Source: Clavibacter capsici
Lineage (GTDB): Bacteria > Actinomycetota > Actinomycetes > Actinomycetales > Microbacteriaceae
Length of the DNA stretch: 64,000 nucleotides
Assembly (NCBI RefSeq): GCF_001280205.1
Contig: NZ_CP012573.1
Coordinates: 1 to 64,000, forward strand
Direction of reading: 5' to 3'
Each line of letters starts with the position of its first letter. The stretch's first letter is position 1. The position numbers and the translations under genes are program-made. Below are positions 1-64,000 of the stretch, one piece after another. Below the pieces are notes generated by a model. It made no database searches. It saw only the letters and a list, made by a program, of their open reading frames with translations, and was not told where the DNA came from.

Positions 1-1434
1 ATGTCCGACCGCTCCGACCCGACGCACGCGATCTGGCAGAAGGTGCTGTCCGCCCTGACCGCGGACGACCGCATCACGCCGCAGCTGCACGGCTTCATCA
101 GCCTGGTCGAGCCGAAGGGCGTCATGACCGGCACCCTCTACCTCGAGGTGCCCAACGACCTCACCCGCGGGATGCTCGAGCAGCGCATCCGCGTGCCCCT
201 CCTCAACGCCATCGGCTCGCTCGACGAGGCGGCCGGCGTGAGCAACTTCGCCATCGTCGTCAACCCGGAGATCGCGCAGGACGCCTTCGCGCAGCATCCC
301 GAGCCGGCGGCGGAACAGCCCTACATCGAGACGCCGACCATCACCGCGCCGACCGACAACCCCGGCCTGCCTGCGTCACCGTCCCGCGGCGACTCCCGGC
401 TCAACCCGAAGTACGGCTTCGACACCTTCGTCATCGGCGGATCCAACCGCTTCGCGCACGCGGCCGCCGTGGCCGTGGCGGAGGCGCCGGCCAAGGCGTA
501 CAACCCCCTCTTCATCTACGGCGACTCGGGGCTGGGCAAGACCCACCTGCTTCACGCGATCGGCCACTACGCCATCAGCCTGTACCCCGGGATCCGCGTG
601 CGGTACGTGAGCTCCGAGGAGTTCACCAACGACTTCATCAACTCGATCGCGAACAACCGCTCCTCGCTGTTCCAGTCCCGCTACCGCGACAACGACATCC
701 TGCTGATCGACGACATCCAGTTCCTCCAGGGCAAGGACTCCACCCAGGAGGCCTTCTTCCACACCTTCAACACGCTGCACGACCACAACAAGCAGGTGGT
801 CATCACGAGCGACCTCCCGCCGAAGCACCTCACGGGCTTCGAGGACCGGATGCGCTCGCGCTTCGAGTGGGGCCTGATCACCGACGTGCAGGCCCCCGAC
901 CTGGAGACGCGCATCGCGATCCTCCGCAAGAAGGCGCAGAGCGAGAAGCTGCAGGTGCCGGACGACATCCTCGAGTACATGGCCACCAAGGTCACCTCGA
1001 ACATCCGCGAGCTCGAGGGCACCCTCATCCGCGTCACGGCGTTCGCCAGCCTGAACAAGACCCCGGTCGACCTGGCGCTCGTGCAGACGGTGCTGAAGGA
1101 CCTCATCACGCTCGACGAGGACAACGTCATCGCGCCGGTCGACATCATCAACCACACCGCGGCCTACTTCAAGCTGACCGTCGACGACCTCTACGGATCG
1201 TCTCGCTCGCAGGCCGTGGCCACCGCCCGGCAGATCGCCATGTACCTGTGCCGGGAGCTGACGAACCTGTCGCTGCCCAAGATCGGCCAGCTGTTCGGCA
1301 ACCGCGACCACACCACCGTCATGTACGCGAACAAGAAGATCACCGAGCTCATGAAGGAGCGCCGGTCGATCTACAACCAGGTCACGGAGCTCACCAGCCG
1401 GATCAAGCAGAACCACCGCTACGGCAAGATGTGA
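1..1434 (+). CDS. dnaA: Chromosomal replication initiator protein DnaA
   Basis: DnaA binds DnaA boxes at oriC, forms an ATP-dependent filament and melts the origin. The 477-residue protein has the usual layout: an N-terminal helicase-loading domain, a poorly conserved linker near residues 95-135, an AAA+ core with Walker A GDSGLGKT at 174-181 and Walker B LLIDD ending at D237-D238, and a C-terminal DNA-binding domain with the DnaA signature GNRDHTTVMYA near 433-443. The ATG is the first base of the window, so its promoter and ribosome site are outside view. A strong hairpin follows the stop. The oriC region and dnaN lie directly downstream, the standard actinobacterial order. Confidence 0.98.
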   Translation: MSDRSDPTHAIWQKVLSALTADDRITPQLHGFISLVEPKGVMTGTLYLEVPNDLTRGMLEQRIRVPLLNAIGSLDEAAGVSNFAIVVNPEIAQDAFAQHPEPAAEQPYIETPTITAPTDNPGLPASPSRGDSRLNPKYGFDTFVIGGSNRFAHAAAVAVAEAPAKAYNPLFIYGDSGLGKTHLLHAIGHYAISLYPGIRVRYVSSEEFTNDFINSIANNRSSLFQSRYRDNDILLIDDIQFLQGKDSTQEAFFHTFNTLHDHNKQVVITSDLPPKHLTGFEDRMRSRFEWGLITDVQAPDLETRIAILRKKAQSEKLQVPDDILEYMATKVTSNIRELEGTLIRVTAFASLNKTPVDLALVQTVLKDLITLDEDNVIAPVDIINHTAAYFKLTVDDLYGSSRSQAVATARQIAMYLCRELTNLSLPKIGQLFGNRDHTTVMYANKKITELMKERRSIYNQVTELTSRIKQNHRYGKM

Positions 1435-1480
1435 CGCCGTCCGCACGGGCCTCGCGGCCCCGGGCGGTGCACGACGTGCG

Positions 1481-1513
1481 AGAAGGGGTCGGACCATGGG
1501 TCCGGCCCCTTCT
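1481..1513 (+). terminator. Intrinsic terminator of dnaA
   Basis: Two 15-base arms (1481-1495 and 1499-1513) pair with one G-U wobble around a 3-base loop, 47 bases after the dnaA stop. The descending arm ends in CCCCTTCT, with a weak T-run. This separates dnaA transcription from the origin region. Confidence 0.8.
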
Positions 1514-2008
1514 GTCGTCTCCGTCATCCGCGAGCGCGTCCTCGCACTGGCCAGCGCAGGGATCGCGCCGGGGACGACTGCCCGGCACGACCCCTCTCGC
1601 GTGCCGTCGCGCGGTACCCAGGGGGCTCTCGCGGTCCCCGATCCGACTCGGACGGTCGTTCCCCACAGTGTGCACAGACTGTGGATAACTGTGGAGAACC
1701 GCCGGAGCGGATGTGGGTTCGAGGAGGACGCCTGTGGAACCGGGCTCGTCGCGACGAGGTCGTTCCGCCGAGTCCCCAGGCCGCTCCACACCCGTCCCAC
1801 AACTTCCAGACGTGTAGTTCCCGCTCAACCGAGGGGACTCCCGCAGTTGTCCACAGATTCCACAGCGGTTAAGACTATTGATCCTTAAACCCTTCATTGG
1901 ATGTCGCCCAAGAACCTCAGGGTGTGGAGGGATCGACGGTCCCGGGGGCCCCCGTCGGCACGGCTAGCATTGACCGACAAATCTTCCGCTCATCGAGGGG
2001 TCCACAAC
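1514..2008. other. dnaA-dnaN intergenic region containing oriC
   Basis: This roughly 500-base non-coding gap contains the probable origin. DnaA-box-like nonamers are visible at 1659-1667 (TTCCCCACA), 1680-1688 (TGTGGATAA, perfect on the minus strand), 1690-1698 (TGTGGAGAA), 1733-1741 (TGTGGAACC) and 1847-1855 (TTGTCCACA, the form favoured in actinobacteria), with further degenerate copies at 1712 and 1857. An unusually AT-rich patch at about 1866-1901 (GGTTAAGACTATTGATCC, then TTAAACCCTTCATTGG) follows the last box and is the best candidate for the unwinding element. The location between dnaA and dnaN matches the known actinobacterial origin position. No credible gene lies in the gap. Confidence 0.88.
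1965..1970 (+). promoter_or_regulatory. Probable -10 element of dnaN
   Basis: TAGCAT sits 39 bases upstream of the dnaN GTG, giving a short leader that includes the GAGGGG ribosome site. No convincing -35 hexamer is seen at the right distance, so this is tentative. Confidence 0.4.
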
Positions 2009-3160
2009 GTGAAGTTCCAAGTCAACAGGGACGTCTTCAGCGAGGCGGTGTCCTTCGCCGTCAAGCTCCTCCCGCAGCGCACGACCCTGCCGATCCTGAG
2101 CGGTGTGCTCATCGAGGCGACCGAGGACGGGCTGACGCTGTCGTCGTTCGACTACGAGGTCTCCGCTCGCACGCAGATCCAGGCGGACATCGAGGAGTCC
2201 GGGCGGGTGCTGGTCTCCGGTCGGCTCCTGGCGGACATCGCCAACCGCCTGCCGAACGCACCGGTGCGATTCACCACCGACGAGTCCAAGATCACCGTCT
2301 CGTGCGGATCCGCGCACTTCACGCTGTTGAGCATGCCCGTCGAGGAGTACCCGACGCTGCCGCAGATCTCCGAGCAGTCCGGGCTCCTCCCCGCCGAGCA
2401 GTTCGCCGCCGCCGTCTCGCAGGTGGCCGTCGCGGCGTCCCGCGACGACGTCACCCCCGTCATCACCGGCGTCCAGCTCGAGGTGGGGGAGAGCAGCCTC
2501 GGACTCATCGCCACGGACCGCTACCGCGTCGCCGTGCGCGAGATCGATTGGGACGGTGGCGACTCCGGCAACGACGGGACCAGCCGCACGGCGCTCGTGC
2601 CGGCCCGCACGCTGCAGGAGATCGGCAAGACCTTCGGCCACAGCGGCACGATCTCGGTGGCGATCACCGACACGGACGACCGTCAGCTCATCGCGTTCAG
2701 CGCCGACAGGAAGACCGTCACCTCGCTGCTCATCCGCGGCAACTTCCCGCCGGTCAAGCGCCTGTTCCCCGAGACGGTCGACAACTACGCGGTCATCAAC
2801 ACCGCGGACCTCATCGAGGCCACCCGCCGCGTCCAGCTCGTGCTGGAGCGCGAGGCGGCGCTGCGCTTCACCTTCACCATCGACGGCCTCACCCTGGAGG
2901 CCATCGGCTCCGAGCACGCGCAGGCATCGGAGAGCATCGACGCCCTCCTCACCGGCGTGGACACCGTGGTCTCGCTCAAGCCGCAGTTCCTGCTGGACGG
3001 CCTGGGTGCCGTCCACTCCGAGTTCGTCCGCCTGTCGTTCACGAAGACGGACAACCCGAACAAGCCCGGTCCGGTGCTGATCACGAGTCAGTCGTCCAAG
3101 GACCAGGCTGGGGCAGACAACTACCGGTACCTGCTGCAGCCCAACCTGCTGCTCCGCTAG
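2009..3160 (+). CDS. dnaN: DNA polymerase III beta subunit (sliding clamp)
   Basis: The clamp encircles DNA and tethers the replicative polymerase and many repair proteins. The frame is open from an ATG at 1901, but the family N-terminus (VKFQVNRDVFSEAVSF) begins at the GTG at 2009, with GAGGGG at 1995-2000 as ribosome site; the 36 preceding residues look like translated leader. This gives 383 residues, typical for an actinobacterial DnaN with three clamp folds. The C-terminus contains the usual YLLQPNLLLR-type ending in place of the classical MPMRL. gnd follows 20 bases downstream. Confidence 0.96.
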   Translation: MKFQVNRDVFSEAVSFAVKLLPQRTTLPILSGVLIEATEDGLTLSSFDYEVSARTQIQADIEESGRVLVSGRLLADIANRLPNAPVRFTTDESKITVSCGSAHFTLLSMPVEEYPTLPQISEQSGLLPAEQFAAAVSQVAVAASRDDVTPVITGVQLEVGESSLGLIATDRYRVAVREIDWDGGDSGNDGTSRTALVPARTLQEIGKTFGHSGTISVAITDTDDRQLIAFSADRKTVTSLLIRGNFPPVKRLFPETVDNYAVINTADLIEATRRVQLVLEREAALRFTFTIDGLTLEAIGSEHAQASESIDALLTGVDTVVSLKPQFLLDGLGAVHSEFVRLSFTKTDNPNKPGPVLITSQSSKDQAGADNYRYLLQPNLLLR

Positions 3161-3180
3161 ACCGCGATCAAGGAGAGAAC

Positions 3181-4068
3181 ATGCACATCGGACTCGTCGG
3201 ACTCGGCAAGATGGGCGCTCGCATGCGCGCGCGCCTCGAGAAGAACGGCATCGAGGTGACCGGCTACGACACCAATCCCGACGTCTCGGACGTAGCCACC
3301 CTCGAGGACCTCGCTGCGGCGCTGCCTGCGCCCCGTCTCGTCTGGGTCATGGTGCCGGCCGGCAAGGTCACGCAGAACGTGGTGGGCGACCTCGCCCGCA
3401 TCCTCGAGCCCGGCGACCTGGTGATCGACGGCGGCAACTCGAAGTTCACCGACGACTTCGCCCACGCGGGCCTGCTCAAGGACAAGGGCATCGACTTCGT
3501 CGACGCCGGCGTCTCGGGCGGCGTCTGGGGTCTGGAGAACGGCTACGGCCTGATGGTCGGCGGACCCGCGGAGCAGGTCCAGCGCGCGATGCCCGTCTTC
3601 GACGCGCTCCGCCCCGAGGGCCCTCGCGAGGAGGGCTTCGTGCACGTCGGCGACTCCGGCGCCGGGCACTACGCGAAGATGGTCCACAACGGGATCGAGT
3701 ACGCGATGATGCAGTCGTTCGCCGAGGGCTACGAGCTCCTCGCGGCGCGCAAGGACATCATCAAGGACGTCACCGGCACGTTCGAGGCCTGGCAGCGCGG
3801 CACCGTCGTCCGCTCCTGGCTGCTCGAGCTGCTGGTCAAGGCGCTCAAGGAGGACCCGGGCTTCGAGGACATCGAGGGCTTCGTGCAGGACTCCGGCGAG
3901 GGCCGTTGGACGATCGAGGAGGCGCTCAACAACGCCGTGCCGATGCCGGCGATCAGCGCGTCGATCTTCGCGCGCTTCTCCTCCCGCCAGGAGGACTCCC
4001 CGGCCATGAAGGCCGTCGCGGCGCTGCGCAACCAGTTCGGCGGCCACTCGGTGCAGAAGAAGTCCTGA
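3181..4068 (+). CDS. gnd: 6-phosphogluconate dehydrogenase, decarboxylating (short form)
   Basis: Converts 6-phosphogluconate to ribulose 5-phosphate with CO2 release in the oxidative pentose phosphate pathway. The 295-residue length matches the short bacterial form rather than the roughly 470-residue NADP enzyme. The Rossmann motif is GLVGLGKMGARM (4-15), and the second strand ends YDTNPD rather than the NR(S/T) of NADP-specific enzymes, which suggests NAD preference (inference). The substrate signature GVSGGVWGLENGYGLMVGG is intact. AGGAGAG at 3171-3177 fixes the ATG. The gene lies between dnaN and recF, a placement common in actinobacteria, and is probably co-transcribed with both. Confidence 0.93.
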   Translation: MHIGLVGLGKMGARMRARLEKNGIEVTGYDTNPDVSDVATLEDLAAALPAPRLVWVMVPAGKVTQNVVGDLARILEPGDLVIDGGNSKFTDDFAHAGLLKDKGIDFVDAGVSGGVWGLENGYGLMVGGPAEQVQRAMPVFDALRPEGPREEGFVHVGDSGAGHYAKMVHNGIEYAMMQSFAEGYELLAARKDIIKDVTGTFEAWQRGTVVRSWLLELLVKALKEDPGFEDIEGFVQDSGEGRWTIEEALNNAVPMPAISASIFARFSSRQEDSPAMKAVAALRNQFGGHSVQKKS

Positions 4069-4075
4069 CCACAGG

Positions 4076-5281
4076 ATGATCGTCCGTCACCTCTCCCTGG
4101 GTGACTTCCGCAACTACACCCGAGCGGACGTCGCGCTCCTGCCCGGCGCCACCCTCTTCGTGGGCAGCAACGGACAGGGCAAGACGAACCTGGTGGAGGC
4201 GCTGGGCTTCCTGAGCACGCTCGGGTCGCACCGCGTCTCCACCGACCAGGCGCTCATCCGCCAGGGCGCGGAGTCCGCCGTGATCCGGGCGCTCCTGCAG
4301 CACGCGGGCCGGGAGCTCCGGGTCGAGGTGCAGATCAACCGCTCGGCGGCCAACCGGGCGCAGGTGAACAGCACGCCCACGAAGCCGCGCGAGCTGCCGC
4401 GGTACTTCTCGAGCGTGCTGTTCGCTCCCGAGGACCTGGCGCTCGTGCGCGGGGACCCGTCGGGCCGGCGTCGTCTCCTCGACCAGCTGCTCGTGCTGCG
4501 GACCCCCCGGCTCGCCGGGGTGCTGTCGGACTACGACCGGGCGCTCAAGCAGCGGAACACGCTGCTGAAGTCCGCCCGGGCGCGGGGGATGAAGGCCGAC
4601 CAGCTCGGCACGCTGGACATCTGGGACGAGCGTCTCGTGTCCATCGGCTCGCAGATCATCGCGGCGCGAGGTGCGCTCGTCGAGTCGCTCCAGCCGGAGC
4701 TGGCGCGGGCGTACCTCGCGGTCGCGGGATCCGATCACGGGCCCTCGGCACGTCCCGAGCTGAGCATCCTCGCGGACGACCCGGGGGAGGACGACGTCGC
4801 GGACGAGTCCGGGGCCCGCGACGGCGGGCGGTTCACCCGGACCGAGGACGTCGTACCGGTCTTCGCCGCCGCCATCGCGCGGATGCGCCCGCGCGAGCTC
4901 GAGCGCGGCCTCACGCTGGTGGGTCCGCACCGCGACGACGTGCTGTTCCGGCTGAACGGGTTGCCCGCGAAGGGCTACGCCAGCCACGGCGAGTCGTGGT
5001 CATTCGCCCTCGCTATCAAGCTGGCCTCGGCCGAGCTGCTGCGACGGGACTCGCAGACGGGCGACCCGGTGCTCATCCTCGACGACGTGTTCGCCGAGCT
5101 GGACCAGGCACGTCGCGGACGTCTGGCGGAGGCCGTGACCGGGTTCGAGCAGGTCCTCATCACCGCGGCCGTGTTCGAGGACGTGCCCGAGCACCTCGCG
5201 GCCAACGCGGTGCACATCCGCGCCGGCGAGATCGTCGACGCGCCCTCGCCGCGGACCGCGGACGACGGGGGAGAGGCGTGA
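4076..5281 (+). CDS. recF: DNA replication and repair protein RecF
   Basis: RecF is an SMC-like ATPase that loads RecA at single-stranded gaps with RecO and RecR. The 401-residue protein has Walker A GSNGQGKT at 30-37, an ABC-type signature region around LTLVGPHRDDVLF, and Walker B LILDDVFAELD near residue 335, all conserved. Only 7 bases separate it from gnd, and its TGA overlaps the GTG of the next gene (GTGA). Residues about 225-260 hold an acidic insert (DDPGEDDVADESGARDG) that is variable in this family. Confidence 0.95.
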   Translation: MIVRHLSLGDFRNYTRADVALLPGATLFVGSNGQGKTNLVEALGFLSTLGSHRVSTDQALIRQGAESAVIRALLQHAGRELRVEVQINRSAANRAQVNSTPTKPRELPRYFSSVLFAPEDLALVRGDPSGRRRLLDQLLVLRTPRLAGVLSDYDRALKQRNTLLKSARARGMKADQLGTLDIWDERLVSIGSQIIAARGALVESLQPELARAYLAVAGSDHGPSARPELSILADDPGEDDVADESGARDGGRFTRTEDVVPVFAAAIARMRPRELERGLTLVGPHRDDVLFRLNGLPAKGYASHGESWSFALAIKLASAELLRRDSQTGDPVLILDDVFAELDQARRGRLAEAVTGFEQVLITAAVFEDVPEHLAANAVHIRAGEIVDAPSPRTADDGGEA

Positions 5282-5790
5282 TCCCCCGCGCCGCCGACGG
5301 CGGACCGCTGCCGGAGTCGGAGGCGGTCGCGGTCTACCGCCGCTTCCGCCGGGTGTTCGGCGACGCGTCCGTGCGCTCACCCTCGGCGCGGAAGCGCCGC
5401 GAGCAGAAGGCCGGCAGCTCCCCGTTCCAGCCCGGCCGGGATCCCGACTCGCTCGGCAGCGTGATGGACTCGCTCACCTCGCGCATGGGCTGGACCTCCT
5501 CCCTCTCGCAGGCCGAGCTGATGGCGGCGTGGACGACGATCGCCGGCGAGGAGACCGCCGTGCACTCCTCTCCCGTCGGGATCGAGGACGGCCTCCTCAC
5601 CGTCGAGTGCGAGTCGACGGCATGGGCGACGCAGCTCCGGCTGATGCGCGTGGAGATCACGACGCGCATCGCCGAGCGCTTCCCCGACGCCGGCATCCGG
5701 TCGATCCGCTTCCAGGGGCCGAACGCCCCGTCGTGGAAAAAGGGTCCCAGGTCGATCCCAGGGCGGGGCCCGCGCGATACCTACGGCTAG
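5278..5790 (+). CDS. dciA: DciA family protein (DUF721)
   Basis: DciA is the helicase operator of bacteria lacking DnaC and helps load or retain DnaB; actinobacterial recF neighbours of this type carry the DUF721 domain. Starting at the GTG that overlaps the recF stop gives 170 residues. A basic N-terminal half (RKRREQK near 37-43) precedes the DUF721 core (MDSLTSRMGW, then AWTTIAGEETAVHSSPVGIEDGLLTVECESTAWATQL region at about 65-125), followed by a basic tail. The translational overlap with recF argues for co-expression. It is the expected gene between recF and gyrB. Confidence 0.88.
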   Translation: MIPRAADGGPLPESEAVAVYRRFRRVFGDASVRSPSARKRREQKAGSSPFQPGRDPDSLGSVMDSLTSRMGWTSSLSQAELMAAWTTIAGEETAVHSSPVGIEDGLLTVECESTAWATQLRLMRVEITTRIAERFPDAGIRSIRFQGPNAPSWKKGPRSIPGRGPRDTYG

Positions 5791-5866
5791 GGAGGCGAAT
5801 CAGGTCACCCCTGCCGGGAAAAGGCGTCAGACGGCCGGATAGGCGGTGCGAAGCGTACTCCTGCGA

Positions 5867-5872
5867 TAGAAT
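5867..5872 (+). promoter_or_regulatory. Probable -10 element upstream of gyrB
   Basis: TAGAAT lies 107 bases upstream of gyrB in the 188-base gap after dciA, the only good TANNNT box there. It suggests that gyrB-gyrA has its own promoter. A matching -35 is not clear. Confidence 0.45.
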
Positions 5873-5921
5873 GAGGGGTCGCCCGCAGCCAAGGGACGAC
5901 GGTCCCCGGATCACCTCGTGA

Positions 5922-8024
<2,103 letters not shown>

Positions 8025-8106
8025 TCGACCAGGCGGCAGGCCGGCCCGATCCCGGCCGCCGCCCGGCACCGACCCCACGCTCCATCGACATCTGAACGGG
8101 ACCTCC

Positions 8107-10786
<2,680 letters not shown>

Positions 10787-10794
<8 letters not shown>

Positions 10795-11194
10795 TGTCGC
10801 CGAGAAGCTCGCGAAGAAGTCGTCGCGGGCCACCACCACCAAGCAGGTGCGTCTCAAGCTCGTGTACGTCGACTTCTGGTCGGCGCTGAAGCTCGCGTTC
10901 CTCTTCTCGGTGGTGCTCGGCATCATCACCGTCGTGGCCACGTTCCTCATCTACATCGTGCTGCAGACCACGAACGTCTTCGGCACGGTGGACCAGCTGT
11001 TCCAGGAGGTCTCCGGATCCACGGACTTCTCCCTCCAGGACGTCTTCGGCCTGGGTCAGGTGCTCGGCTTCGCCATCGTGGTGGCCGTGCTCAACATCGT
11101 CGTCGGCACCGTGCTCGGTGCGGTGGCCGCGCTGCTGTACAACCTCAGCGTGCGCATCACCGGCGGTGTGCTCGTCGGCTTCACCAACGCGTAG
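10787..11194 (+). CDS. DUF3566 membrane protein
   Basis: A small membrane protein always found after gyrA in actinobacteria; function unknown. The ATG at 10787, with GGAAGGAAA just upstream at 10772-10780, overlaps the end of gyrA, so translation is coupled. The 135 residues comprise a basic cytoplasmic N-terminus, a first membrane segment ([23 protein letters not shown], about 35-57), an extracellular loop of about 40 residues rich in acidic residues, and a second segment with [21 protein letters not shown], the family signature. The frame extends upstream to 10655, but that stretch is out-of-frame gyrA sequence and was excluded. Confidence 0.9.
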
Positions 11195-11209
11195 CCGATT
11201 GGGAGAAAC

Positions 11210-11240
11210 GGGCAGGCGTACGGTAACGTGTACCTGCCCG
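11210..11240 (+). terminator. Imperfect hairpin between the gyrase operon and tRNA-Ile
   Basis: CGGGCAGG and CCTGCCCG flank an imperfectly paired GTAC...GTGTA centre immediately before tRNA-Ile. It could end gyrBA-DUF3566 transcription, but it also overlaps the place where the tRNA promoter should lie (TAACGT at 11224-11229), so its role is uncertain. Confidence 0.4.
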
Positions 11241-11242
11241 AT

Positions 11243-11319
11243 GGGGATATAGCTCAGTTGGTTAGAGCGCTTCACTGATAATGAAGAGGTCCCAGGTTCA
11301 AATCCTGGTATCCCCACCA
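11243..11319 (+). tRNA. tRNA-Ile (GAT anticodon)
   Basis: Full cloverleaf: the acceptor GGGGATA pairs with TATCCCC, the anticodon loop CTGATAA carries GAT, the T-arm is CCAGG-TTCAAAT-CCTGG, the discriminator is A at 11316, and CCA is encoded at 11317-11319. It lies at the conserved actinobacterial place after gyrA. Confidence 0.98.
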
Positions 11320-11322
11320 ACA

Positions 11323-11347
11323 CCCCCGGATCCGTGTGATCCGGGGG
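11323..11347 (+). terminator. Terminator of tRNA-Ile
   Basis: A perfect 10-base stem (CCCCCGGATC / GATCCGGGGG) with a 5-base loop lies 4 bases after the encoded CCA. It lacks a T-tract, as is common in GC-rich actinobacteria. Confidence 0.7.
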
Positions 11348-11399
11348 CATGGCGGGAAACGAGTCGGTAGGCCGCGAGGCGGTCCGAGGCTCGCCGATC

Positions 11400-11472
11400 G
11401 GGGTCATAGCTCAATTGGTAGAGCGCCTGCTTTGCAAGCAGGAGGTCCGGGGTTCGATTCCCCGTGACTCCA
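11400..11472 (+). tRNA. tRNA-Ala (TGC anticodon)
   Basis: Acceptor GGGGTCA pairs with TGACTCC including the G3-U70 wobble that identifies alanine tRNA; the anticodon loop TTTGCAA carries TGC; the T-arm is CGGGG-TTCGATT-CCCCG. The CCA end is not encoded directly after the discriminator A (CACCA follows), unlike the neighbouring tRNA-Ile. Confidence 0.97.
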
Positions 11473-11594
11473 CACCAGGCCCCTCTCGGGTCCGCCGCTC
11501 GCCGTCCGCGGCTCGAGCGCATCCATCAGGTCCGTCGCCGGACGCTTCCCGCGTCGCCGACCTCGTCATCGTCCATGACAGCTGCACGTACGAC

Positions 11595-11627
11595 GAAGGC
11601 CCGGACACCTCAGGTGTCCGGGCCTTC
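11595..11627. terminator. Bidirectional terminator between tRNA-Ala and the 11659-12285 gene
   Basis: Sixteen-base perfect arms (11595-11610 and 11612-11627, starting GAAGGCCCGGACACC) form a nearly loopless palindrome, with effectively a 5-base loop. It lies between converging transcripts and would serve both. Confidence 0.85.
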
Positions 11628-11658
11628 GGGCGGTCGCGCGGCGACCGGGATGCGGTGA

Positions 11659-12285
11659 TCAGCTCGCGGGCTGGTCCTTCGCGGTCGCGTCGACGGCCTC
11701 GGGCTCGTCGTCGGCGATCCACAGGTCGTCATCGGCGCGGAACGTCTGGTACAGCGCGTACCCGACACCGCCCACGACGACGACGCCGAGCGCGATGAGG
11801 GCGACTCCGCCGAAGCCGAGGCCCTTCTTCGCGGGCGCCGCCTGGGGCACGTAGCGGCCGACGTACGAGCGGCCGTTGTCGACGTAGTGCTTGCCGAACT
11901 CCTGCGCCTTCGAGGAGACCTTGCCGGCCTTCTTGACGGCGTCCTTCACCTGCTTGCTGTTGCGGATGCCCTCGGTCGCGGCGACGGCGGATCCGGCGGC
12001 ACCGGCGACGGCCGGGAGGACCGTGTGCGTGAAGCCCTTGTAGGCCGAGTCGGCCGCCGTGCGCACGCGCTCGGCGCCGGCCTCGTAGCCGGGACGGATG
12101 TGGTCGTCGACGCCGCGCTTGACGGCGGGGACGACGTGCTGGTCGGAGAGCTTGCGGGCGGTGTGCGCGGCCTCGGCCACGACGACGTTGGCCCGGTCGA
12201 GGACCTCGCGCTGCTCCTTGAGGACGGCGGCCGCATGGGTGCGGAGCTTCGCCAACTCCTTCTTGTTCTTGCGTGACAGACCCAA
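11659..12285 (-). CDS. Conserved single-pass membrane protein of unknown function
   Basis: No named family recognised. The TTG at 12285 is preferred because GGAGG precedes it by 5 bases; an in-frame ATG four codons upstream (12297) contains that same GGAGG and is less likely. The 208-residue product has a basic start (LSRKNKKELAKLR), a long helical, coiled-coil-like region (about 5-60) and an alanine/lysine-rich middle (KDAVKKAGKVSSKAQEFGKHY). One membrane segment lies near the C-terminus (GGVALIALGVVVVGGVGYALY), and an acidic tail follows (DDDLWIADDEPEAVD). The layout suggests a C-terminally anchored protein with a helical cytoplasmic domain. It is transcribed alone and divergently from ppiA. 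Confidence 0.7.
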   Translation of the reverse strand: MGLSRKNKKELAKLRTHAAAVLKEQREVLDRANVVVAEAAHTARKLSDQHVVPAVKRGVDDHIRPGYEAGAERVRTAADSAYKGFTHTVLPAVAGAAGSAVAATEGIRNSKQVKDAVKKAGKVSSKAQEFGKHYVDNGRSYVGRYVPQAAPAKKGLGFGGVALIALGVVVVGGVGYALYQTFRADDDLWIADDEPEAVDATAKDQPAS

Positions 12286-12406
12286 GGGGACCTCCATCGG
12301 TGTGATTTCGCCAGGATCTTCAGTCTGGCACGGGTGCCACTGCGGGCAAACACGGTGGTCCCTGTGCGTCCGCCGAGTCCCAGCTCCGCCGTGAGACCAT
12401 TGCTCC

Positions 12407-12946
12407 ATGTCTGCGCACACTCACGTCGCCACCATGACGACCAACCACGGCACCATCGTCCTCAACCTCTTCGGGTCGCACGCGCCCCAGACCGTCGAGA
12501 ACTTCGTCGGCCTCGCCACCGGCGAGAAGGAGTGGACCCACCCCCAGACCGGCAAGAAGTCGAACGACCCGCTGTACGACGGCGTCGTCTTCCACCGCAT
12601 CATCAAGGACTTCATGCTCCAGGGCGGCGACCCGCTCGGCCAGGGCACCGGCGGGCCCGGCTACCAGTTCGACGACGAGATCAGCCGCGACCTCGACTTC
12701 TCGAAGCCCTACATCCTCGCCATGGCGAACGCCGGCACGCAGGGCGGCCGCGGCACCAACGGCTCGCAGTTCTTCATCACCACGGCGCCCACCACGTGGC
12801 TCCAGGGCAAGCACACGATCTTCGGCGAGGTGGCCGACGACGCGTCGAAGAAGGTCGTCGACGCCCTCAACGCCGTCGCGACCGACGGCCGCGACCGTCC
12901 CCGCGAGGACGTCGTGATCGAGAGCGTCACCGTCGAGAAGGTCTGA
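12407..12946 (+). CDS. ppiA: Peptidyl-prolyl cis-trans isomerase, cyclophilin type
   Basis: Catalyses prolyl isomerisation during protein folding. The 179-residue protein is a single cyclophilin domain with no signal peptide, so it is cytoplasmic. Conserved elements are FHRIIKDFMLQGGDP (near 63-77), with the catalytic Arg in FHRI, and NGSQFFITT (near 119-127). The ATG at 12407 follows the short gap to the divergent gene. The stop shares one base with the next start (TGATG), so it is translationally coupled to the rhomboid gene, as in the Mycobacterium dnaA-pknB region where ppiA holds the same place. Confidence 0.95.
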   Translation: MSAHTHVATMTTNHGTIVLNLFGSHAPQTVENFVGLATGEKEWTHPQTGKKSNDPLYDGVVFHRIIKDFMLQGGDPLGQGTGGPGYQFDDEISRDLDFSKPYILAMANAGTQGGRGTNGSQFFITTAPTTWLQGKHTIFGEVADDASKKVVDALNAVATDGRDRPREDVVIESVTVEKV

Positions 12947-13809
12947 TGACCGACTCACCCCGTACGGCGGCCGACCGCTGCTACCGGCACCCCGACCGGC
13001 AGAGCTTCGTGCTGTGCCAGCGATGCGGGCGGACCATCTGCCCCGAGTGCCAGACGCCGGCCGCCGTCGGGGTGATCTGCCCGGAGGACATGAAGGAGCA
13101 GCGTCGCACCGCTCCTCGGTCCCGGGTATCCTTCGTCACGCGGATGACGCGGAGCTCCGCGCCCGTCGCGACCTACGGGATCATGGCCGTCTGCGCCGTG
13201 GTCTGGATCCTGCAGGTGCTGCCGATCGTCGGCGGATACGTCACGACGTCGCTCTGGTTCGCACCGGTCTACGGCAGCGTCGCCTCCGGTGACTACGAGC
13301 CGTGGCGCATGCTGACGAGCGCGTTCACGCACTCCCCGGACAGCATCTTCCACATCTTGCTCAACATGCTGTCGGTCTTCGTCTTCGGCCGCGTCCTCGA
13401 GCCCATGCTCGGGCGCGTGCGTTTCCTCGCGCTCTTCCTGATCTCGGCCATGGGCGGATCCCTCGCCGTCGAGGTGATCGGCGCCGCCATGGGCGACTCG
13501 TTGACCGCCGTCGTCGGCGCCTCGGGGGCGATCTTCGGGCTCATGGGCGGCTACTTCGTCCTCGCACGGAAGCTCGGCGGCAACGTCGGTCCGCTCCTGG
13601 GCATCATCGTGCTGAACCTCCTGCTCGGCTTCGTGGTCCAGGGCGTCTCCTGGCAGGCCCACGTGGGAGGGCTCGTCACCGGAGCGGTCGTGGCGCTCGT
13701 GCTCCTGCGCACGAGGGATCCCCGGCAGCGCGGCGCGCAAGTCGGCTCGCTGGCCGCCCTGGCTGCGGCGATCGTGGTCGCGGCGGCCGTGTTCCCGGTC
13801 GCCATCTAG
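12946..13809 (+). CDS. Rhomboid family intramembrane serine protease with N-terminal B-box-like zinc finger
   Basis: Rhomboids cleave substrates inside the membrane. Starting at the ATG overlapping the ppiA stop gives 287 residues. Residues about 10-45 contain Cys/His pairs (CYRHP, CQRCG, CPEC, CPED) like the B-box zinc ribbon found in many actinobacterial rhomboids. Six or seven membrane segments follow. The catalytic dyad is visible: S193 in GASGAIFG and H239 in QAHVGG, and the HILLNM motif of the second helix is present. The physiological substrate is not evident from context. Confidence 0.9.
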   Translation: MTDSPRTAADRCYRHPDRQSFVLCQRCGRTICPECQTPAAVGVICPEDMKEQRRTAPRSRVSFVTRMTRSSAPVATYGIMAVCAVVWILQVLPIVGGYVTTSLWFAPVYGSVASGDYEPWRMLTSAFTHSPDSIFHILLNMLSVFVFGRVLEPMLGRVRFLALFLISAMGGSLAVEVIGAAMGDSLTAVVGASGAIFGLMGGYFVLARKLGGNVGPLLGIIVLNLLLGFVVQGVSWQAHVGGLVTGAVVALVLLRTRDPRQRGAQVGSLAALAAAIVVAAAVFPVAI

Positions 13810-13825
13810 ATCAGCCCCCCGTCTC

Positions 13826-13858
13826 GCCCCGCGTCGCTCTCCCCGAGCGCCGCGGGGC
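13826..13858 (+). terminator. Terminator of ppiA-rhomboid operon
   Basis: GCCCCGCG (13826-13833) pairs with CGCGGGGC (13851-13858), with an inner GCTC/GAGC pairing, 16 bases after the stop; TTCGTCGTCT follows. Confidence 0.65.
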
Positions 13859-14162
13859 TTCGTCGTCTCCGCCATCGCAGTTAGCCGGCGGCGCGCGCAC
13901 CCATCGCCGCCAGCGGGGTTATCCACAGGCCAGTCCACAGTGGGGATAGTTACACGCGTGTCATTAGCTGTGAGCGACACGAGCGTCCCGAGGTGAGGCA
14001 GGGAGCTGGGGCGGGGGCGGATCCGGATCGCGGCGGGCTTGTGCGCGTAACCAGTTCGGCTGGATCGTGGGCCATGCGTCGGTCGTGCGGTTCTCCACAT
14101 GTGTGGAGGCTTGTGCACAGGCCTGCTGTGGACAACAGCCCGGGCGGGCGCGAGCCGGGAAC
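13859..14162. other. Convergent intergenic region with a second cluster of DnaA-box-like sites
   Basis: No gene is credible here. DnaA-box-like nonamers: TTATCCACA at 13919-13927 (perfect), TTCTCCACA at 14091-14099, TTGTGCACA at 14111-14119, and TGTGGACAA at 14127-14135 (TTGTCCACA on the minus strand). Weaker copies occur at 13932 (GTCCACAG) and 14102 (TGTGGAGG). A 10-base palindrome ACACGCGTGT sits at 13952-13961. Because both flanking genes end here, the sites cannot be promoter operators for them; a DnaA-titrating or origin-accessory role is the natural reading. Confidence 0.6.
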
Positions 14163-14203
14163 GCAGAAGAGCCCGCCACCGGGGAGGTGACGGGCTCTTC
14201 TGC
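14163..14203 (-). terminator. Terminator of crgA
   Basis: Thirteen-base perfect arms GCAGAAGAGCCCG / CGGGCTCTTCTGC (14163-14175, 14191-14203) with an inner CACC/GGTG pairing, 18 bases beyond the crgA stop. It could also act on the plus strand. Confidence 0.8.
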
Positions 14204-14220
14204 AATGAGGTGCGCTGCGG

Positions 14221-14460
14221 TCAGCGCCACCTGGTGGTCATGAGGAAGCCGACGAGGATGAGCCCGAAGCCGATGAGGATGTTGCCGACGCCGAGGTCGG
14301 GGATGGGGAAGGCGTTGAGGCTGACGTAGTAGACGATCAGCCACGCGAGGCCCACGAGCATGAAGCCGAACATGATGGGCTTGAACCACACGGGGTTCGG
14401 GGCGTCCTCGTCGCGCACGCGTTCCTGGCGGGAGGGTCTCGTCGTCTTGTCGCGGGCCAT
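14221..14460 (-). CDS. crgA: Cell division protein CrgA
   Basis: CrgA is a small septal membrane protein that recruits or stabilises FtsI, FtsQ and RodA-type proteins in actinobacteria. The 79 residues match the family: a basic N-terminus (RPSRQERVRDED), the NPVWFKPIMFGFMLVGLAWLIVYY first membrane segment, a short loop YVSLNAFPIPDLG, and a second segment GNILIGFGLILVGFLMTTRW. It lies in the same position relative to ppiA and trpG as in Mycobacterium (Rv0011c). Transcribed alone, it is divergent from the sortase gene. Confidence 0.96.
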   Translation of the reverse strand: MARDKTTRPSRQERVRDEDAPNPVWFKPIMFGFMLVGLAWLIVYYVSLNAFPIPDLGVGNILIGFGLILVGFLMTTRWR

Positions 14461-14565
14461 GGCGAGATTCTAGCCGTACCCTCCTCCACGGGGCCCGGAC
14501 CATGCGCGCGTCCACGGGTCGGCCGCCGGGGCCTCCTTGCGAGGTCGGCCACCTACAATCGGCAC

Positions 14566-15384
14566 ATGAGCCCACAGGATCCTGCCCCCTCCCGTCGTGC
14601 CACGCGGCGCCGCGGCAGGCGGAACGACGTGCTGCTCGGCACGGTGGGCGTCCTCGGCGAGCTCCTCCTCACGGCCGGCGTGCTCATCATGCTGTTCCTG
14701 GGCTGGCAGCTGTGGTTCAACGACATCGTGGTGAGCAGCGGGCAGCGGGACCAGGCGCTGGAGAACAGCAGGAGCTGGGCCACGGCGGCACCGCAGGCGG
14801 AGGCTTCCCCGGATCCCGCCGCGTCGCCGGATCCCGCCGCGTCGCCCGCGGCGCCCGGGGACCCCGTGATCACCGCGGCGCCGGCGTCCGACGCCACCGA
14901 CTTCGGGAACATCTACATCCCCCGGTTCGGGCCGGACTACGTCGTGCCCGTCGCGACGGGCGTCGGCCTCGGGAACGTCCTCAACCACGGCAAGATCGGA
15001 CACTACCGCGAGACCCAGATGCCCGGGCAGGTGGGGAACTTCGCGGTCGCGGCCCACCGCACCACGTACGGGAAGCCCTTCAACCAGATCACGGACCTCC
15101 GGGTGGGCGACGCCATCGTGGTCGAGACGCAGGACGGCTGGTACACGTACCGGTTCCGTACACTCGAGTACGTGAAGCCCACCGGAGTCGACGTGCTCAA
15201 CCCGGTGCCGCAGGCACCCGATGCGCAGCCGGGGGACCGGATCCTCACCATGACGAGCTGCAACCCGCTCTTCTCGGCGGCCGAGCGCGTGGTGGCCTAC
15301 AGCGTCTTCGAGTCCTGGCAGCCGCGGTCCGACGCCGCGACGCCGGCCGCACTCGCCGGCACGTCGTTCGCGAAGGCGGGTTGA
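14566..15384 (+). CDS. Class E sortase
   Basis: A membrane-bound transpeptidase that attaches LAXTG/LPXTG-type proteins to peptidoglycan. Of 272 residues, the first about 22 are basic (RRATRRRGRR) and precede one membrane anchor (about 22-45, VGVLGELLLTAGVLIMLFLGW). A proline/alanine-rich linker contains a duplicated SPDPAA element (about 80-95). The sortase fold has H164 in AAHRTTYG, C232 in MTSCNP and the catalytic Arg in AAER shortly after. This class sits at this chromosomal place in many actinobacteria. It overlaps or abuts a small membrane protein gene and trpG, which suggests a three-gene operon. Confidence 0.92.
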   Translation: MSPQDPAPSRRATRRRGRRNDVLLGTVGVLGELLLTAGVLIMLFLGWQLWFNDIVVSSGQRDQALENSRSWATAAPQAEASPDPAASPDPAASPAAPGDPVITAAPASDATDFGNIYIPRFGPDYVVPVATGVGLGNVLNHGKIGHYRETQMPGQVGNFAVAAHRTTYGKPFNQITDLRVGDAIVVETQDGWYTYRFRTLEYVKPTGVDVLNPVPQAPDAQPGDRILTMTSCNPLFSAAERVVAYSVFESWQPRSDAATPAALAGTSFAKAG

Positions 15385-15386
15385 GC

Positions 15387-15545
15387 GTGTACGCGGCGTT
15401 CTGGCGCATCCTCCCCGGGCCGGTGTGGGTGAGGCTCCTCATCATCCTGGTGCTGCTCGCGGCCATCCTCTTCTCGCTCGTCGCCTGGGTGTTCCCCTGG
15501 GTCGACTCCATCGTCAACACCCAGGAAGTCACGGTGCATCAGTGA
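15387..15545 (+). CDS. Small single-pass membrane protein between sortase and trpG
   Basis: A 52-residue product from the GTG at 15387, two bases past the sortase stop; a TTG at 15381 overlapping that stop is an alternative. It reads VYAAFWRILPGPVWVRLLI at the start, then one strong membrane helix (LLIILVLLAAILFSLVAWVFPWV), and ends DSIVNTQEVTVHQ. Its stop overlaps the trpG GTG. The tight packing on both sides and clean membrane topology support a real gene. No function is known; similar small membrane proteins are annotated as hypothetical at this place in related genomes (from memory). Confidence 0.75.
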   Translation: MYAAFWRILPGPVWVRLLIILVLLAAILFSLVAWVFPWVDSIVNTQEVTVHQ

Positions 15546-16180
15546 CACGCGTCCTCGTCATCGACAACTACGACAGCTTCGTCTACACGCTCAACGGGTA
15601 CCTGCAGCAGCTGGGCGCCGAGACCGTGGTCATGCGCAACGACGACCACGACGGCGCCGACATGGCCGGGGTGATCTCGGAGTACGACGCGGTCCTCGTG
15701 TCCCCTGGACCGGGCAAGCCGTCGGAGGCCGGCGTCTCCATCCCCACCGTCACGGCCGCGCTCGACGCGGGCACGCCCCTGCTCGGCGTGTGCCTCGGGC
15801 ACCAGGCGATCGCGGAGGCCTTCGGAGCCACGGTGACCAACGCCGAGGAGCTCATGCACGGCAAGACCTCGCTCGTCACGCACGACGACGGCGACTTCTA
15901 CCTCGGCGTGCCGCAGCCGTTCACCGCCACGCGGTACCACTCGCTCGCGGTCGTCGACGGCACGGTCCCCTCCGACCTGGTCGTCACGTCGCGCACGGAG
16001 GGCGGCGTGATCATGGGCCTCCGGCACGAGGCCGCGCCCATCGTCGGCGTGCAGTTCCACCCGGAGTCCGTGCTCACCGAGGGCGGTTACCGCATGCTCG
16101 GCAACTGGCTCGAGGGCGCGGGGCTCGCGGGTGCGCGCGACACGTCGTCGCGGCTGTCGCCGCTCGTCCGGGTCGCCTGA
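15542..16180 (+). CDS. trpG: Glutamine amidotransferase subunit, TrpG/PabA type
   Basis: Supplies ammonia from glutamine to an anthranilate or aminodeoxychorismate synthase partner encoded elsewhere. The GTG overlaps the preceding stop (GTGA). The 212 residues form one class I amidotransferase domain: FVYTL near 14, the oxyanion SPGPGKPSEAG near 55, nucleophile C84 in GVCLGHQ, and the H173-x-E175 pair in QFHPES. No synthase component is nearby. As in mycobacteria, it lies convergent with pknB. Whether it serves tryptophan or folate synthesis, or both, cannot be told from sequence. Confidence 0.92.
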   Translation: MTRVLVIDNYDSFVYTLNGYLQQLGAETVVMRNDDHDGADMAGVISEYDAVLVSPGPGKPSEAGVSIPTVTAALDAGTPLLGVCLGHQAIAEAFGATVTNAEELMHGKTSLVTHDDGDFYLGVPQPFTATRYHSLAVVDGTVPSDLVVTSRTEGGVIMGLRHEAAPIVGVQFHPESVLTEGGYRMLGNWLEGAGLAGARDTSSRLSPLVRVA

Positions 16181-16307
16181 GAGCGAGCCCGCGGTACGGG
16201 GTGACGACGGATCGGCCGGCCTCGCCGGTCCTGTGACGAGAGATCACCCGGCGCGAGCGTCAGCACGAGGCCGCTTCACCGATCCGGTGGCTCTGGTGAG
16301 GCGCGGA

Positions 16308-18056
<1,749 letters not shown>

Positions 18057-18189
18057 GGACTGCCTCTCGTCGGGATCGGGATTCGGACGGGGATGAGCTT
18101 ACCGGGGCTCCGCTGGGTGTCCGGGCGGGCTCCCGGGTGCCCGGGTCCGGCCGCCGACGCGGGGTCGGCAGCCGGGCGTGGAGCCCGAC

Positions 18190-20115
18190 TCAGGGGATGC
18201 GGTGCGAGCTGGAGGCGAGCGAGCGCTCGTCCGTGCGGCCGGGTGCCGGCGTCGGACCCGAGCCGGTCGTGCCGCCGTTCCCGCCGCCGTTCCCGCCGCC
18301 GTTCCCGCCGCCGGTGCCGCCGCCGTTCCCGCCGCCGGCGCCTCCGCCCGTGCCGGTGCCGCCCGGGGCCGCCTCGACGGTGATGGTGACCGTGCTGCTG
18401 TACGGCGACTCGTTGGTGCCGCAGATGGCGAGGTACTTGACGGTGAACGTGCCGGGGTTCGTGCCCGCCTTGATCTCGCCGGACGTGGTCTGGGCGTTGG
18501 TCGGGTTGGTGCTGCCGCCCCACGTGCCGGTGGCGCCGCCCGAGACCGAGTCGGTCTGGATCTGGTAGCCGTTGAGCGTCTGCCCGGCCGGGCACGAGTA
18601 CGCGGGCCAGGAGATGTCGACCGCCTGGCCGGCGCGCACCGTCGTGGGGGTGACTGTGGGCGTCGCCGGGGCTGCGGTCGGCAGGGTCTGCGGTCCGTAG
18701 GCGGTGATCTGGATGGTGGCCCCCTTCGCGACGCTGCCCGTGGGCGTGATCGCGGTGACGCGGCCCTCCTCCTCGCCGGACGGCGCGGCGCTGCCGGTGA
18801 CGACGGTGACCTTGAGGCCGAGGGCGGTGAGCTCGTTCGAGACCGTCTTCTGGTCACGGCCGATGTAGTCGTCGCGGTTGACCTCGACGGTGCTCGCGGT
18901 CGGCGTCGGCGTGGGGGTCGGCGTCGGCGTGGGGCTGGGGGTCGGCGAGGCGCTCGTCTCGGTGGGCGCCGGAGCGGGATCCGCGGAGTCGCGGCCTGCG
19001 GTGAGGGCGATGGCCCCGGCGACGATGGCCCCGATGACGAGGAGGGCGACGACGACGAAGATCCAGATGGCGCGCTTGCGGGCGCGCGGCTGCTCGGGCT
19101 CCTCGTCGTCCTCGTCGTCGAAGACGAGGGGGGCCGCGGCGCCGGCGCGGGGGCCGGACGACGACAGCACCGTCGTGGCGCCCGTGTCGACGCCCCGGCC
19201 GGACGGCATGAGCTGTGTGGCCTGGGTGGCGGCGCCCGGGTCGGCCAGAGCGGCGGCCCCGGCCACGGCCGCGACCGCGATGGTGGCGGTGCCGACGTCG
19301 CCGCGGCGCAGCGCCTGCGCGGCGCGCGCGAGGTGGGCGGCGCTCTGCGGTCGGTCGGCCGGCTTCTTCGCGATGCACGCCATGACGAGGTTGCGCACGG
19401 GCTCGGCGACGGTGACCGGCAGCTCCGGCGGCTGCTCGTTGATCTGCGCCATGGCGATGGCGACCTGCGACTCGCCCGTGAAGGGGCGACGGCCGGCCAG
19501 GCACTCGTACGCGACGATGCCCATCGAGTAGACGTCGGTGGAGGGCGAGGCGGGGTGACCGCTCGCCTGCTCGGGGGAGAGGTACTGGACGGTGCCCATC
19601 ACCTGGCCGGTGGCGGTGAGCGGCACCTGGTCGGCGATCCGCGCGATGCCGAAGTCGGTGATCTTCACCCGGCCGTCGGGCGTGATGAGCAGGTTGCCCG
19701 GCTTGATGTCGCGGTGGACGAGCCCGGCCTGGTGCGCGGCGTGGAGCGCCAGCGCGGTCTGGGCGATGATGTCGAGCACCTTGTCGGTGGACAGCACGCG
19801 CTCGCGCTCGAGGATGGTGGAGAGCGCCTCGCCGGGCACCAGCTCCATCACGAGGAAGGCGCTGCCGTCCTCCTCGCCGTAGTCGAAGACGTTGGCGATG
19901 CCCTCGTGGTTGACGAGCGCGGCGTGGCGGGCCTCGGCGCGGAAGCGCTCGAGGAACCCGGGGTCGCCGAGGTACTCGTCCTTGAGGATCTTGATCGCGA
20001 CCTTGCGTCCGATGACGAGGTCGGTGGCCTCCCACACCTCGCCCATGCCGCCGATGGCGATGCGATCGCCCAGCTGGTAACGCCCTCCGAAGGTCAGTCC
20101 GCTCGTGGGTCTCAT
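18190..20115 (-). CDS. pknA: Serine/threonine protein kinase PknA with PASTA and Ig-like C-terminal extension
   Basis: A membrane kinase regulating growth and division with PknB. The 641 residues comprise a kinase domain (Gly loop IGGMGEV, K42, HRD D136, DFG D154), an alanine-rich and then acidic juxtamembrane region, a membrane helix at about 350-372, and a Thr/Pro-rich stalk (388-408). One PASTA-like repeat (409-475) follows, then an Ig/FN3-like module at about 485-582 with two cysteines (C508, C565). A Gly/Asn-rich tail (584-615) ends the protein. Mycobacterial PknA lacks most of this exterior part. The ATG overlaps the pbpA stop (ATGA). Confidence 0.93.
18271..18366 (-). repeat. Gly/Asn-coding 12-base imperfect tandem repeat in pknA
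   Basis: About seven or eight degenerate copies of a 12-base unit (CCGCCGTTCCCG on the plus strand), encoding GGGN units at residues 584-615 of PknA. It is in frame, so copy-number changes would alter tail length without breaking the gene. Confidence 0.75.
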
Positions 20116-21563
20116 CTGTCCAGCACCGCCTCAATCACTTTCTTCGCCACGGGGGCGGCGAGGGTGTTCCCCGAGCCCGATCGTCCTCGTCCGCCGCCGT
20201 CCTCGACCAGGACCGCGACCGCCACCTTCGGGGACTCCGCCGGCGCGAAGCCGGTGAACCACAGGGTGTACGGGTCGTCCGCGCCGTTCTGGGCGGTGCC
20301 CGTCTTGCCGGCCACGTCGACGCCACTGATTCTCGCATTCGACGCGACGCCGCTCTGGACGTCGTCGATCATCATCCGGGTCATGGTGGCGGCGGTCTCC
20401 TTCGAGATCGGGTCGGCGAAGCGGCTCGGCGAGAAGCCGGACAGCTCGCTGAGGTCGGGGTTGAGGACGCTGTCGACGACGCTCGGCTTCATGACGTCGC
20501 CGCCGTTGGCGATGCCGGCGGTGACCATGGCGGTCTGCAGCGGCGTGGCGCGCACGTCGAGCTGGCCGAAGGCGGACTGCGCGGTCTGCGCGTCGTCGAG
20601 GTCGGGGGAGAAGACGCTCTTCGCGCTGGACATGGGGACGTCGATCGACTTGCCGTAGCCGAACGCCTCCGCCATCTTCGCGATCCGCTCGGAGCCGAGC
20701 GCGATGCCGAGCTGCGCCATCGGGATGTTGCAGCTGAGGCGGAGGGCGGTCGCGATGGAGACCTCGGGCTCCGGTCCGCACGCGCCCTCGCCGGCGTTCG
20801 TGATGACCGTGCTGGTGCCGGGCAGCGTGAAGGTCGACGGGTTGGGGAGCAGGGAGTCGGGCGTGTACTGGCCGGACTCGAGGGCGGCGGCGACCGTGAT
20901 GAGCTTGAACGTGGATCCGGGCGGGTTGAGGCTCTTGACCGCCCGGTCGACCAGCGGGTTCGCCGGGTCGGCGAGGAGCGACGCGTAGGTCTGCTTGACG
21001 GCCGCGCGGTCGTGCGACGCGAGGGCGTTGGGGTCGTACCCGGGCGTGGAGACCATCGCCAGGATGCGGCCAGTGGACGGCTCGATCGCCACCACCGATC
21101 CCTGCAGCTTCCCGAGCGCGTCGTACGCCGCCTGCTGCACCTTCGGGTCGAGCGTGAGCTCGACCGAGGCGCCCTTCGGGTCCTGCCCGGTGAAGGTGCG
21201 CGTCAGGCTGTCGAAGAACTGCGTGCCGCTCGTGCCGCTCAGGACGTCGTTCATGGAGTCCTCGAGGCCCGTGGATCCCTGGCCGAGCGTGTAGTACCCG
21301 GTGACCGCGCTGTACAGGTCGGGCTGCGAGTACGTGCGGAGGAACTTGTAGCGGTCGTCGACCGGCACCGAGGAGGCGATGGGCGTGCCGTCGACGAGGA
21401 TCGAGCCGCGCTCCGCCGAGTAGCTGGCGATGATCGTGCGGCTGTTCCGCGGATCCGCCTGCAGCGTGGGCGCCGCGATCACCTGGATGACCGAGGCCGC
21501 GACGAACAGGGCCACGAACATGGCCAGGACGAACACGGAGACGCGCTTCAGCTCGCGGTTCAC
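20112..21563 (-). CDS. pbpA: Penicillin-binding protein PbpA (class B transpeptidase)
   Basis: Cross-links peptidoglycan with its SEDS partner RodA. The frame is open much further upstream, but family alignment and the GTGA overlap with rodA put the start at the GTG at 21563, giving 483 residues. A short cytoplasmic N-terminus is followed by a membrane anchor (about 8-30). The N-terminal dimerisation region follows, then the transpeptidase domain with S217-x-x-K220 (STFK), S277-C278-N279, and K420-T-G-T. It is translationally coupled to rodA upstream and pknA downstream, typical of the actinobacterial operon. Confidence 0.95.
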
Positions 21564-22957
21564 GACTCGACCACCAATCGGGGCTGGTTGCGGACGGTGT
21601 CGGACAGGCGCAGCAGCAGGGCCGCGATGATCCAGTTGGCGAGGAGCGAGGAGCCGCCCGCCGCCATGAACGGCGTCGTGAGGCCCGTGAGCGGGATGAC
21701 GCGCGTGACGCCGCCGATGACGATGAACACCTGCAGGGCGATGACGAAGGACAGCCCGATGCCGAGCAGCTTGCCGAAGTCGTCCTGGCCGGCGAAGCCG
21801 ATGCGGAATCCGCGCGACACGAGCAGGAGGTAGAGGGCGAGGATCGCGAAGACGCCCGTGAGGCCGAGCTCCTCGCCGAGGCTCGCCAGGATGAAGTCGC
21901 TGTTGGCGAGCGGGGTGAGGGCGGGCATCCCGCTGCCGAGCCCCTGCCCGAAGAGGCCGCCGGACGCCATGCCGAACAGTCCCGTGACGAGCTGGAAGCT
22001 GCCGCCCTGCGCGTCGTACACGGCCGGGTCGAACGGGTTCAGCCAGGCGTCGACGCGCCCGCCCACGTAGCCGAGCGTGCTGGCGCCGAACGCGCCGCCG
22101 AGGAACAGCACGGCGCCGAGGACGACCCAGCCGATGCGGCCGGTGCTCACGTACGTCATGACGATGAAGAGGCCGAAGTAGAGCAGCGACGTGCCGAGGT
22201 CGCGCTGGAACACCAGGACGCTCATCGACACGGCCCACACGAGCAGGATCGGGCCGAGGTCGCGGACGCGCGGGAAGCGCATCCCGAGGACCTTCACGCC
22301 CACCATGGAGAGGCTGTCGCGCGCCGTGACCAGGTAGCCGGCGAAGAAGATCGCGAGGCAGATCTTGGCGATCTCGCCGGGCTGGAACGAGAAGCCGCCG
22401 ATGTGGATCCAGACGCGGGCGCCGTTGATGTTCTGCCCGATGAACGGGAGCATCGGCAGGAGCAGCAGGATGAGGCCCACGAACATCGCGATGTAGCGGT
22501 AGCGCTGGAGCACGCGGTGGTTCTTCAGCAGCACGATGACCGCGAGCGCGCACACGATGGCGAGCCCCGACCACACGATCTGGCGGACGGCCACGCTGTC
22601 CCAGCCGGAGTACCCGCCGGCGAGGTCGAGCCGGTAGATGGCCGCGATGCCCAGGCCGTTGAGCACGGTGGCGATGGGGAGGATGAACGGATCCGCGTCG
22701 GGCGCGAGCCACCGGAGGGCCACGTGCATGCCGAGCACGAGCACCGCGAGGCCGGTGGCGGGGAGGAAGAAGCTCCGGTCGAACGCGCCGAGGGCGCCGA
22801 GCTGCACCAGGTACAGGGCGCCGCCGTTGATGACCGAGGCGAGCACGACCAACGCGAGCTCGAGGTTCCGGAGGCGCCGGGGCACGCGGATCCGGGGGAC
22901 CTTGGGCGCGCGCTCGCGGCCGCGCGCGGGGGCGTCCGCCACGCCGGCGCTAGCCAC
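21560..22957 (-). CDS. rodA: SEDS-family peptidoglycan glycosyltransferase RodA/FtsW
   Basis: Polymerises lipid II into glycan strands in the membrane, paired with PbpA. The 465 residues begin with a basic cytoplasmic tail (ERAPKVPRIRVPRRLR) and then about 12 membrane segments. SEDS signatures are present: GARVWIHIGGFSFQPGEIAK (near 185-205), VFQRDLGTSLLYFGLF, and the C-terminal TGLTTPFMAAGGSSLLANW with the conserved PF.AAGGSS. The start overlaps the end of pstP by 8 bases and the stop overlaps pbpA, so the operon is tightly coupled. Confidence 0.95.
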   Translation of the reverse strand: MASAGVADAPARGRERAPKVPRIRVPRRLRNLELALVVLASVINGGALYLVQLGALGAFDRSFFLPATGLAVLVLGMHVALRWLAPDADPFILPIATVLNGLGIAAIYRLDLAGGYSGWDSVAVRQIVWSGLAIVCALAVIVLLKNHRVLQRYRYIAMFVGLILLLLPMLPFIGQNINGARVWIHIGGFSFQPGEIAKICLAIFFAGYLVTARDSLSMVGVKVLGMRFPRVRDLGPILLVWAVSMSVLVFQRDLGTSLLYFGLFIVMTYVSTGRIGWVVLGAVLFLGGAFGASTLGYVGGRVDAWLNPFDPAVYDAQGGSFQLVTGLFGMASGGLFGQGLGSGMPALTPLANSDFILASLGEELGLTGVFAILALYLLLVSRGFRIGFAGQDDFGKLLGIGLSFVIALQVFIVIGGVTRVIPLTGLTTPFMAAGGSSLLANWIIAALLLRLSDTVRNQPRLVVES

Positions 22958-24212
22958 GCGCGGTCTCCTGCAGCCGGTTGACGATGTCCTGGGCGCCCGC
23001 GAGCGAGTCGGCGTTGATCGTCTGCTCGACCTGCTGGCGGTAGAAGGGCTGGAGGTCGTCCACCCGCACCTCGGTGCGCGCGTAGACGTGGGACAGCTCG
23101 ATCGGCCCGATGGTCTGCTGCACGCCGTTGAAGACGGCGACGGTGCCCTCGGACTCGCCCACGTAGTAGCGCGACTGGGTCCAGCGGTAGCCGAGCACGC
23201 ACGCGAGCACGAGGCCCGCGAGGATCAGGGCGACGCCGACGAGCCACGTGACGCGGCGGCGGAGGGCGCGACGGCGGTCCTCGGCGATGAGCGCCTCGAG
23301 GTACTCGTCCGACTCGGGCTCGAACTGGGCGTCGCGCGCCGCGGTGCTCGCGCGCAGCGGGTGCAGGAGGAGCGAGGGGATCCGGACGGCGCGCTTGGAC
23401 GGCTCGTCGCCGAAGGCGAGCGGCTGCGCGGCGGATCCGACGAGCACCGGCTCCGGCTCGGGGCGCTCGGCGGCCGATCGGTCGTCCTCGTCGAGCACGT
23501 CGACGACGACCACGGTGACGTTGTCGGGGGCGCCGTGGTCGAGCGACTCCTTCACGAGCGCGTCGGCGATGGTCTCGGGGGTGCCGGCGGTGGCGAGGAT
23601 CTCGGTGATCCGCTCCTCGGAGACGTAGCTGCTGAGGCCGTCCGAGCAGAGGAGCCAGCGGTCGCCCGTGTGCGTGTCGAGCACCTGGGTGTCGACCTCG
23701 GGCGCCGCGTCGACGTCGCCGAGCACGCGCATGAGGACGGAGCGGCGCGGGTGCACGAGCGCCTCCTCCGGCGTGATCCGGCCGCTGTCGACGAGCCGCT
23801 GCACGAAGGTGTGGTCGTTGGAGATCTGGCTGAGCTCGCCGCGGCGGAACAGGTAGATGCGCGAGTCGCCGATGTGCGCGATGGCGACGTGGCGGTCGAT
23901 GCGGGCGAGCGCGCTCACGGTGGTGCCCATCCCGGTGAGCTCGGAGTGCTCGAACACGGTCTCGGCGAGGAGCTGGTTGGCGGCGACGAGGCCCGCCTGG
24001 AGCGCGAACTCCGCGTCGTGCGCGGAGGCGTACGGCTTGTCGGCCTCGATGATGCGCTTCGTGGCGACCGCGGAGGCGACGTCGCCGCCCGCGTGCCCGC
24101 CCATGCCGTCGGCGACGACGAAGAGGTGCCGTCCCGCGTAGCCGGAGTCCTGGTTGTTCGACCGGACCTTGCCCACGTGGGAGACGGCAGCGGCCTGCGT
24201 CACTGTCGCCAC
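22950..24212 (-). CDS. pstP: PP2C-family serine/threonine phosphatase PstP
   Basis: Reverses phosphorylation by PknA and PknB. The 420 residues contain an N-terminal PPM domain (about 1-240) with metal-binding signatures RSNNQDS, VADGMGGHAGGD, GDSRIYL, SDGLSSYV and GAPDNVTVVVV, all intact. A linker and a membrane helix near residues 320-345 (VTWLVGVALILAGLVLACVLGYRW) follow, then an extracellular segment of about 75 residues. The linker (about 240-315) is longer than usual. It is preceded by fhaB with a gap of only 4 bases. Confidence 0.95.
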   Translation of the reverse strand: MATVTQAAAVSHVGKVRSNNQDSGYAGRHLFVVADGMGGHAGGDVASAVATKRIIEADKPYASAHDAEFALQAGLVAANQLLAETVFEHSELTGMGTTVSALARIDRHVAIAHIGDSRIYLFRRGELSQISNDHTFVQRLVDSGRITPEEALVHPRRSVLMRVLGDVDAAPEVDTQVLDTHTGDRWLLCSDGLSSYVSEERITEILATAGTPETIADALVKESLDHGAPDNVTVVVVDVLDEDDRSAAERPEPEPVLVGSAAQPLAFGDEPSKRAVRIPSLLLHPLRASTAARDAQFEPESDEYLEALIAEDRRRALRRRVTWLVGVALILAGLVLACVLGYRWTQSRYYVGESEGTVAVFNGVQQTIGPIELSHVYARTEVRVDDLQPFYRQQVEQTINADSLAGAQDIVNRLQETARG

Positions 24213-24216
24213 GCCG

Positions 24217-24801
24217 CTACCGCCTGAGCTCGAAGCTGGTCGCGCCGATGCGGATCGGCGTGTCGAGCGGCACCTGCGTCGGGACGCTCACGCGCTTGCC
24301 GTCGAGGAAGGTGCCGTTGGTCGAGTCGAGGTCCTGGATCATCCACTCGTCGTTCCAGAGGAGCAGGCGCGCGTGGTGCGTGGACGTGTAGTCGTCGCGG
24401 ATCACGAGCCCCGACTCGCTCGAGCGGCCGATGGTGAGCGGCTCGGTGCCGAGCGGGATCTCCGTGCCGGCCTTGGCCCCCGACGTGATGACGAGGTGGC
24501 GGGCGGTGGACGTCGTGGCCTTCGCGCGGCCCGGGACGGCGCCCGAGTTGGCGCCGGACGGCATCGTCGAGATGGGCGGCGGCTGCACGGCCGGGGACGC
24601 GGCCCGGGGAGCCGCGGCGGCGGACGCGGCGTACGGCGACTGGGGGAACGGGGATCCGCCGGCCGAGCCCGTCTCCTCGCGGAGCTTCCGCACCCGCTGG
24701 CCGAAGAGGTCGGAGCGGAGGGCGTAGACGATGCCGAAGATGAACAGCCACAGCACCGCGAGGAACGCGAGGCGGAGGACGAGGAGGGTCAGCTCGGTCA
24801 T
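24217..24801 (-). CDS. fhaB: FHA-domain membrane protein FhaB/FipA type
   Basis: Reads phosphothreonine marks made by PknA/PknB and, in mycobacteria, links them to FtsZ-FtsQ and cell-wall complexes. The ATG at 24801 overlaps the fhaA stop (ATGA). The 194-residue product has an N-terminal membrane helix (LTLLVLRLAFLAVLWLFIFGIVYAL), an Ala/Pro/Ser-rich linker, and a C-terminal FHA domain (about 108-190) with GRSSESGL, STHHARL and DLDSTNGTFLDG. The last is the canonical SxxNGT signature. Confidence 0.93.
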   Translation of the reverse strand: MTELTLLVLRLAFLAVLWLFIFGIVYALRSDLFGQRVRKLREETGSAGGSPFPQSPYAASAAAAPRAASPAVQPPPISTMPSGANSGAVPGRAKATTSTARHLVITSGAKAGTEIPLGTEPLTIGRSSESGLVIRDDYTSTHHARLLLWNDEWMIQDLDSTNGTFLDGKRVSVPTQVPLDTPIRIGATSFELRR

Positions 24802-25529
24802 GAGGCCCCCCAGAAGCCGTCGTCGTGGCGCTGGCCCTGGGAACCGCGGCCGCCGCGCTCCTCGCTGGCCTGCGGGACGACGCGGAACGTGATGGCGGTG
24901 CGGCCGATGCGGATGACGGACTCCGGCGGGAGCGGCGCCTTCGTGACGGGCGCGCCGTTCAGCTCGGAGCCGTTCGTGGATCCGAGGTCGCGGACCTGGG
25001 CGCGGGTGCCGTCCCACGCGATCTCCACGTGGCGGCGGGAGGTGCCGGGATCGTCGACCGTGATGTCGGCGTCGCTGCCGCGGCCGATGACGGTGCGGCC
25101 GACCGCGATCGGGTGGCGGGTGCCGGCGACGTCGACCACGGGGATCCACGTGACGCTGCCCTCGACCGTGCGGCTGTCGATCTCGAGCACGCCCTCGGAG
25201 AGCTGGTCGTCGCGGCGGAAGCCCACCTGCACGACGCCGGCGAACTGGTAGCCCTGGGTGGACGCGTGCCGCTCGACCGCCTGGCGCAGCTCGTCGGTGA
25301 GCGTGGAGCCGATGGACTCCATGCGCTCGTGGTCGGCGCGGGAGACGCGGAGGGTGAAGGAGTTGGGGACGAGGATGAGGTCGCGGTCGACGATGGCGGC
25401 GTGCGTGTCGAGCTCGCGTCGCAGCTGCGCGACGATCTCCACGGGCTGCAGGCCGGACTTGAAGGTCTTCACGAAGGCGCCGTTGACGGCGCGCTCGAGG
25501 CCCTTCTCGAAGTTGTCCAGGATTCCCAC
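24798..25529 (-). CDS. fhaA: FHA-domain protein FhaA with N-terminal DUF3662
   Basis: A phosphothreonine-binding adaptor; in mycobacteria FhaA binds the phosphorylated pseudokinase MviN and regulates peptidoglycan precursor export. The GTG at 25529 starts 243 residues. DUF3662 spans about 1-120 (MGILDNFEKGLERAVNGAF is the family start), a short linker follows, then an FHA domain (about 140-225) with GRGSDADI, SRRHVEI and DLGSTNGSELNG. It is the first gene of the long minus-strand operon fhaA to pknB. The 196-base gap before tRNA-Leu must hold the operon promoter, but no clear -35/-10 pair was found. Confidence 0.94.
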   Translation of the reverse strand: MGILDNFEKGLERAVNGAFVKTFKSGLQPVEIVAQLRRELDTHAAIVDRDLILVPNSFTLRVSRADHERMESIGSTLTDELRQAVERHASTQGYQFAGVVQVGFRRDDQLSEGVLEIDSRTVEGSVTWIPVVDVAGTRHPIAVGRTVIGRGSDADITVDDPGTSRRHVEIAWDGTRAQVRDLGSTNGSELNGAPVTKAPLPPESVIRIGRTAITFRVVPQASEERGGRGSQGQRHDDGFWGAS

Positions 25530-25707
25530 GTGTGATCCGTCCTCGCGCGGTCCTTCCGCGGATGAATAGTGCGATGTTAGCCAACTCGCGCGTCGGGGCC
25601 CTGGACACCGGCCCCACGGCGCGTGCGGGGCGGCGCGGATCGGGCCGGCGGCGGCGCTCGCGGGTGCCCGGAGCGGGCCGGGGCGCGCGGATCCGGCTCC
25701 GCGGCGT

Positions 25708-25713
25708 GATAAT
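25708..25713 (+). promoter_or_regulatory. Probable -10 of tRNA-Leu
   Basis: GATAAT preceded by GT (extended -10 like), 12 bases before the mature tRNA 5' end. A -35 is not recognisable. Confidence 0.5.
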
Positions 25714-25725
25714 GTCGTCCGGTTG

Positions 25726-25812
25726 GCGCGAGTGGCGGAATTGGTAGACGCGCACGGTTCAGGTCCGTGTGTCCGTGAGGACGTGGGGGTTCAAGTCCCC
25801 CCTCGCGCACCA
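25726..25812 (+). tRNA. tRNA-Leu (CAG anticodon)
   Basis: Class II tRNA: acceptor GCGCGAG / CTCGCGC, anticodon arm CACGG-TTCAGGT-CCGTG with CAG, a long variable arm (TGTCCGTGAGGACGTG), T-arm GGGG-TTCAAGT-CCCC, discriminator A at 25809 and encoded CCA at 25810-25812. It lies next to fhaA, as leucine tRNA does in Mycobacterium. Confidence 0.97.
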
Positions 25813-25820
25813 GCGGAGCA

Positions 25821-25850
25821 GAAGGCCCCCGGGTTCCCCCGGGGGCCTTC
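25821..25850. terminator. Bidirectional terminator between tRNA-Leu and the acyltransferase gene
   Basis: GAAGGCCCCCGGG and its complement CCGGGGGCCTTC form a stem of about 12 bases with a small loop, 8 bases after the tRNA CCA and 5 bases beyond the acyltransferase stop on the other strand. Confidence 0.8.
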
Positions 25851-25855
25851 TCGCG

Positions 25856-27916
25856 TCATCGGGTCGACGGTGCCAGCGCCTCCGCGAACCGCGGCGCGAA
25901 CGTCCGGCTCGCCTCCACCGTGAGGTGCATGGCGTCCTGGTACAGCAGCTCGCCGTCCCGGTCCATCGCGCACGAGGACGCGTCGCAGAACGCGTCGCGG
26001 AGGTCGAGCACGGTGGCGCCCGTCGACTCCGCGACCTGCTCGAGCGTCGTCCTGCTCGGCGACTGCACCGCGTCGATCTCGGCGAGCGGGACCGAGAGCG
26101 CGCACGTCCGCGTGGCCAGCGCGAGCACGGAGCAGCTCTCGGGGACGTCCCGGTGGCCGCTGAAGATCGGATGCGGCACGGACTGGACGAGGACCACGTC
26201 GTGGCCGGCATCCCGCAGCGCCGTGGTCGTCCTCGTGAGGCCGGCGGCGAGGGCGGCCGTCCTCGCGGGCACGTCCCGGCTCACGTCCTGCGGCGTCCGG
26301 CCGATCGCGGCGTCGCCGCCCGACCAGTACCCCTCGGTGCTCGCGATGACGACGGTGCCGGCCGGCGCGCCCTCCAGCCAGGTGAGCGCGTCCTCGTAGT
26401 ACGCGCGGCAGGCGCGGTCCTGTGCCGTGGGCGTCGCGCCGATCTGCCGGTGGACGTCGACGAACGGGCACGCGGCGGCGGTGCGCATGCTCGTGGGTCG
26501 GCCGAGCGAGGAGGACGCCGCGATGACCGCCTCGCTGAACTGGCTGGCGTTCGAGTCGCCCACGAGGTAGACGGGCCGTCCCGTCGCCGCCGCGTCCCAC
26601 GTGCAGCGCGCGGGGTCGGGGTCCGCCGCGGATCCGTCCCCCAGCGTCGCGAAGGTCATGCAGGCGTCCCATCCCGTGTGGCGCGCATGGATCGCCTGCA
26701 CCTCCGGGATCCCCCAGCCGCGGTCGGAGGCGATGCCGACGGTCCCGACGACGATGACCGCGGGGACGAGGAGCGCGGCCGCCAGCCGTGGCGTGCCCCA
26801 CCTCGTGCGGACGGGCGGCCGGCGGAGCGGTCGCTCGATCCAGCGGTACGACATGGCGGCGGGGACGAGGGCGGCGAGGGCGGCGACCGCCTTCGCCGGC
26901 GTGCTGTCCGGGACGAGCGCGGTCGTGAGGACGATGGCCGGCCAGTGCCAGAGGTACCAGGAGTAGGAGACGTCGCCGAGGCGGACCGACGGCGTCGAGC
27001 GGAGGATCGCGGCGACGGGACCGGCGGCGTCCGCACCGGCGAGCAGCAGCAGGGCCGTGGCCGCGACGGGGAGCAGGGTCGAGGGGCCGGGACCCCGGAC
27101 GGACGCGTCGATCGCGACGAGCGAGACCACGAGGAGCCCGGCCCCCAGGACGTGGACCGCGACGACGGCCCGCGACGACCGCAGCACGCGGGCGGCGGGG
27201 ATGATCGCGACGAGCGCGCCCGCCCCGAACTCCCACGCGCGGGTCACCGGGCTGTAGTAGCTCGTGGGGAACTGCGGGCCGGGGAGGTCGATCCCGGCTG
27301 CCGTGGCCATGGCGACGCCGGCGGATGCGACCGTGATCCCCAGCAGCACCGCGGCCGGGAGCGCGCGGGCACGCGACCTCCGGGCGACGAGGAGGGCGGC
27401 GAGGAGGAGGACCGGGAAGACGAGGTAGAACTGCTCCTCGACCGACAGGGACCAGATGTGGAGCAGCGGGTTCGACGCGGCAGCGGGCTCGAAGTACCCG
27501 CCGGTGGTGCGGTAGATCACGACGTTCGCCACCCCCACCAGCCCGCCGAGGGCCGTGCGGGTCGTCGTCTCCCCGACGAGCGGGGACTGGATGAGGGCGG
27601 ACGCGACGAGCGTGACGAGGACGACGGTCACGAGGGCGGGCGCGAGCCGACGGAAGCGCCGGCCGAGGAAGCGACCCAGCCGGATCCGGCCCGTGGCCGC
27701 GAACTCGCGCAGGAGCACCTGCGTGATGACGTAGCCGGAGATGACGAAGAAGACGTCGACGCCGAGGAAGCCGCCGGGCAGGGGCAGGCCGGCGTGGAAC
27801 AGGACCACGGCGAGGACGGCCACGGCGCGGAGCCCCTGGATGTCGGCGCGCCGCGGGGACGAGCGCATCGGCGCGTCGGCACCCGCACCGATCCGCCCCG
27901 CCGTCATCGGCCGCAT
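25856..27916 (-). CDS. OafA/YrhL-type membrane acyltransferase with C-terminal SGNH domain
   Basis: Members transfer acyl groups (often acetyl) from the cytoplasm to cell-surface glycans such as peptidoglycan, O-antigen or exopolysaccharide. The 686 residues comprise an N-terminal acyltransferase-3 domain with about 10 membrane segments (starting DIQGLRAVAVLAVVLFHAG, with the conserved RAVAV and His; FLGVDVFFVISGYVI), and an extracytoplasmic SGNH esterase-like domain from about residue 420. That domain has GDSNASQF as block I and YQDAMHLT as the Asp/His block. An in-frame ATG 16 codons later (before RSSPRRADIQGLRA) is an alternative start. It is monocistronic; the substrate cannot be predicted. 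Confidence 0.9.
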   Translation of the reverse strand: MRPMTAGRIGAGADAPMRSSPRRADIQGLRAVAVLAVVLFHAGLPLPGGFLGVDVFFVISGYVITQVLLREFAATGRIRLGRFLGRRFRRLAPALVTVVLVTLVASALIQSPLVGETTTRTALGGLVGVANVVIYRTTGGYFEPAAASNPLLHIWSLSVEEQFYLVFPVLLLAALLVARRSRARALPAAVLLGITVASAGVAMATAAGIDLPGPQFPTSYYSPVTRAWEFGAGALVAIIPAARVLRSSRAVVAVHVLGAGLLVVSLVAIDASVRGPGPSTLLPVAATALLLLAGADAAGPVAAILRSTPSVRLGDVSYSWYLWHWPAIVLTTALVPDSTPAKAVAALAALVPAAMSYRWIERPLRRPPVRTRWGTPRLAAALLVPAVIVVGTVGIASDRGWGIPEVQAIHARHTGWDACMTFATLGDGSAADPDPARCTWDAAATGRPVYLVGDSNASQFSEAVIAASSSLGRPTSMRTAAACPFVDVHRQIGATPTAQDRACRAYYEDALTWLEGAPAGTVVIASTEGYWSGGDAAIGRTPQDVSRDVPARTAALAAGLTRTTTALRDAGHDVVLVQSVPHPIFSGHRDVPESCSVLALATRTCALSVPLAEIDAVQSPSRTTLEQVAESTGATVLDLRDAFCDASSCAMDRDGELLYQDAMHLTVEASRTFAPRFAEALAPSTR

Positions 27917-28088
27917 CGACTCCCCCGTCCACGACTACGCCGAGTATGCCGCGTGCGCGGAGGGGTCGTGGCCGCGCGAGGCGGAGGGCGGGCGCGGCGG
28001 CGGCCGGCTCGGCGGCCGGCGCGATCGGGCACCAGCCGATCGGCGGACGCGATCAGCCGATGGTCGGACGGATCGGATCCCCAGGCGG

Positions 28089-30377
28089 ATGCCCCGGGCC
28101 GCCGCCGCTCCGCACACTGGGGACGTGACGCACCCGACGCTCGCCCCCACCGCCCGCCCGTCCGCCGACCCCGCGGACCTGCCGCCGTCGGAGGGCGCGA
28201 CGCCCGCCGCATCCGCCGCGCCCGCCGCGGTGCCGGGCGTCGTCCGGATCCTCGGCCGCGCGATCGCCCGACACCCGCTCGCCGTCCTCGCGGTCCCCGC
28301 CGGCAGCGCCTGGATGGGTGCCATGGCCGGACTCGGCGAGCTGGCCCACCCCGCCGCCACCGCCATCGCGGTGGCGGTCGCCGTGATGGTGCTCGCCTGG
28401 TCGGAGAGCCGCATCGGGATCCTCCGCACCCTGGTCGTCGCGGCCCTCGGGTCGCTGGCGCCCGTCGCCGTCGCCTCCCTCCTCCTCGCCGCGGGCGTCG
28501 CGCTCGGCGACCTCTACTCGCAGATCGACGCGGCCGACCGGCTGTGGGCGCCGTCGGTCGTGCTGGTCGCCGTGGCCGCCGCCGCGAGCCGGGGCCTCGC
28601 GCCCGCGCATCGCGACGGGCTGCGCGCCGCCGTCCTCGCGGCCGTGCTGGCGGGCCTCCTCGCGGGCGGCCACGGCGTCGACCTCACGCGCGGCGTCGCG
28701 CTCCTCATCGGCCTGGGCCTCGGCCGGATCCTGGTGCCGCTGTCCCCGCTCCCCGCCTGGAAGGACGCCGCCGCGTCCAGCGCCCGCGTCGTGGCGGCGA
28801 CCGTGCTCGGCACCGTCACGCTCAGCTGGTGGATCGCCGCCGTATCGGGCGACGCGATCGGCGTGCTGAGCACCATGGGGTCGCTCCTCGACCCGGGCAG
28901 CACGGTCGCCGTGCTGTGCGTGCTCATCGTGTCCGTCGCGCTGCTCCTCCGCGGGCGGCGGCTGGGGCTCGTGCTCGGGATCACGGCGCTGCTGCTCGTG
29001 ACCGGCCTCCTCGCCTGGTACTACACGGTCATCCCGCTCGCGGAGGACTGGTTCACGTTCACGACCGCCTCCTGGATCGACGTCGAGCTGCCCCTGCTGG
29101 TGCTCACCACGTGGCTCCTGCCCGCGACGGCCCTCGGAGTCCTCGTCGCCCGCCGCCGGTCCTTCACGAAGCGCGCGGCCGTCGACGGGCGCCCGGCCGG
29201 GCGCGACCGCGTGCTCGCGCAGCTGATGCGGTCCGACGCCGGATCGCTCGGCTTCATGGGCACGTGGTCGGGCAGCAGCCACTGGTTCGCGGCCGACGAG
29301 GACCCGTCCGCGCGCGGTGCCGTGGCCTACCGCGCCGCGCACGGGGTGGCCCTCACGGTGTCGGACCCGCTCGCGTCCGCCGAGGACGCGCCCGCGACGA
29401 TCCGCGCCTTCGCCCGGCACTGCTCCGCGCGGGGCCTCGTGCCCGCCTTCTACAGCATCCACTCGAGCCACCTCCCGGTCTTCGCCGAGCTCGGCTGGAG
29501 CGTCACGCCGGTCGCCGAGGAGGCCGTCATCGACCTCGCCTCGTTCTCCACCTCGGGCAAGCGCCGCCAGGACCTCCGCACCGCGACCAACCGGGCTGCC
29601 CGCGACGGCGTCGACGCCCTCTGGGGCACCTACCGCGGCCTGCCCGACGGCCTGCGCGCCGCGGTCGACGCGCTGAGCGGCGACTGGGCCGACGCCAAGG
29701 CGCTGCCCGAGATGGGCTTCACCCTCGGCGGGCTGCGCGAGCTCGACGACCCCGAGGTCCGGATCCTCCTCGCCGTCGACGCCTCGGGCCGCGTGCACGG
29801 CGTCACCAGCTGGCTGCCCGTCCACCGGGACGGTCGCCTCGTGGGCCGCACCCTCGACGTGATGCGCCGCGGCACCGGCCCCATGCCGGGCGTGATGGAG
29901 TTCCTCATCGCGACGGCCGCGCGCACCTTCCAGGCGGAGGGGCTCGAGATCCTGAGCCTCTCGGGCACGCCGCTCGCCGGCGTGGGCAGCTCGCGTCCGC
30001 GCGGGGCCGTCGACCGCCTCGTCGCGCGCCTGCTGACCGCGACCGGCCGCGTGCTCGAGCCGTCCTACGGCTTCACCTCCCTCCTGCGCTTCAAGGCCAA
30101 GTTCGACCCGCGCTACGAGACCCTCTGGCTCGCCTGCCCCACAGCGGCCGACCTCGCGCCGATCGGGCGCGCGCTCACGGCGGCCTACGTGCCGACGCTG
30201 CGGATCCGCCAGCTCGCCGGGGCGCTCCGGGCGGCGCGCGCCCACTCCCGCGAGCTGCGTCGATCGGCGCGCGCGGCCGCGCGGGCGGCACGGGGCGCTA
30301 GCCTCGGCCGGACGGGGGACCGGAGCGGCGCGGACGGCGCCGACGGCGGAACCCGCGACGGGAGGCGGGACGCGTGA
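28089..30377 (+). CDS. MprF-like phosphatidylglycerol aminoacyltransferase (DUF2156)
   Basis: The C-terminal half (about 410-700) is a DUF2156/LPG_synthase_C domain (FMGTWSGSSHWFAADEDP, then SDPLASAEDAPATIRAFARHC, then GKRRQDLRTATNRA), the GNAT-like fold that moves an amino acid from aminoacyl-tRNA to phosphatidylglycerol. The N-terminal half has about 9 membrane segments. Such proteins modify membrane charge and affect resistance to cationic peptides. The start is uncertain: the ATG at 28089 or the GTG at 28125, neither with a well-spaced ribosome site. The 3' end is Arg/Ala-rich, and its TGA overlaps the next gene's GTG, coupling it to a two-component system. Confidence 0.82.
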   Translation: MPRAAAAPHTGDVTHPTLAPTARPSADPADLPPSEGATPAASAAPAAVPGVVRILGRAIARHPLAVLAVPAGSAWMGAMAGLGELAHPAATAIAVAVAVMVLAWSESRIGILRTLVVAALGSLAPVAVASLLLAAGVALGDLYSQIDAADRLWAPSVVLVAVAAAASRGLAPAHRDGLRAAVLAAVLAGLLAGGHGVDLTRGVALLIGLGLGRILVPLSPLPAWKDAAASSARVVAATVLGTVTLSWWIAAVSGDAIGVLSTMGSLLDPGSTVAVLCVLIVSVALLLRGRRLGLVLGITALLLVTGLLAWYYTVIPLAEDWFTFTTASWIDVELPLLVLTTWLLPATALGVLVARRRSFTKRAAVDGRPAGRDRVLAQLMRSDAGSLGFMGTWSGSSHWFAADEDPSARGAVAYRAAHGVALTVSDPLASAEDAPATIRAFARHCSARGLVPAFYSIHSSHLPVFAELGWSVTPVAEEAVIDLASFSTSGKRRQDLRTATNRAARDGVDALWGTYRGLPDGLRAAVDALSGDWADAKALPEMGFTLGGLRELDDPEVRILLAVDASGRVHGVTSWLPVHRDGRLVGRTLDVMRRGTGPMPGVMEFLIATAARTFQAEGLEILSLSGTPLAGVGSSRPRGAVDRLVARLLTATGRVLEPSYGFTSLLRFKAKFDPRYETLWLACPTAADLAPIGRALTAAYVPTLRIRQLAGALRAARAHSRELRRSARAAARAARGASLGRTGDRSGADGADGGTRDGRRDA

Positions 30378-31063
30378 GCACCGGATCCGACGCGCACGCC
30401 GGCCCCTCGACCGCGGCGGGCCCCGTCGTCAGCGTGGTGGTGATCGACGACGAGTCGCTCGTGCGCTCCGGCATCGCGATGGTGCTCGGTGCCTCCCCGC
30501 GCATCGCCGTCCGGGCCGCGGTCTCCAGCGACACGGCCGTCGCGACCGTCCGGGAGCACGCGCCCGACGTGGTGCTCCTCGACATCCGGATGCCCGCGCC
30601 CGACGGCCTCACGATCCTCGCGGAGCTGATGGCCGAGCCGCGACCGCCCGCGGTCGCCATGCTCACCACGTTCGACACCGACGACCAGGTGCTCGAGGCC
30701 CTGCACCGCGGGGCGTCCGGGTTCCTGCTCAAGGACACGGATCCGGAGCAGCTCGCCCGGCACGTGCTCACGCTCGCGTCCGGCGGCATCGTGCTCGCGC
30801 CGGGGCTGCGGCCGGGGCGCCTGTTCCGCTCGCTCGAGGACGACGGCGAACGGGCGCGCGTCGACCGGCTCGGCGACCGCGAGGTCACCGTGCTGAAGGC
30901 GCTCGCGCGCGGTCTCTCGAACGCCGAGATCGTCGCGGAGTGCGGGCTCACGCTCGGCACGGTCAAGGAGACGGTCAGCTCGATCGTGCAGGCGCTCGGC
31001 GTCGGCTCGCGCGTCGAGGCGGCCGTCGTCGCCGACCGCGCCGGGCTCGTGCCGCGACGATGA
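30374..31063 (+). CDS. NarL/FixJ-family response regulator
   Basis: A DNA-binding response regulator of 229 residues. The receiver domain begins near residue 18 (VVSVVVIDDESLVRSGI), with acidic pocket D25-D26, phospho-acceptor D70 in VVLLDIRMP, and conserved Thr and Lys in MLTTFD and FLLKD. The LuxR-type HTH spans about 165-225 (LGDREVTVLKALARGLSNAEI, GTVKETVSSIVQALG). The usual HVS motif is replaced by ETVSSI. The GTG overlaps the upstream MprF-like stop (GTGA). The partner kinase follows 7 bases downstream. Targets are unknown; the MprF-like gene is an obvious candidate. Confidence 0.93.
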   Translation: MSTGSDAHAGPSTAAGPVVSVVVIDDESLVRSGIAMVLGASPRIAVRAAVSSDTAVATVREHAPDVVLLDIRMPAPDGLTILAELMAEPRPPAVAMLTTFDTDDQVLEALHRGASGFLLKDTDPEQLARHVLTLASGGIVLAPGLRPGRLFRSLEDDGERARVDRLGDREVTVLKALARGLSNAEIVAECGLTLGTVKETVSSIVQALGVGSRVEAAVVADRAGLVPRR

Positions 31064-31070
31064 TCCGGCG

Positions 31071-32255
31071 ATGCGCGTGATCCGGCGGGCGGGTGCCGCG
31101 CGTCCGTCGGGGCGCGCCGGAGATGCCGACGCCGAGGACGCCGCCGGTGACGGGCGTGCCGGCGCCGGGATCGCCGCGGAGCGGATCCGCGCGGTGCTCG
31201 TCGACCTGCTCATCGTCGGGATCGCCGTCACCGCGTCGTACCCCTTCATCTCGTCGGCAGAGTCGCCGTGGGACGCGGTCGCGGGCGTCGTCGCCTGTCT
31301 CGGCCTGCTGCTCCGGAGGCGCTGGGCCTGGCTGAGCCTCGCCGCGGCGATCCCCGCCTTCTACGTCGGGATCGCCTACGTGCCCCTCGTGGTGGCGCTG
31401 TTCGACATGGGCCTCTCGCGCACGGCGCGGTGGCGGGTCGCGGTGTCCAGCGGCGCGGCCGCCGTCGCGTACCTGGCGCCCGTCTGGCCGCCCGCGGACC
31501 TGCCGTCGCTCGTCGAGCCGCTCGTGGAGGCGACGCTCTACACCGTCGGGCCGGCGCTGCTCGGCGCGTTCCTCCGCGAGCGGCGGACGACGGCGGCACA
31601 GCTCCGGGAGCTGCGGGAGGCGCAGAGCCTCGGGCAGCGCCAGGCCGCGCAGGTGGCGCTGGCCCGGGAGCGCGCCGTGCTCGCGCGCGAGATGCACGAC
31701 GTGGTCTCGCACCAGGTCAGCCTCATCGCGGTGCAGGCGGGCGCGATGCAGATGGGCGCGGCCGACGAGCGCTCCCGGGAGGCGGCGCGCACCATCCGCG
31801 GGCTCAGCACGGTGACCCTCGAGGAGCTGCGCGGCATGGTCGAGGTGCTGCGCGCGGCGGGCGGCGACCGGCGCGAGCTCGCGCCGCAGCCGACGCTCGC
31901 CGACGTGCCGGCGCTCGTGGCGGCCAGCGGGATCCAGGTGGAGACCGCCGTCGACCTCCCCGACGACCTGCCCGCGGCCGCCCAGCGCGCGGTCTATCGC
32001 ACGGTGCAGGAGGGGCTCACGAACGCGCGGAAGCACGCGACGGGCGCGGTCGTGCGGGTCACCGGTCGCCTGGACGCGGGGCACGTGGTCGTCGAGGTCG
32101 ATGCGGGCGCGCCGACGCTCCCGCTGCTCGACCTGCCGAGCGGACGCCACGGGCTCACCGGTCTGCGCGAGCGCGCCCAGCTGCTCGGCGGGACCCTGTC
32201 GGCGGAGACGCGGCCGGACGGATCCCACCTCTTGCGGCTGCGCTTCCCGCTCTGA
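31071..32255 (+). CDS. Sensor histidine kinase, HisKA_3 (NarL partner) type
   Basis: A membrane sensor kinase of 394 residues. The N-terminal 40 residues are low complexity. Four to five membrane segments lie at about 41-165, then a dimerisation domain with H209 in LAREMHDVVSHQ (HisKA_3), and an HATPase domain with N-box NARKHA (N318) and G-box HGLTGLRERA. The D-box region reads VDAGAPTLP, slightly off the usual DNG consensus. There is no large extracellular sensor domain, so a membrane-embedded signal is likely, as in the LiaS/DesK group (inference). It is cotranscribed with its regulator. Confidence 0.92.
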   Translation: MRVIRRAGAARPSGRAGDADAEDAAGDGRAGAGIAAERIRAVLVDLLIVGIAVTASYPFISSAESPWDAVAGVVACLGLLLRRRWAWLSLAAAIPAFYVGIAYVPLVVALFDMGLSRTARWRVAVSSGAAAVAYLAPVWPPADLPSLVEPLVEATLYTVGPALLGAFLRERRTTAAQLRELREAQSLGQRQAAQVALARERAVLAREMHDVVSHQVSLIAVQAGAMQMGAADERSREAARTIRGLSTVTLEELRGMVEVLRAAGGDRRELAPQPTLADVPALVAASGIQVETAVDLPDDLPAAAQRAVYRTVQEGLTNARKHATGAVVRVTGRLDAGHVVVEVDAGAPTLPLLDLPSGRHGLTGLRERAQLLGGTLSAETRPDGSHLLRLRFPL

Positions 32256-32298
32256 CGAGCGCTCGCCGCGCTCGCCGCGGGACGTGCGCCCGCGGCCG

Positions 32299-32421
32299 TC
32301 AGCCCTGGCGCGCCTTGTTGCGCGGCGTGAGCTTGTTGATGACGAAGACGCGGCCGCGGCGGCGCACGACCTGCGCGCCGGGGAGCTTCTTCAGGGCCTT
32401 GATCGAATTGCGCACCTTCAT
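32299..32421 (-). CDS. rpmJ: 50S ribosomal protein L36, zinc-independent paralogue
   Basis: The 40-residue product begins [20 protein letters not shown] and ends [12 protein letters not shown]. It is ribosomal L36 of the YkgO/RpmJ2 kind: the four zinc ligands of classical L36 are absent and only the basic RNA-binding core remains. Such C-minus paralogues replace the zinc-containing form during zinc starvation and are classically Zur-controlled. The upstream sequence has AAAGGA (ribosome site) and a perfect 15-base palindrome shared with a divergent CobW-like gene, which supports this. It is too short for most ORF screens. Confidence 0.93.
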
Positions 32422-32437
32422 GGGGATGGTCCTTTCG

Positions 32438-32452
32438 TGAGAACAGTTCTCA
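32438..32452. promoter_or_regulatory. Probable Zur operator between rpmJ and the CobW-like gene
   Basis: TGAGAACAGTTCTCA is a perfect 7-1-7 inverted repeat and fits the Zur-box pattern TGANAA-NNN-TTNTCA known from mycobacteria and streptomycetes. It lies 17 bases from the rpmJ start and 13 bases from the divergent start, next to -10-like hexamers in both directions (TAGACT 32454-32459 plus; TAGTCT 32460-32455 minus). Binding would therefore block both promoters. Confidence 0.8.
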
Positions 32453-32465
32453 ATAGACTACCGCC

Positions 32466-33536
32466 ATGCCCGCTCGCGACATCCCCCTGCCCGTGTACCC
32501 GCAGCCGCCGTCGGGCGTCGTCCTCGTGGTCGGCGAGGGATCCGGCCTCCGCGCGGTGCTCCGCGACGCGGTGGCGGACGTGGCGGCGACGCTCCTCGTC
32601 CTCCCGCCCGAGGAGGCGGATCCGGTCGAGCCCATCGCGCGGTTCCTCGACGACCTGGCGGAGCGCGGCCCGGGCACGGAGGCCGTCGTCGGGATCCCGG
32701 CCGGCACCGACGCGCGGGCGACCGGCATGGGCCTCGACCTGCTGCTGCGCCGCGAGCACGAGCTGCAGCGCGCGTTCGGCGGGGCGGGATCCGGGTTCAG
32801 GCTGCGCCACGTCGTCTCCGTCGTGCCCGCCGACCGGCTGCAGGCGATCGCCTTCGGCCGGGTGGAGGACGCGTTCGCGGAGGCCGAGACGCTCGTGGAC
32901 CTCGTGGAGTACGCGACCGTGGTGGTGCTGACCGGGATGGCGCGGGTGCCGCTGGAGTCGCGGGGGACGCTGCTCGCGCTCGTGCGCCGGCTGGCGCCGC
33001 GGGCCACCGTGCTCGACGCGCGCCGTCCGCTCGCGCTCGGGCGGCTGCCGCGGTGGGGCGACGTGCCCGGGCTGGCGGCGTCCGCGGGGTGGATGCGGGA
33101 GATCACGGCGGCCGGATTCGCGTCGCGGCCCGCGGAGATCGACCGGCTCGACGGGCCCGTGGGCTCGGTCGTGGTGAGCGAGCCCCGGCCCCTGCACCCG
33201 GAGCGCCTGGCGCGCGCGGTGGAGGAGGAGCTGCGGCCCGACCGCGCGGGCCTCATGCTGCGGTCGAAGGGGTTCGTGTCGCTGGCGTCGCGGCCCGGCG
33301 AGGTGGGCGGGTGGTCGAGCGTGGGATCCATGCTGACGCTCCAGCCGACCGGGATCGACCCCTGGCAGGAGCAGGCGCCGCACGGGACGGAGATCGCGTT
33401 CTTCGGCGTGGGGCTGCGGCCCGCGGTGCTGCGGCGCGCGATCGGCCGGGCCGTGCTCACGGGGGAGGAGCTCGCGGCGGGGCCGTCGGCGTGGGCGGGG
33501 TACGTGGATCCGTTCCCGCGGGTCGACGCCGACTGA
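32466..33536 (+). CDS. Degenerate CobW/COG0523-like protein, probable zinc-starvation gene
   Basis: The 356 residues align in outline with COG0523 metallochaperone GTPases: a Rossmann-like N-terminal half (VVLVVGEGSGLRAVLRDAV where the P-loop should be) and a CobW C-terminal domain (PLHPERLARAVEEEL, then RSKGFVSLASRPGEVGGWSSVG, then EIAFFGVGLRPAVLRRAI). However, the P-loop lacks GKT/S and the CxCC metal motif is missing, so GTPase activity is doubtful. A -10 hexamer (TAGACT) ends only 6 bases before the ATG, so the mRNA is probably leaderless. The shared operator suggests zinc control together with L36. Confidence 0.78.
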   Translation: MPARDIPLPVYPQPPSGVVLVVGEGSGLRAVLRDAVADVAATLLVLPPEEADPVEPIARFLDDLAERGPGTEAVVGIPAGTDARATGMGLDLLLRREHELQRAFGGAGSGFRLRHVVSVVPADRLQAIAFGRVEDAFAEAETLVDLVEYATVVVLTGMARVPLESRGTLLALVRRLAPRATVLDARRPLALGRLPRWGDVPGLAASAGWMREITAAGFASRPAEIDRLDGPVGSVVVSEPRPLHPERLARAVEEELRPDRAGLMLRSKGFVSLASRPGEVGGWSSVGSMLTLQPTGIDPWQEQAPHGTEIAFFGVGLRPAVLRRAIGRAVLTGEELAAGPSAWAGYVDPFPRVDAD

Positions 33537-33638
33537 GCGCCGGGCAGCGGCGCGCCCGGACGCCGGCGAGGGTGACGGTGCGCCGAGAGCGGGCCGCGGG
33601 ACCTGGGCACTGCTCGGCCGCCGGCGTTCAGTGGGGAG

Positions 33639-35453
33639 GTGAAGCAGAACCGCACCGCGGCGGGCACGACCCGTTCGACCCGCACCAGAACCCGCACCAG
33701 CACCGCCGACGCCGACCGCGCACCCGACGAGCGGCCCGCCGCGGAGGATCCGGCCATCGTCCCCGAGCCCGTACCGGGGCCCGAGCCCGAGGACGCGCTC
33801 CGGGTCGCCCGCGAGGCCTTCGGCTGGGACGAGCTGCACGACGGCCAGGTGCGCACCATCGGCCCGCTCGTCCGCGGGCGCGACGCGCTCGTCGTGATGC
33901 CCACCGGCTACGGCAAGTCCGCGATCTACCAGGTCGCGACCGTCCTGATGGAGGGCCTGACCGTCGTCGTGTCGCCGCTCATCGCGCTGCAGGCCGACCA
34001 GGTGCAGAACCTCGAGGACGCGCCGGCGGCGCCGCCCGCGCGCGTGATCAACAGCACGATCCGCGGGAAGGCGCTCGACGAGGCGTGGGCGACCGTGGAG
34101 GAGCCCGGCGCGCGGATCGTGTTCCTCACGCCCGAGCAGCTGGCGCGCGACGAGGTGGTCGAGCGGCTCGTGGCGCGCGGGGTGTCGCTCGTGGTGATCG
34201 ACGAGGCGCACTGCGTCGCGTCGTGGGGCCACGACTTCCGGCCCGACTACCTGGGGCTCGGCGGCGTGATCGACGCGCTCGGGCACCCGCCGACCGTCGC
34301 GATGACGGCGACGGGATCCACGCCCATCCGCACGGAGATCGAGGAGCGGCTGGGGCTGCGCGACCCGTTCGTGCTCTCCTCGGGCTTCGACCGGCCGAAC
34401 ATCCGGCTCGAGGTGCGCCGGCACACGGAGGAGGCGGAGAAGCGGCGGGCGATCGTCGCGCACGTGGGGGAGCAGACGCAGCCGGGCCTCGTCTACGTGG
34501 CGACGCGCAAGGACGCCGAGGACTACGCCGACGAGATCCGCGCGGCGGGCCTCCGCGTCGACGCGTACCACGCGGGCCTGCCTGCCGCCGAGCGCGACCG
34601 CGTGCAGACCGCGTTCCACGAGGACGACGTGGACGTGGTCGTCGCCACGAGCGCGTTCGGCATGGGGATCGACAAGCCGACCGTGCGCTACGTGATCCAC
34701 GCGGCGCCGCCCGAGTCGGTCGACGCGTACTACCAGGAGGTCGGGCGCGCGGGCCGCGACGGGGAGCCGGCCGTGGGGATCCTGCACTACCGCCACGAGG
34801 ACCTCGGCCTCCGCCGCTTCTTCGCGGCGCGCACGCCGAAGCCCGCGAGCCTCCGCGACGTCTACGCGGCGGTCGCGGTCGCGGGAGCCGACGGGCCCGT
34901 GCGGCCGGCCGCGGTCGCGGAGCGGGCCGGGATGTCGCCGCGCACCGTCGGCGGCGTGCTCAACCTGCTCGTGGACGCGGGCGTGCTCGGATCCGACCGC
35001 GACGGCGCCTTCGTGAGGGAGGAGCTGGATCCGCGCGAGGCCGCCGCCCGCGCCAAGGAGGTCGCGCAGGAGCGCGAGCGCATCGAGGTCTCGCGGCTCG
35101 AGATGATGCGCGGCTACGCCGAGGCGCCGCACTGCCGCCGCCAGTACCTGCTCGGCTACTTCGGCGAGGACTCGCCGGAGCGGTGCGGCAACTGCGACGT
35201 GTGCGACCGGCTCGACGAGGAGGACGCGCACGAGGAGGCCATGGGCGCGGCGGACGCGGGCGACGCGGATGCCGCCGCGGACGCCTCCGACGAGATGTTC
35301 CCCGCGCAGTCGCAGGTCACCCATGCCGAGTGGGGGCCCGGCACCGTGATGAGCACGGAGGACGACCGCATCACCGTGTTCTTCGAGAAGGAGGGGTACC
35401 GCGTGCTGTCGCGGAAGCTCGTGGAGGAGGGGCGGCTGCTGCAGCAGGCGTGA
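33639..35453 (+). CDS. recQ: ATP-dependent DNA helicase RecQ
   Basis: A 3'-5' superfamily 2 helicase in recombination and repair. From the GTG at 33639, with GGGGAG touching it, 604 residues: a Thr/Arg-rich disordered start, helicase domain with PTGYGKSA (G91-K92-S93 region), DEAH at 188-191 and FGMGIDKPTVRYVIH. A zinc-binding module follows with C499, C516, C519 and C522, then a winged-helix region. The C-terminus (about 555-600, VTHAEWGPGTVMSTEDDRITVFF) looks like the short SH3-like module seen in actinobacterial helicases and replaces the HRDC domain. The start is uncertain because the ribosome site is too close. Confidence 0.9.
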   Translation: MKQNRTAAGTTRSTRTRTRTSTADADRAPDERPAAEDPAIVPEPVPGPEPEDALRVAREAFGWDELHDGQVRTIGPLVRGRDALVVMPTGYGKSAIYQVATVLMEGLTVVVSPLIALQADQVQNLEDAPAAPPARVINSTIRGKALDEAWATVEEPGARIVFLTPEQLARDEVVERLVARGVSLVVIDEAHCVASWGHDFRPDYLGLGGVIDALGHPPTVAMTATGSTPIRTEIEERLGLRDPFVLSSGFDRPNIRLEVRRHTEEAEKRRAIVAHVGEQTQPGLVYVATRKDAEDYADEIRAAGLRVDAYHAGLPAAERDRVQTAFHEDDVDVVVATSAFGMGIDKPTVRYVIHAAPPESVDAYYQEVGRAGRDGEPAVGILHYRHEDLGLRRFFAARTPKPASLRDVYAAVAVAGADGPVRPAAVAERAGMSPRTVGGVLNLLVDAGVLGSDRDGAFVREELDPREAAARAKEVAQERERIEVSRLEMMRGYAEAPHCRRQYLLGYFGEDSPERCGNCDVCDRLDEEDAHEEAMGAADAGDADAAADASDEMFPAQSQVTHAEWGPGTVMSTEDDRITVFFEKEGYRVLSRKLVEEGRLLQQA

Positions 35454-35746
35454 TCGCGGCCCGGATCCGCCTTCCGACACCGTCGGCTGACCGGTCGGAC
35501 TAGCCGCAATGCGTCGATGCAGATGCATGGAGCTCCGGATTGGCCTACGTTGTCAATCAGCGGGACATGCCCTTCGGGTGGGCGGTCCTCGCATCGGGTC
35601 GGCGTCTCGGGGGAGACGTTCCGACCGCCCGGTCCTCCGTGCACGGAGGCCGGGCCACACCCTCTTCCGCGTCGTCGCGGTCTCCGCGGGATCAGCGGCC
35701 GCGGCCCGCTCGGGTCGGCCGCCGCCCGCGCTGGCAGGCTCGGGGC

Positions 35747-36712
35747 ATGACGCCTCCCGGATCCGCCCCGCACGATCCCGCGCACGGCGCCGTTCACGCG
35801 CTCGACCTCGACCGGCTGCTCGCGTCGGTCGCCGACGAGGACGGCGGCGAGGTCGACGACAGCATCCCGCAGCTCGCGGAGACGGATCCGTCGCTCGCCG
35901 GCATCGCGCTCGTCACGCCCGACGGCCGCACGCACGCCGCGGGCGACAGCGCGCACCCCTTCTCCATCCAGTCGGCCGTGAAGCCGTTCCTCTTCGCGCT
36001 GGCGCTCGCCGACACCGACGGCGCCGCGCTCGACGCGGTCGGCATCGAACCTACGGGCGAGGCCTTCGACGCGATCAAGCTCGAGAGCGGCACGGGCCGG
36101 CCGCCGAACCCGATGGTCAACGCGGGCGCGATCCTGACGGCGAGCCTGGTGCGCGGGTCCACCCTCGAGGAGCGCAGCGGTCGGATCCTCGCCGGGCTCA
36201 GCGCCTTCGCCGGCCAGGACCTCGAGGTCGACGAGGACGTCGCCGAGTGCGAGCAGCTCCTCGGCGACCGCAACCACGCGCTCGCCCACCTCATGCGCTC
36301 GGAGGGCACGCTGCACGTCTCGGCCGACGACGCGGTGGCCGCCTACGCGCGGGCGTGCGCGGTGCTCGTGACGCCCGCGATCCTCGCGGCGATGGGCGCG
36401 ACGCTCGCGAGCGGCGGCCGTAACCCGCTGACGGGGTCACGCGTGGTGACGCAGGAAGTGGCGCGCGACGTCGTCTCCGTGATGGCCACCTGCGGCGTCT
36501 ACGACGGCTCCGGACGATGGATGCGGCGGGTCGGCGTGCCCGCGAAGTCGAGCGTCTCCGGCGCCATCGTCCTGTCCGCGCCCGGTCGCCTCGGCGCCGC
36601 CGTCTTCAGCCCGCCGCTCGACGGCCAGGGCACGAGCGTGCGCGGCGCCGTGCTCGCGCGGGAGCTCGCAGAGCAGCTGGGGTTGCACGCGTTCGGCGGC
36701 GCGGGGGAGTGA
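35747..36712 (+). CDS. glsA: Glutaminase A
   Basis: Hydrolyses glutamine to glutamate and ammonia. The frame is open from 35540, but conservation begins near the ATG at 35747, with CGGGG just upstream, giving 321 residues, typical for the beta-lactamase-like GlsA family. The catalytic motif FSIQSAVKP contains S76-x-x-K79. Other conserved blocks are GTGRPPNPMVNAGAI, NPLTGSRVV and the C-terminal KSSVSGAI and PGRLGAAVFSPPLD. The product is cytoplasmic with no signal peptide. About 290 bases upstream separate it from recQ; no gene and no confident promoter were seen there. Confidence 0.93.
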   Translation: MTPPGSAPHDPAHGAVHALDLDRLLASVADEDGGEVDDSIPQLAETDPSLAGIALVTPDGRTHAAGDSAHPFSIQSAVKPFLFALALADTDGAALDAVGIEPTGEAFDAIKLESGTGRPPNPMVNAGAILTASLVRGSTLEERSGRILAGLSAFAGQDLEVDEDVAECEQLLGDRNHALAHLMRSEGTLHVSADDAVAAYARACAVLVTPAILAAMGATLASGGRNPLTGSRVVTQEVARDVVSVMATCGVYDGSGRWMRRVGVPAKSSVSGAIVLSAPGRLGAAVFSPPLDGQGTSVRGAVLARELAEQLGLHAFGGAGE

Positions 36713-36746
36713 CGCGGATCCGCGGGTCCCGCGACGGCGGATCCGC

Positions 36747-37772
36747 CTAGCCCGCGCGCCTCCGACGCCGGCGACGCGCCCGCTCCGCCGCATCCGCCAT
36801 CGCCTCCGCGTGCGCGGTCTTGGCGCGGCCGATCGCCGCGTCGTCGTCGCGGTGGATCGCGATGCCCTCGGCGACCTGCGCGCGGAGGCCGCGGATCGAG
36901 TCGCCGAGCGTGGGCGCGAAGTCCGCGTGCTCCTCGTCGTGGCGCTCCTCGCCCTCCGGGAACCGGCGCAGCTGGGCGGAGGCGTCCTCGGTGGACGAGC
37001 CCTCGCCCGGCGGCCGCTCCAGGTGGGCGATGCAGAGGCGGGCGACCTCGTCGGCGTGGTCGTGCATCACCGAGTGCGCGGCGCCGGGGATCTCCCACAG
37101 CCGCGCCCGGGGCAGCAGGCGGCCCATCTCCTCGACCCAGGCGCGCGGGGCGACGGCGTCGTGCTCGCCGCGGATGACGAGCGTGCTCGCGCGGATCTCG
37201 GGCAGGCGGGCCTCGATCGGGTACCGCATCATCCGCGGCAGCACGCGGAGGAACCAGCGCACGCCGCAGACGAGGTAGGCGCGGACGGCGAGCACCTGGA
37301 TCCGGCGGGGCTCGTGCAGCGACGACCGCAGGAACCGCAGGGCCGCCACCGGCACGGAGCGGGCGGACCGGTCGACCACGGGCCCGATGAGCACGAGCGT
37401 GCTGAGGTCGGGGCGCCGGGCGGCGAGGTCCGCCACGACCTGCGTGCCCATCGAGTGGCCGACGAGCACCGGGTCGTCGAGGCCGAGCTCGTCGATCGCG
37501 GCGCCCACGAGGTCGGCGTACTCGCGGATCGCGAGCGACCGCCCGGGGTGTCGCACGCCCGCGAAGCCCGGCAGGTCGAGCGCGTGCACGGTGCCGTGCG
37601 CGTCGAGGCGCGGCGCGAGCCGCTCGAAGTAGTCGGAGGAGACGCCGATGCCGGGCACGAGCACGAAGGCGCGGTCGCCTGCGCTGCCGAGGGTGCTGAT
37701 CCGCACGGTGAGGCCGCGGTGCACGAGGCGTGTGACGCGGACCGTGGTCGCGGGGCGGCCGTGCTCGGTCAT
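36747..37772 (-). CDS. Alpha/beta hydrolase with charged C-terminal tail
   Basis: The 341 residues have a complete alpha/beta hydrolase fold at about 20-265: oxyanion-side VPGIGVSSDYF, nucleophile S107 in GHSMGTQ, acid in GEHDAVAP, and catalytic His in PGAAHSVMHDH. This suggests an esterase, lipase or C-C hydrolase; the substrate is unknown. An unusual C-terminal tail of about 75 residues is rich in acidic residues and then arginine (RARRRRRRRAG), likely disordered. It converges on glsA across 34 bases containing two GCGGATCCGC palindromes. The start ATG lies near GGAGGCACGC. Confidence 0.82.
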   Translation of the reverse strand: MTEHGRPATTVRVTRLVHRGLTVRISTLGSAGDRAFVLVPGIGVSSDYFERLAPRLDAHGTVHALDLPGFAGVRHPGRSLAIREYADLVGAAIDELGLDDPVLVGHSMGTQVVADLAARRPDLSTLVLIGPVVDRSARSVPVAALRFLRSSLHEPRRIQVLAVRAYLVCGVRWFLRVLPRMMRYPIEARLPEIRASTLVIRGEHDAVAPRAWVEEMGRLLPRARLWEIPGAAHSVMHDHADEVARLCIAHLERPPGEGSSTEDASAQLRRFPEGEERHDEEHADFAPTLGDSIRGLRAQVAEGIAIHRDDDAAIGRAKTAHAEAMADAAERARRRRRRRAG

Positions 37773-37865
37773 GCGTGCCTCCTGCGGCGGACGGGTCGTC
37801 GGGTGCGATCCGCGAGGCGTCCACGCTAGGGCACGGCGCCTGCGGGTCCGCCGATCCGGCGCGCG

Positions 37866-38255
37866 TCAGGCCCGCGCGTCCCCGCTCGAGATGCACAGGC
37901 AGAACGGGTGCCCCGCCGGATCCGCGTACACGTCGAAGCGGTCGGGCGCGGTCGGGTCCGCCGCGGGCTGGACGAGGGTGCCGCCGAGGGCGAGCACGCG
38001 CTCGCGGCCCGCGTCGAGGTCGTCGACGTAGAGGTCGAGGTGCAGCTGCATCTGCTGGCGCGGGCCGTCGCCCGGCCAGACGGGCGGCACGAAGTCGGGT
38101 GCGAGCTGGAACCCGAGGCGCCACTCGCCGTCGACGCTCACGCTGTGCCAGTCGTCCTCCGCGTCGACCTCGCCGCCGAGGAGGCCGGCCCAGAAGGCGC
38201 TCTCCGCGGCGAGGTCCGGTGCGTCGAACACGGTGATGGTGCGGTGGATCCTCAT
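37866..38255 (-). CDS. VOC-family (glyoxalase/bleomycin-resistance-like) protein
   Basis: Vicinal oxygen chelate proteins bind a metal or small ligand with paired beta-alpha-beta-beta-beta modules. The ATG at 38255 follows GAAGGAG, so the open frame upstream to 38414 is not coding. The 129 residues start MRIHRTITVFDAPDLAAESAFWAGLLGG and show two module halves, with QLHLDLYVDDLDAGRERVLALGG and the end DPAGHPFCLC (the usual D.xGHPFCL signature). This resembles actinobacterial glyoxalase-like domain proteins of unknown ligand. It is transcribed alone. Confidence 0.88.
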   Translation of the reverse strand: MRIHRTITVFDAPDLAAESAFWAGLLGGEVDAEDDWHSVSVDGEWRLGFQLAPDFVPPVWPGDGPRQQMQLHLDLYVDDLDAGRERVLALGGTLVQPAADPTAPDRFDVYADPAGHPFCLCISSGDARA

Positions 38256-38493
38256 GGGCGGCTCCTTCTCTCGTCGTCGAGCGGGTGCTGCCAGCCTGGC
38301 ACCCGCCTCCGACGCCGACCAGGATCCAGTGGCCGCCCCCCTGGGCCCCGGACCCCGACCACCGGTAGGTTTGACGACGCGGCGCCTCTCGGCGCCGGAC
38401 ATCCCTGCGGGCATCGTGGCTCAGCCGTCCTGACGACGGCAGGAGCGTGCGACGGCCGTCGGGCCACCAGTCACCCTCCTGAAAGGAGCGACC

Positions 38494-39300
38494 ATGTCCG
38501 CCCCCTCCGTCCAGCTCTACACGGTCCGCGACGCCGTCTCCGCCGACCTGCAGGGCGCCGTCGCCCGCGTCGCCGAGATCGGCTACACGCAGGTCGAGCC
38601 GTACGCGTTCGTCGAGCGCGCCGACGAGTTCGCCGCCGCCTTCGCCGCGTCCGGCGTCACGGCTCCCTCCGGCCACGCGCCCGTCATCGACGGCGACGAC
38701 GACCAGGCCGCCCGCACCTTCGACGCCGCCGCGAAGCTCGGGATCCAGACGGTCATCGACCCCTTCATCCCCTCCGAGCGCTGGCAGACCGCCGACGACG
38801 CGCACCGGATCGCCGACCGCGTCAACGAGCTGCAGGTGCAGGCCGCCGCGCGCGGGCTCGCCTTCGGCTACCACAACCACCAGTGGGAGTTCGCGAACAA
38901 GGTCGACGGACGCCCCGTCTACGAGCTCTTCGTGGAGCGCCTGAACGCCGACGTCGTGCTCGAGCTCGACACCTTCTGGTCGACCGTCGGCGGCATGGAC
39001 ACGCCTGCGCTGCTCCGTCAGCTCGGTGACCGCGTCAAGTTCCTGCACGTGAAGGACGGGAAGATCTCCGACGCCATCGCCAACGTGCTGCCGAGCGCCG
39101 AGTCCGCGCTCGTCGTGCCCCCGGAGCTCGCGCAGGCCTTCAAGATGCAGGAGCCCGCGGGCCAGGGCGACGTCGACGTCGCCGCCGTGCTCGCGGCCGC
39201 CCCCCAGGCGCTCCGCGTCGTCGAGTTCGACGACTACGCGGGCGACGTGTTCGACGGCATCGCGGCGTCCTTCGCCTGGCTGCAGGAGAACGACAAGTGA
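38494..39300 (+). CDS. Sugar phosphate isomerase/epimerase family protein
   Basis: A TIM-barrel protein of the AP-endonuclease-2-like family (xylose-isomerase-like). The 268 residues start MSAPSVQLYTVRDAVSADLQG, with metal-binding candidates E in QVEPY, H in FGYHNHQWEF, D in LELDTFW, H in LHVKD, and E in RVVEFDDY, the usual set for this fold. AAAGGAGC upstream is a strong ribosome site. The stop overlaps the start of a Gfo/Idh/MocA oxidoreductase, a classical pairing for inositol- or sugar-derivative catabolism. The exact substrate is unknown. Confidence 0.9.
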   Translation: MSAPSVQLYTVRDAVSADLQGAVARVAEIGYTQVEPYAFVERADEFAAAFAASGVTAPSGHAPVIDGDDDQAARTFDAAAKLGIQTVIDPFIPSERWQTADDAHRIADRVNELQVQAAARGLAFGYHNHQWEFANKVDGRPVYELFVERLNADVVLELDTFWSTVGGMDTPALLRQLGDRVKFLHVKDGKISDAIANVLPSAESALVVPPELAQAFKMQEPAGQGDVDVAAVLAAAPQALRVVEFDDYAGDVFDGIAASFAWLQENDK

Positions 39301-40406
39301 CCGGCGGCACCGGCCGCGTCGGCGTCGGCGTCATCGGCGCGGGCGTCATCTCGGGCACCTACCTGGAGAACATGACGGCGTTCCCGGACCTCGAGGTCCT
39401 GTTCGTCGCCGACATCGACCTCGACCGCGCCCGCTCGCGCGCCGAGGAGCACGGCGTGCCGCACCACGGCACCGTCGACGAGCTGCTCGCGATGGACGGG
39501 ATCGAGATCGTCGTGAACCTCACGCTGCCCGCCACGCACGCGGAGGTCGGCCGGCGCATCGTCGCCGCCGGCAAGCACGTGTGGAGCGAGAAGCCGCTGG
39601 CGCTCGACCACGCGTCCGGCCAGGACCTGCTCGAGGCGGCCCGCGCGGCCGGCGTGCAGGTGGCGTGCGCGCCCGACACCGTGCTCGGCGCGGGGATCCA
39701 GTCGGCCATGCGCGCCATCGCCCGCGGCGACATCGGCGAGCCGCTCACCGCGACGACGCTCTTCCACGTGCCCGGCCCCGACGCCTGGCACCCGAACCCC
39801 GAGTTCCTGTTCGCGAAGGGCGCCGGACCCCTGTTCGACATGGGCCCGTACTACGTCACCACGCTCGTGCACGCGTTCGGCGCGGCGGAGACGGTGAGCG
39901 CGGTCTCCTCGACCTCGCGCACCACGCGCACCATCGGCAGCGGACCCCGCCAGGGCACCGACTTCCCCGTGGAGGTGCCGACGCACCACGCGGCGCTCAT
40001 CTCGTTCGCGGGTGGGCAGTCGGCGCAGTCGACGTTCAGCTTCCAGAACGCGCTGCCGCGCATGGGCTTCGTCGAGATCTCGGGCAGCGAGGGCACCATC
40101 GTGCTCCCGGACCCGAACACGTTCGAGGGCGACAGCCAGCTGTGGCGCTTCGGGCAGCAGGAGCCGGAGACGCTGACGGCGGCCGGATCCACGTACGGCC
40201 GGGGCTCCGGCGTGCTGGACCTCGCGCGCAGCATCCGCGGCGGCGACCCGGTGCGCGCGTCCGGCGAGGTCGCGGCGCACGTGCTCGACGTGCTGCTCGC
40301 GATCCGCGACGCGGCCGACAGCCGCGAGGTCGTGAAGGTCGCGTCGAGCGTCGCGAAGCCGACGCCGCTCGCGGAGGACTGGGACCCGGCGGCCGCGACG
40401 CTGTAG
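39297..40406 (+). CDS. Gfo/Idh/MocA family oxidoreductase
   Basis: An NAD(P)-dependent sugar or inositol dehydrogenase-type enzyme. The GTG overlaps the upstream stop (GTGA). The 369 residues show the Rossmann motif GVGVIGAGVISGTYL (6-20), the conserved EKPLA (near 99-103) with the catalytic Lys, and a C-terminal alpha/beta domain with GAGPLFDMGPYYVTTLVHAFG, as in the family consensus. It very likely acts in the same short pathway as the preceding isomerase. A strong terminator follows 20 bases after the stop. Confidence 0.92.
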   Translation: MTGGTGRVGVGVIGAGVISGTYLENMTAFPDLEVLFVADIDLDRARSRAEEHGVPHHGTVDELLAMDGIEIVVNLTLPATHAEVGRRIVAAGKHVWSEKPLALDHASGQDLLEAARAAGVQVACAPDTVLGAGIQSAMRAIARGDIGEPLTATTLFHVPGPDAWHPNPEFLFAKGAGPLFDMGPYYVTTLVHAFGAAETVSAVSSTSRTTRTIGSGPRQGTDFPVEVPTHHAALISFAGGQSAQSTFSFQNALPRMGFVEISGSEGTIVLPDPNTFEGDSQLWRFGQQEPETLTAAGSTYGRGSGVLDLARSIRGGDPVRASGEVAAHVLDVLLAIRDAADSREVVKVASSVAKPTPLAEDWDPAAATL

Positions 40407-40426
40407 CGCCGCGCCCGTTCGACCCG

Positions 40427-40460
40427 ACGGCCCCGCATCCGGAGACGGATGCGGGGCCGT
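40427..40460 (+). terminator. Terminator of isomerase-oxidoreductase operon
   Basis: Perfect 15-base arms (ACGGCCCCGCATCCG and complement) around a GAGA tetraloop, the most stable hairpin in this part of the window; CCCGC follows instead of a T-tract. Confidence 0.85.
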
Positions 40461-40502
40461 CCCGCGCTCGGCGTCGGACTGCCCACGGAGGAGACTGGAC
40501 CC

Positions 40503-41234
40503 ATGCAGCTGCACCGCGTCACCACCGGATCCGGCGCGCGCCACGTGGGCCTCGTGCACGGGCTCGGCGCGGACGGCGCGACCTGGGCGCCCGTCGTCGA
40601 CCGGCTCGTCGCGACCGGCCGCTTCACCGTCACGACCGTCGACCTCCGCGGGCACGGGGAGAGCGACCGCGCCGCGTCGTACGGCGTCGAGGACATGGCG
40701 GACGACGTCGCCGAGTCCCTGCCGCGCGGGCTCGACGCGGTCGTCGGGCACTCGCTCGGCGGATCCGTGCTGGTGCGCGCCGTCGCCCGGCTGGAGCCCG
40801 CGCGCGCCGTCTACCTCGACCCCGGGTTCCGGCTCGCGCTGCCGACCACGGGGATCCGCGGGCGCCTGTTCTGGGCGGCGCCGCTCGTGGGGCTCGCCGC
40901 CGCGCAGATCCCGCGGGCCCGCGCCGCCGCCCGAGTGCGCGCCGCCTACCCGGCCGCGGTGCGTGCCTCGCTCGACGCCGCGCAGGCGCGCTTCGACCGC
41001 GGCATGGCCGTCGGCGTCTTCCGCGACGTCGCGTTCCACCCGCTCGCGGTGAGCGCGCCCGCCGTCCCGTCGACGATCGTGCTCTCCGACGACGCGCCCG
41101 CCGTGCTGCCGGATGCGTACGCGGCCGAGCTCGAGGCGGCAGGGTGGGACGTCCGCCGGCTGCCGGGGATCCACCACGACATGCAGCTCGAGGACCCCGA
41201 CCGGGTGCTCGCCGCGATCGAGGACGTGCTGTGA
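40503..41234 (+). CDS. Alpha/beta hydrolase
   Basis: From the ATG at 40503, with GGAGGAG at 40488-40494, 243 residues. The fold elements are VHGLGADGATWAPV (oxyanion), DLRGHGESD, nucleophile S84 in GHSLGGS, and catalytic His in IHHDMQLEDP near the C-terminus. No signal peptide. The frame continues upstream to 40449 through the terminator, but the ribosome site selects the later ATG. Its stop overlaps the start of the HEAT-repeat gene (GTGA). The substrate is not predictable. Confidence 0.88.
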   Translation: MQLHRVTTGSGARHVGLVHGLGADGATWAPVVDRLVATGRFTVTTVDLRGHGESDRAASYGVEDMADDVAESLPRGLDAVVGHSLGGSVLVRAVARLEPARAVYLDPGFRLALPTTGIRGRLFWAAPLVGLAAAQIPRARAAARVRAAYPAAVRASLDAAQARFDRGMAVGVFRDVAFHPLAVSAPAVPSTIVLSDDAPAVLPDAYAAELEAAGWDVRRLPGIHHDMQLEDPDRVLAAIEDVL

Positions 41235-41941
41235 CCGACGCCGCGCGCCCCGACCGCCCCGCCGACGCCGAGATCGCCGCCCGTCTCGCCGCCGCCCTGC
41301 GCGTTCCCGACCCGTCGGCCCGCCTGCAGGCGGCGCTCACCGCGGGCACCCGGCCGGATCCCGCGCTCGTCGAGGGCCTCATCCACCGCTGCCGCGTCGA
41401 GCCCGACCTCAACGTGCGCGAGATGCTCACGTGGGCGCTCATCCGGCACGACCCGGAGCTGACCATCCCGCCGCTCGTCGCCGAGCTCGTCTCGCCCATC
41501 CCGCAGGCCCGCAGCCAGGCGCTGCACACGCTCTCCAAGATCGGTGACCGGCGCGCGCTGCCGTCCATCGGGCGCGAGCTGCTGCGCGACCGCGACGAGC
41601 ACGTGGCGCGCACCGCGTGGCGCACGGCGTCGGGCCTGATCGACGCCGACCGCGATCCTGCGGGCGCCCGGCTGCTCCTGCGCGAGCTCGCCTCGCAGCT
41701 GGGACGCGGATCCGCCGAGATGCAGCACAGCCTCACGCGCGCGTTCGTCGCGGTCGGCCAGGCGTCGGTGCAGGTGGTCGAGCGGTCGCGGCAGGCGGCC
41801 GACGCCCGGGTGCGCATCCACGCGCTCGCCACCCTCGCGATGCTCGGCGACCCCGAGCTCCGCTTCGACGACGCCCTCGCCGAGGCGCGGCGCACCTCCT
41901 TCGGGCAGCACCTGGTGCGGCGCCCGCCTTCCCCGCGCTGA
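41231..41941 (+). CDS. HEAT-repeat domain protein
   Basis: The GTG overlapping the hydrolase stop gives 236 residues. The sequence has helical pairs typical of HEAT repeats: NVREMLTWALIRHDPELTIPPLVAEL, PQARSQALHTLSKIGDRRALPSIGREL, DEHVARTAWRTASGLID (listed as short segments at about 55-140). Later repeats lie at about 165-215 (VRIHALATLAMLGDPELRF). HEAT scaffolds bind proteins or nucleic acid and some are DNA glycosylases of the AlkD type, but no AlkD catalytic motif is seen. It is coupled to a hydrolase gene of unknown role. Confidence 0.8.
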   Translation: MTDAARPDRPADAEIAARLAAALRVPDPSARLQAALTAGTRPDPALVEGLIHRCRVEPDLNVREMLTWALIRHDPELTIPPLVAELVSPIPQARSQALHTLSKIGDRRALPSIGRELLRDRDEHVARTAWRTASGLIDADRDPAGARLLLRELASQLGRGSAEMQHSLTRAFVAVGQASVQVVERSRQAADARVRIHALATLAMLGDPELRFDDALAEARRTSFGQHLVRRPPSPR

Positions 41942-42025
41942 CGCGGATCCCTATCGTGGGCGGGGACGGCCCGCCGCGCGCGCGGGCCGGGATCCCCGCG
42001 TCCGCGCGGCAGGCGGGAGGCGCCC

Positions 42026-42631
42026 ATGGCCGAGATCGTGCTGTTCCACCACGTGCAGGGCCGCACGCCCGGCGTCCTGGCCCTCGCCGATGCGCTGCGG
42101 GACGGCGGCCACGTCGTGCACGTGCCCGACCTCCTCGACGGCGCGCTGCCCGAGTCCGTCGAGGCGGGCCTCGCGCTGATGGCGGGCCTCGACGACGGCG
42201 TGGTGGCCGCCCGCACGGAGCGGGCGCTCGCCGGGCTGCCCGCGGAGCTGGTGTACGCGGGCGTCTCGTGGGGCGGATCCATCGCCCAGCGCCTGGCGCA
42301 GACCCGGCCGGGCGCCCGCGGCGCGCTGCTCTACGAGTCGTTCGTGTCGCTGTCGGCCGAGTGGGCGTTCGGGCCGTGGCCCGACGGCGTGCCGGTGCAG
42401 GTGCACGGCATGGCGCGGGATCCCTTCTTCGCAGGCGAGGGCGACCTCGAGGCCGCGCGCGAGCTGGTCGCGGAGGTCGGCCCCGAGCTCGCCGAGGTGT
42501 TCGCCTACGACGGCGACGCGCACCTGTTCACGGACGCGTCGCTGCCGTCGTCGGATCCGGTCGCCACGGCCCTCGTGCTCGAGCGGTCGCTGGCCTTCCT
42601 GGCGCGGGTCGACGGCACGTCGGCCGCCTGA
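42026..42631 (+). CDS. Dienelactone hydrolase family protein
   Basis: The 201 residues resemble the small dienelactone hydrolase-like alpha/beta fold: MAEIVLFHHVQGRTPGVLALADALR, nucleophile elbow GVSWGGS (about 79-85), and late residues D and H in FAYDGDAHLF. The nucleophile is Ser rather than the Cys of true dienelactone hydrolase, so a different esterase chemistry is possible. GGGAGGCGCCC precedes the ATG. It is followed convergently by the MFS gene across 19 bases. No pathway neighbours are evident. Confidence 0.87.
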   Translation: MAEIVLFHHVQGRTPGVLALADALRDGGHVVHVPDLLDGALPESVEAGLALMAGLDDGVVAARTERALAGLPAELVYAGVSWGGSIAQRLAQTRPGARGALLYESFVSLSAEWAFGPWPDGVPVQVHGMARDPFFAGEGDLEAARELVAEVGPELAEVFAYDGDAHLFTDASLPSSDPVATALVLERSLAFLARVDGTSAA

Positions 42632-42650
42632 CCCGCGCCGGGCGGGCGGC

Positions 42651-44159
42651 TCAGACCGCGGCGCGGTCGGCCGCGGGCTCCGGGGCCGCCGCGGGCTGCG
42701 CGTCCGGCGCCGGCTCCTCGGTCGCCCGCGAGTCGGTGAGCGACAGCGACCCGACGGTGGCGATCACGCCGACCAGGGCGGCGACGACCAGGTAGGCGAT
42801 CCGCTCGCCCGTGAAGAAGGTCTGCACGAGCTCCGCGCTCCACGCGCCGACCGGGAGGGCGTTCGTGACCAGGGCCGCGATGAGCGTGCCGACGACCGCC
42901 GTGCCGAGGCTCGTGCCGATCTCCTGGGCCGTGTCGTTGAGCGCGGCGCCGATCGAGGTGCGGTTCGCGGGCATGGCCTCGACGAGGGCGACCGCGCAGA
43001 TGGTCATGATCGTCCGCAGGCCGATGGTGAGCAGCACCATCATCGCGGCGATCGCGACGTAGCCGTGATCCACCGCCCACGCCATGCCGACGAGCCCGCC
43101 CACCAGGAGGCCGGTGCCGACGAGGCAGGCCATGCGGTGGCCGAGCCGGGCGGCGAGCCTCTCCGAGATGGGGCTCGCGGCGATCATCGTGATGATGACG
43201 GGCAGGTTGGCGAGGCCGGCGCGCACCGGGCTCCAGCCGTACGCGTACTGGAAGTGCAGGATCAGCCCGAACAGGATGCTGGCGAACCCGACCGAGGCCC
43301 CGAGCTGCGTGAGGGCGGCGCCGCGGACCGGCCCCGTGCGGAGGAGCGCCAGGTCGATCATGGGCGACGCCGCCCGGCGCTCGCGGGCGACGAAGCCCAC
43401 GACCGCGGCCACGGCGCCCACGGCGCAGGCGAGCGTGACCGGTGCGAGCCAGCCGTGCTGGACGCCGCTGGTGAGCGTGTAGCAGCCGAGCCCGATCGCG
43501 GCGATGGTGAGGACCGTTCCGGGCAGGTCGAGGCGCTCGGAGGTCAGGTCGGCGCGGCGGTCGGCCGGGACGCCGATGCGCACGCCGATCCAGACGAGCA
43601 GCGCGATGGGCGCGTTGACGACGAGCAGCCACTGCCAGCTGACGGCGGCGAGGACCGACCCGCCGAGGAGCGGGCCGAGGACCATGCCGGACATGCCGAC
43701 GATCATCACGATCGTGATCGCCCGCATCCGCAGCCGCTCGTCCTCGAAGAGGCGGAAGACCAGGGACATGGTGACGGGCGCCATGGCCGCCGCCGCGCAG
43801 CCGAGCGCCGCGCGGAGGGCGATGAGCTGGCCGATGTCGGTGACGAGCACGACGGCGAGGCTGAGGAGGCCGAACGCGGCGAGGCCCGTGAGCAGCACGC
43901 GGCGGCGTCCGAACCGGTCGGCGGCGGATCCCGCGGTGAGCAGCAGGCCGCCGAAGGTGAGCGAGTAGGCGCCCGTCACCCACTGGAGCCCCGTGGTCCC
44001 GCTCTCGAGCGAGCGGCCGATCGTCGGCAGCGCGATCGAGAGCAGCGTGTTGTCGACCATCTCGACGAAGAAGGCGAGGCAGAGGGCCGCCAGCGGGAGG
44101 GCGGCGGAGCGCAGCGTGGTGTGCGCGCGGGGCGGGGCGGTGTCGGTCGTCGTGCTCAT
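42651..44159 (-). CDS. MFS drug efflux transporter, DHA2 (14-TM) family
   Basis: A proton-coupled export pump of the EmrB/QacA type. The 502 residues contain about 14 membrane segments. Family motifs are present: motif A GSAADRFGRRRVLLTG after helix 2, and motif C-like GPLLGGSVLAAVSWQWLLVVNAP around helices 5-6, the DHA2 signature. The ATG at 44159 has AAGGAG eight bases upstream; the frame upstream is not coding. It is divergent from a TetR regulator with a 27-base operator-like inverted repeat in the 83-base gap, so it is probably repressed by that regulator and induced by its substrate. Confidence 0.92.
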   Translation of the reverse strand: MSTTTDTAPPRAHTTLRSAALPLAALCLAFFVEMVDNTLLSIALPTIGRSLESGTTGLQWVTGAYSLTFGGLLLTAGSAADRFGRRRVLLTGLAAFGLLSLAVVLVTDIGQLIALRAALGCAAAAMAPVTMSLVFRLFEDERLRMRAITIVMIVGMSGMVLGPLLGGSVLAAVSWQWLLVVNAPIALLVWIGVRIGVPADRRADLTSERLDLPGTVLTIAAIGLGCYTLTSGVQHGWLAPVTLACAVGAVAAVVGFVARERRAASPMIDLALLRTGPVRGAALTQLGASVGFASILFGLILHFQYAYGWSPVRAGLANLPVIITMIAASPISERLAARLGHRMACLVGTGLLVGGLVGMAWAVDHGYVAIAAMMVLLTIGLRTIMTICAVALVEAMPANRTSIGAALNDTAQEIGTSLGTAVVGTLIAALVTNALPVGAWSAELVQTFFTGERIAYLVVAALVGVIATVGSLSLTDSRATEEPAPDAQPAAAPEPAADRAAV

Positions 44160-44198
44160 GGGCGGGCTCCTTCTCATCGAACGCCGTACGAGTATCGG

Positions 44199-44225
44199 AC
44201 GACGTTCGATAGTATGGAACGTCGT
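44199..44225. promoter_or_regulatory. Probable TetR operator
   Basis: ACGACGTTC at 44199-44207 and its complement GAACGTCGT at 44217-44225, with a 9-base spacer containing TAGTAT, lie in the divergent MFS/TetR promoter region. A partial extra half-site (CGAACGCCGTACG) occurs at 44178-44190. This is typical of autoregulated TetR systems. Confidence 0.75.
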
Positions 44226-44242
44226 TCGGTAGAGTGCAACCC

Positions 44243-44986
44243 ATGGCGGCAGACGGATCCACGGAGAAGGGCGGCGCCCCCACGGCGCCCGCGCGCGGAC
44301 GGGGACGCCAGCGGGCGTCGCACTCGCTCGACACGGTGCTGACGGAGGCCATCGCGATCCTCGACGAGTCGGGGGAGCCGGCGCTCACCTTCCGGGCCCT
44401 CGCGGCGCGGCTCGGCGGCGGCGTCGCGAGCATCTACTGGTACGTCGCGAGCCGCGACGAGCTGCTCGAGCGCGCGACCGAGGAGGTGATGGGCCGGGTG
44501 CTCGCGGACAGCGAGCCGCTCATCCACGGATCCGACCCCGTCGAGAACGTGCGCGCCGTCGCCCTCGCCCTGTTCGACGAGCTCGTGCGCCGACCCTGGT
44601 TCGGGCAGCGCATGCTCCGCAGCAACGGGCTCCAGCACAACTCGATGGCCATGTACGAGCGCCTCGGCCAGCAGCTCCTGGCGCTGGACCTGACCCCGCG
44701 GCAGCGCTTCCACGCCGTGTCGTCGATCGTCAGCTACGTCGTCGGGGTCGCGGCCGACCTCGCCGAGCCGCCGCCCAAGGAGTTCCTGGAGAGCGGGCTG
44801 GATCGGGAGGGGTTCCTGGGCACGCTCGCCGACCGCTGGCGCGACCTCGACCCGGACGAGTTCCCGTTCGCCCACGACGCCGCCGGCGAGATGGCCTCGC
44901 ACGACGACCTCGACGTGTTCCGCTCCGGGCTCGACCTGCTGCTCGCGGGGCTGCGCCAGCAGGCGGGGCTCCCGCCGGCGGGCTGA
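44243..44986 (+). CDS. TetR/AcrR family regulator (TetR_C type)
   Basis: The 247 residues (an in-frame GTG at 44234 would add three) contain an N-terminal HTH at about 30-80 (SLDTVLTEAIAILDESG, LTFRALAARLGGGVASIYWYV), where the recognition helix region GVASIYWYVASRDEL resembles classical tetracycline-repressor-type proteins. A ligand-binding C-terminal domain of the TetR_C kind follows. About 24 residues of disordered sequence precede the HTH. It is divergent from the DHA2 pump, which it most likely represses. Confidence 0.92.
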   Translation: MAADGSTEKGGAPTAPARGRGRQRASHSLDTVLTEAIAILDESGEPALTFRALAARLGGGVASIYWYVASRDELLERATEEVMGRVLADSEPLIHGSDPVENVRAVALALFDELVRRPWFGQRMLRSNGLQHNSMAMYERLGQQLLALDLTPRQRFHAVSSIVSYVVGVAADLAEPPPKEFLESGLDREGFLGTLADRWRDLDPDEFPFAHDAAGEMASHDDLDVFRSGLDLLLAGLRQQAGLPPAG

Positions 44987-45002
44987 GGCCGGTCCCCCGC
45001 AG

Positions 45003-45039
45003 CGGAGGGGTCGGCAGCGCATGCCCACCGGCCCCTCCG
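45003..45039. terminator. Bidirectional terminator between tetR and the carboxylic acid reductase gene
   Basis: CGGAGGGGTCGG (45003-45014) pairs with CCGGCCCCTCCG (45028-45039), with one G-U pair and a 13-base loop, between two converging genes. Confidence 0.7.
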
Positions 45040-45058
45040 CATGCGGCTCGCGGGAGGA

Positions 45059-48457
<3,399 letters not shown>

Positions 48458-48504
48458 GGTGTTCGTCCTCTCTCGTTCGTCCCGGTGCGCGCCTGCGCTC
48501 CGGC

Positions 48505-49155
48505 TCAGTGCTCGTCGAGCGTGATGCCTGCCAGCGCCATGCCCTCGGCCACCGTCCACCGCCCGGTCCCGGCGAACGCCGGTCCCCGCCGTGCGCGGGC
48601 GGCGAAGGTGCCGTCCGGATGGAGCTCGACGTGCGCGCCGTCGATGCCGTGCCACCCGCCCTGCGCCGACGTCCGTGCCTTCGCGACGGCCTCGGCGGCC
48701 GCGAGGAGCACGCTGTCCGGATCCACGACCCCGGCGGCCCGGAGCGCGTCGAGGCCCGCGGCGACGGGTGCGCTGCCGAGGTCCGCCACGCGCGCCAGCA
48801 CGCCTCCCGGCAGGGGGCGGGCGGGCGTCGCGTCGATGCCGATCCCGGCATGCCGGTCGCGTCGTCCCACGGCGGCCGCGCGGAATCCGGCGCAGTGCGT
48901 GATGCTGCCGACGATCCCGTGCGGCCACACCGGCGCTCCGCTCCGCGCGACGGGGATCGGACCGCCGGGGACGCCCAGGCGGGCGAGCGCCCGCCGCGCG
49001 AGCACGCGACCGGTCACGAACTCCGCGCGACGTCCCGGGAGCGCGGTCGCGACGGCGTCGCGCTCGGCGCCGACGAGGTCCCCGTCCAGGTCGTGCTCCG
49101 CGGTCGCCACGACCACGGATCCGGGGAGGACGGCCTCCCAGCGGATCCACGACAT
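48505..49155 (-). CDS. 4'-phosphopantetheinyl transferase (Sfp-like)
   Basis: Transfers phosphopantetheine from CoA to carrier domains, here almost certainly to S633 of the adjacent carboxylic acid reductase. The 216-residue protein has the superfamily motifs: PVWPHGIVGSITHC (near 73-86), HAGIGIDATP (about 97-106, with the metal Asp), and AAAEAVAKA (about 138-146, where the usual W/F-x-x-KEA reads AVAKA). The ATG at 49155 immediately follows a 22-base inverted repeat, and no ribosome site is visible, suggesting a leaderless or weakly translated mRNA. It is the first gene of the operon with car. Confidence 0.88.
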   Translation of the reverse strand: MSWIRWEAVLPGSVVVATAEHDLDGDLVGAERDAVATALPGRRAEFVTGRVLARRALARLGVPGGPIPVARSGAPVWPHGIVGSITHCAGFRAAAVGRRDRHAGIGIDATPARPLPGGVLARVADLGSAPVAAGLDALRAAGVVDPDSVLLAAAEAVAKARTSAQGGWHGIDGAHVELHPDGTFAARARRGPAFAGTGRWTVAEGMALAGITLDEH

Positions 49156-49176
49156 TAGTTGCACTGACACAACTAA
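49155..49176. promoter_or_regulatory. Operator-like inverted repeat at the PPTase start
   Basis: TTAGTTG (49155-49161) and CAACTAA (49170-49176) with an 8-base spacer. It abuts the PPTase start codon, so it spans the expected transcription start, and is AT-rich against a GC-rich background. It resembles MarR-type operators; the regulator is not identified. Confidence 0.6.
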
Positions 49177-49407
49177 ACGCACGCTTCCTCCGAGGTTCCC
49201 GGGTCCCGAGCGGGGCGCTACACTGCGCCGCCGGACCCGCGCGGGAGCGAGCAGCCGGCCCCCGTGCGGCTCGCCCGGCGCCTTGGAATCGCCTCCCCGT
49301 CCCTTGACGGCGGCGGCGGCGCGGAGTCGGCTGGAGATCCCGACGGCGGTGCGCGCGCCCCACGGCGACGGCGCCCGTCGTCCCCGCGGACCATCAGGAG
49401 GATCACC

Positions 49408-50175
49408 ATGGCTGGACGCTTCGACGGCAAGGTCGTCATCATCACGGGCGCCGGATCCGGCATCGGCGAGGCCACCGCGCGCCGCTTCGTCTCGGAGGGC
49501 GCGAAGGTCGTCCTCACCGACAGCGTGGACGACAAGGTCCGCGCGGTCGCCGACTCGCTGCCCGAGGGCACCGCGACCGCGCTCGTCGCGGACGCCTCGG
49601 TCTCGGCCGACGCCGACCGCGCGGTCGCCACGGCGATCGAGGCGCACGGCCGGCTCGACGTGCTCGTCAACAACGCCGGCACGTTCCAGGCCGGGCCGAT
49701 CTCGGGCATCACCAACGAGGAGTGGCGCCGCGTGATCGACACCGACCTCTCCGGCGTCTTCTACGGCACCAGGGCCGCGCTGCCGCACCTCATCGCGACG
49801 CGCGGTTCCATCGTGAACGTCTCGTCGGTCTCGGGCATGGCGGCGGACCACCACATGAGCGCCTACAACGCGGCGAAGGGCGGCGTGAGCAACCTCACGC
49901 GCGCCACCGCGCTCGACCACGGCGTCGACGGCGTGCGCGTGAACGCGGTCGCGCCGGGCCTCATCTGGACCGAGCTGGTCGCCGGCAAGGAGGACGACGA
50001 GGAGCTGAAGGCCGAGTTCGCCAAGCGCATCTCGCTCGGCCGCGGCGGCGAGGCCGACGAGGTGGCGGCCGCCATCGCGTTCCTCGCGAGCGACGACGCG
50101 TCCTTCATCACGGGCGCGATCCTGCCGGTCGACGGCGGCACCACGGCGAGCAACGGGCAGCCCTCGCAGGCGTAG
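49408..50175 (+). CDS. Short-chain dehydrogenase/reductase (classical SDR)
   Basis: The ATG at 49408 has CAGGAGG 9 bases upstream; the frame before it is noncoding. The 255 residues form one classical SDR: TGAGSGIG (13-20) for cofactor binding, D38 after the second strand (LTDSV), suggesting NAD preference, NNAG (88-91), catalytic S139/S140 region, Y153-x-x-x-K157, and an ending LPVDGGTT. It is divergent from the carboxylic acid reductase operon, so a role in reducing the resulting aldehyde, or another step of the same pathway, is possible but unproven. Confidence 0.9.
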   Translation: MAGRFDGKVVIITGAGSGIGEATARRFVSEGAKVVLTDSVDDKVRAVADSLPEGTATALVADASVSADADRAVATAIEAHGRLDVLVNNAGTFQAGPISGITNEEWRRVIDTDLSGVFYGTRAALPHLIATRGSIVNVSSVSGMAADHHMSAYNAAKGGVSNLTRATALDHGVDGVRVNAVAPGLIWTELVAGKEDDEELKAEFAKRISLGRGGEADEVAAAIAFLASDDASFITGAILPVDGGTTASNGQPSQA

Positions 50176-50221
50176 GGCGGATCGGCGGGACCGCCCCGGT
50201 CGGGCGTCGCGCGCGTGCGGG

Positions 50222-50989
50222 TCAGGCGGGGACGGGCGGCAGCTCCGCGACGGCGACCGGATCGCCCGCGGCGTCGCGGATCTCCACGGCGGCCGCGTCC
50301 TCGCGCAGCACGTCGGCGTTGAGACGGCAGTCGATGCGCACGGCGGATCCGAGCATCGTGCCGGACGCGTGCTCCCCGCCGGCGGCGTCGATGACGACCA
50401 CGGAGAAGGAGTCGCCCGCGGGCAGGCCGTCGACCGAGAGCACGGTCTCGGTGCCCCAGGTGTGCGCGACGACGTCGCCCGTGACGTCGACGCCCGCGGG
50501 CGCGCCCGCGAAGGTGACGTCCTCGAGCGCGCCGAGCGTGCCGGCCGGGCCGGTCGCGACGTCGGCGCGCGGGGTCGCGAGGAACGCGCCGCCGGCGGCG
50601 CCGATGGCGAGGCAGGCGGCGGCGCCCGCGAGGAGCACGGCCGTGCGGCGGGAGCGCGACCCGCGGTGCGCGCGGTGCTCGGCGAGGTCGGCGGGCTGGT
50701 CCGGCGCTGCCGTCGGCGTCTCCACCTCCCCGCGCCCGTCCGCGATCAGCCCGATCCGCCGCGCCAGCTCGTCGCTCGGCTCGGCCTCCTGCCACGCGCC
50801 GACCCCGCGGATCGCCCCCGGCAGCCCGCCGAGCAGCGCGAGCTCCTCGTCGATGGTCGGGTCGGCGGCGCGCATCGCGGCCAGCTCCGCGGTCTCGGCG
50901 GGGGAGAGGTCGTCGGCGAGGGCGGCCGCGATGAGCTCGCCGCGGCGGTCGTCGGGGTCCGCGGGGACGGGTCGCGTGTCGTCGGTCAT
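50222..50989 (-). CDS. Anti-sigma factor, RskA type
   Basis: A membrane anti-sigma factor paired with the overlapping ECF sigma gene (ATGA overlap at 50986-50989). The 255 residues have a cytoplasmic sigma-binding region (about 15-80, GELIAAALADDLSPAETAELAAM, GLPGAIRGVGAWQEAEPSDELARRI), one membrane helix (about 115-140, RTAVLLAGAAACLAIGAAGGAFLA), and an extracellular RskA-like domain (about 150-250, ATGPAGTLGALEDVTFAGAP through VAELPPVPA). Release would require regulated proteolysis; the rhomboid or site-2-type protease involved is not obvious nearby. Confidence 0.88.
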   Translation of the reverse strand: MTDDTRPVPADPDDRRGELIAAALADDLSPAETAELAAMRAADPTIDEELALLGGLPGAIRGVGAWQEAEPSDELARRIGLIADGRGEVETPTAAPDQPADLAEHRAHRGSRSRRTAVLLAGAAACLAIGAAGGAFLATPRADVATGPAGTLGALEDVTFAGAPAGVDVTGDVVAHTWGTETVLSVDGLPAGDSFSVVVIDAAGGEHASGTMLGSAVRIDCRLNADVLREDAAAVEIRDAAGDPVAVAELPPVPA

Positions 50990-51537
50990 GCGGGATCCAC
51001 TTCGTCGAGATGCGTGCGGAGGGCGCGGAGCGCGTGGAAGACGCGCGTGCGCAGGGTGGCGACGGGGACGCCCGTCGCGGCGGAGAGCTCCTGGTAGCTG
51101 AGCCCGGTGAGGTGGACGGCGACGACGGCCTCGCGGTGCGCCTCGCTGAGGCGCGCGAGGCCCTCGACGATGCCCAGCCGGTCGAGCGGATCCGCCTCCC
51201 GCGTCGCCTGCTCGGGCGCCTCCTCCTCGGCGACGATGCGCGGGGTGCGGGCCCGGGCGCGGTGCACGTCGAGGATCACGCGCCGCTCGATCGCGAACAG
51301 CCACGTGCGCGCGCTGCCGCGCTCGCCGTCGAAGGACTCGCGGGCGCGCCAGGCGCGGAGGAACGTCTCCTGCACGCAGTCCTCGGCGAGCTGGCGGTCC
51401 TGCAGGGCATTGACCGCGAAGCCGAGCAGCGCGCTCCCGTGCTCCGCGAACGCGCGGTGCACGTCGAAGCCGGGCGTGGACGCGCTCATCGTGCTCCGCT
51501 CGGGTGCTCGTGCCGGACGCGTCAGGACGAGCGCCAT
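50986..51537 (-). CDS. ECF RNA polymerase sigma factor, SigK-like
   Basis: An alternative sigma factor of 183 residues; an in-frame ATG at codon 17 (MSASTPGFD) is another start. Region 2 is at about 28-95 (ALLGFAVNALQDRQLAEDCVQETFLRAWRA, with the conserved DCVQETF), and region 4 at about 120-178 (RLSEAHREAVVAVHLTGLSYQELSAATGVPVATLRTRVFHALRALR). Overlap with the anti-sigma gene makes it a standard ECF pair. The divergent CHRD/sortase genes across a 205-base gap with a long inverted repeat are likely targets (inference). Confidence 0.93.
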   Translation of the reverse strand: MALVLTRPARAPERSTMSASTPGFDVHRAFAEHGSALLGFAVNALQDRQLAEDCVQETFLRAWRARESFDGERGSARTWLFAIERRVILDVHRARARTPRIVAEEEAPEQATREADPLDRLGIVEGLARLSEAHREAVVAVHLTGLSYQELSAATGVPVATLRTRVFHALRALRTHLDEVDPA

Positions 51538-51602
51538 CGTGATCCCCTCAGCCTAGGCGGCGGGTGCGCGCCCTCACCGGGGGATACGTCGGCGGGGGGC
51601 CC

Positions 51603-51669
51603 GGCGTTCATCGACGGGCTGGGAGGGACCCGAATCGACCTCGATGGATTCCCGCACCCGATGAACGCC
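51603..51669. promoter_or_regulatory. Long inverted repeat between ECF sigma and CHRD genes
   Basis: Perfect 11-base arms GGCGTTCATCG (51603-51613) and CGATGAACGCC (51659-51669) with a 45-base spacer that itself holds GAATC (51632-51636) and GATTC (51647-51651). The arrangement is symmetrical between two divergent transcription units and may contain back-to-back ECF promoters or an operator. Confidence 0.55.
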
Positions 51670-51742
51670 CGCCGCCCGTCGTGCGTATGCCCTGTCAGAA
51701 GCGGTGCCCGCCCGGGCGCCCCACCACGAGAGGCTGCACGCG

Positions 51743-52453
51743 ATGACGCACACGAGACTCGTCCGGAACACGACCATCGGGGGCGCCGCCGCGGCCGTCC
51801 TCACCCTCCTCGCCGCGACGCCCGCGTCCGCCGAGACGACCGTCCCCGAGCCGGAGCGCTTCACGAGCGCGTTCACCGTGATGGCGACCCCCGACCAGGT
51901 GCTCAACGCCGACGGCGTCGCGACCCCCGGCGAGCCCGGCGCGACCGGCCGCTTCGACCTCCGCCTCGACTCGACCTCGAACACGATCTGCTACGACATC
52001 ACCCTCACGGGCGTCACCGGCGAGTACCAGAGCCCCGCGAAGACGGCGACGCACATCCACCAGGCCGCCGTCGGCAAGGCCGGCCCGCCGCGCATCGCGT
52101 TCCCGAACCCGACCGACTCCGGGAACGGCACGCGCACGAGCTCCGGCTGCATGCAGGGGCCGTTCACCACCGGCGTCGCCCCGGACGGCAAGGACACCGG
52201 CGAGGGCTTCACGGTCGCGCAGATCGAGGCCGACCCGTCCGCCTTCGCGGCCGACACCCACACCGCGTCGTTCACGGCCGGCGCCGTGCGCGGCCAGCTG
52301 ACCCAGGTGCCGGTCGGCGGCGTCGACACGGGCGCCGGCGGATCCGCGACCGCGACCTCGGCCGCCCTGCCGCTCGTCGCGGGCGGTGGCGCCGTCGCGC
52401 TCGCCGCGGCCGGCGTCGTGCTGATGCGCCGCCACCGCGCGCAGGAGTCCTGA
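51743..52453 (+). CDS. Secreted CHRD-domain surface protein with C-terminal anchor
   Basis: CHRD domains are immunoglobulin-like extracellular folds of unclear bacterial role. From the ATG at 51743, 236 residues: a signal peptide (about 1-33, ending ATPASAE), a CHRD domain (about 40-190) with THIHQAAVGKAGPPRIAF and the ending THTASFTAGAVRGQL, two Cys (C76 and C139 region) likely disulfide-bonded, and a C-terminal ALPLVAGG followed by a hydrophobic helix and RRHR. This resembles a sortase signal without a canonical LPXTG. The next gene is a sortase. An upstream frame to 51704 was excluded in favour of the ATG with GAGAGG. Confidence 0.85.
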   Translation: MTHTRLVRNTTIGGAAAAVLTLLAATPASAETTVPEPERFTSAFTVMATPDQVLNADGVATPGEPGATGRFDLRLDSTSNTICYDITLTGVTGEYQSPAKTATHIHQAAVGKAGPPRIAFPNPTDSGNGTRTSSGCMQGPFTTGVAPDGKDTGEGFTVAQIEADPSAFAADTHTASFTAGAVRGQLTQVPVGGVDTGAGGSATATSAALPLVAGGGAVALAAAGVVLMRRHRAQES

Positions 52454-52458
52454 TCCCC

Positions 52459-53115
52459 GTGCGCCGCAGCCCGGCGGACGCGTCGCCCGCGCGGCGCGCC
52501 CGCCGGGTCGTGGTGCTCGCGGCCGCGCTGATCCCGCTCGGCGCGCTCGCGGGGTGCGCGCCCGCGGATCCGCGCCCGGCGCCGACCGCGCCCCCCGCGG
52601 CGGCGACCGCCCCACCTGCCACCGCGCCGAGCGCCCCGGCCACTGCCGCCCCCACGGCCGTGCAGGGCCTCGGCGCGGTCCCGACCCGCGTCACCATCCC
52701 CGCCATCGACCTCGACGAACCGCTCATCGACCTCGGGATCGCCCCCGACGGCCGCATGGAGGTGCCCGTCGACTTCGACGACGTCGGCTGGTTCACCGGC
52801 GGCGGCCGCCCCGGCGGTCGTGGACCCACGGTGATCGCCGCGCACGTCGACTCGCGCGTGGGACCGGCCGCGTTCGCCCGGCTCGCCGAGCTCGGCGTCG
52901 GCGACGAGGTGGCCGTGCAGGACGTCGACGGCGGAGCCACGCGCTACGCCGTGACCGAGGTCGCCGACTTCCCCAAGGCCGACTTCCCGACCGCGCGCGT
53001 CTTCGGCGCGCAGGCCACGGATCAGCTCCGGCTCATCACCTGCGGCGGGATCTTCGACCGCAGCGTCGGCCACTACGAGGACAACCGCGTCGTGTTCGCG
53101 GAGCCCGTGGGCTGA
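52459..53115 (+). CDS. Lipoprotein sortase (class E/F-like)
   Basis: The GTG lies 5 bases after the CHRD stop, giving 218 residues. The N-terminus is a lipoprotein signal: basic RRARR, a hydrophobic core, and the lipobox ALAGC with C33. An Ala/Pro/Thr linker (34-70) follows and then a sortase domain with RVTIPAIDLDEPLIDLG, H129 in IAAHVDS, C195 in LITCGG and R210 in EDNRVV, so the catalytic triad is complete. Sortases are usually anchored by a membrane helix; lipid anchoring is unusual. The obvious substrate is the preceding CHRD protein. Confidence 0.87.
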   Translation: MRRSPADASPARRARRVVVLAAALIPLGALAGCAPADPRPAPTAPPAAATAPPATAPSAPATAAPTAVQGLGAVPTRVTIPAIDLDEPLIDLGIAPDGRMEVPVDFDDVGWFTGGGRPGGRGPTVIAAHVDSRVGPAAFARLAELGVGDEVAVQDVDGGATRYAVTEVADFPKADFPTARVFGAQATDQLRLITCGGIFDRSVGHYEDNRVVFAEPVG

Positions 53116-53145
53116 GCCGGGGCGCCGGCGCGCACCGGGCCCGGG

Positions 53146-53412
53146 TCAGGCCGCGGGATCCTCCGGCCCGGCTCCCGCGGTCTCCGGCAGCCCTGCCCGC
53201 AACCGCGCCGTGCGCTCGCGCACCAGCTCGAGCCGGGCCTCGTCGAGCGCCGCGGTCGCGGCCAGCGTGCGCCGACCGGCGAGCGCGACCCGCACGAGCA
53301 GGACGAGCAGCACCGCGCCCAGCGCCACGAGCGCGACGACCACGAGCAGCGCGACGGACCAGACGACGTCGTAGGCGGTCGGCAGCAGGATGCTCTCGTA
53401 CGTGTCGTCCAC
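53146..53412 (-). CDS. Small membrane protein, paralogue B
   Basis: From the GTG at 53412, two bases past the upstream stop, 88 residues: a short exterior N-terminus (DDTYESILLPTAYDVVWS), one membrane helix (VALLVVVALVALGAVLLVLLVRVAL), a basic cytoplasmic stretch AGRRTL, a helical acidic/basic segment LDEARLELVRERTARLR, and a disordered tail. It closely resembles the gene just upstream and probably arose by duplication. No family name recognised. Both are in one minus-strand unit. Confidence 0.75.
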   Translation of the reverse strand: MDDTYESILLPTAYDVVWSVALLVVVALVALGAVLLVLLVRVALAGRRTLAATAALDEARLELVRERTARLRAGLPETAGAGPEDPAA

Positions 53413-53414
53413 GC

Positions 53415-53678
53415 TCAGGCGCCCGGGCCGACGGGACCCGCGCCCGGCGCGTAGGGGCCGCTCGGCTCGTCCCCGTCGTCGGCCTGCAGCCGCGCCGTCT
53501 GCTCGCGCACCAGCTCGAGGCGCGCCTCCTGCAGCGTCGTGGTGACGAGCAGCGTGCGCCGGGCGGTGAGCGCGAGCCGGATGAGCACCACGGTCGCGAC
53601 GACCGCGAGGGCCACGAGCGCGAGGACCACGAGGATGTAGAGGGCGATGCCGATGCTGGCGCCGGGGGACGAGATCAT
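53415..53678 (-). CDS. Small membrane protein, paralogue A
   Basis: 87 residues with one membrane helix (ALYILVVLALVALAVVATVVLIRLAL), then TARRTL and the cytoplasmic helix LQEARLELVREQTARLQ, then a Gly/Pro tail ending in GAGPVGPGA. The helix, RRTL and EARLELVRE segments match the downstream paralogue nearly residue for residue. The function is unknown; the architecture is that of a small bitopic protein with a cytoplasmic helix that could bind a partner. Confidence 0.75.
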   Translation of the reverse strand: MISSPGASIGIALYILVVLALVALAVVATVVLIRLALTARRTLLVTTTLQEARLELVREQTARLQADDGDEPSGPYAPGAGPVGPGA

Positions 53679-53741
53679 CCCCCGAAGCTAGCGGCCGGGA
53701 GCGGGCGCGGGCGAGGGGATCACCCGCACGGGGGTGGACGC

Positions 53742-53778
53742 CGACGGGCCCGGCCCCGTGGAGGAGCCGGGCCCGTCG
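53742..53778 (-). terminator. Terminator of the secreted repeat-protein gene
   Basis: CGACGGGCCCGGC (53742-53754) pairs perfectly with GCCGGGCCCGTCG (53766-53778), an 11-base loop, 17 bases beyond the stop of the minus-strand gene ending at 53796. Confidence 0.75.
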
Positions 53779-53795
53779 AGGGGCGGATGCGCGGG

Positions 53796-55061
53796 TCAGC
53801 GCACCTCCACGCCCGCGCTCGCGCGCGCCTGGTCGTCGTACAGGTAGATCACGCCGCTCACGACCACGTGCACGGTGTGGCCGCGGTCGGCCTCCGTCAG
53901 CGTGTAGGTCTTCGCGGTCGCACCGGCGATGGCCTTGCCGTCGCGCTTCCACTGGTAGCCGAGCTCGAGCGACGACGGCTTCCAGACGCCGGGCTGCGCG
54001 GTGAGCGTGCGGCCGACGACCGGGTTCCCGGTGACGCGCGGCGTGCCCGCGGTGATGACGGGCGCGGCGACGACCTTCGTCTGCCCCGACGTGCGGGTCA
54101 CGGGGACGTAGCCGTCGCGGGATCCGCGCACGGACACCGTGAGGCGGTGCCCGGCGTCGTAGGCCGTCACCGTGTACGCGGGATCGGTCGCTCCGGGGAT
54201 CCGCTCGCCGTCGCGGTACCACTGGTACTCGAGCGTCACGGGCGCGGGCTGCCAGAGGCCGGTGCGCACGGTGAGGGTGGATCCGTACTCGACCGTCCCC
54301 ACGATCTGGGGCGACGGGGCGGACGTGAGCGCCTGCGCGCCCGGCGCGCTCGCCGTGTTGCCCTCGACGTGCACGTAGCGCCACGCGTCCGGGATGGGGC
54401 CGAAGGTCAGGTCGAAGGCCACGCGCTTGCCGTAGCCCGGGGTGACCGTGACGGATCCGGTGCCGCCGGCGTCCACGAGCGCGCCGCCGTCGATCTGGTA
54501 GAAGATGTCGCTCTCCTCGGGCGTGAAGCCGTTGAGGGCCGCGCGCACGTCCCAGCGGAAGGTGACGGACGGGCCGTCCACGATCACCTCGGGCGTGTAC
54601 TCGAGAGGACCGCCGACCGACCGGACCGTCGTGGGCGCGGACGGCGTGCCGGTGACGGCGACGCCGTCCACGGTCCCGGCGACGCGCACGCTGATGAGGT
54701 GCTCACCGGGGGAGGCCGGGATGTACACCTCGTCCTCGTCGCCGGAGACGCTGCCCGTCCCGTCCGAGAGCCAGGGCCCGGCGCCGTCGAGCTGGTACTC
54801 GTAGCGGAGGCCGGAGTCGTCGGTGATCCCGCCGAGGTCCACCGAGATCACGCCGTGGAAGTTCGCGTCGGCGCTGTAGTCGAAGCCGTAGCCGCGCACG
54901 GTCGGAGCCGGGATGCGGATCGCGGCGGCGGTCGACTCGGCGGCGGGTGCCGGGCCGGTCGCGGCCTGCGCGGGTGCGACCCCCGCGAGCGCGGTGCCGG
55001 CGGCGACCACGACGGCCAGGGCGGTGAGCGGGAGTCGTCGTCCCCCGGTGGTGCGGATCAT
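53796..55061 (-). CDS. Secreted repeat protein with two Ig-like C-terminal repeats
   Basis: From the ATG at 55061, with GGAGGAAGG upstream, 421 residues. A signal peptide (about 1-33, ending APAQAA) precedes two unassigned beta-rich domains with a fibronectin-like look (about 45-245). Two repeats follow at 247-333 and 334-421 sharing the pattern YQWxRDGxxIxGAT, YTxTxxDxGH, V.V.G, as in many actinobacterial surface proteins. There is no sorting signal or membrane anchor, so it is probably released. The role is unknown; adhesion or wall binding is possible. The upstream gap carries a CCCC-AGT-GGGG palindrome (55129-55141). Confidence 0.8.
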   Translation of the reverse strand: MIRTTGGRRLPLTALAVVVAAGTALAGVAPAQAATGPAPAAESTAAAIRIPAPTVRGYGFDYSADANFHGVISVDLGGITDDSGLRYEYQLDGAGPWLSDGTGSVSGDEDEVYIPASPGEHLISVRVAGTVDGVAVTGTPSAPTTVRSVGGPLEYTPEVIVDGPSVTFRWDVRAALNGFTPEESDIFYQIDGGALVDAGGTGSVTVTPGYGKRVAFDLTFGPIPDAWRYVHVEGNTASAPGAQALTSAPSPQIVGTVEYGSTLTVRTGLWQPAPVTLEYQWYRDGERIPGATDPAYTVTAYDAGHRLTVSVRGSRDGYVPVTRTSGQTKVVAAPVITAGTPRVTGNPVVGRTLTAQPGVWKPSSLELGYQWKRDGKAIAGATAKTYTLTEADRGHTVHVVVSGVIYLYDDQARASAGVEVR

Positions 55062-55128
55062 GCGGTCCTTCCTCCTGGGGCGTCCTCGTCCCCGCGTCGA
55101 TGCTCCTCCGGGCTCCCCGTGGCGGCAT

Positions 55129-55160
55129 CCCCCAGTAGGGGTCCGCCTCGAGTGGGGGCG
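55129..55160. promoter_or_regulatory. GC palindrome CCCCCAGTAGGGG and a nearby AGTGGGGG half-site
   Basis: CCCCCAGTAGGGG (55129-55141) followed by AGTGGGGG (about 55151-55158) lies in the divergent gap between the secreted repeat protein and pcp. A similar palindrome occurs at 60208-60224, also before a secreted-protein gene. Confidence 0.4.
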
Positions 55161-55206
55161 TACCGTGGAGGACGTCCTCCCTCCCCTCCCTGTCAGGAGC
55201 CCCGCC

Positions 55207-55848
55207 ATGCCCACCGTCCTCCTCACCGGATTCGAGCCCTTCGACGGCGACACCAGCAACCCGTCGTGGACCGCCGTGCAGGAGGTGCGCGACCGCTGGG
55301 ACGGGGACGCGGAGATCCAGGTGCGGCAGCTGCCCGTCGACTTCGCGAAGGTCGACGACGCGCTGCGGGCGGCGCTCGCCGAGGTGGATCCCGACGTCGT
55401 CATCTCCGTGGGCCTCGCCGGCGGCATCGAGACGCTCGAGGTGGAGCGCGTGGCGATCAACGTCGACGACGCCCGCATCCCCGACAACACGGGCTTCCAG
55501 CCCATCGACGAGCCGGTCGTCGACGGCGGCCCGGCTGCCTACTTCAGCACCCTGCCGATCAAGGCGGCGGTCGCGGCCGTGCGCACCAAGGGGATCCCCG
55601 CGGTCGTCTCGCAGACCGCAGGCACCTACACCTGCAACCACGTCTTCTACCTGCTGATGCACGAGCTGCGCGAGCGTCCGGGCACGCGCGGCGGCTTCGT
55701 CCACATCCCGTACTCGACGGAGGAGGCGATCGGCACCGACCGCCCCTACATGCGCATGGACCAGCTGGCGACGGCCCTCACGGCCGTCGTCCGCGCGACC
55801 CTCGCCAACGCGACCGACGTGAAGGTGGGCGGCGGGTCGCTCGACTGA
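55207..55848 (+). CDS. pcp: Pyroglutamyl-peptidase I
   Basis: A cysteine peptidase that removes N-terminal pyroglutamate. From the ATG at 55207, with CAGGAG upstream, 213 residues, the usual size. The N-terminal LLTGFEPFDGDTSNPSW is diagnostic; the triad is E80 in the LEVERVAIN block, C143 in GTYTCNHVFY and H166 in GFVHIPY. It is cytoplasmic. The gene ends exactly at the border of an AT-richer island, and its C-terminus (KVGGGSLD) looks native in composition. Confidence 0.95.
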   Translation: MPTVLLTGFEPFDGDTSNPSWTAVQEVRDRWDGDAEIQVRQLPVDFAKVDDALRAALAEVDPDVVISVGLAGGIETLEVERVAINVDDARIPDNTGFQPIDEPVVDGGPAAYFSTLPIKAAVAAVRTKGIPAVVSQTAGTYTCNHVFYLLMHELRERPGTRGGFVHIPYSTEEAIGTDRPYMRMDQLATALTAVVRATLANATDVKVGGGSLD

Positions 55849-57010
55849 TTAGTGACGTTTATCGACAGGTACGAAGCTCAGCGGTAGGTAGCAAGGGTCA
55901 AATATTGAACGACGCAGCCGGAGTCGGACCGTTATAAGAATCCACAGGTTTGATCATCGATTCTCCAGGCCTTGCATCTGCCGATTTCTGATCGGCAAGG
56001 CGCAACCACTCAGCTTCAGCTTTCGGGTCTCCCGTCAGCATCATCTTGTTGAATGCGTTGAGCTGGTCGCGTTCGTGACCAAAGTAGTCCTTCATTGCAT
56101 CCGCCATTGACGTGTCTCCATCATCAAGTAGCTCGCATGCGCGGGCTGTAAATTCTAGGAGATCCCAGAGGAGGTGTTGAATGTCCCGCCATTGCCCTTC
56201 GGACCACATGCCCAGCGACACTGGTACGTCTTCTACGCCGGCGCGAAAGATGGGCTGAATTGTGCGGTATCGTGCAAATTCGACTCTTTGTTCCACTGCG
56301 GGTAGTGGATTCACCCAGTCAAGCCAGTACTCAACTGTCCCAAACTGTGGAACCAAATGTCCAAAAAACATGACAATTTCAGGATCTACGATTGTTGATA
56401 AAACAAGTGGGCGTTGATGCTTATCGACATTGTGCGCATCGCTAAACCAGGATATTGCCGATGTTTGCGTCACAAAAGGCTGAATATTCCTGAGGTTGTC
56501 GCGTTGAGATTGTGAAAGTGCCTGCATATGCGGCTGTCCGCAAACGGATTTCCATCCGGCTTCATCTTTAGAGATCGGGAAATACGTATTCCGCTCCTGC
56601 TTGGGGGTGAGGGCCGGATTTGCGGCTGCTTTTACGGCGGTAAACATTGCAATATCGAGCACTGAGCGCGCTCGCCCAAAAATGTCCCTAAGCTTCTCGT
56701 CCGTGTTATCCGGAAGGAGATTGCCGCGCACAGCGTATCGATAAGAGATCTCTGTCTGACTTTTACGGACCGGAACGGCTCGGACTACGAGCTTTTCCCT
56801 ATGGTGTGCTGCAACTTCACCGATGAAGTCAAAGCACTCTTGAATGAGATAACCTAGGCGTTTGCCCCAGATAGGAAGCCCTTTTTTGTCCATGCCTCCC
56901 CACCATAGTGGCGAGGTCTCTGGTTGAGAAGTGTTATGCCAGCATCAACGTTTTGTGGCGGGGTCATCCATTCGTGGGTCGCGGGACTCCGTGGTTTTGA
57001 GAGGGTCTAA
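55849..57010. mobile_element. AT-rich genomic island with a single gene
   Basis: Base composition drops sharply (about 45-50% GC by eye against more than 70% on both sides) from just after the pcp stop to about 57010 inside the neighbouring MFS reading frame. It carries one complete gene on the minus strand. No integrase, transposase, terminal inverted repeats or target duplications were recognised, so the mechanism is unknown; recombination of a small foreign segment is inferred. Confidence 0.6.
55898..56893 (-). CDS. Uncharacterised protein in AT-rich island, possible HEPN-like
   Basis: 331 residues with codon use and composition unlike all neighbours. No named family recognised with confidence. 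It shows a helical LRDIFGRARSVLDIAMFTAV segment (about 68-88), then TYFPI, then RNIQPF, then a HNVDKH motif at 154-159. The order R..LD, FPI, PF and N.DKH recalls a widespread family of uncharacterised actinobacterial proteins with a HEPN-like helical core (memory-based, unverified). It has no signal peptide or membrane segments. A lone gene on a foreign segment with this look could be a defence or toxin-like protein, but nothing in sequence proves it. Confidence 0.6.
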   Translation of the reverse strand: MDKKGLPIWGKRLGYLIQECFDFIGEVAAHHREKLVVRAVPVRKSQTEISYRYAVRGNLLPDNTDEKLRDIFGRARSVLDIAMFTAVKAAANPALTPKQERNTYFPISKDEAGWKSVCGQPHMQALSQSQRDNLRNIQPFVTQTSAISWFSDAHNVDKHQRPLVLSTIVDPEIVMFFGHLVPQFGTVEYWLDWVNPLPAVEQRVEFARYRTIQPIFRAGVEDVPVSLGMWSEGQWRDIQHLLWDLLEFTARACELLDDGDTSMADAMKDYFGHERDQLNAFNKMMLTGDPKAEAEWLRLADQKSADARPGESMIKPVDSYNGPTPAASFNI

Positions 57011-58400
57011 GAATGCCCGCGTCCGCCCCGCGCACCCGCAGCATGAGCACGAGCCCCGCCAGCAGCACGATCACGATGCCGATGATCCCGAAGCGCGTGT
57101 CGCCCGTGATCGCCACCGCGATCCCGAAGAGGCCCGGCGCGAGGAACGAGACCGCGCGTCCCGTGGTCGTGTAGAGGCCGAACATCTCGCCCTCGCGGCC
57201 GGCCGGCGAGATCCGCGCGAGGAACGTGCGGCTCGACGACTGCACGGGCCCCACGAACAGGCAGAGGAACAGGCCCGTCGCCCAGAAGCCGGCCTTGGCG
57301 TCGCCGACCGCGAGCACCGCGGATCCGCCGACGATGAGGCACGCGAGCGAGACCACGATGACGGGCTTCGCACCGAAGCGGTCGTCGAACCAGCCGGCCG
57401 CGAACGTGCCGATCCCCGCGACCACGTTGGCCGCGACCCCGAACAGCAGCACCTCGGTGGTCGTGAACCCGAAGACCTGCGCCGCGATGATCGCCCCGAA
57501 CGTGAACACCGCCGCGAGCCCGTCGCGGAACACCGCGCTCGCGAGCAGGAAGACGATGACGCGCGGCGACTCGCGCCACAGCTCGGCGATCCGGCGGAAC
57601 AGCGTGCGGTACGAGTCGACGATGCCCTGCCGCTTCCGGCCCGGGGTCGCGGGGATCTCGGGCACGCCCACGAGCACGGGGATCGAGAACATCGCGCACC
57701 AGATCGCGGCCACGAGGATCGCGATGCGCACGTCGAGCGCGCCGCCCTCGGCCCCCGACGGCAGGCCGAGGAGGCCGGACGCGCCGGGCGTCCCGAAGTC
57801 GAAGAGGAAGAGCGCGAGCAGCAGGGCGAGCAGCACGATCCCGCCCACGTAGCCCATGCCCCAGCCGAGGCCGGACACGCGGCCGACCGTGCGCGGCGTG
57901 CTCACCTGCACGAGCATCGCGTTGTAGTTGACGCTCGCGAACTCGAAGAACACGTTGCCGGTCGCGAGCAGCACGGCGCCGAGCCACAGGTAGGAGGGCA
58001 CGGGCTCGACGAACACCATGCCGAGCATCGCGAGCACCACGATCCCGGTGTTGATCCCGAGCCAGAGGCGGCGGCGCCCGGACCCGTCGGAGCGCTGCCC
58101 GAGCACGGGCGCGAGCACCGCGATGAGGAGCCCGGCCAGCGTCAGCGCGAGCGAGATGACGCCGGACGTGTCGGCCTTCGCGGCGACGAGCGCGGGGTTC
58201 CGGTCGTCGTCGCCCGCGGCGGCCACGATCGCGGGATCCACGAACAGGCTGCTGGCGAGGTACGTGCTGAAGACGAAGGTGGTGACCACCGCGTTGAAGG
58301 CCGCGGATCCCCAGTCCCACAGCGCCCACGCGGCGACGCGTCGGCGGGGCGGGGCGGTCGGGTCGGGCTCGGCGACGGCGTCGGGCGCGGTGGTGCTCAT
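56964..58400 (-). CDS. MFS transporter, UMF1/Atg22-like family, with altered C-terminus
   Basis: The 478 residues have 12 membrane segments with the family start (AAWALWDWGSAAFNAVVTTFVFSTYLA) and the motif GQRSDGSGRRR after helix 2. The acidic/Gly insert between helices 5 and 6 is typical of this vacuole-effluxer-like group, often linked to export of amino acids or other small solutes. The final about 16 residues (after RVRGADAG: ILRPSQNHGVPRPTNG) are encoded by AT-richer island DNA, so the native stop was probably lost on insertion. Function is likely retained because all helices are intact. Transcribed alone. Confidence 0.88.
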   Translation of the reverse strand: MSTTAPDAVAEPDPTAPPRRRVAAWALWDWGSAAFNAVVTTFVFSTYLASSLFVDPAIVAAAGDDDRNPALVAAKADTSGVISLALTLAGLLIAVLAPVLGQRSDGSGRRRLWLGINTGIVVLAMLGMVFVEPVPSYLWLGAVLLATGNVFFEFASVNYNAMLVQVSTPRTVGRVSGLGWGMGYVGGIVLLALLLALFLFDFGTPGASGLLGLPSGAEGGALDVRIAILVAAIWCAMFSIPVLVGVPEIPATPGRKRQGIVDSYRTLFRRIAELWRESPRVIVFLLASAVFRDGLAAVFTFGAIIAAQVFGFTTTEVLLFGVAANVVAGIGTFAAGWFDDRFGAKPVIVVSLACLIVGGSAVLAVGDAKAGFWATGLFLCLFVGPVQSSSRTFLARISPAGREGEMFGLYTTTGRAVSFLAPGLFGIAVAITGDTRFGIIGIVIVLLAGLVLMLRVRGADAGILRPSQNHGVPRPTNG

Positions 58401-58471
58401 GCTCGCAACCTAGTGCGTGGAGGTGTCGCGCCAGGGTCGTGCCGGCGTCCGCCCCGCCCTACGCTGGCCCG

Positions 58472-59224
58472 ATGGACGGACCCCTCGAAGGCGGGAACAT
58501 GAACCGCGTCGAGCGCGAGGGCGACGCCGTCACCCGCGACGCCGGCCCGTGGACGCCGACCGTGCACCGCTGGCTGCGGCACCTGGCGCTCGCGGGCGTC
58601 GAGGGGATCCCGCAGCCGCTCGGCATCGAGGGCGGCCGCGAGCGCCTCACGTACCTCGACGGCGTCGTGCCCGTCTACCCGCTGCCCGGCTGGATCTGGG
58701 CCGACGACGTGCTCGTCCAGGCCGGCCGCCGCCTCCGCGATCTGCACGACGCGAGCGTCGGCTTCGCGCTCGACGGCGCGGTCTGGCAGTCGCCGGCCAA
58801 GGTCCCGGCCGAGGTGATCTGCCACAACGACTTCGCGCCGCACAACCTCGTATTCGCCGACGGCCGCATCACGGGCGTGATCGACATGGACATGTGCTCG
58901 CCCGGCCCGCGCATCTGGGACGTCGCGTACCTGGCCACGCGCGCGGTGCCGCTGACGGGATCCACCCCGGAGGGCGCGCCGGCGATGGACGACGCCCGCC
59001 GCCGCGTCGCGCTGCTCCTCGACGCGTACGGGTCCGACGCCACGTGGGCCGACGTCCTCCGCGTCGCGATCCTCCGGCTGCATGATCTCGCCGGCATCTC
59101 GATCGCGAAGGCCGACGAGCTCGGCAAGCCGCACCTGCGCGACGAGGCCGCGCTGTACGAGGCCGACGCCGCGTGCCTCCGCGGGATCCTCGAGGCCGAG
59201 CGCGCGCACCTCGACCCCGCCTGA
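58472..59224 (+). CDS. Aminoglycoside phosphotransferase (APH) family protein
   Basis: The APH/choline-kinase-like fold is recognised by the catalytic loop VICHNDFAPHNLVF (about 113-126) and the metal Asp in GVIDMDMCSPG (about 132-142). The N-lobe is short and lacks an obvious Gly loop, which suggests a small-molecule kinase of unknown substrate rather than a proven resistance enzyme. The start is uncertain: the ATG at 58472 sits 6 bases after a -10-like TACGCT (possible leaderless mRNA), while the ATG at 58499 has GAAGGCGGG before it. 250 or 241 residues result. Confidence 0.8.
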   Translation: MDGPLEGGNMNRVEREGDAVTRDAGPWTPTVHRWLRHLALAGVEGIPQPLGIEGGRERLTYLDGVVPVYPLPGWIWADDVLVQAGRRLRDLHDASVGFALDGAVWQSPAKVPAEVICHNDFAPHNLVFADGRITGVIDMDMCSPGPRIWDVAYLATRAVPLTGSTPEGAPAMDDARRRVALLLDAYGSDATWADVLRVAILRLHDLAGISIAKADELGKPHLRDEAALYEADAACLRGILEAERAHLDPA

Positions 59225-59228
59225 CGCC

Positions 59229-59630
59229 TCACCCGCGCGGCAGCCGCCCCGCGACCTCCCGCAGCACGTCCGCGTCCTCGTACGCGAGCTCCATCGCGAC
59301 CGCCTCGGCCACCGGGAACCACGCGACGCGCTGCCCCTCGGTGAGCCGGATGTCCTCCGCCGCCACGTCGAGCCGCGCCGTGAAGGTGTGCTCGATCCCG
59401 TAGGAGCGCCTCCGCGTCAGGAGGTGCGTCACCTCCGCCGGCGGGATCCGCGCGCCCAGCTCCTCCTCGACCTCGCGCACGATGCACGCGAGGGGCGTCT
59501 CGCCCGGCTCGAGCATCCCGCCGGGGATCGCCCACATGCCGGGGAAGGGGATGGTGGGGATGTCGTCGCGCAGCTGCAGCAGGATCCGCCCGGCCGCGTC
59601 GACGAGCACGACCTGGCAGCCCTCGCTCAC
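59229..59630 (-). CDS. Nudix hydrolase
   Basis: 133 residues with a complete Nudix box GGMLEPGETPLACIVREVEEELG (about 37-59; G-x5-E-x7-REUxEExGU fits). Such enzymes hydrolyse nucleoside diphosphates linked to another moiety; the substrate is not predictable. The GTG start overlaps the stop of the MarR gene (GTGA), so the two form an operon. It converges on the APH-like gene with only 4 bases between stops. Confidence 0.92.
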   Translation of the reverse strand: MSEGCQVVLVDAAGRILLQLRDDIPTIPFPGMWAIPGGMLEPGETPLACIVREVEEELGARIPPAEVTHLLTRRRSYGIEHTFTARLDVAAEDIRLTEGQRVAWFPVAEAVAMELAYEDADVLREVAGRLPRG

Positions 59631-60112
59631 GCGGATGCCGCCGCGTCCGGCCCGTCGATGGTGTGCGCGGTCATCGCGACGGCGGCACGCGCGATGTCCT
59701 CGGCCGTCTCGTCGGTGCCCAGCGCGGGCGACGCGTGGAGCGCCACGGCGGCCGCCGCCCGGTAGTCGGCCTCCATCCGCGCGAGCGTCCTCCGCCCGGC
59801 GTCCGTGAGCTCGAGGAAGACGCTGCGGCGATCCCGCGGGTTGGGCACGCGGCCCAGGTGGCCCGCGCCGACGAGCCGGTCGATCACGGCGGTCACCGCG
59901 CCCGTGCCCATCGAGATCTCGGAGGCGAGCATCTTCGGGGTCATGCGGCCGAGGTCGCCGACGACGCTGATCACGGTCAGGTCGGTCACGTTGACGCCGA
60001 TGTCCTGCGCGATGCGGGTGCGCAGGTGCCGCTGGGCCGTCTCGACCATGTGCAGCGCGTTCGCGAGCGCGTCCACGGCCGCGTCGGCGTCGCGGCGGGC
60101 TGCTGGGGTCAT
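59627..60112 (-). CDS. MarR family transcriptional regulator
   Basis: The ATG at 60112 (frame continues upstream, but no conservation) gives 161 residues. A winged HTH is visible at about 35-115: VNVTDLTVISVVGDLGRMTPKMLASEISMGTGAVTAVIDRLVGAGHLGRVPNPRDRRSVFLELTDAGR, listed by parts, with the diagnostic DRRSVFLELT wing. It forms an operon with the Nudix hydrolase and is divergent from the SipW-type secretion locus across 227 bases. Whether it regulates either is unknown. Confidence 0.92.
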   Translation of the reverse strand: MTPAARRDADAAVDALANALHMVETAQRHLRTRIAQDIGVNVTDLTVISVVGDLGRMTPKMLASEISMGTGAVTAVIDRLVGAGHLGRVPNPRDRRSVFLELTDAGRRTLARMEADYRAAAAVALHASPALGTDETAEDIARAAVAMTAHTIDGPDAAASA

Positions 60113-60207
60113 CGGGTGTCCCTGCGTCGGGGGATCGGGCGGATCCGGGGGCGTCCCAGCGACTGTAACGCGCGCCTGGACGCCGGCGTCCCCCCAGCGA
60201 ACGCGTG

Positions 60208-60224
60208 CCCCCCGCAGTGGGGGG
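60208..60224. promoter_or_regulatory. GC palindrome overlapping the secreted-protein promoter
   Basis: CCCCCCGCAGTGGGGGG is a near-perfect inverted repeat immediately upstream of the -35 of the next promoter (TTGCGC at 60226). It shares the CCCC-AGT-GGGG form with 55129-55141. Confidence 0.45.
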
Positions 60225-60225
60225 A

Positions 60226-60253
60226 TTGCGCGGAATCCAAGTAGCTGTATATT
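60226..60253 (+). promoter_or_regulatory. Promoter of the SipW-type locus
   Basis: TTGCGC (60226-60231) and TATATT (60248-60253) with a 16-base spacer, the best sigma-A-like promoter in the window. The leader to the ATG at 60340 is about 80 bases, with GGAG at 60329-60332 as ribosome site. Confidence 0.65.
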
Positions 60254-60339
60254 CGAGTTACTCGCACAGCGAGACACCGAGCTTCTTCCTCAGGGGCTCA
60301 CCCAGCCCCTTCCTCCCCCTACGCACCCGGAGTCAGAAC

Positions 60340-61008
60340 ATGTCGAACCACATCGCCCCCGCCGCCAAGACCAAGCGCGTCCGCTTCGCCCCCCTCGCCA
60401 TCGCCGGCGGCGTCGCCGCCGCGGTCCTCCTCTCCGTCTCGATGTCCGGCACGCTGTCGGGCTTCGTGGCCTCCATCACCAACGACACCAACACGGCGGC
60501 CTCCGGCTCGCTCGTCATGCAGGAGTCGCAGGCCGGCGCCAACGGCGCGCCGACCGTCACCTGCCTCAGCACGAGCGCGGCGACCGGCGTCGACTCCAAC
60601 GCCGCCACCTGCTCCACCATCAACAAGTTCGGCGGCTCGACCACGATGATCCCCGGCCAGACGGTCACGAGCGTCGTCAACATCAAGAACGTCGGCACCT
60701 CGAAGGCCTCGACCTTCACGCTGACCCCGGGCGCCACCTGCACCCAGTTCAAGAACGGCACCGTCAACGGCTCGGCCACCGACTTCTGCTCCAAGCTCAA
60801 CGTCGTCATCACGGCGGCCGGCAGCACCACCCCCGTCTACTCGGGCACCGCCGCGGCCCTCGCCGGCTCCTCCGCCAAGACGCTGACGGCCCTCGCCGCC
60901 AACGCGAGCACCGACTTCACCTTCGCCGTCACGCTGGACTCCTCCGCCGGCAACACGTACCAGGGCCTCGGCGCCTCGCTGCCCCTCACCTGGACCTTCG
61001 CGGCGTAG
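60340..61008 (+). CDS. Secreted protein with SipW-type signal peptide
   Basis: 222 residues beginning with a basic segment (KTKRVRF) and a hydrophobic stretch (about 17-42), followed by ASITNDTNTAASG (44-56). This matches the SipW-dependent exported group (camelysin/TasA-like: short core, then a Thr/Asn/Ala-rich cleavage region). The mature part is Thr/Ser/Ala-rich and beta-prone, with several Cys (CLST, CSTIN, CTQF, CSKL), suggesting disulfides. It immediately precedes the SipW-type peptidase, its likely processing enzyme. It could be a fibre or matrix component (inference). Confidence 0.8.
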   Translation: MSNHIAPAAKTKRVRFAPLAIAGGVAAAVLLSVSMSGTLSGFVASITNDTNTAASGSLVMQESQAGANGAPTVTCLSTSAATGVDSNAATCSTINKFGGSTTMIPGQTVTSVVNIKNVGTSKASTFTLTPGATCTQFKNGTVNGSATDFCSKLNVVITAAGSTTPVYSGTAAALAGSSAKTLTALAANASTDFTFAVTLDSSAGNTYQGLGASLPLTWTFAA

Positions 61009-61088
61009 CGCCACCCAGACCAGCGGGGCCGCCTCCGGGCGGCCTCGCTATCCATCCCCCCTCGAACCCCTGACCCGGGAGGCGCACC

Positions 61089-62084
61089 ATGACCGACATC
61101 CAGGACCGCTCGACCGCCACCGCGCTCGAGCAGCTCGAGCAGGAGCTCGACGCCCTCGAGCTCGACCTGGATCTCGACCTCGTCTCCGAGGAGGCCGACC
61201 ACGACGCGGCCTCCCCGGCCCTCCCGGCGCGCGGCGCGGCTCGACGCGCCGCGCGCACCTCCCGCTCGTTCCGCCGCCGCACCATCGTGATGTGGTCGGC
61301 CACGATCCTCCTCACGCTCCTCGTCGCCGCGACGCTCCTCTTCCAGGCCTCCGGCGGCCGCTGGTTCGTCGTCCAGACCCCCTCGATGGGCACCACGGCC
61401 CCCGTCGGCGCGCTGCTGCTCACCACGCCCGTCCTCGTCGAGGACGTGCAGGTCGGCGACGTCGTCAGCTTCCACCCCTCCACCACCCCCGGCGAGACCT
61501 ACACGCACCGCGTGATCGCGGTCGACGCGGACGGCCTCACCACGCAGGGCGACATCAACGGCGCGGTCGATCCCTGGAAGACCGACCAGGAGCACCTCGT
61601 CGGCGAGGCCACCACGATCCTCCCGGGCTTCGGCTGGCTCGCGAAGGGCCTGCCGCTGATGCTCGCGGGCCTCGTGATCGTGACGGTCCTCACCCGCCTC
61701 ATCGCCTCGCCCACGCACCGCGCCTCGATGCGCATGGTCGGCGGATCCCTCGTCGCCGCGTTCACCGTCTTCCTGCTGAAGCCGTTCGTCGGCCTCGTCG
61801 TGCTCGACGCCGTGACGGCGGGCAGCGAGGTCCGCGCCAGCGTCGTCAACACCGGGCTCCTGCCCATCCGGGTCGCGGCCGAGGACGGCACCGCCACCTC
61901 CATCGTCTCCGGCGAGGTCGGCTCGATCACCGCCCCCGCCGGCGAGGCGGGCCGGTTCCACGACATCACCTCCACGCTCGACCTCCCGCTCTGGGGCTGG
62001 GTCGTCTTCTTCTCCCTCTGCGCCCTGCCCCTCCTCTACACGCTGGTCGTCGGCCTCCCGGCGGAGGAGGAGCGACGCGCATGA
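61089..62084 (+). CDS. sipW: Signal peptidase I, SipW/archaeal type
   Basis: A membrane signal peptidase with a Ser-His rather than Ser-Lys dyad: S99 in QTPSMGTT and H140 in TYTHRVIAV, the pattern of SipW and eukaryotic/archaeal SEC11. The 331 residues have an acidic cytoplasmic N-terminus with a repeated Leu-Asp run (about 20-32, ALELDLDLDLV), a first membrane helix (about 64-86), the catalytic domain (90-165) ending GDINGAVDPWK, and further membrane segments at about 175-230 and 310-325. It is flanked by two probable SipW-type substrates. The stop overlaps the next ATG. Confidence 0.88.
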   Translation: MTDIQDRSTATALEQLEQELDALELDLDLDLVSEEADHDAASPALPARGAARRAARTSRSFRRRTIVMWSATILLTLLVAATLLFQASGGRWFVVQTPSMGTTAPVGALLLTTPVLVEDVQVGDVVSFHPSTTPGETYTHRVIAVDADGLTTQGDINGAVDPWKTDQEHLVGEATTILPGFGWLAKGLPLMLAGLVIVTVLTRLIASPTHRASMRMVGGSLVAAFTVFLLKPFVGLVVLDAVTAGSEVRASVVNTGLLPIRVAAEDGTATSIVSGEVGSITAPAGEAGRFHDITSTLDLPLWGWVVFFSLCALPLLYTLVVGLPAEEERRA

Positions 62085-62980
62085 GCGTCGTCGCCCGCCT
62101 CCTCGGCCGCGCCGTCGCCCCCGCGGCGGATGCACGCCCCCGCCGCGCACCGCGCCTCGCCGCGATCGCCGCCTCCGTCTCCGCCGCCGCCCTCGGCGCG
62201 GTGCTGCTCCTCGCGCCGGGCACGAACGGCGCGTACACCGCCGCCATCACCAACACGAACAACAGCGCCGCCTCCTCGGCCGCCTTCTTCACCTGCTCCA
62301 GCGCCTTCGCGGCCGACAAGGCCAACGCGCTCTTCGCCTACCCGCTCAACGAGGCGACGGGATCCACGACCGCCGTCGACGCGGCCACCGGGTCCTACCC
62401 CGGCACGTACCGCGGCGGCATGACGAGCGACACGACCACGACGCGCGCCTGCCCCCGCGACACCGGCGGCGCCTACGTGCTCGACGGCAGCGACTTCGTC
62501 ACCAACACGCTGCAGGCGCAGGGCCCGGCGACCTTCAGCACCGAGGTCTGGTTCAAGACCACGGTGAAGGGCGGCAAGCTCATCGGCTTCGGCAACTCGC
62601 AGTCCGGATCCTCGTCGGCCTACGACCGCCACACGTACGTCTCGACGACCGGCCAGCTGGCCTTCGGCACCTACAACGGCGGCTACCAGACCATCACGAG
62701 CTCGGCCAACGTGGCCGACGGCGCCTGGCACCACGTGGTGGCCACCATGTCGCCCGGCACCGGCATGACCCTCTACCTCGACGGCGCCCGCGTCGCCGGC
62801 AACACGGGCTTCACGGCGCCGGAGAGCAACACGGGCTACTGGCGCATCGGCTACGACAACACGTCGGGCTGGCCGAACGCGGGAGCCAACTACTTCGTCG
62901 GCAGCATGCGCTTCGCCGCGGTCTACAAGACGGCGCTCACGGCCACGCAGGTCAAGGCCCACTACGACGCCGGCCGTTGA
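62081..62980 (+). CDS. Secreted LamG-like domain protein with SipW-type signal peptide
   Basis: The ATG overlaps the sipW stop (ATGA). Of 299 residues, the N-terminus is Arg-rich, then a hydrophobic stretch (27-46) and AAITNTNNSAAS (54-65), echoing the other secreted protein in this locus. The mature part is a concanavalin-like LamG_3 fold (about 85-299): FSTEVWFKT, KLIGFGNSQSG, ADGAWHHVVATMSPGTGMTLYLDGARVAG, and the ending FAAVYKTALTATQVKAHYDAG, all diagnostic. Such domains bind carbohydrates or proteins. Likely processed by the upstream SipW-type peptidase. Confidence 0.88.
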   Translation: MSVVARLLGRAVAPAADARPRRAPRLAAIAASVSAAALGAVLLLAPGTNGAYTAAITNTNNSAASSAAFFTCSSAFAADKANALFAYPLNEATGSTTAVDAATGSYPGTYRGGMTSDTTTTRACPRDTGGAYVLDGSDFVTNTLQAQGPATFSTEVWFKTTVKGGKLIGFGNSQSGSSSAYDRHTYVSTTGQLAFGTYNGGYQTITSSANVADGAWHHVVATMSPGTGMTLYLDGARVAGNTGFTAPESNTGYWRIGYDNTSGWPNAGANYFVGSMRFAAVYKTALTATQVKAHYDAGR

Positions 62981-62983
62981 CGC

Positions 62984-63017
62984 GACGACGGGACGGCCGT
63001 CCGGCCGTCCCGTCGTC
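62984..63017 (+). terminator. Terminator of the SipW-type locus
   Basis: GACGACGGGACGGCC (62984-62998) pairs perfectly with GGCCGTCCCGTCGTC (63003-63017) around a 4-base loop, immediately after the LamG-like stop. Confidence 0.85.
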
Positions 63018-63034
63018 GTGCGTCGTGCCGCGGA

Positions 63035-63985
63035 TCAGCTCGCGGGCACCACGTCCCAGTGCTCGCGGATGAGGCCGTCGTGCACCCGGAAGATGTCGGC
63101 GGCGACGTAGGGGTCGTCCGCCTTCGCGCCGACGGGCTGCGACAGGATCCAGACCAGGTCGCCGTCCGCGATCGAGACCACGGACTGCTGCGCCGGGAAC
63201 TGCGCGCCGCCGGAGAAGAACGCCTTCAGCGCGGCCGTGCCGTTCGCGGCGACCGTGTTGTGCTGGAGGTAGGCCGGGTCGAACGAGCGGTCGAGCACGC
63301 TCGCGTCGTGATCCCGGAAGAGGGTGTCGTAGGCGCCCACGGCCAGCTGCCGGTTCGCCTCCTCCTGCTGCTCGGTGGGCGCCGGCTCGCCGGCCGAGCC
63401 CTGGTACAGGTCGCTGAACATGGTGTTGGTGTTGCCGCTGGCGGGCGTCCCCTGCGCGACCGGCTGGTCGAACGACCAGTGCTCGTTGACCTGGCCGTTC
63501 GGCGCGAAGCGGAAGACGTCGACGGCCGCCTCTCCGCTCCGCTCGTCGGCGGGGTCCGCCGTGATCTGCCAGTGCACGGCCACGAGGTCGCCGTCGGCGC
63601 CGATGTGCTTGACGACCGCCTTCGCGCCGGGGATGCGGGCGTGCGCCTGGGTGAACTGGTCGAGGAGGCCGCCGGGGCCCGCCTTCGAGCCGTGCGAGCT
63701 GGCGTCGGGGGCGACGGCCGCGATGACGGCGGACTGCGCCGCCTCGCTGGTCGGGTCGGGGAAGGCGTCGGCGATCAGCTTCGACACGGCGTCCGCGTTG
63801 GCGGACTCCTTCGCGGAGTCGGCGCGGTCGCCCTTGGCCCCGCCGGAGTCGGCGGACGTGGTGGCGACGACGGGGGAGGCGTCGGTGGCGGGATCGGCGG
63901 AGGCCGGGGAGGAGCCGGCGGCCTGGCAGCCGGCGAGGACGACGATGCCGGCGAGCGCGGCGGTGCCGCGCGCGAGCAGGGACAC
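63035..63985 (-). CDS. Lipoprotein with two NTF2/SnoaL-like domains
   Basis: 316 residues from the GTG at 63985 near the window edge. A lipoprotein signal ends in VVLAGC with C20. A Ser/Ala-rich linker (about 25-70) is followed by two repeats (about 70-180 and 200-316), each with the pattern AV.A..(or DTLF), QFTQAHARIPGA / KAFFSGG, VAVHWQIT / DLVWILSQP, and FRFAPNGQVNEHWSF / IFRVHDGLIREHWDV. The last pair is the classical SnoaL/NTF2-like ending. Tandem duplication in one lipoprotein is noteworthy. Its promoter lies beyond the window. Confidence 0.82.
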   Translation of the reverse strand: MSLLARGTAALAGIVVLAGCQAAGSSPASADPATDASPVVATTSADSGGAKGDRADSAKESANADAVSKLIADAFPDPTSEAAQSAVIAAVAPDASSHGSKAGPGGLLDQFTQAHARIPGAKAVVKHIGADGDLVAVHWQITADPADERSGEAAVDVFRFAPNGQVNEHWSFDQPVAQGTPASGNTNTMFSDLYQGSAGEPAPTEQQEEANRQLAVGAYDTLFRDHDASVLDRSFDPAYLQHNTVAANGTAALKAFFSGGAQFPAQQSVVSIADGDLVWILSQPVGAKADDPYVAADIFRVHDGLIREHWDVVPAS

Positions 63986-64000
63986 GGGAGTTCGTTGAAT

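Follow-up and report, generated by a model that had tools for sequence, protein, structure and literature searches.

A SipW-type peptidase operon of Clavibacter that probably encodes a TasA-type surface fibre with an exchangeable LamG-domain subunit

As described in two structural papers (PMC9674648, PMC10151520), donor-strand fibres of the TasA type are known from Bacillus and, in the form of a relative, from archaea; the TasA subunits join by means of an N-terminal strand that enters the next subunit, and TapA, which carries the same strand as TasA, has been proposed to supply the first one. According to PMC10269814, TasA is cut at TWA-AFND, and LepB, the standard enzyme, cuts poorly where P2' is aromatic. 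We describe here an operon, from an actinobacterium of a plant-associated type, that resembles these systems in some respects and departs from them in others. The original prediction for this DNA did not recognise its arrangement as characterised in Microbacteriaceae, and none like it was found in the titles and abstract beginnings of the literature on SipW/TasA in Clavibacter, Curtobacterium or Actinobacteria. The SipW/TasA literature in combination with LamG yielded unrelated work only, the literature on Clavibacter attachment was unspecific, the main text of a paper on the Clavibacter nebraskensis secretome held no match to the terms sought, and a review on Clavibacter mentions biofilm once and pili, fimbriae and adhesins not at all.

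The locus lies in the window (i.e. the whole stretch of DNA that was analysed, 64,000 nucleotides, the first gene of which was read as dnaA) of a genome of 3,241,713 bases. Its three genes, which encode P0001 (222 aa), P0003 (331 aa) and P0002 (299 aa), are collected with their features in Table 1; they form a tight operon in which the P0003 and P0002 genes overlap in ATGA. A secreted protein, a SipW-like peptidase with the residue pair S99/H140 and a LamG-type secreted protein had been predicted here as one locus, in agreement with our analysis in position. As observations, the genes, the residue pair, the LamG domain and the existence of a shared motif hold; the exact motif string, the strong promoter and the terminator need correction. 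The accompanying idea of a SipW-type surface fibre is supported computationally by a TasA-fold match, the gene order, a shared signal module and a Ser-His peptidase, with the qualification that P0001 fails the TasA sequence models. We give a probability of roughly 0.6 to the reading that the operon builds a donor-strand TasA-type surface fibre with a LamG terminal subunit.

Table 1. Features of the operon and its flanks (positions in the window)
Feature	Coordinates	Strand	Remarks
Conserved promoter-like block (TTGCGC, 16 bp, TATATT)	60225..60273	+	no consensus sigma-70 site
P0001, TasA-fold secreted protein, 4 conserved Cys	60340..61008	+	putative major (shaft) subunit
P0001 SipW-type signal peptide	60340..60459	+	aligned with TasA TWA-AFND; region conserved
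P0001 N-terminal strand GFVASITNDTNTAAS	60460..60504	+	common to P0002; putative donor strand, by analogy with TasA
12-bp GC hairpin 3' of P0001 stop codon	61022..61049	+	putative attenuator
P0003, SipW/ER-type (Ser-His) signal peptidase with extra C-terminal membrane helices and ectodomain	61089..62084	+
Catalytic Ser99 codon	61383..61385	+	invariant in 34/34 aligned
Catalytic His140 codon	61506..61508	+	invariant in 34/34 aligned
Small beta-sandwich ectodomain of P0003, residues 236-297	61794..61979	+	Ig-like at low score; flanked by two predicted helices
P0002, LamG-domain secreted protein	62081..62980	+	putative terminal (tip or anchor) subunit
P0002 N-terminal strand AYTAAITNTNNSAAS	62231..62275	+	matches P0001 strand
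17-bp GC-rich hairpin after operon	62982..63019	+	putative terminator between convergent genes; z -4.4; without T-run

The best match of the predicted P0001 fold is TasA, and the model has a jelly-roll of the TasA type; its top fold matches are filament subunits. At the sequence level P0001 gave no match to PF12389, TIGR04088 or NF046066 and reached no family model above its cut-off, and the P0001 profile did not find TasA among the PDB sequences; within 38 members of the P0001 family, weak matches were seen to PF12389 in 12 (best 0.0062), to TIGR04090 in nine (best 0.033) and to NF046066 in one (0.1). The P0001 model was made from 37 of 71 extracted relatives, kept as non-redundant (L064, L103 and L117, which lacked a match to the regular expression, were not extracted). 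Compared with canonical SipW substrates (9 and 7 of 24 extracted sequences used), the profile scored 92.7% (E 4.3e-7) with one set, 62.9% with a mature-only alignment and 1.4% with the substrate set of a neighbouring locus (locus B, see below), and by this comparison P0001 appears to be a distant profile homologue of other SipW substrates. Its nearest named relatives are from Clavibacter, with 92-95% among the best matches, a listing from which near-identical records are perhaps absent, and the genome is accordingly taken as one of this genus.

P0003 matches Pfam S26 (E 4.2e-7) and scores 52 bits against TIGR02228, barely above the cut-off of 51.85, and 26.3 against the bacterial model TIGR02227, the cut-off of which is 47. 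The alignment underlying Table 1 contained 33 of 60 relatives after redundancy removal (L054 was dropped, as its frame runs on); S99 and H140 were invariant also in an earlier alignment of 12 sequences, and D155 and D161 were likewise invariant in both. At E <= 1 the PDB sequence matches of P0003 were SEC11C/A only, P0003 alone gave no useful match to PDB sequences, and structure re-alignment did not separate ER/archaeal from bacterial types. Judged by the family models, P0003 is nearer to the ER/archaeal enzymes than to bacterial signal peptidase I, with a Ser-His pair in place of Ser-Lys. The fold of the ectodomain was searched as part of the whole P0003 model. Residues 1-55 comprise a fast-changing acidic stretch of the ELDLELDL type, the length of which varies among genomes of the same genus.

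P0002 matches Pfam Laminin_G_3 far above the cut-off (E 1.8e-22, 80.5 bits versus 27.6), and the lectin-like assignment of the third protein is thereby borne out; carbohydrate binding is putative and follows from the LamG domain. Outside the strand that it has in common with P0001, the protein reads by sequence as LamG, and since it would comprise the strand and otherwise LamG only, it should be able to donate a strand and unable to accept one, which would make it terminal. An assignment of P0002 to NCBIfam TafC was rejected (24 bits versus a cut-off of 410, over residues 206-297 only), as it reflects a shared LamG stretch, and the literature on TafA/TafC held nothing relevant. A giant P0002-like protein at 739-741 kb, in which an ordinary signal and internal LamG and PKD-like stretches were seen by eye, was set aside. 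The frame seen at genome about 738-744 kb (L121:4368-10268) encodes 1966 aa with LamG stretches and PKD-like repeats by eye, and LamG matches to such giant frames occur in 18/18 genomes of the genus, our own included.

The relatives of P0001 and P0002 align with each other over 23 residues only, which run from the end of the signal into the mature protein (94.9%, E 4.2e-8). The motif ITN-x-TN-x-AAS, originally proposed for both proteins, fits P0001 (ITNDTNTAAS) and not P0002 (ITNTNNSAAS); a shared motif is nevertheless real and far above chance, with the majority pattern [FY]-x-A-x-[IV]-T-N-x-x-[ND]-[TS]-A-[AG]-[ST] across loci. The aromatic position holds Phe in 72 of the 73 P0001 relatives (Leu in the remaining one), and a looser pattern is present in 60 of 62 LamG relatives, those 60 holding Phe, Tyr or Trp at that position. 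A stricter pattern was found in 59 of 62 LamG N-termini; among the controls it occurred in 3 of 6,200 shuffles, in 0 of 127 windows taken elsewhere in these proteins and in 1 of 7,731 windows of other reading frames. As the locus scan used signal-region patterns, the conservation of this region among P0001 relatives is partly by construction. With the cut placed as in TasA, the aromatic residue falls at P2' in both proteins, the predicted sites being between S40 and G41 in P0001 (Phe at P2', by alignment with TasA) and between G50 and A51 in P0002 (Tyr at P2').

To our knowledge, no fibre is known for many SipW substrates, and P0001 and P0002 might be independent proteins that share a peptidase, the former being camelysin-like and either soluble or bound to the wall, the latter a secreted lectin or glycan-binding protein, with no polymer being formed. 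The failure of P0001 in TasA sequence membership and the standing of the fibre as a prediction agree with this, but the shared stretch goes on for about 14 residues beyond the predicted cut, farther than the TWA-AFND segment (P3-P4') that PMC10269814 names for the peptidase, and the filament subunits among the best fold matches of P0001 and the hairpin, which suggests unequal dosage, argue in the same direction; we consider such independence rather unlikely.

A genome-wide search for further proteins with the motif, as had been suggested, was run with a profile of the module that was built from P0001, P0002 and their relatives and therefore recovers both by construction (7e-20, 1e-15). No further good match was obtained in the whole genome (the next, at 0.008, covers the hydrophobic half only), so that 'dedicated substrates' is a fair term for the two proteins. 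Three peptidases of the genome exceed the TIGR02228 cut-off, and two SipW systems are present besides this operon. Locus B lies just past the window on the opposite strand (L035:6159-12765, genome about 65.2-71.8 kb) and contains a peptidase, a TasA-like protein (PF12389 E 5e-9), another protein with weak resemblance to camelysin, one of the LPXTG type and a DUF11/DUF7507 protein of 1209 aa, in which an L-type lectin match stays below threshold; the giant DUF11-type protein beside locus B was set aside as belonging to the neighbouring system. PF12389 matches are also found about 2.5-6 kb from the operon in several other genomes of the genus. At locus C (L036:9534-12781, genome about 1.229 Mb) a peptidase of 266 aa adjoins TIGR04089 and camelysin-type substrates. 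With the signal model TIGR04088, locus C scores above the cut-off and locus B below it, whereas with PF12389 the two loci are above; the present operon is missed by either model, which may explain why it went unnoticed. The number of peptidases and the further SipW-type substrates could also be taken to mean that P0003 is a general export enzyme that cuts many other substrates, its two neighbours being just the closest; we regard this as highly improbable, as the other substrates adjoin the other two peptidases (65-68 kb; about 1.23 Mb) and the signal profile of the operon has no further good match in the genome.

On the fibre reading, P0001 and P0002 would be exported and then cut by P0003 just before [GA]-[FY], which would free the same N-terminal strand in both. 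P0001 would be the shaft, the strand of each subunit entering the groove of the next, as its TasA-like fold suggests, and P0002 would take one end of the thread, like the place proposed for TapA on TasA, and supply a binding head. Whether this end would be the tip or the base depends on which end of the fibre grows. At the base, the LamG domain could bind the cell's own wall polysaccharide and anchor the fibre, and its exchange between strains would then track changes of that polysaccharide. A sortase-assembled pilus would be expected to have LPXTG signals and a pilin sortase in the locus, but by reading the three C-termini show no sorting signal (LPLTWTFAA in P0001 is without a hydrophobic tail), and the three proteins have no sortase match; the absence of a visible sortase signal fits an anchoring role, as does the variation of the LamG domains next to an unvarying shaft. 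The sequences do not separate base from tip, however, and if subunits joined at the membrane, an identical topology would place P0002 at the tip. We hold the basal position to be unlikely, if a serious contender. More specifically, the operon may encode a sortase-independent actinobacterial fibre in which a constant 15-residue donor strand links a constant TasA-like shaft to a LamG head that is swapped between species by homologous recombination, and in which the Ig-like ectodomain of P0003 may retain the first subunit at the membrane, making cleavage and assembly one step; we offer this tentatively, at somewhat less than even odds.

A strong promoter and a terminator had been proposed as well, and the consensus scan gave 0 promoter-like and 0 terminator-like sites. 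Upstream of the operon, TATATT (60248-60253) is preceded at 16 bp by a weak TTGCGC, in a block that is kept in 10 aligned Clavibacter-type regions with a variable hexamer. A dyad-like AGTAnCT...AGnTACT was seen by eye within 60240-60275, over the putative -10 region and inside the conserved block, and a MarR-type regulator is encoded divergently from the operon (window 59630-60112, minus strand); a regulatory link from this regulator and dyad to the operon is putative only. The 12-bp hairpin between the P0001 and P0003 genes was absent from the original prediction. By computation, the 85 bases that follow the stop codon of P0001 have z < -2 versus shuffles in 48 of 62 loci (median -3.6; a first count was 48/64), compared to 5/62 windows in the peptidase gene, 2/62 in the P0001 gene and 23/60 after the LamG gene. 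The examples differ in sequence between genera, i.e. the position is kept and not the sequence. Such a hairpin would be expected to keep the shaft in excess over the peptidase and the head.

Among 60 genomes, our own included, the P0001 family was present in 21 (E <= 1e-4) and a P0002 match in 33, the latter coming partly from other LamG proteins. A profile scan of named genomes yielded 73 P0001 loci, in Clavibacter, Rathayibacter, Frondihabitans, Subtercola, Curtobacterium, Lacisediminihabitans, Leifsonia, Planctomonas, Amnibacterium, Arthrobacter, Pseudarthrobacter, Marmoricola and several MAGs. The peptidase gene is next in 64/64 loci with at least 500 bases downstream, and a LamG gene follows it in 61/61 loci with at least 1,400 bases downstream. 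Of 398 Microbacteriaceae genomes surveyed, 45 contain the P0001 family (three of them weakly, about 2e-6), spread over 12 of 85 genera, which marks the cassette as accessory. Variants of the arrangement were also seen. In one genome of the genus (G016, L132:6153-7115) a gene that looks transposase-like by eye takes the place of the shaft gene, with the peptidase and LamG genes remaining; in another (G013:C1:1585489-1588324 and 2162726-2165356) all three genes were matched at both positions, apparently as two operon copies; and a Microbacteriaceae MAG (L102:532-3571) has a tandem shaft-peptidase-shaft-peptidase order, with no LamG match in the contig of 3.6 kb, which breaks off within the second peptidase gene.

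The three genes differ in their conservation between loci of the genus. For the 16 loci with three genes (of 17, L005-L021, own included; L024 and the second G013 copy were left unused), mature P0001 has a median identity of 92%, the peptidase core one of 86% and LamG one of 80%; in 48 of 120 pairs the LamG value falls short of that of the peptidase core by more than 10 points. Loci L013 and L019, for instance, agree to 99% in P0001, to 100% in the peptidase core and to 65% in LamG. Their DNA is 91-100% identical per 100-base block in the P0001 gene, 76-82% where the peptidase gene begins and 94-99% in its remainder; in the LamG gene about the first 150 bases are 90-100% identical per 20 bases, the LamG domain about 61-76% per 100 bases, and from the LamG stop codon onward 85-100% is regained per 20 bases. 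The pairs L013/L010 and L016/L020 resemble this one, and L017/L018 differ beyond the gene too. In 55 usable named loci, the peptidases are at least 85% identical in 84 pairs, and LamG is below 75% in 23 of these 84; the Subtercola pair L062/L065 has 92, 92 and 52%. Exchange of the LamG domain by recombination seems the simplest reading. The break in the DNA lies 3' of the shared strand, which counts against independent proteins that share the peptidase only. The head domain would be exchanged behind a constant strand, as expected if the ligand differs between strains, and the combination of exchangeable heads with a constant shaft suggests variable glycans as ligands, be it of a surface, a host or the own wall.

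Taken together, these findings point to another branch of TasA-type fibres, in actinobacteria of several genera including Clavibacter, for which the literature searched revealed no fibre of this kind. They provide a testable rule, namely that a shared N-terminal strand marks the partners in one fibre, and the exchange of heads on an unchanged shaft amounts to a natural experiment.

Of the systems known, the canonical actinobacterial SipW substrates (TIGR04088/TIGR04089, PF12389; locus C) are alike in being distant homologues of P0001 (E 4.3e-7) that lie beside a TIGR02228 peptidase, but existing family models detect them and fail to detect P0001 and P0002, and no LamG partner was seen by eye among the frames of locus C. 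The bundling pilus of Pyrobaculum calidifontis (7ueg) is archaeal, unlike the present actinobacterial locus. The sipW-calY-tasA locus of Bacillus cereus with CapP shares with it a SipW peptidase, camelysin-type subunits that assemble together and a third component in control of assembly (PMC13082335; gene order from PMC10151520); CapP, in contrast, is chaperone-like, and the parts of these papers covered here mention no LamG head. From tapA-sipW-tasA of Bacillus subtilis the operon differs in its order (shaft-peptidase-head), in a second substrate that is LamG instead of the Ig-fold TapA, in four conserved Cys of the shaft, in the extra beta-sandwich ectodomain of the peptidase and in the lack of a TasA sequence match. 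As far as the published parts considered here describe that system, the two are nevertheless alike in having three genes with a start-stop overlap between those of the peptidase and the second substrate, a dedicated Ser-His SipW-type peptidase, a subunit of the TasA fold, a second substrate with the same strand, and an aromatic residue at P2'.
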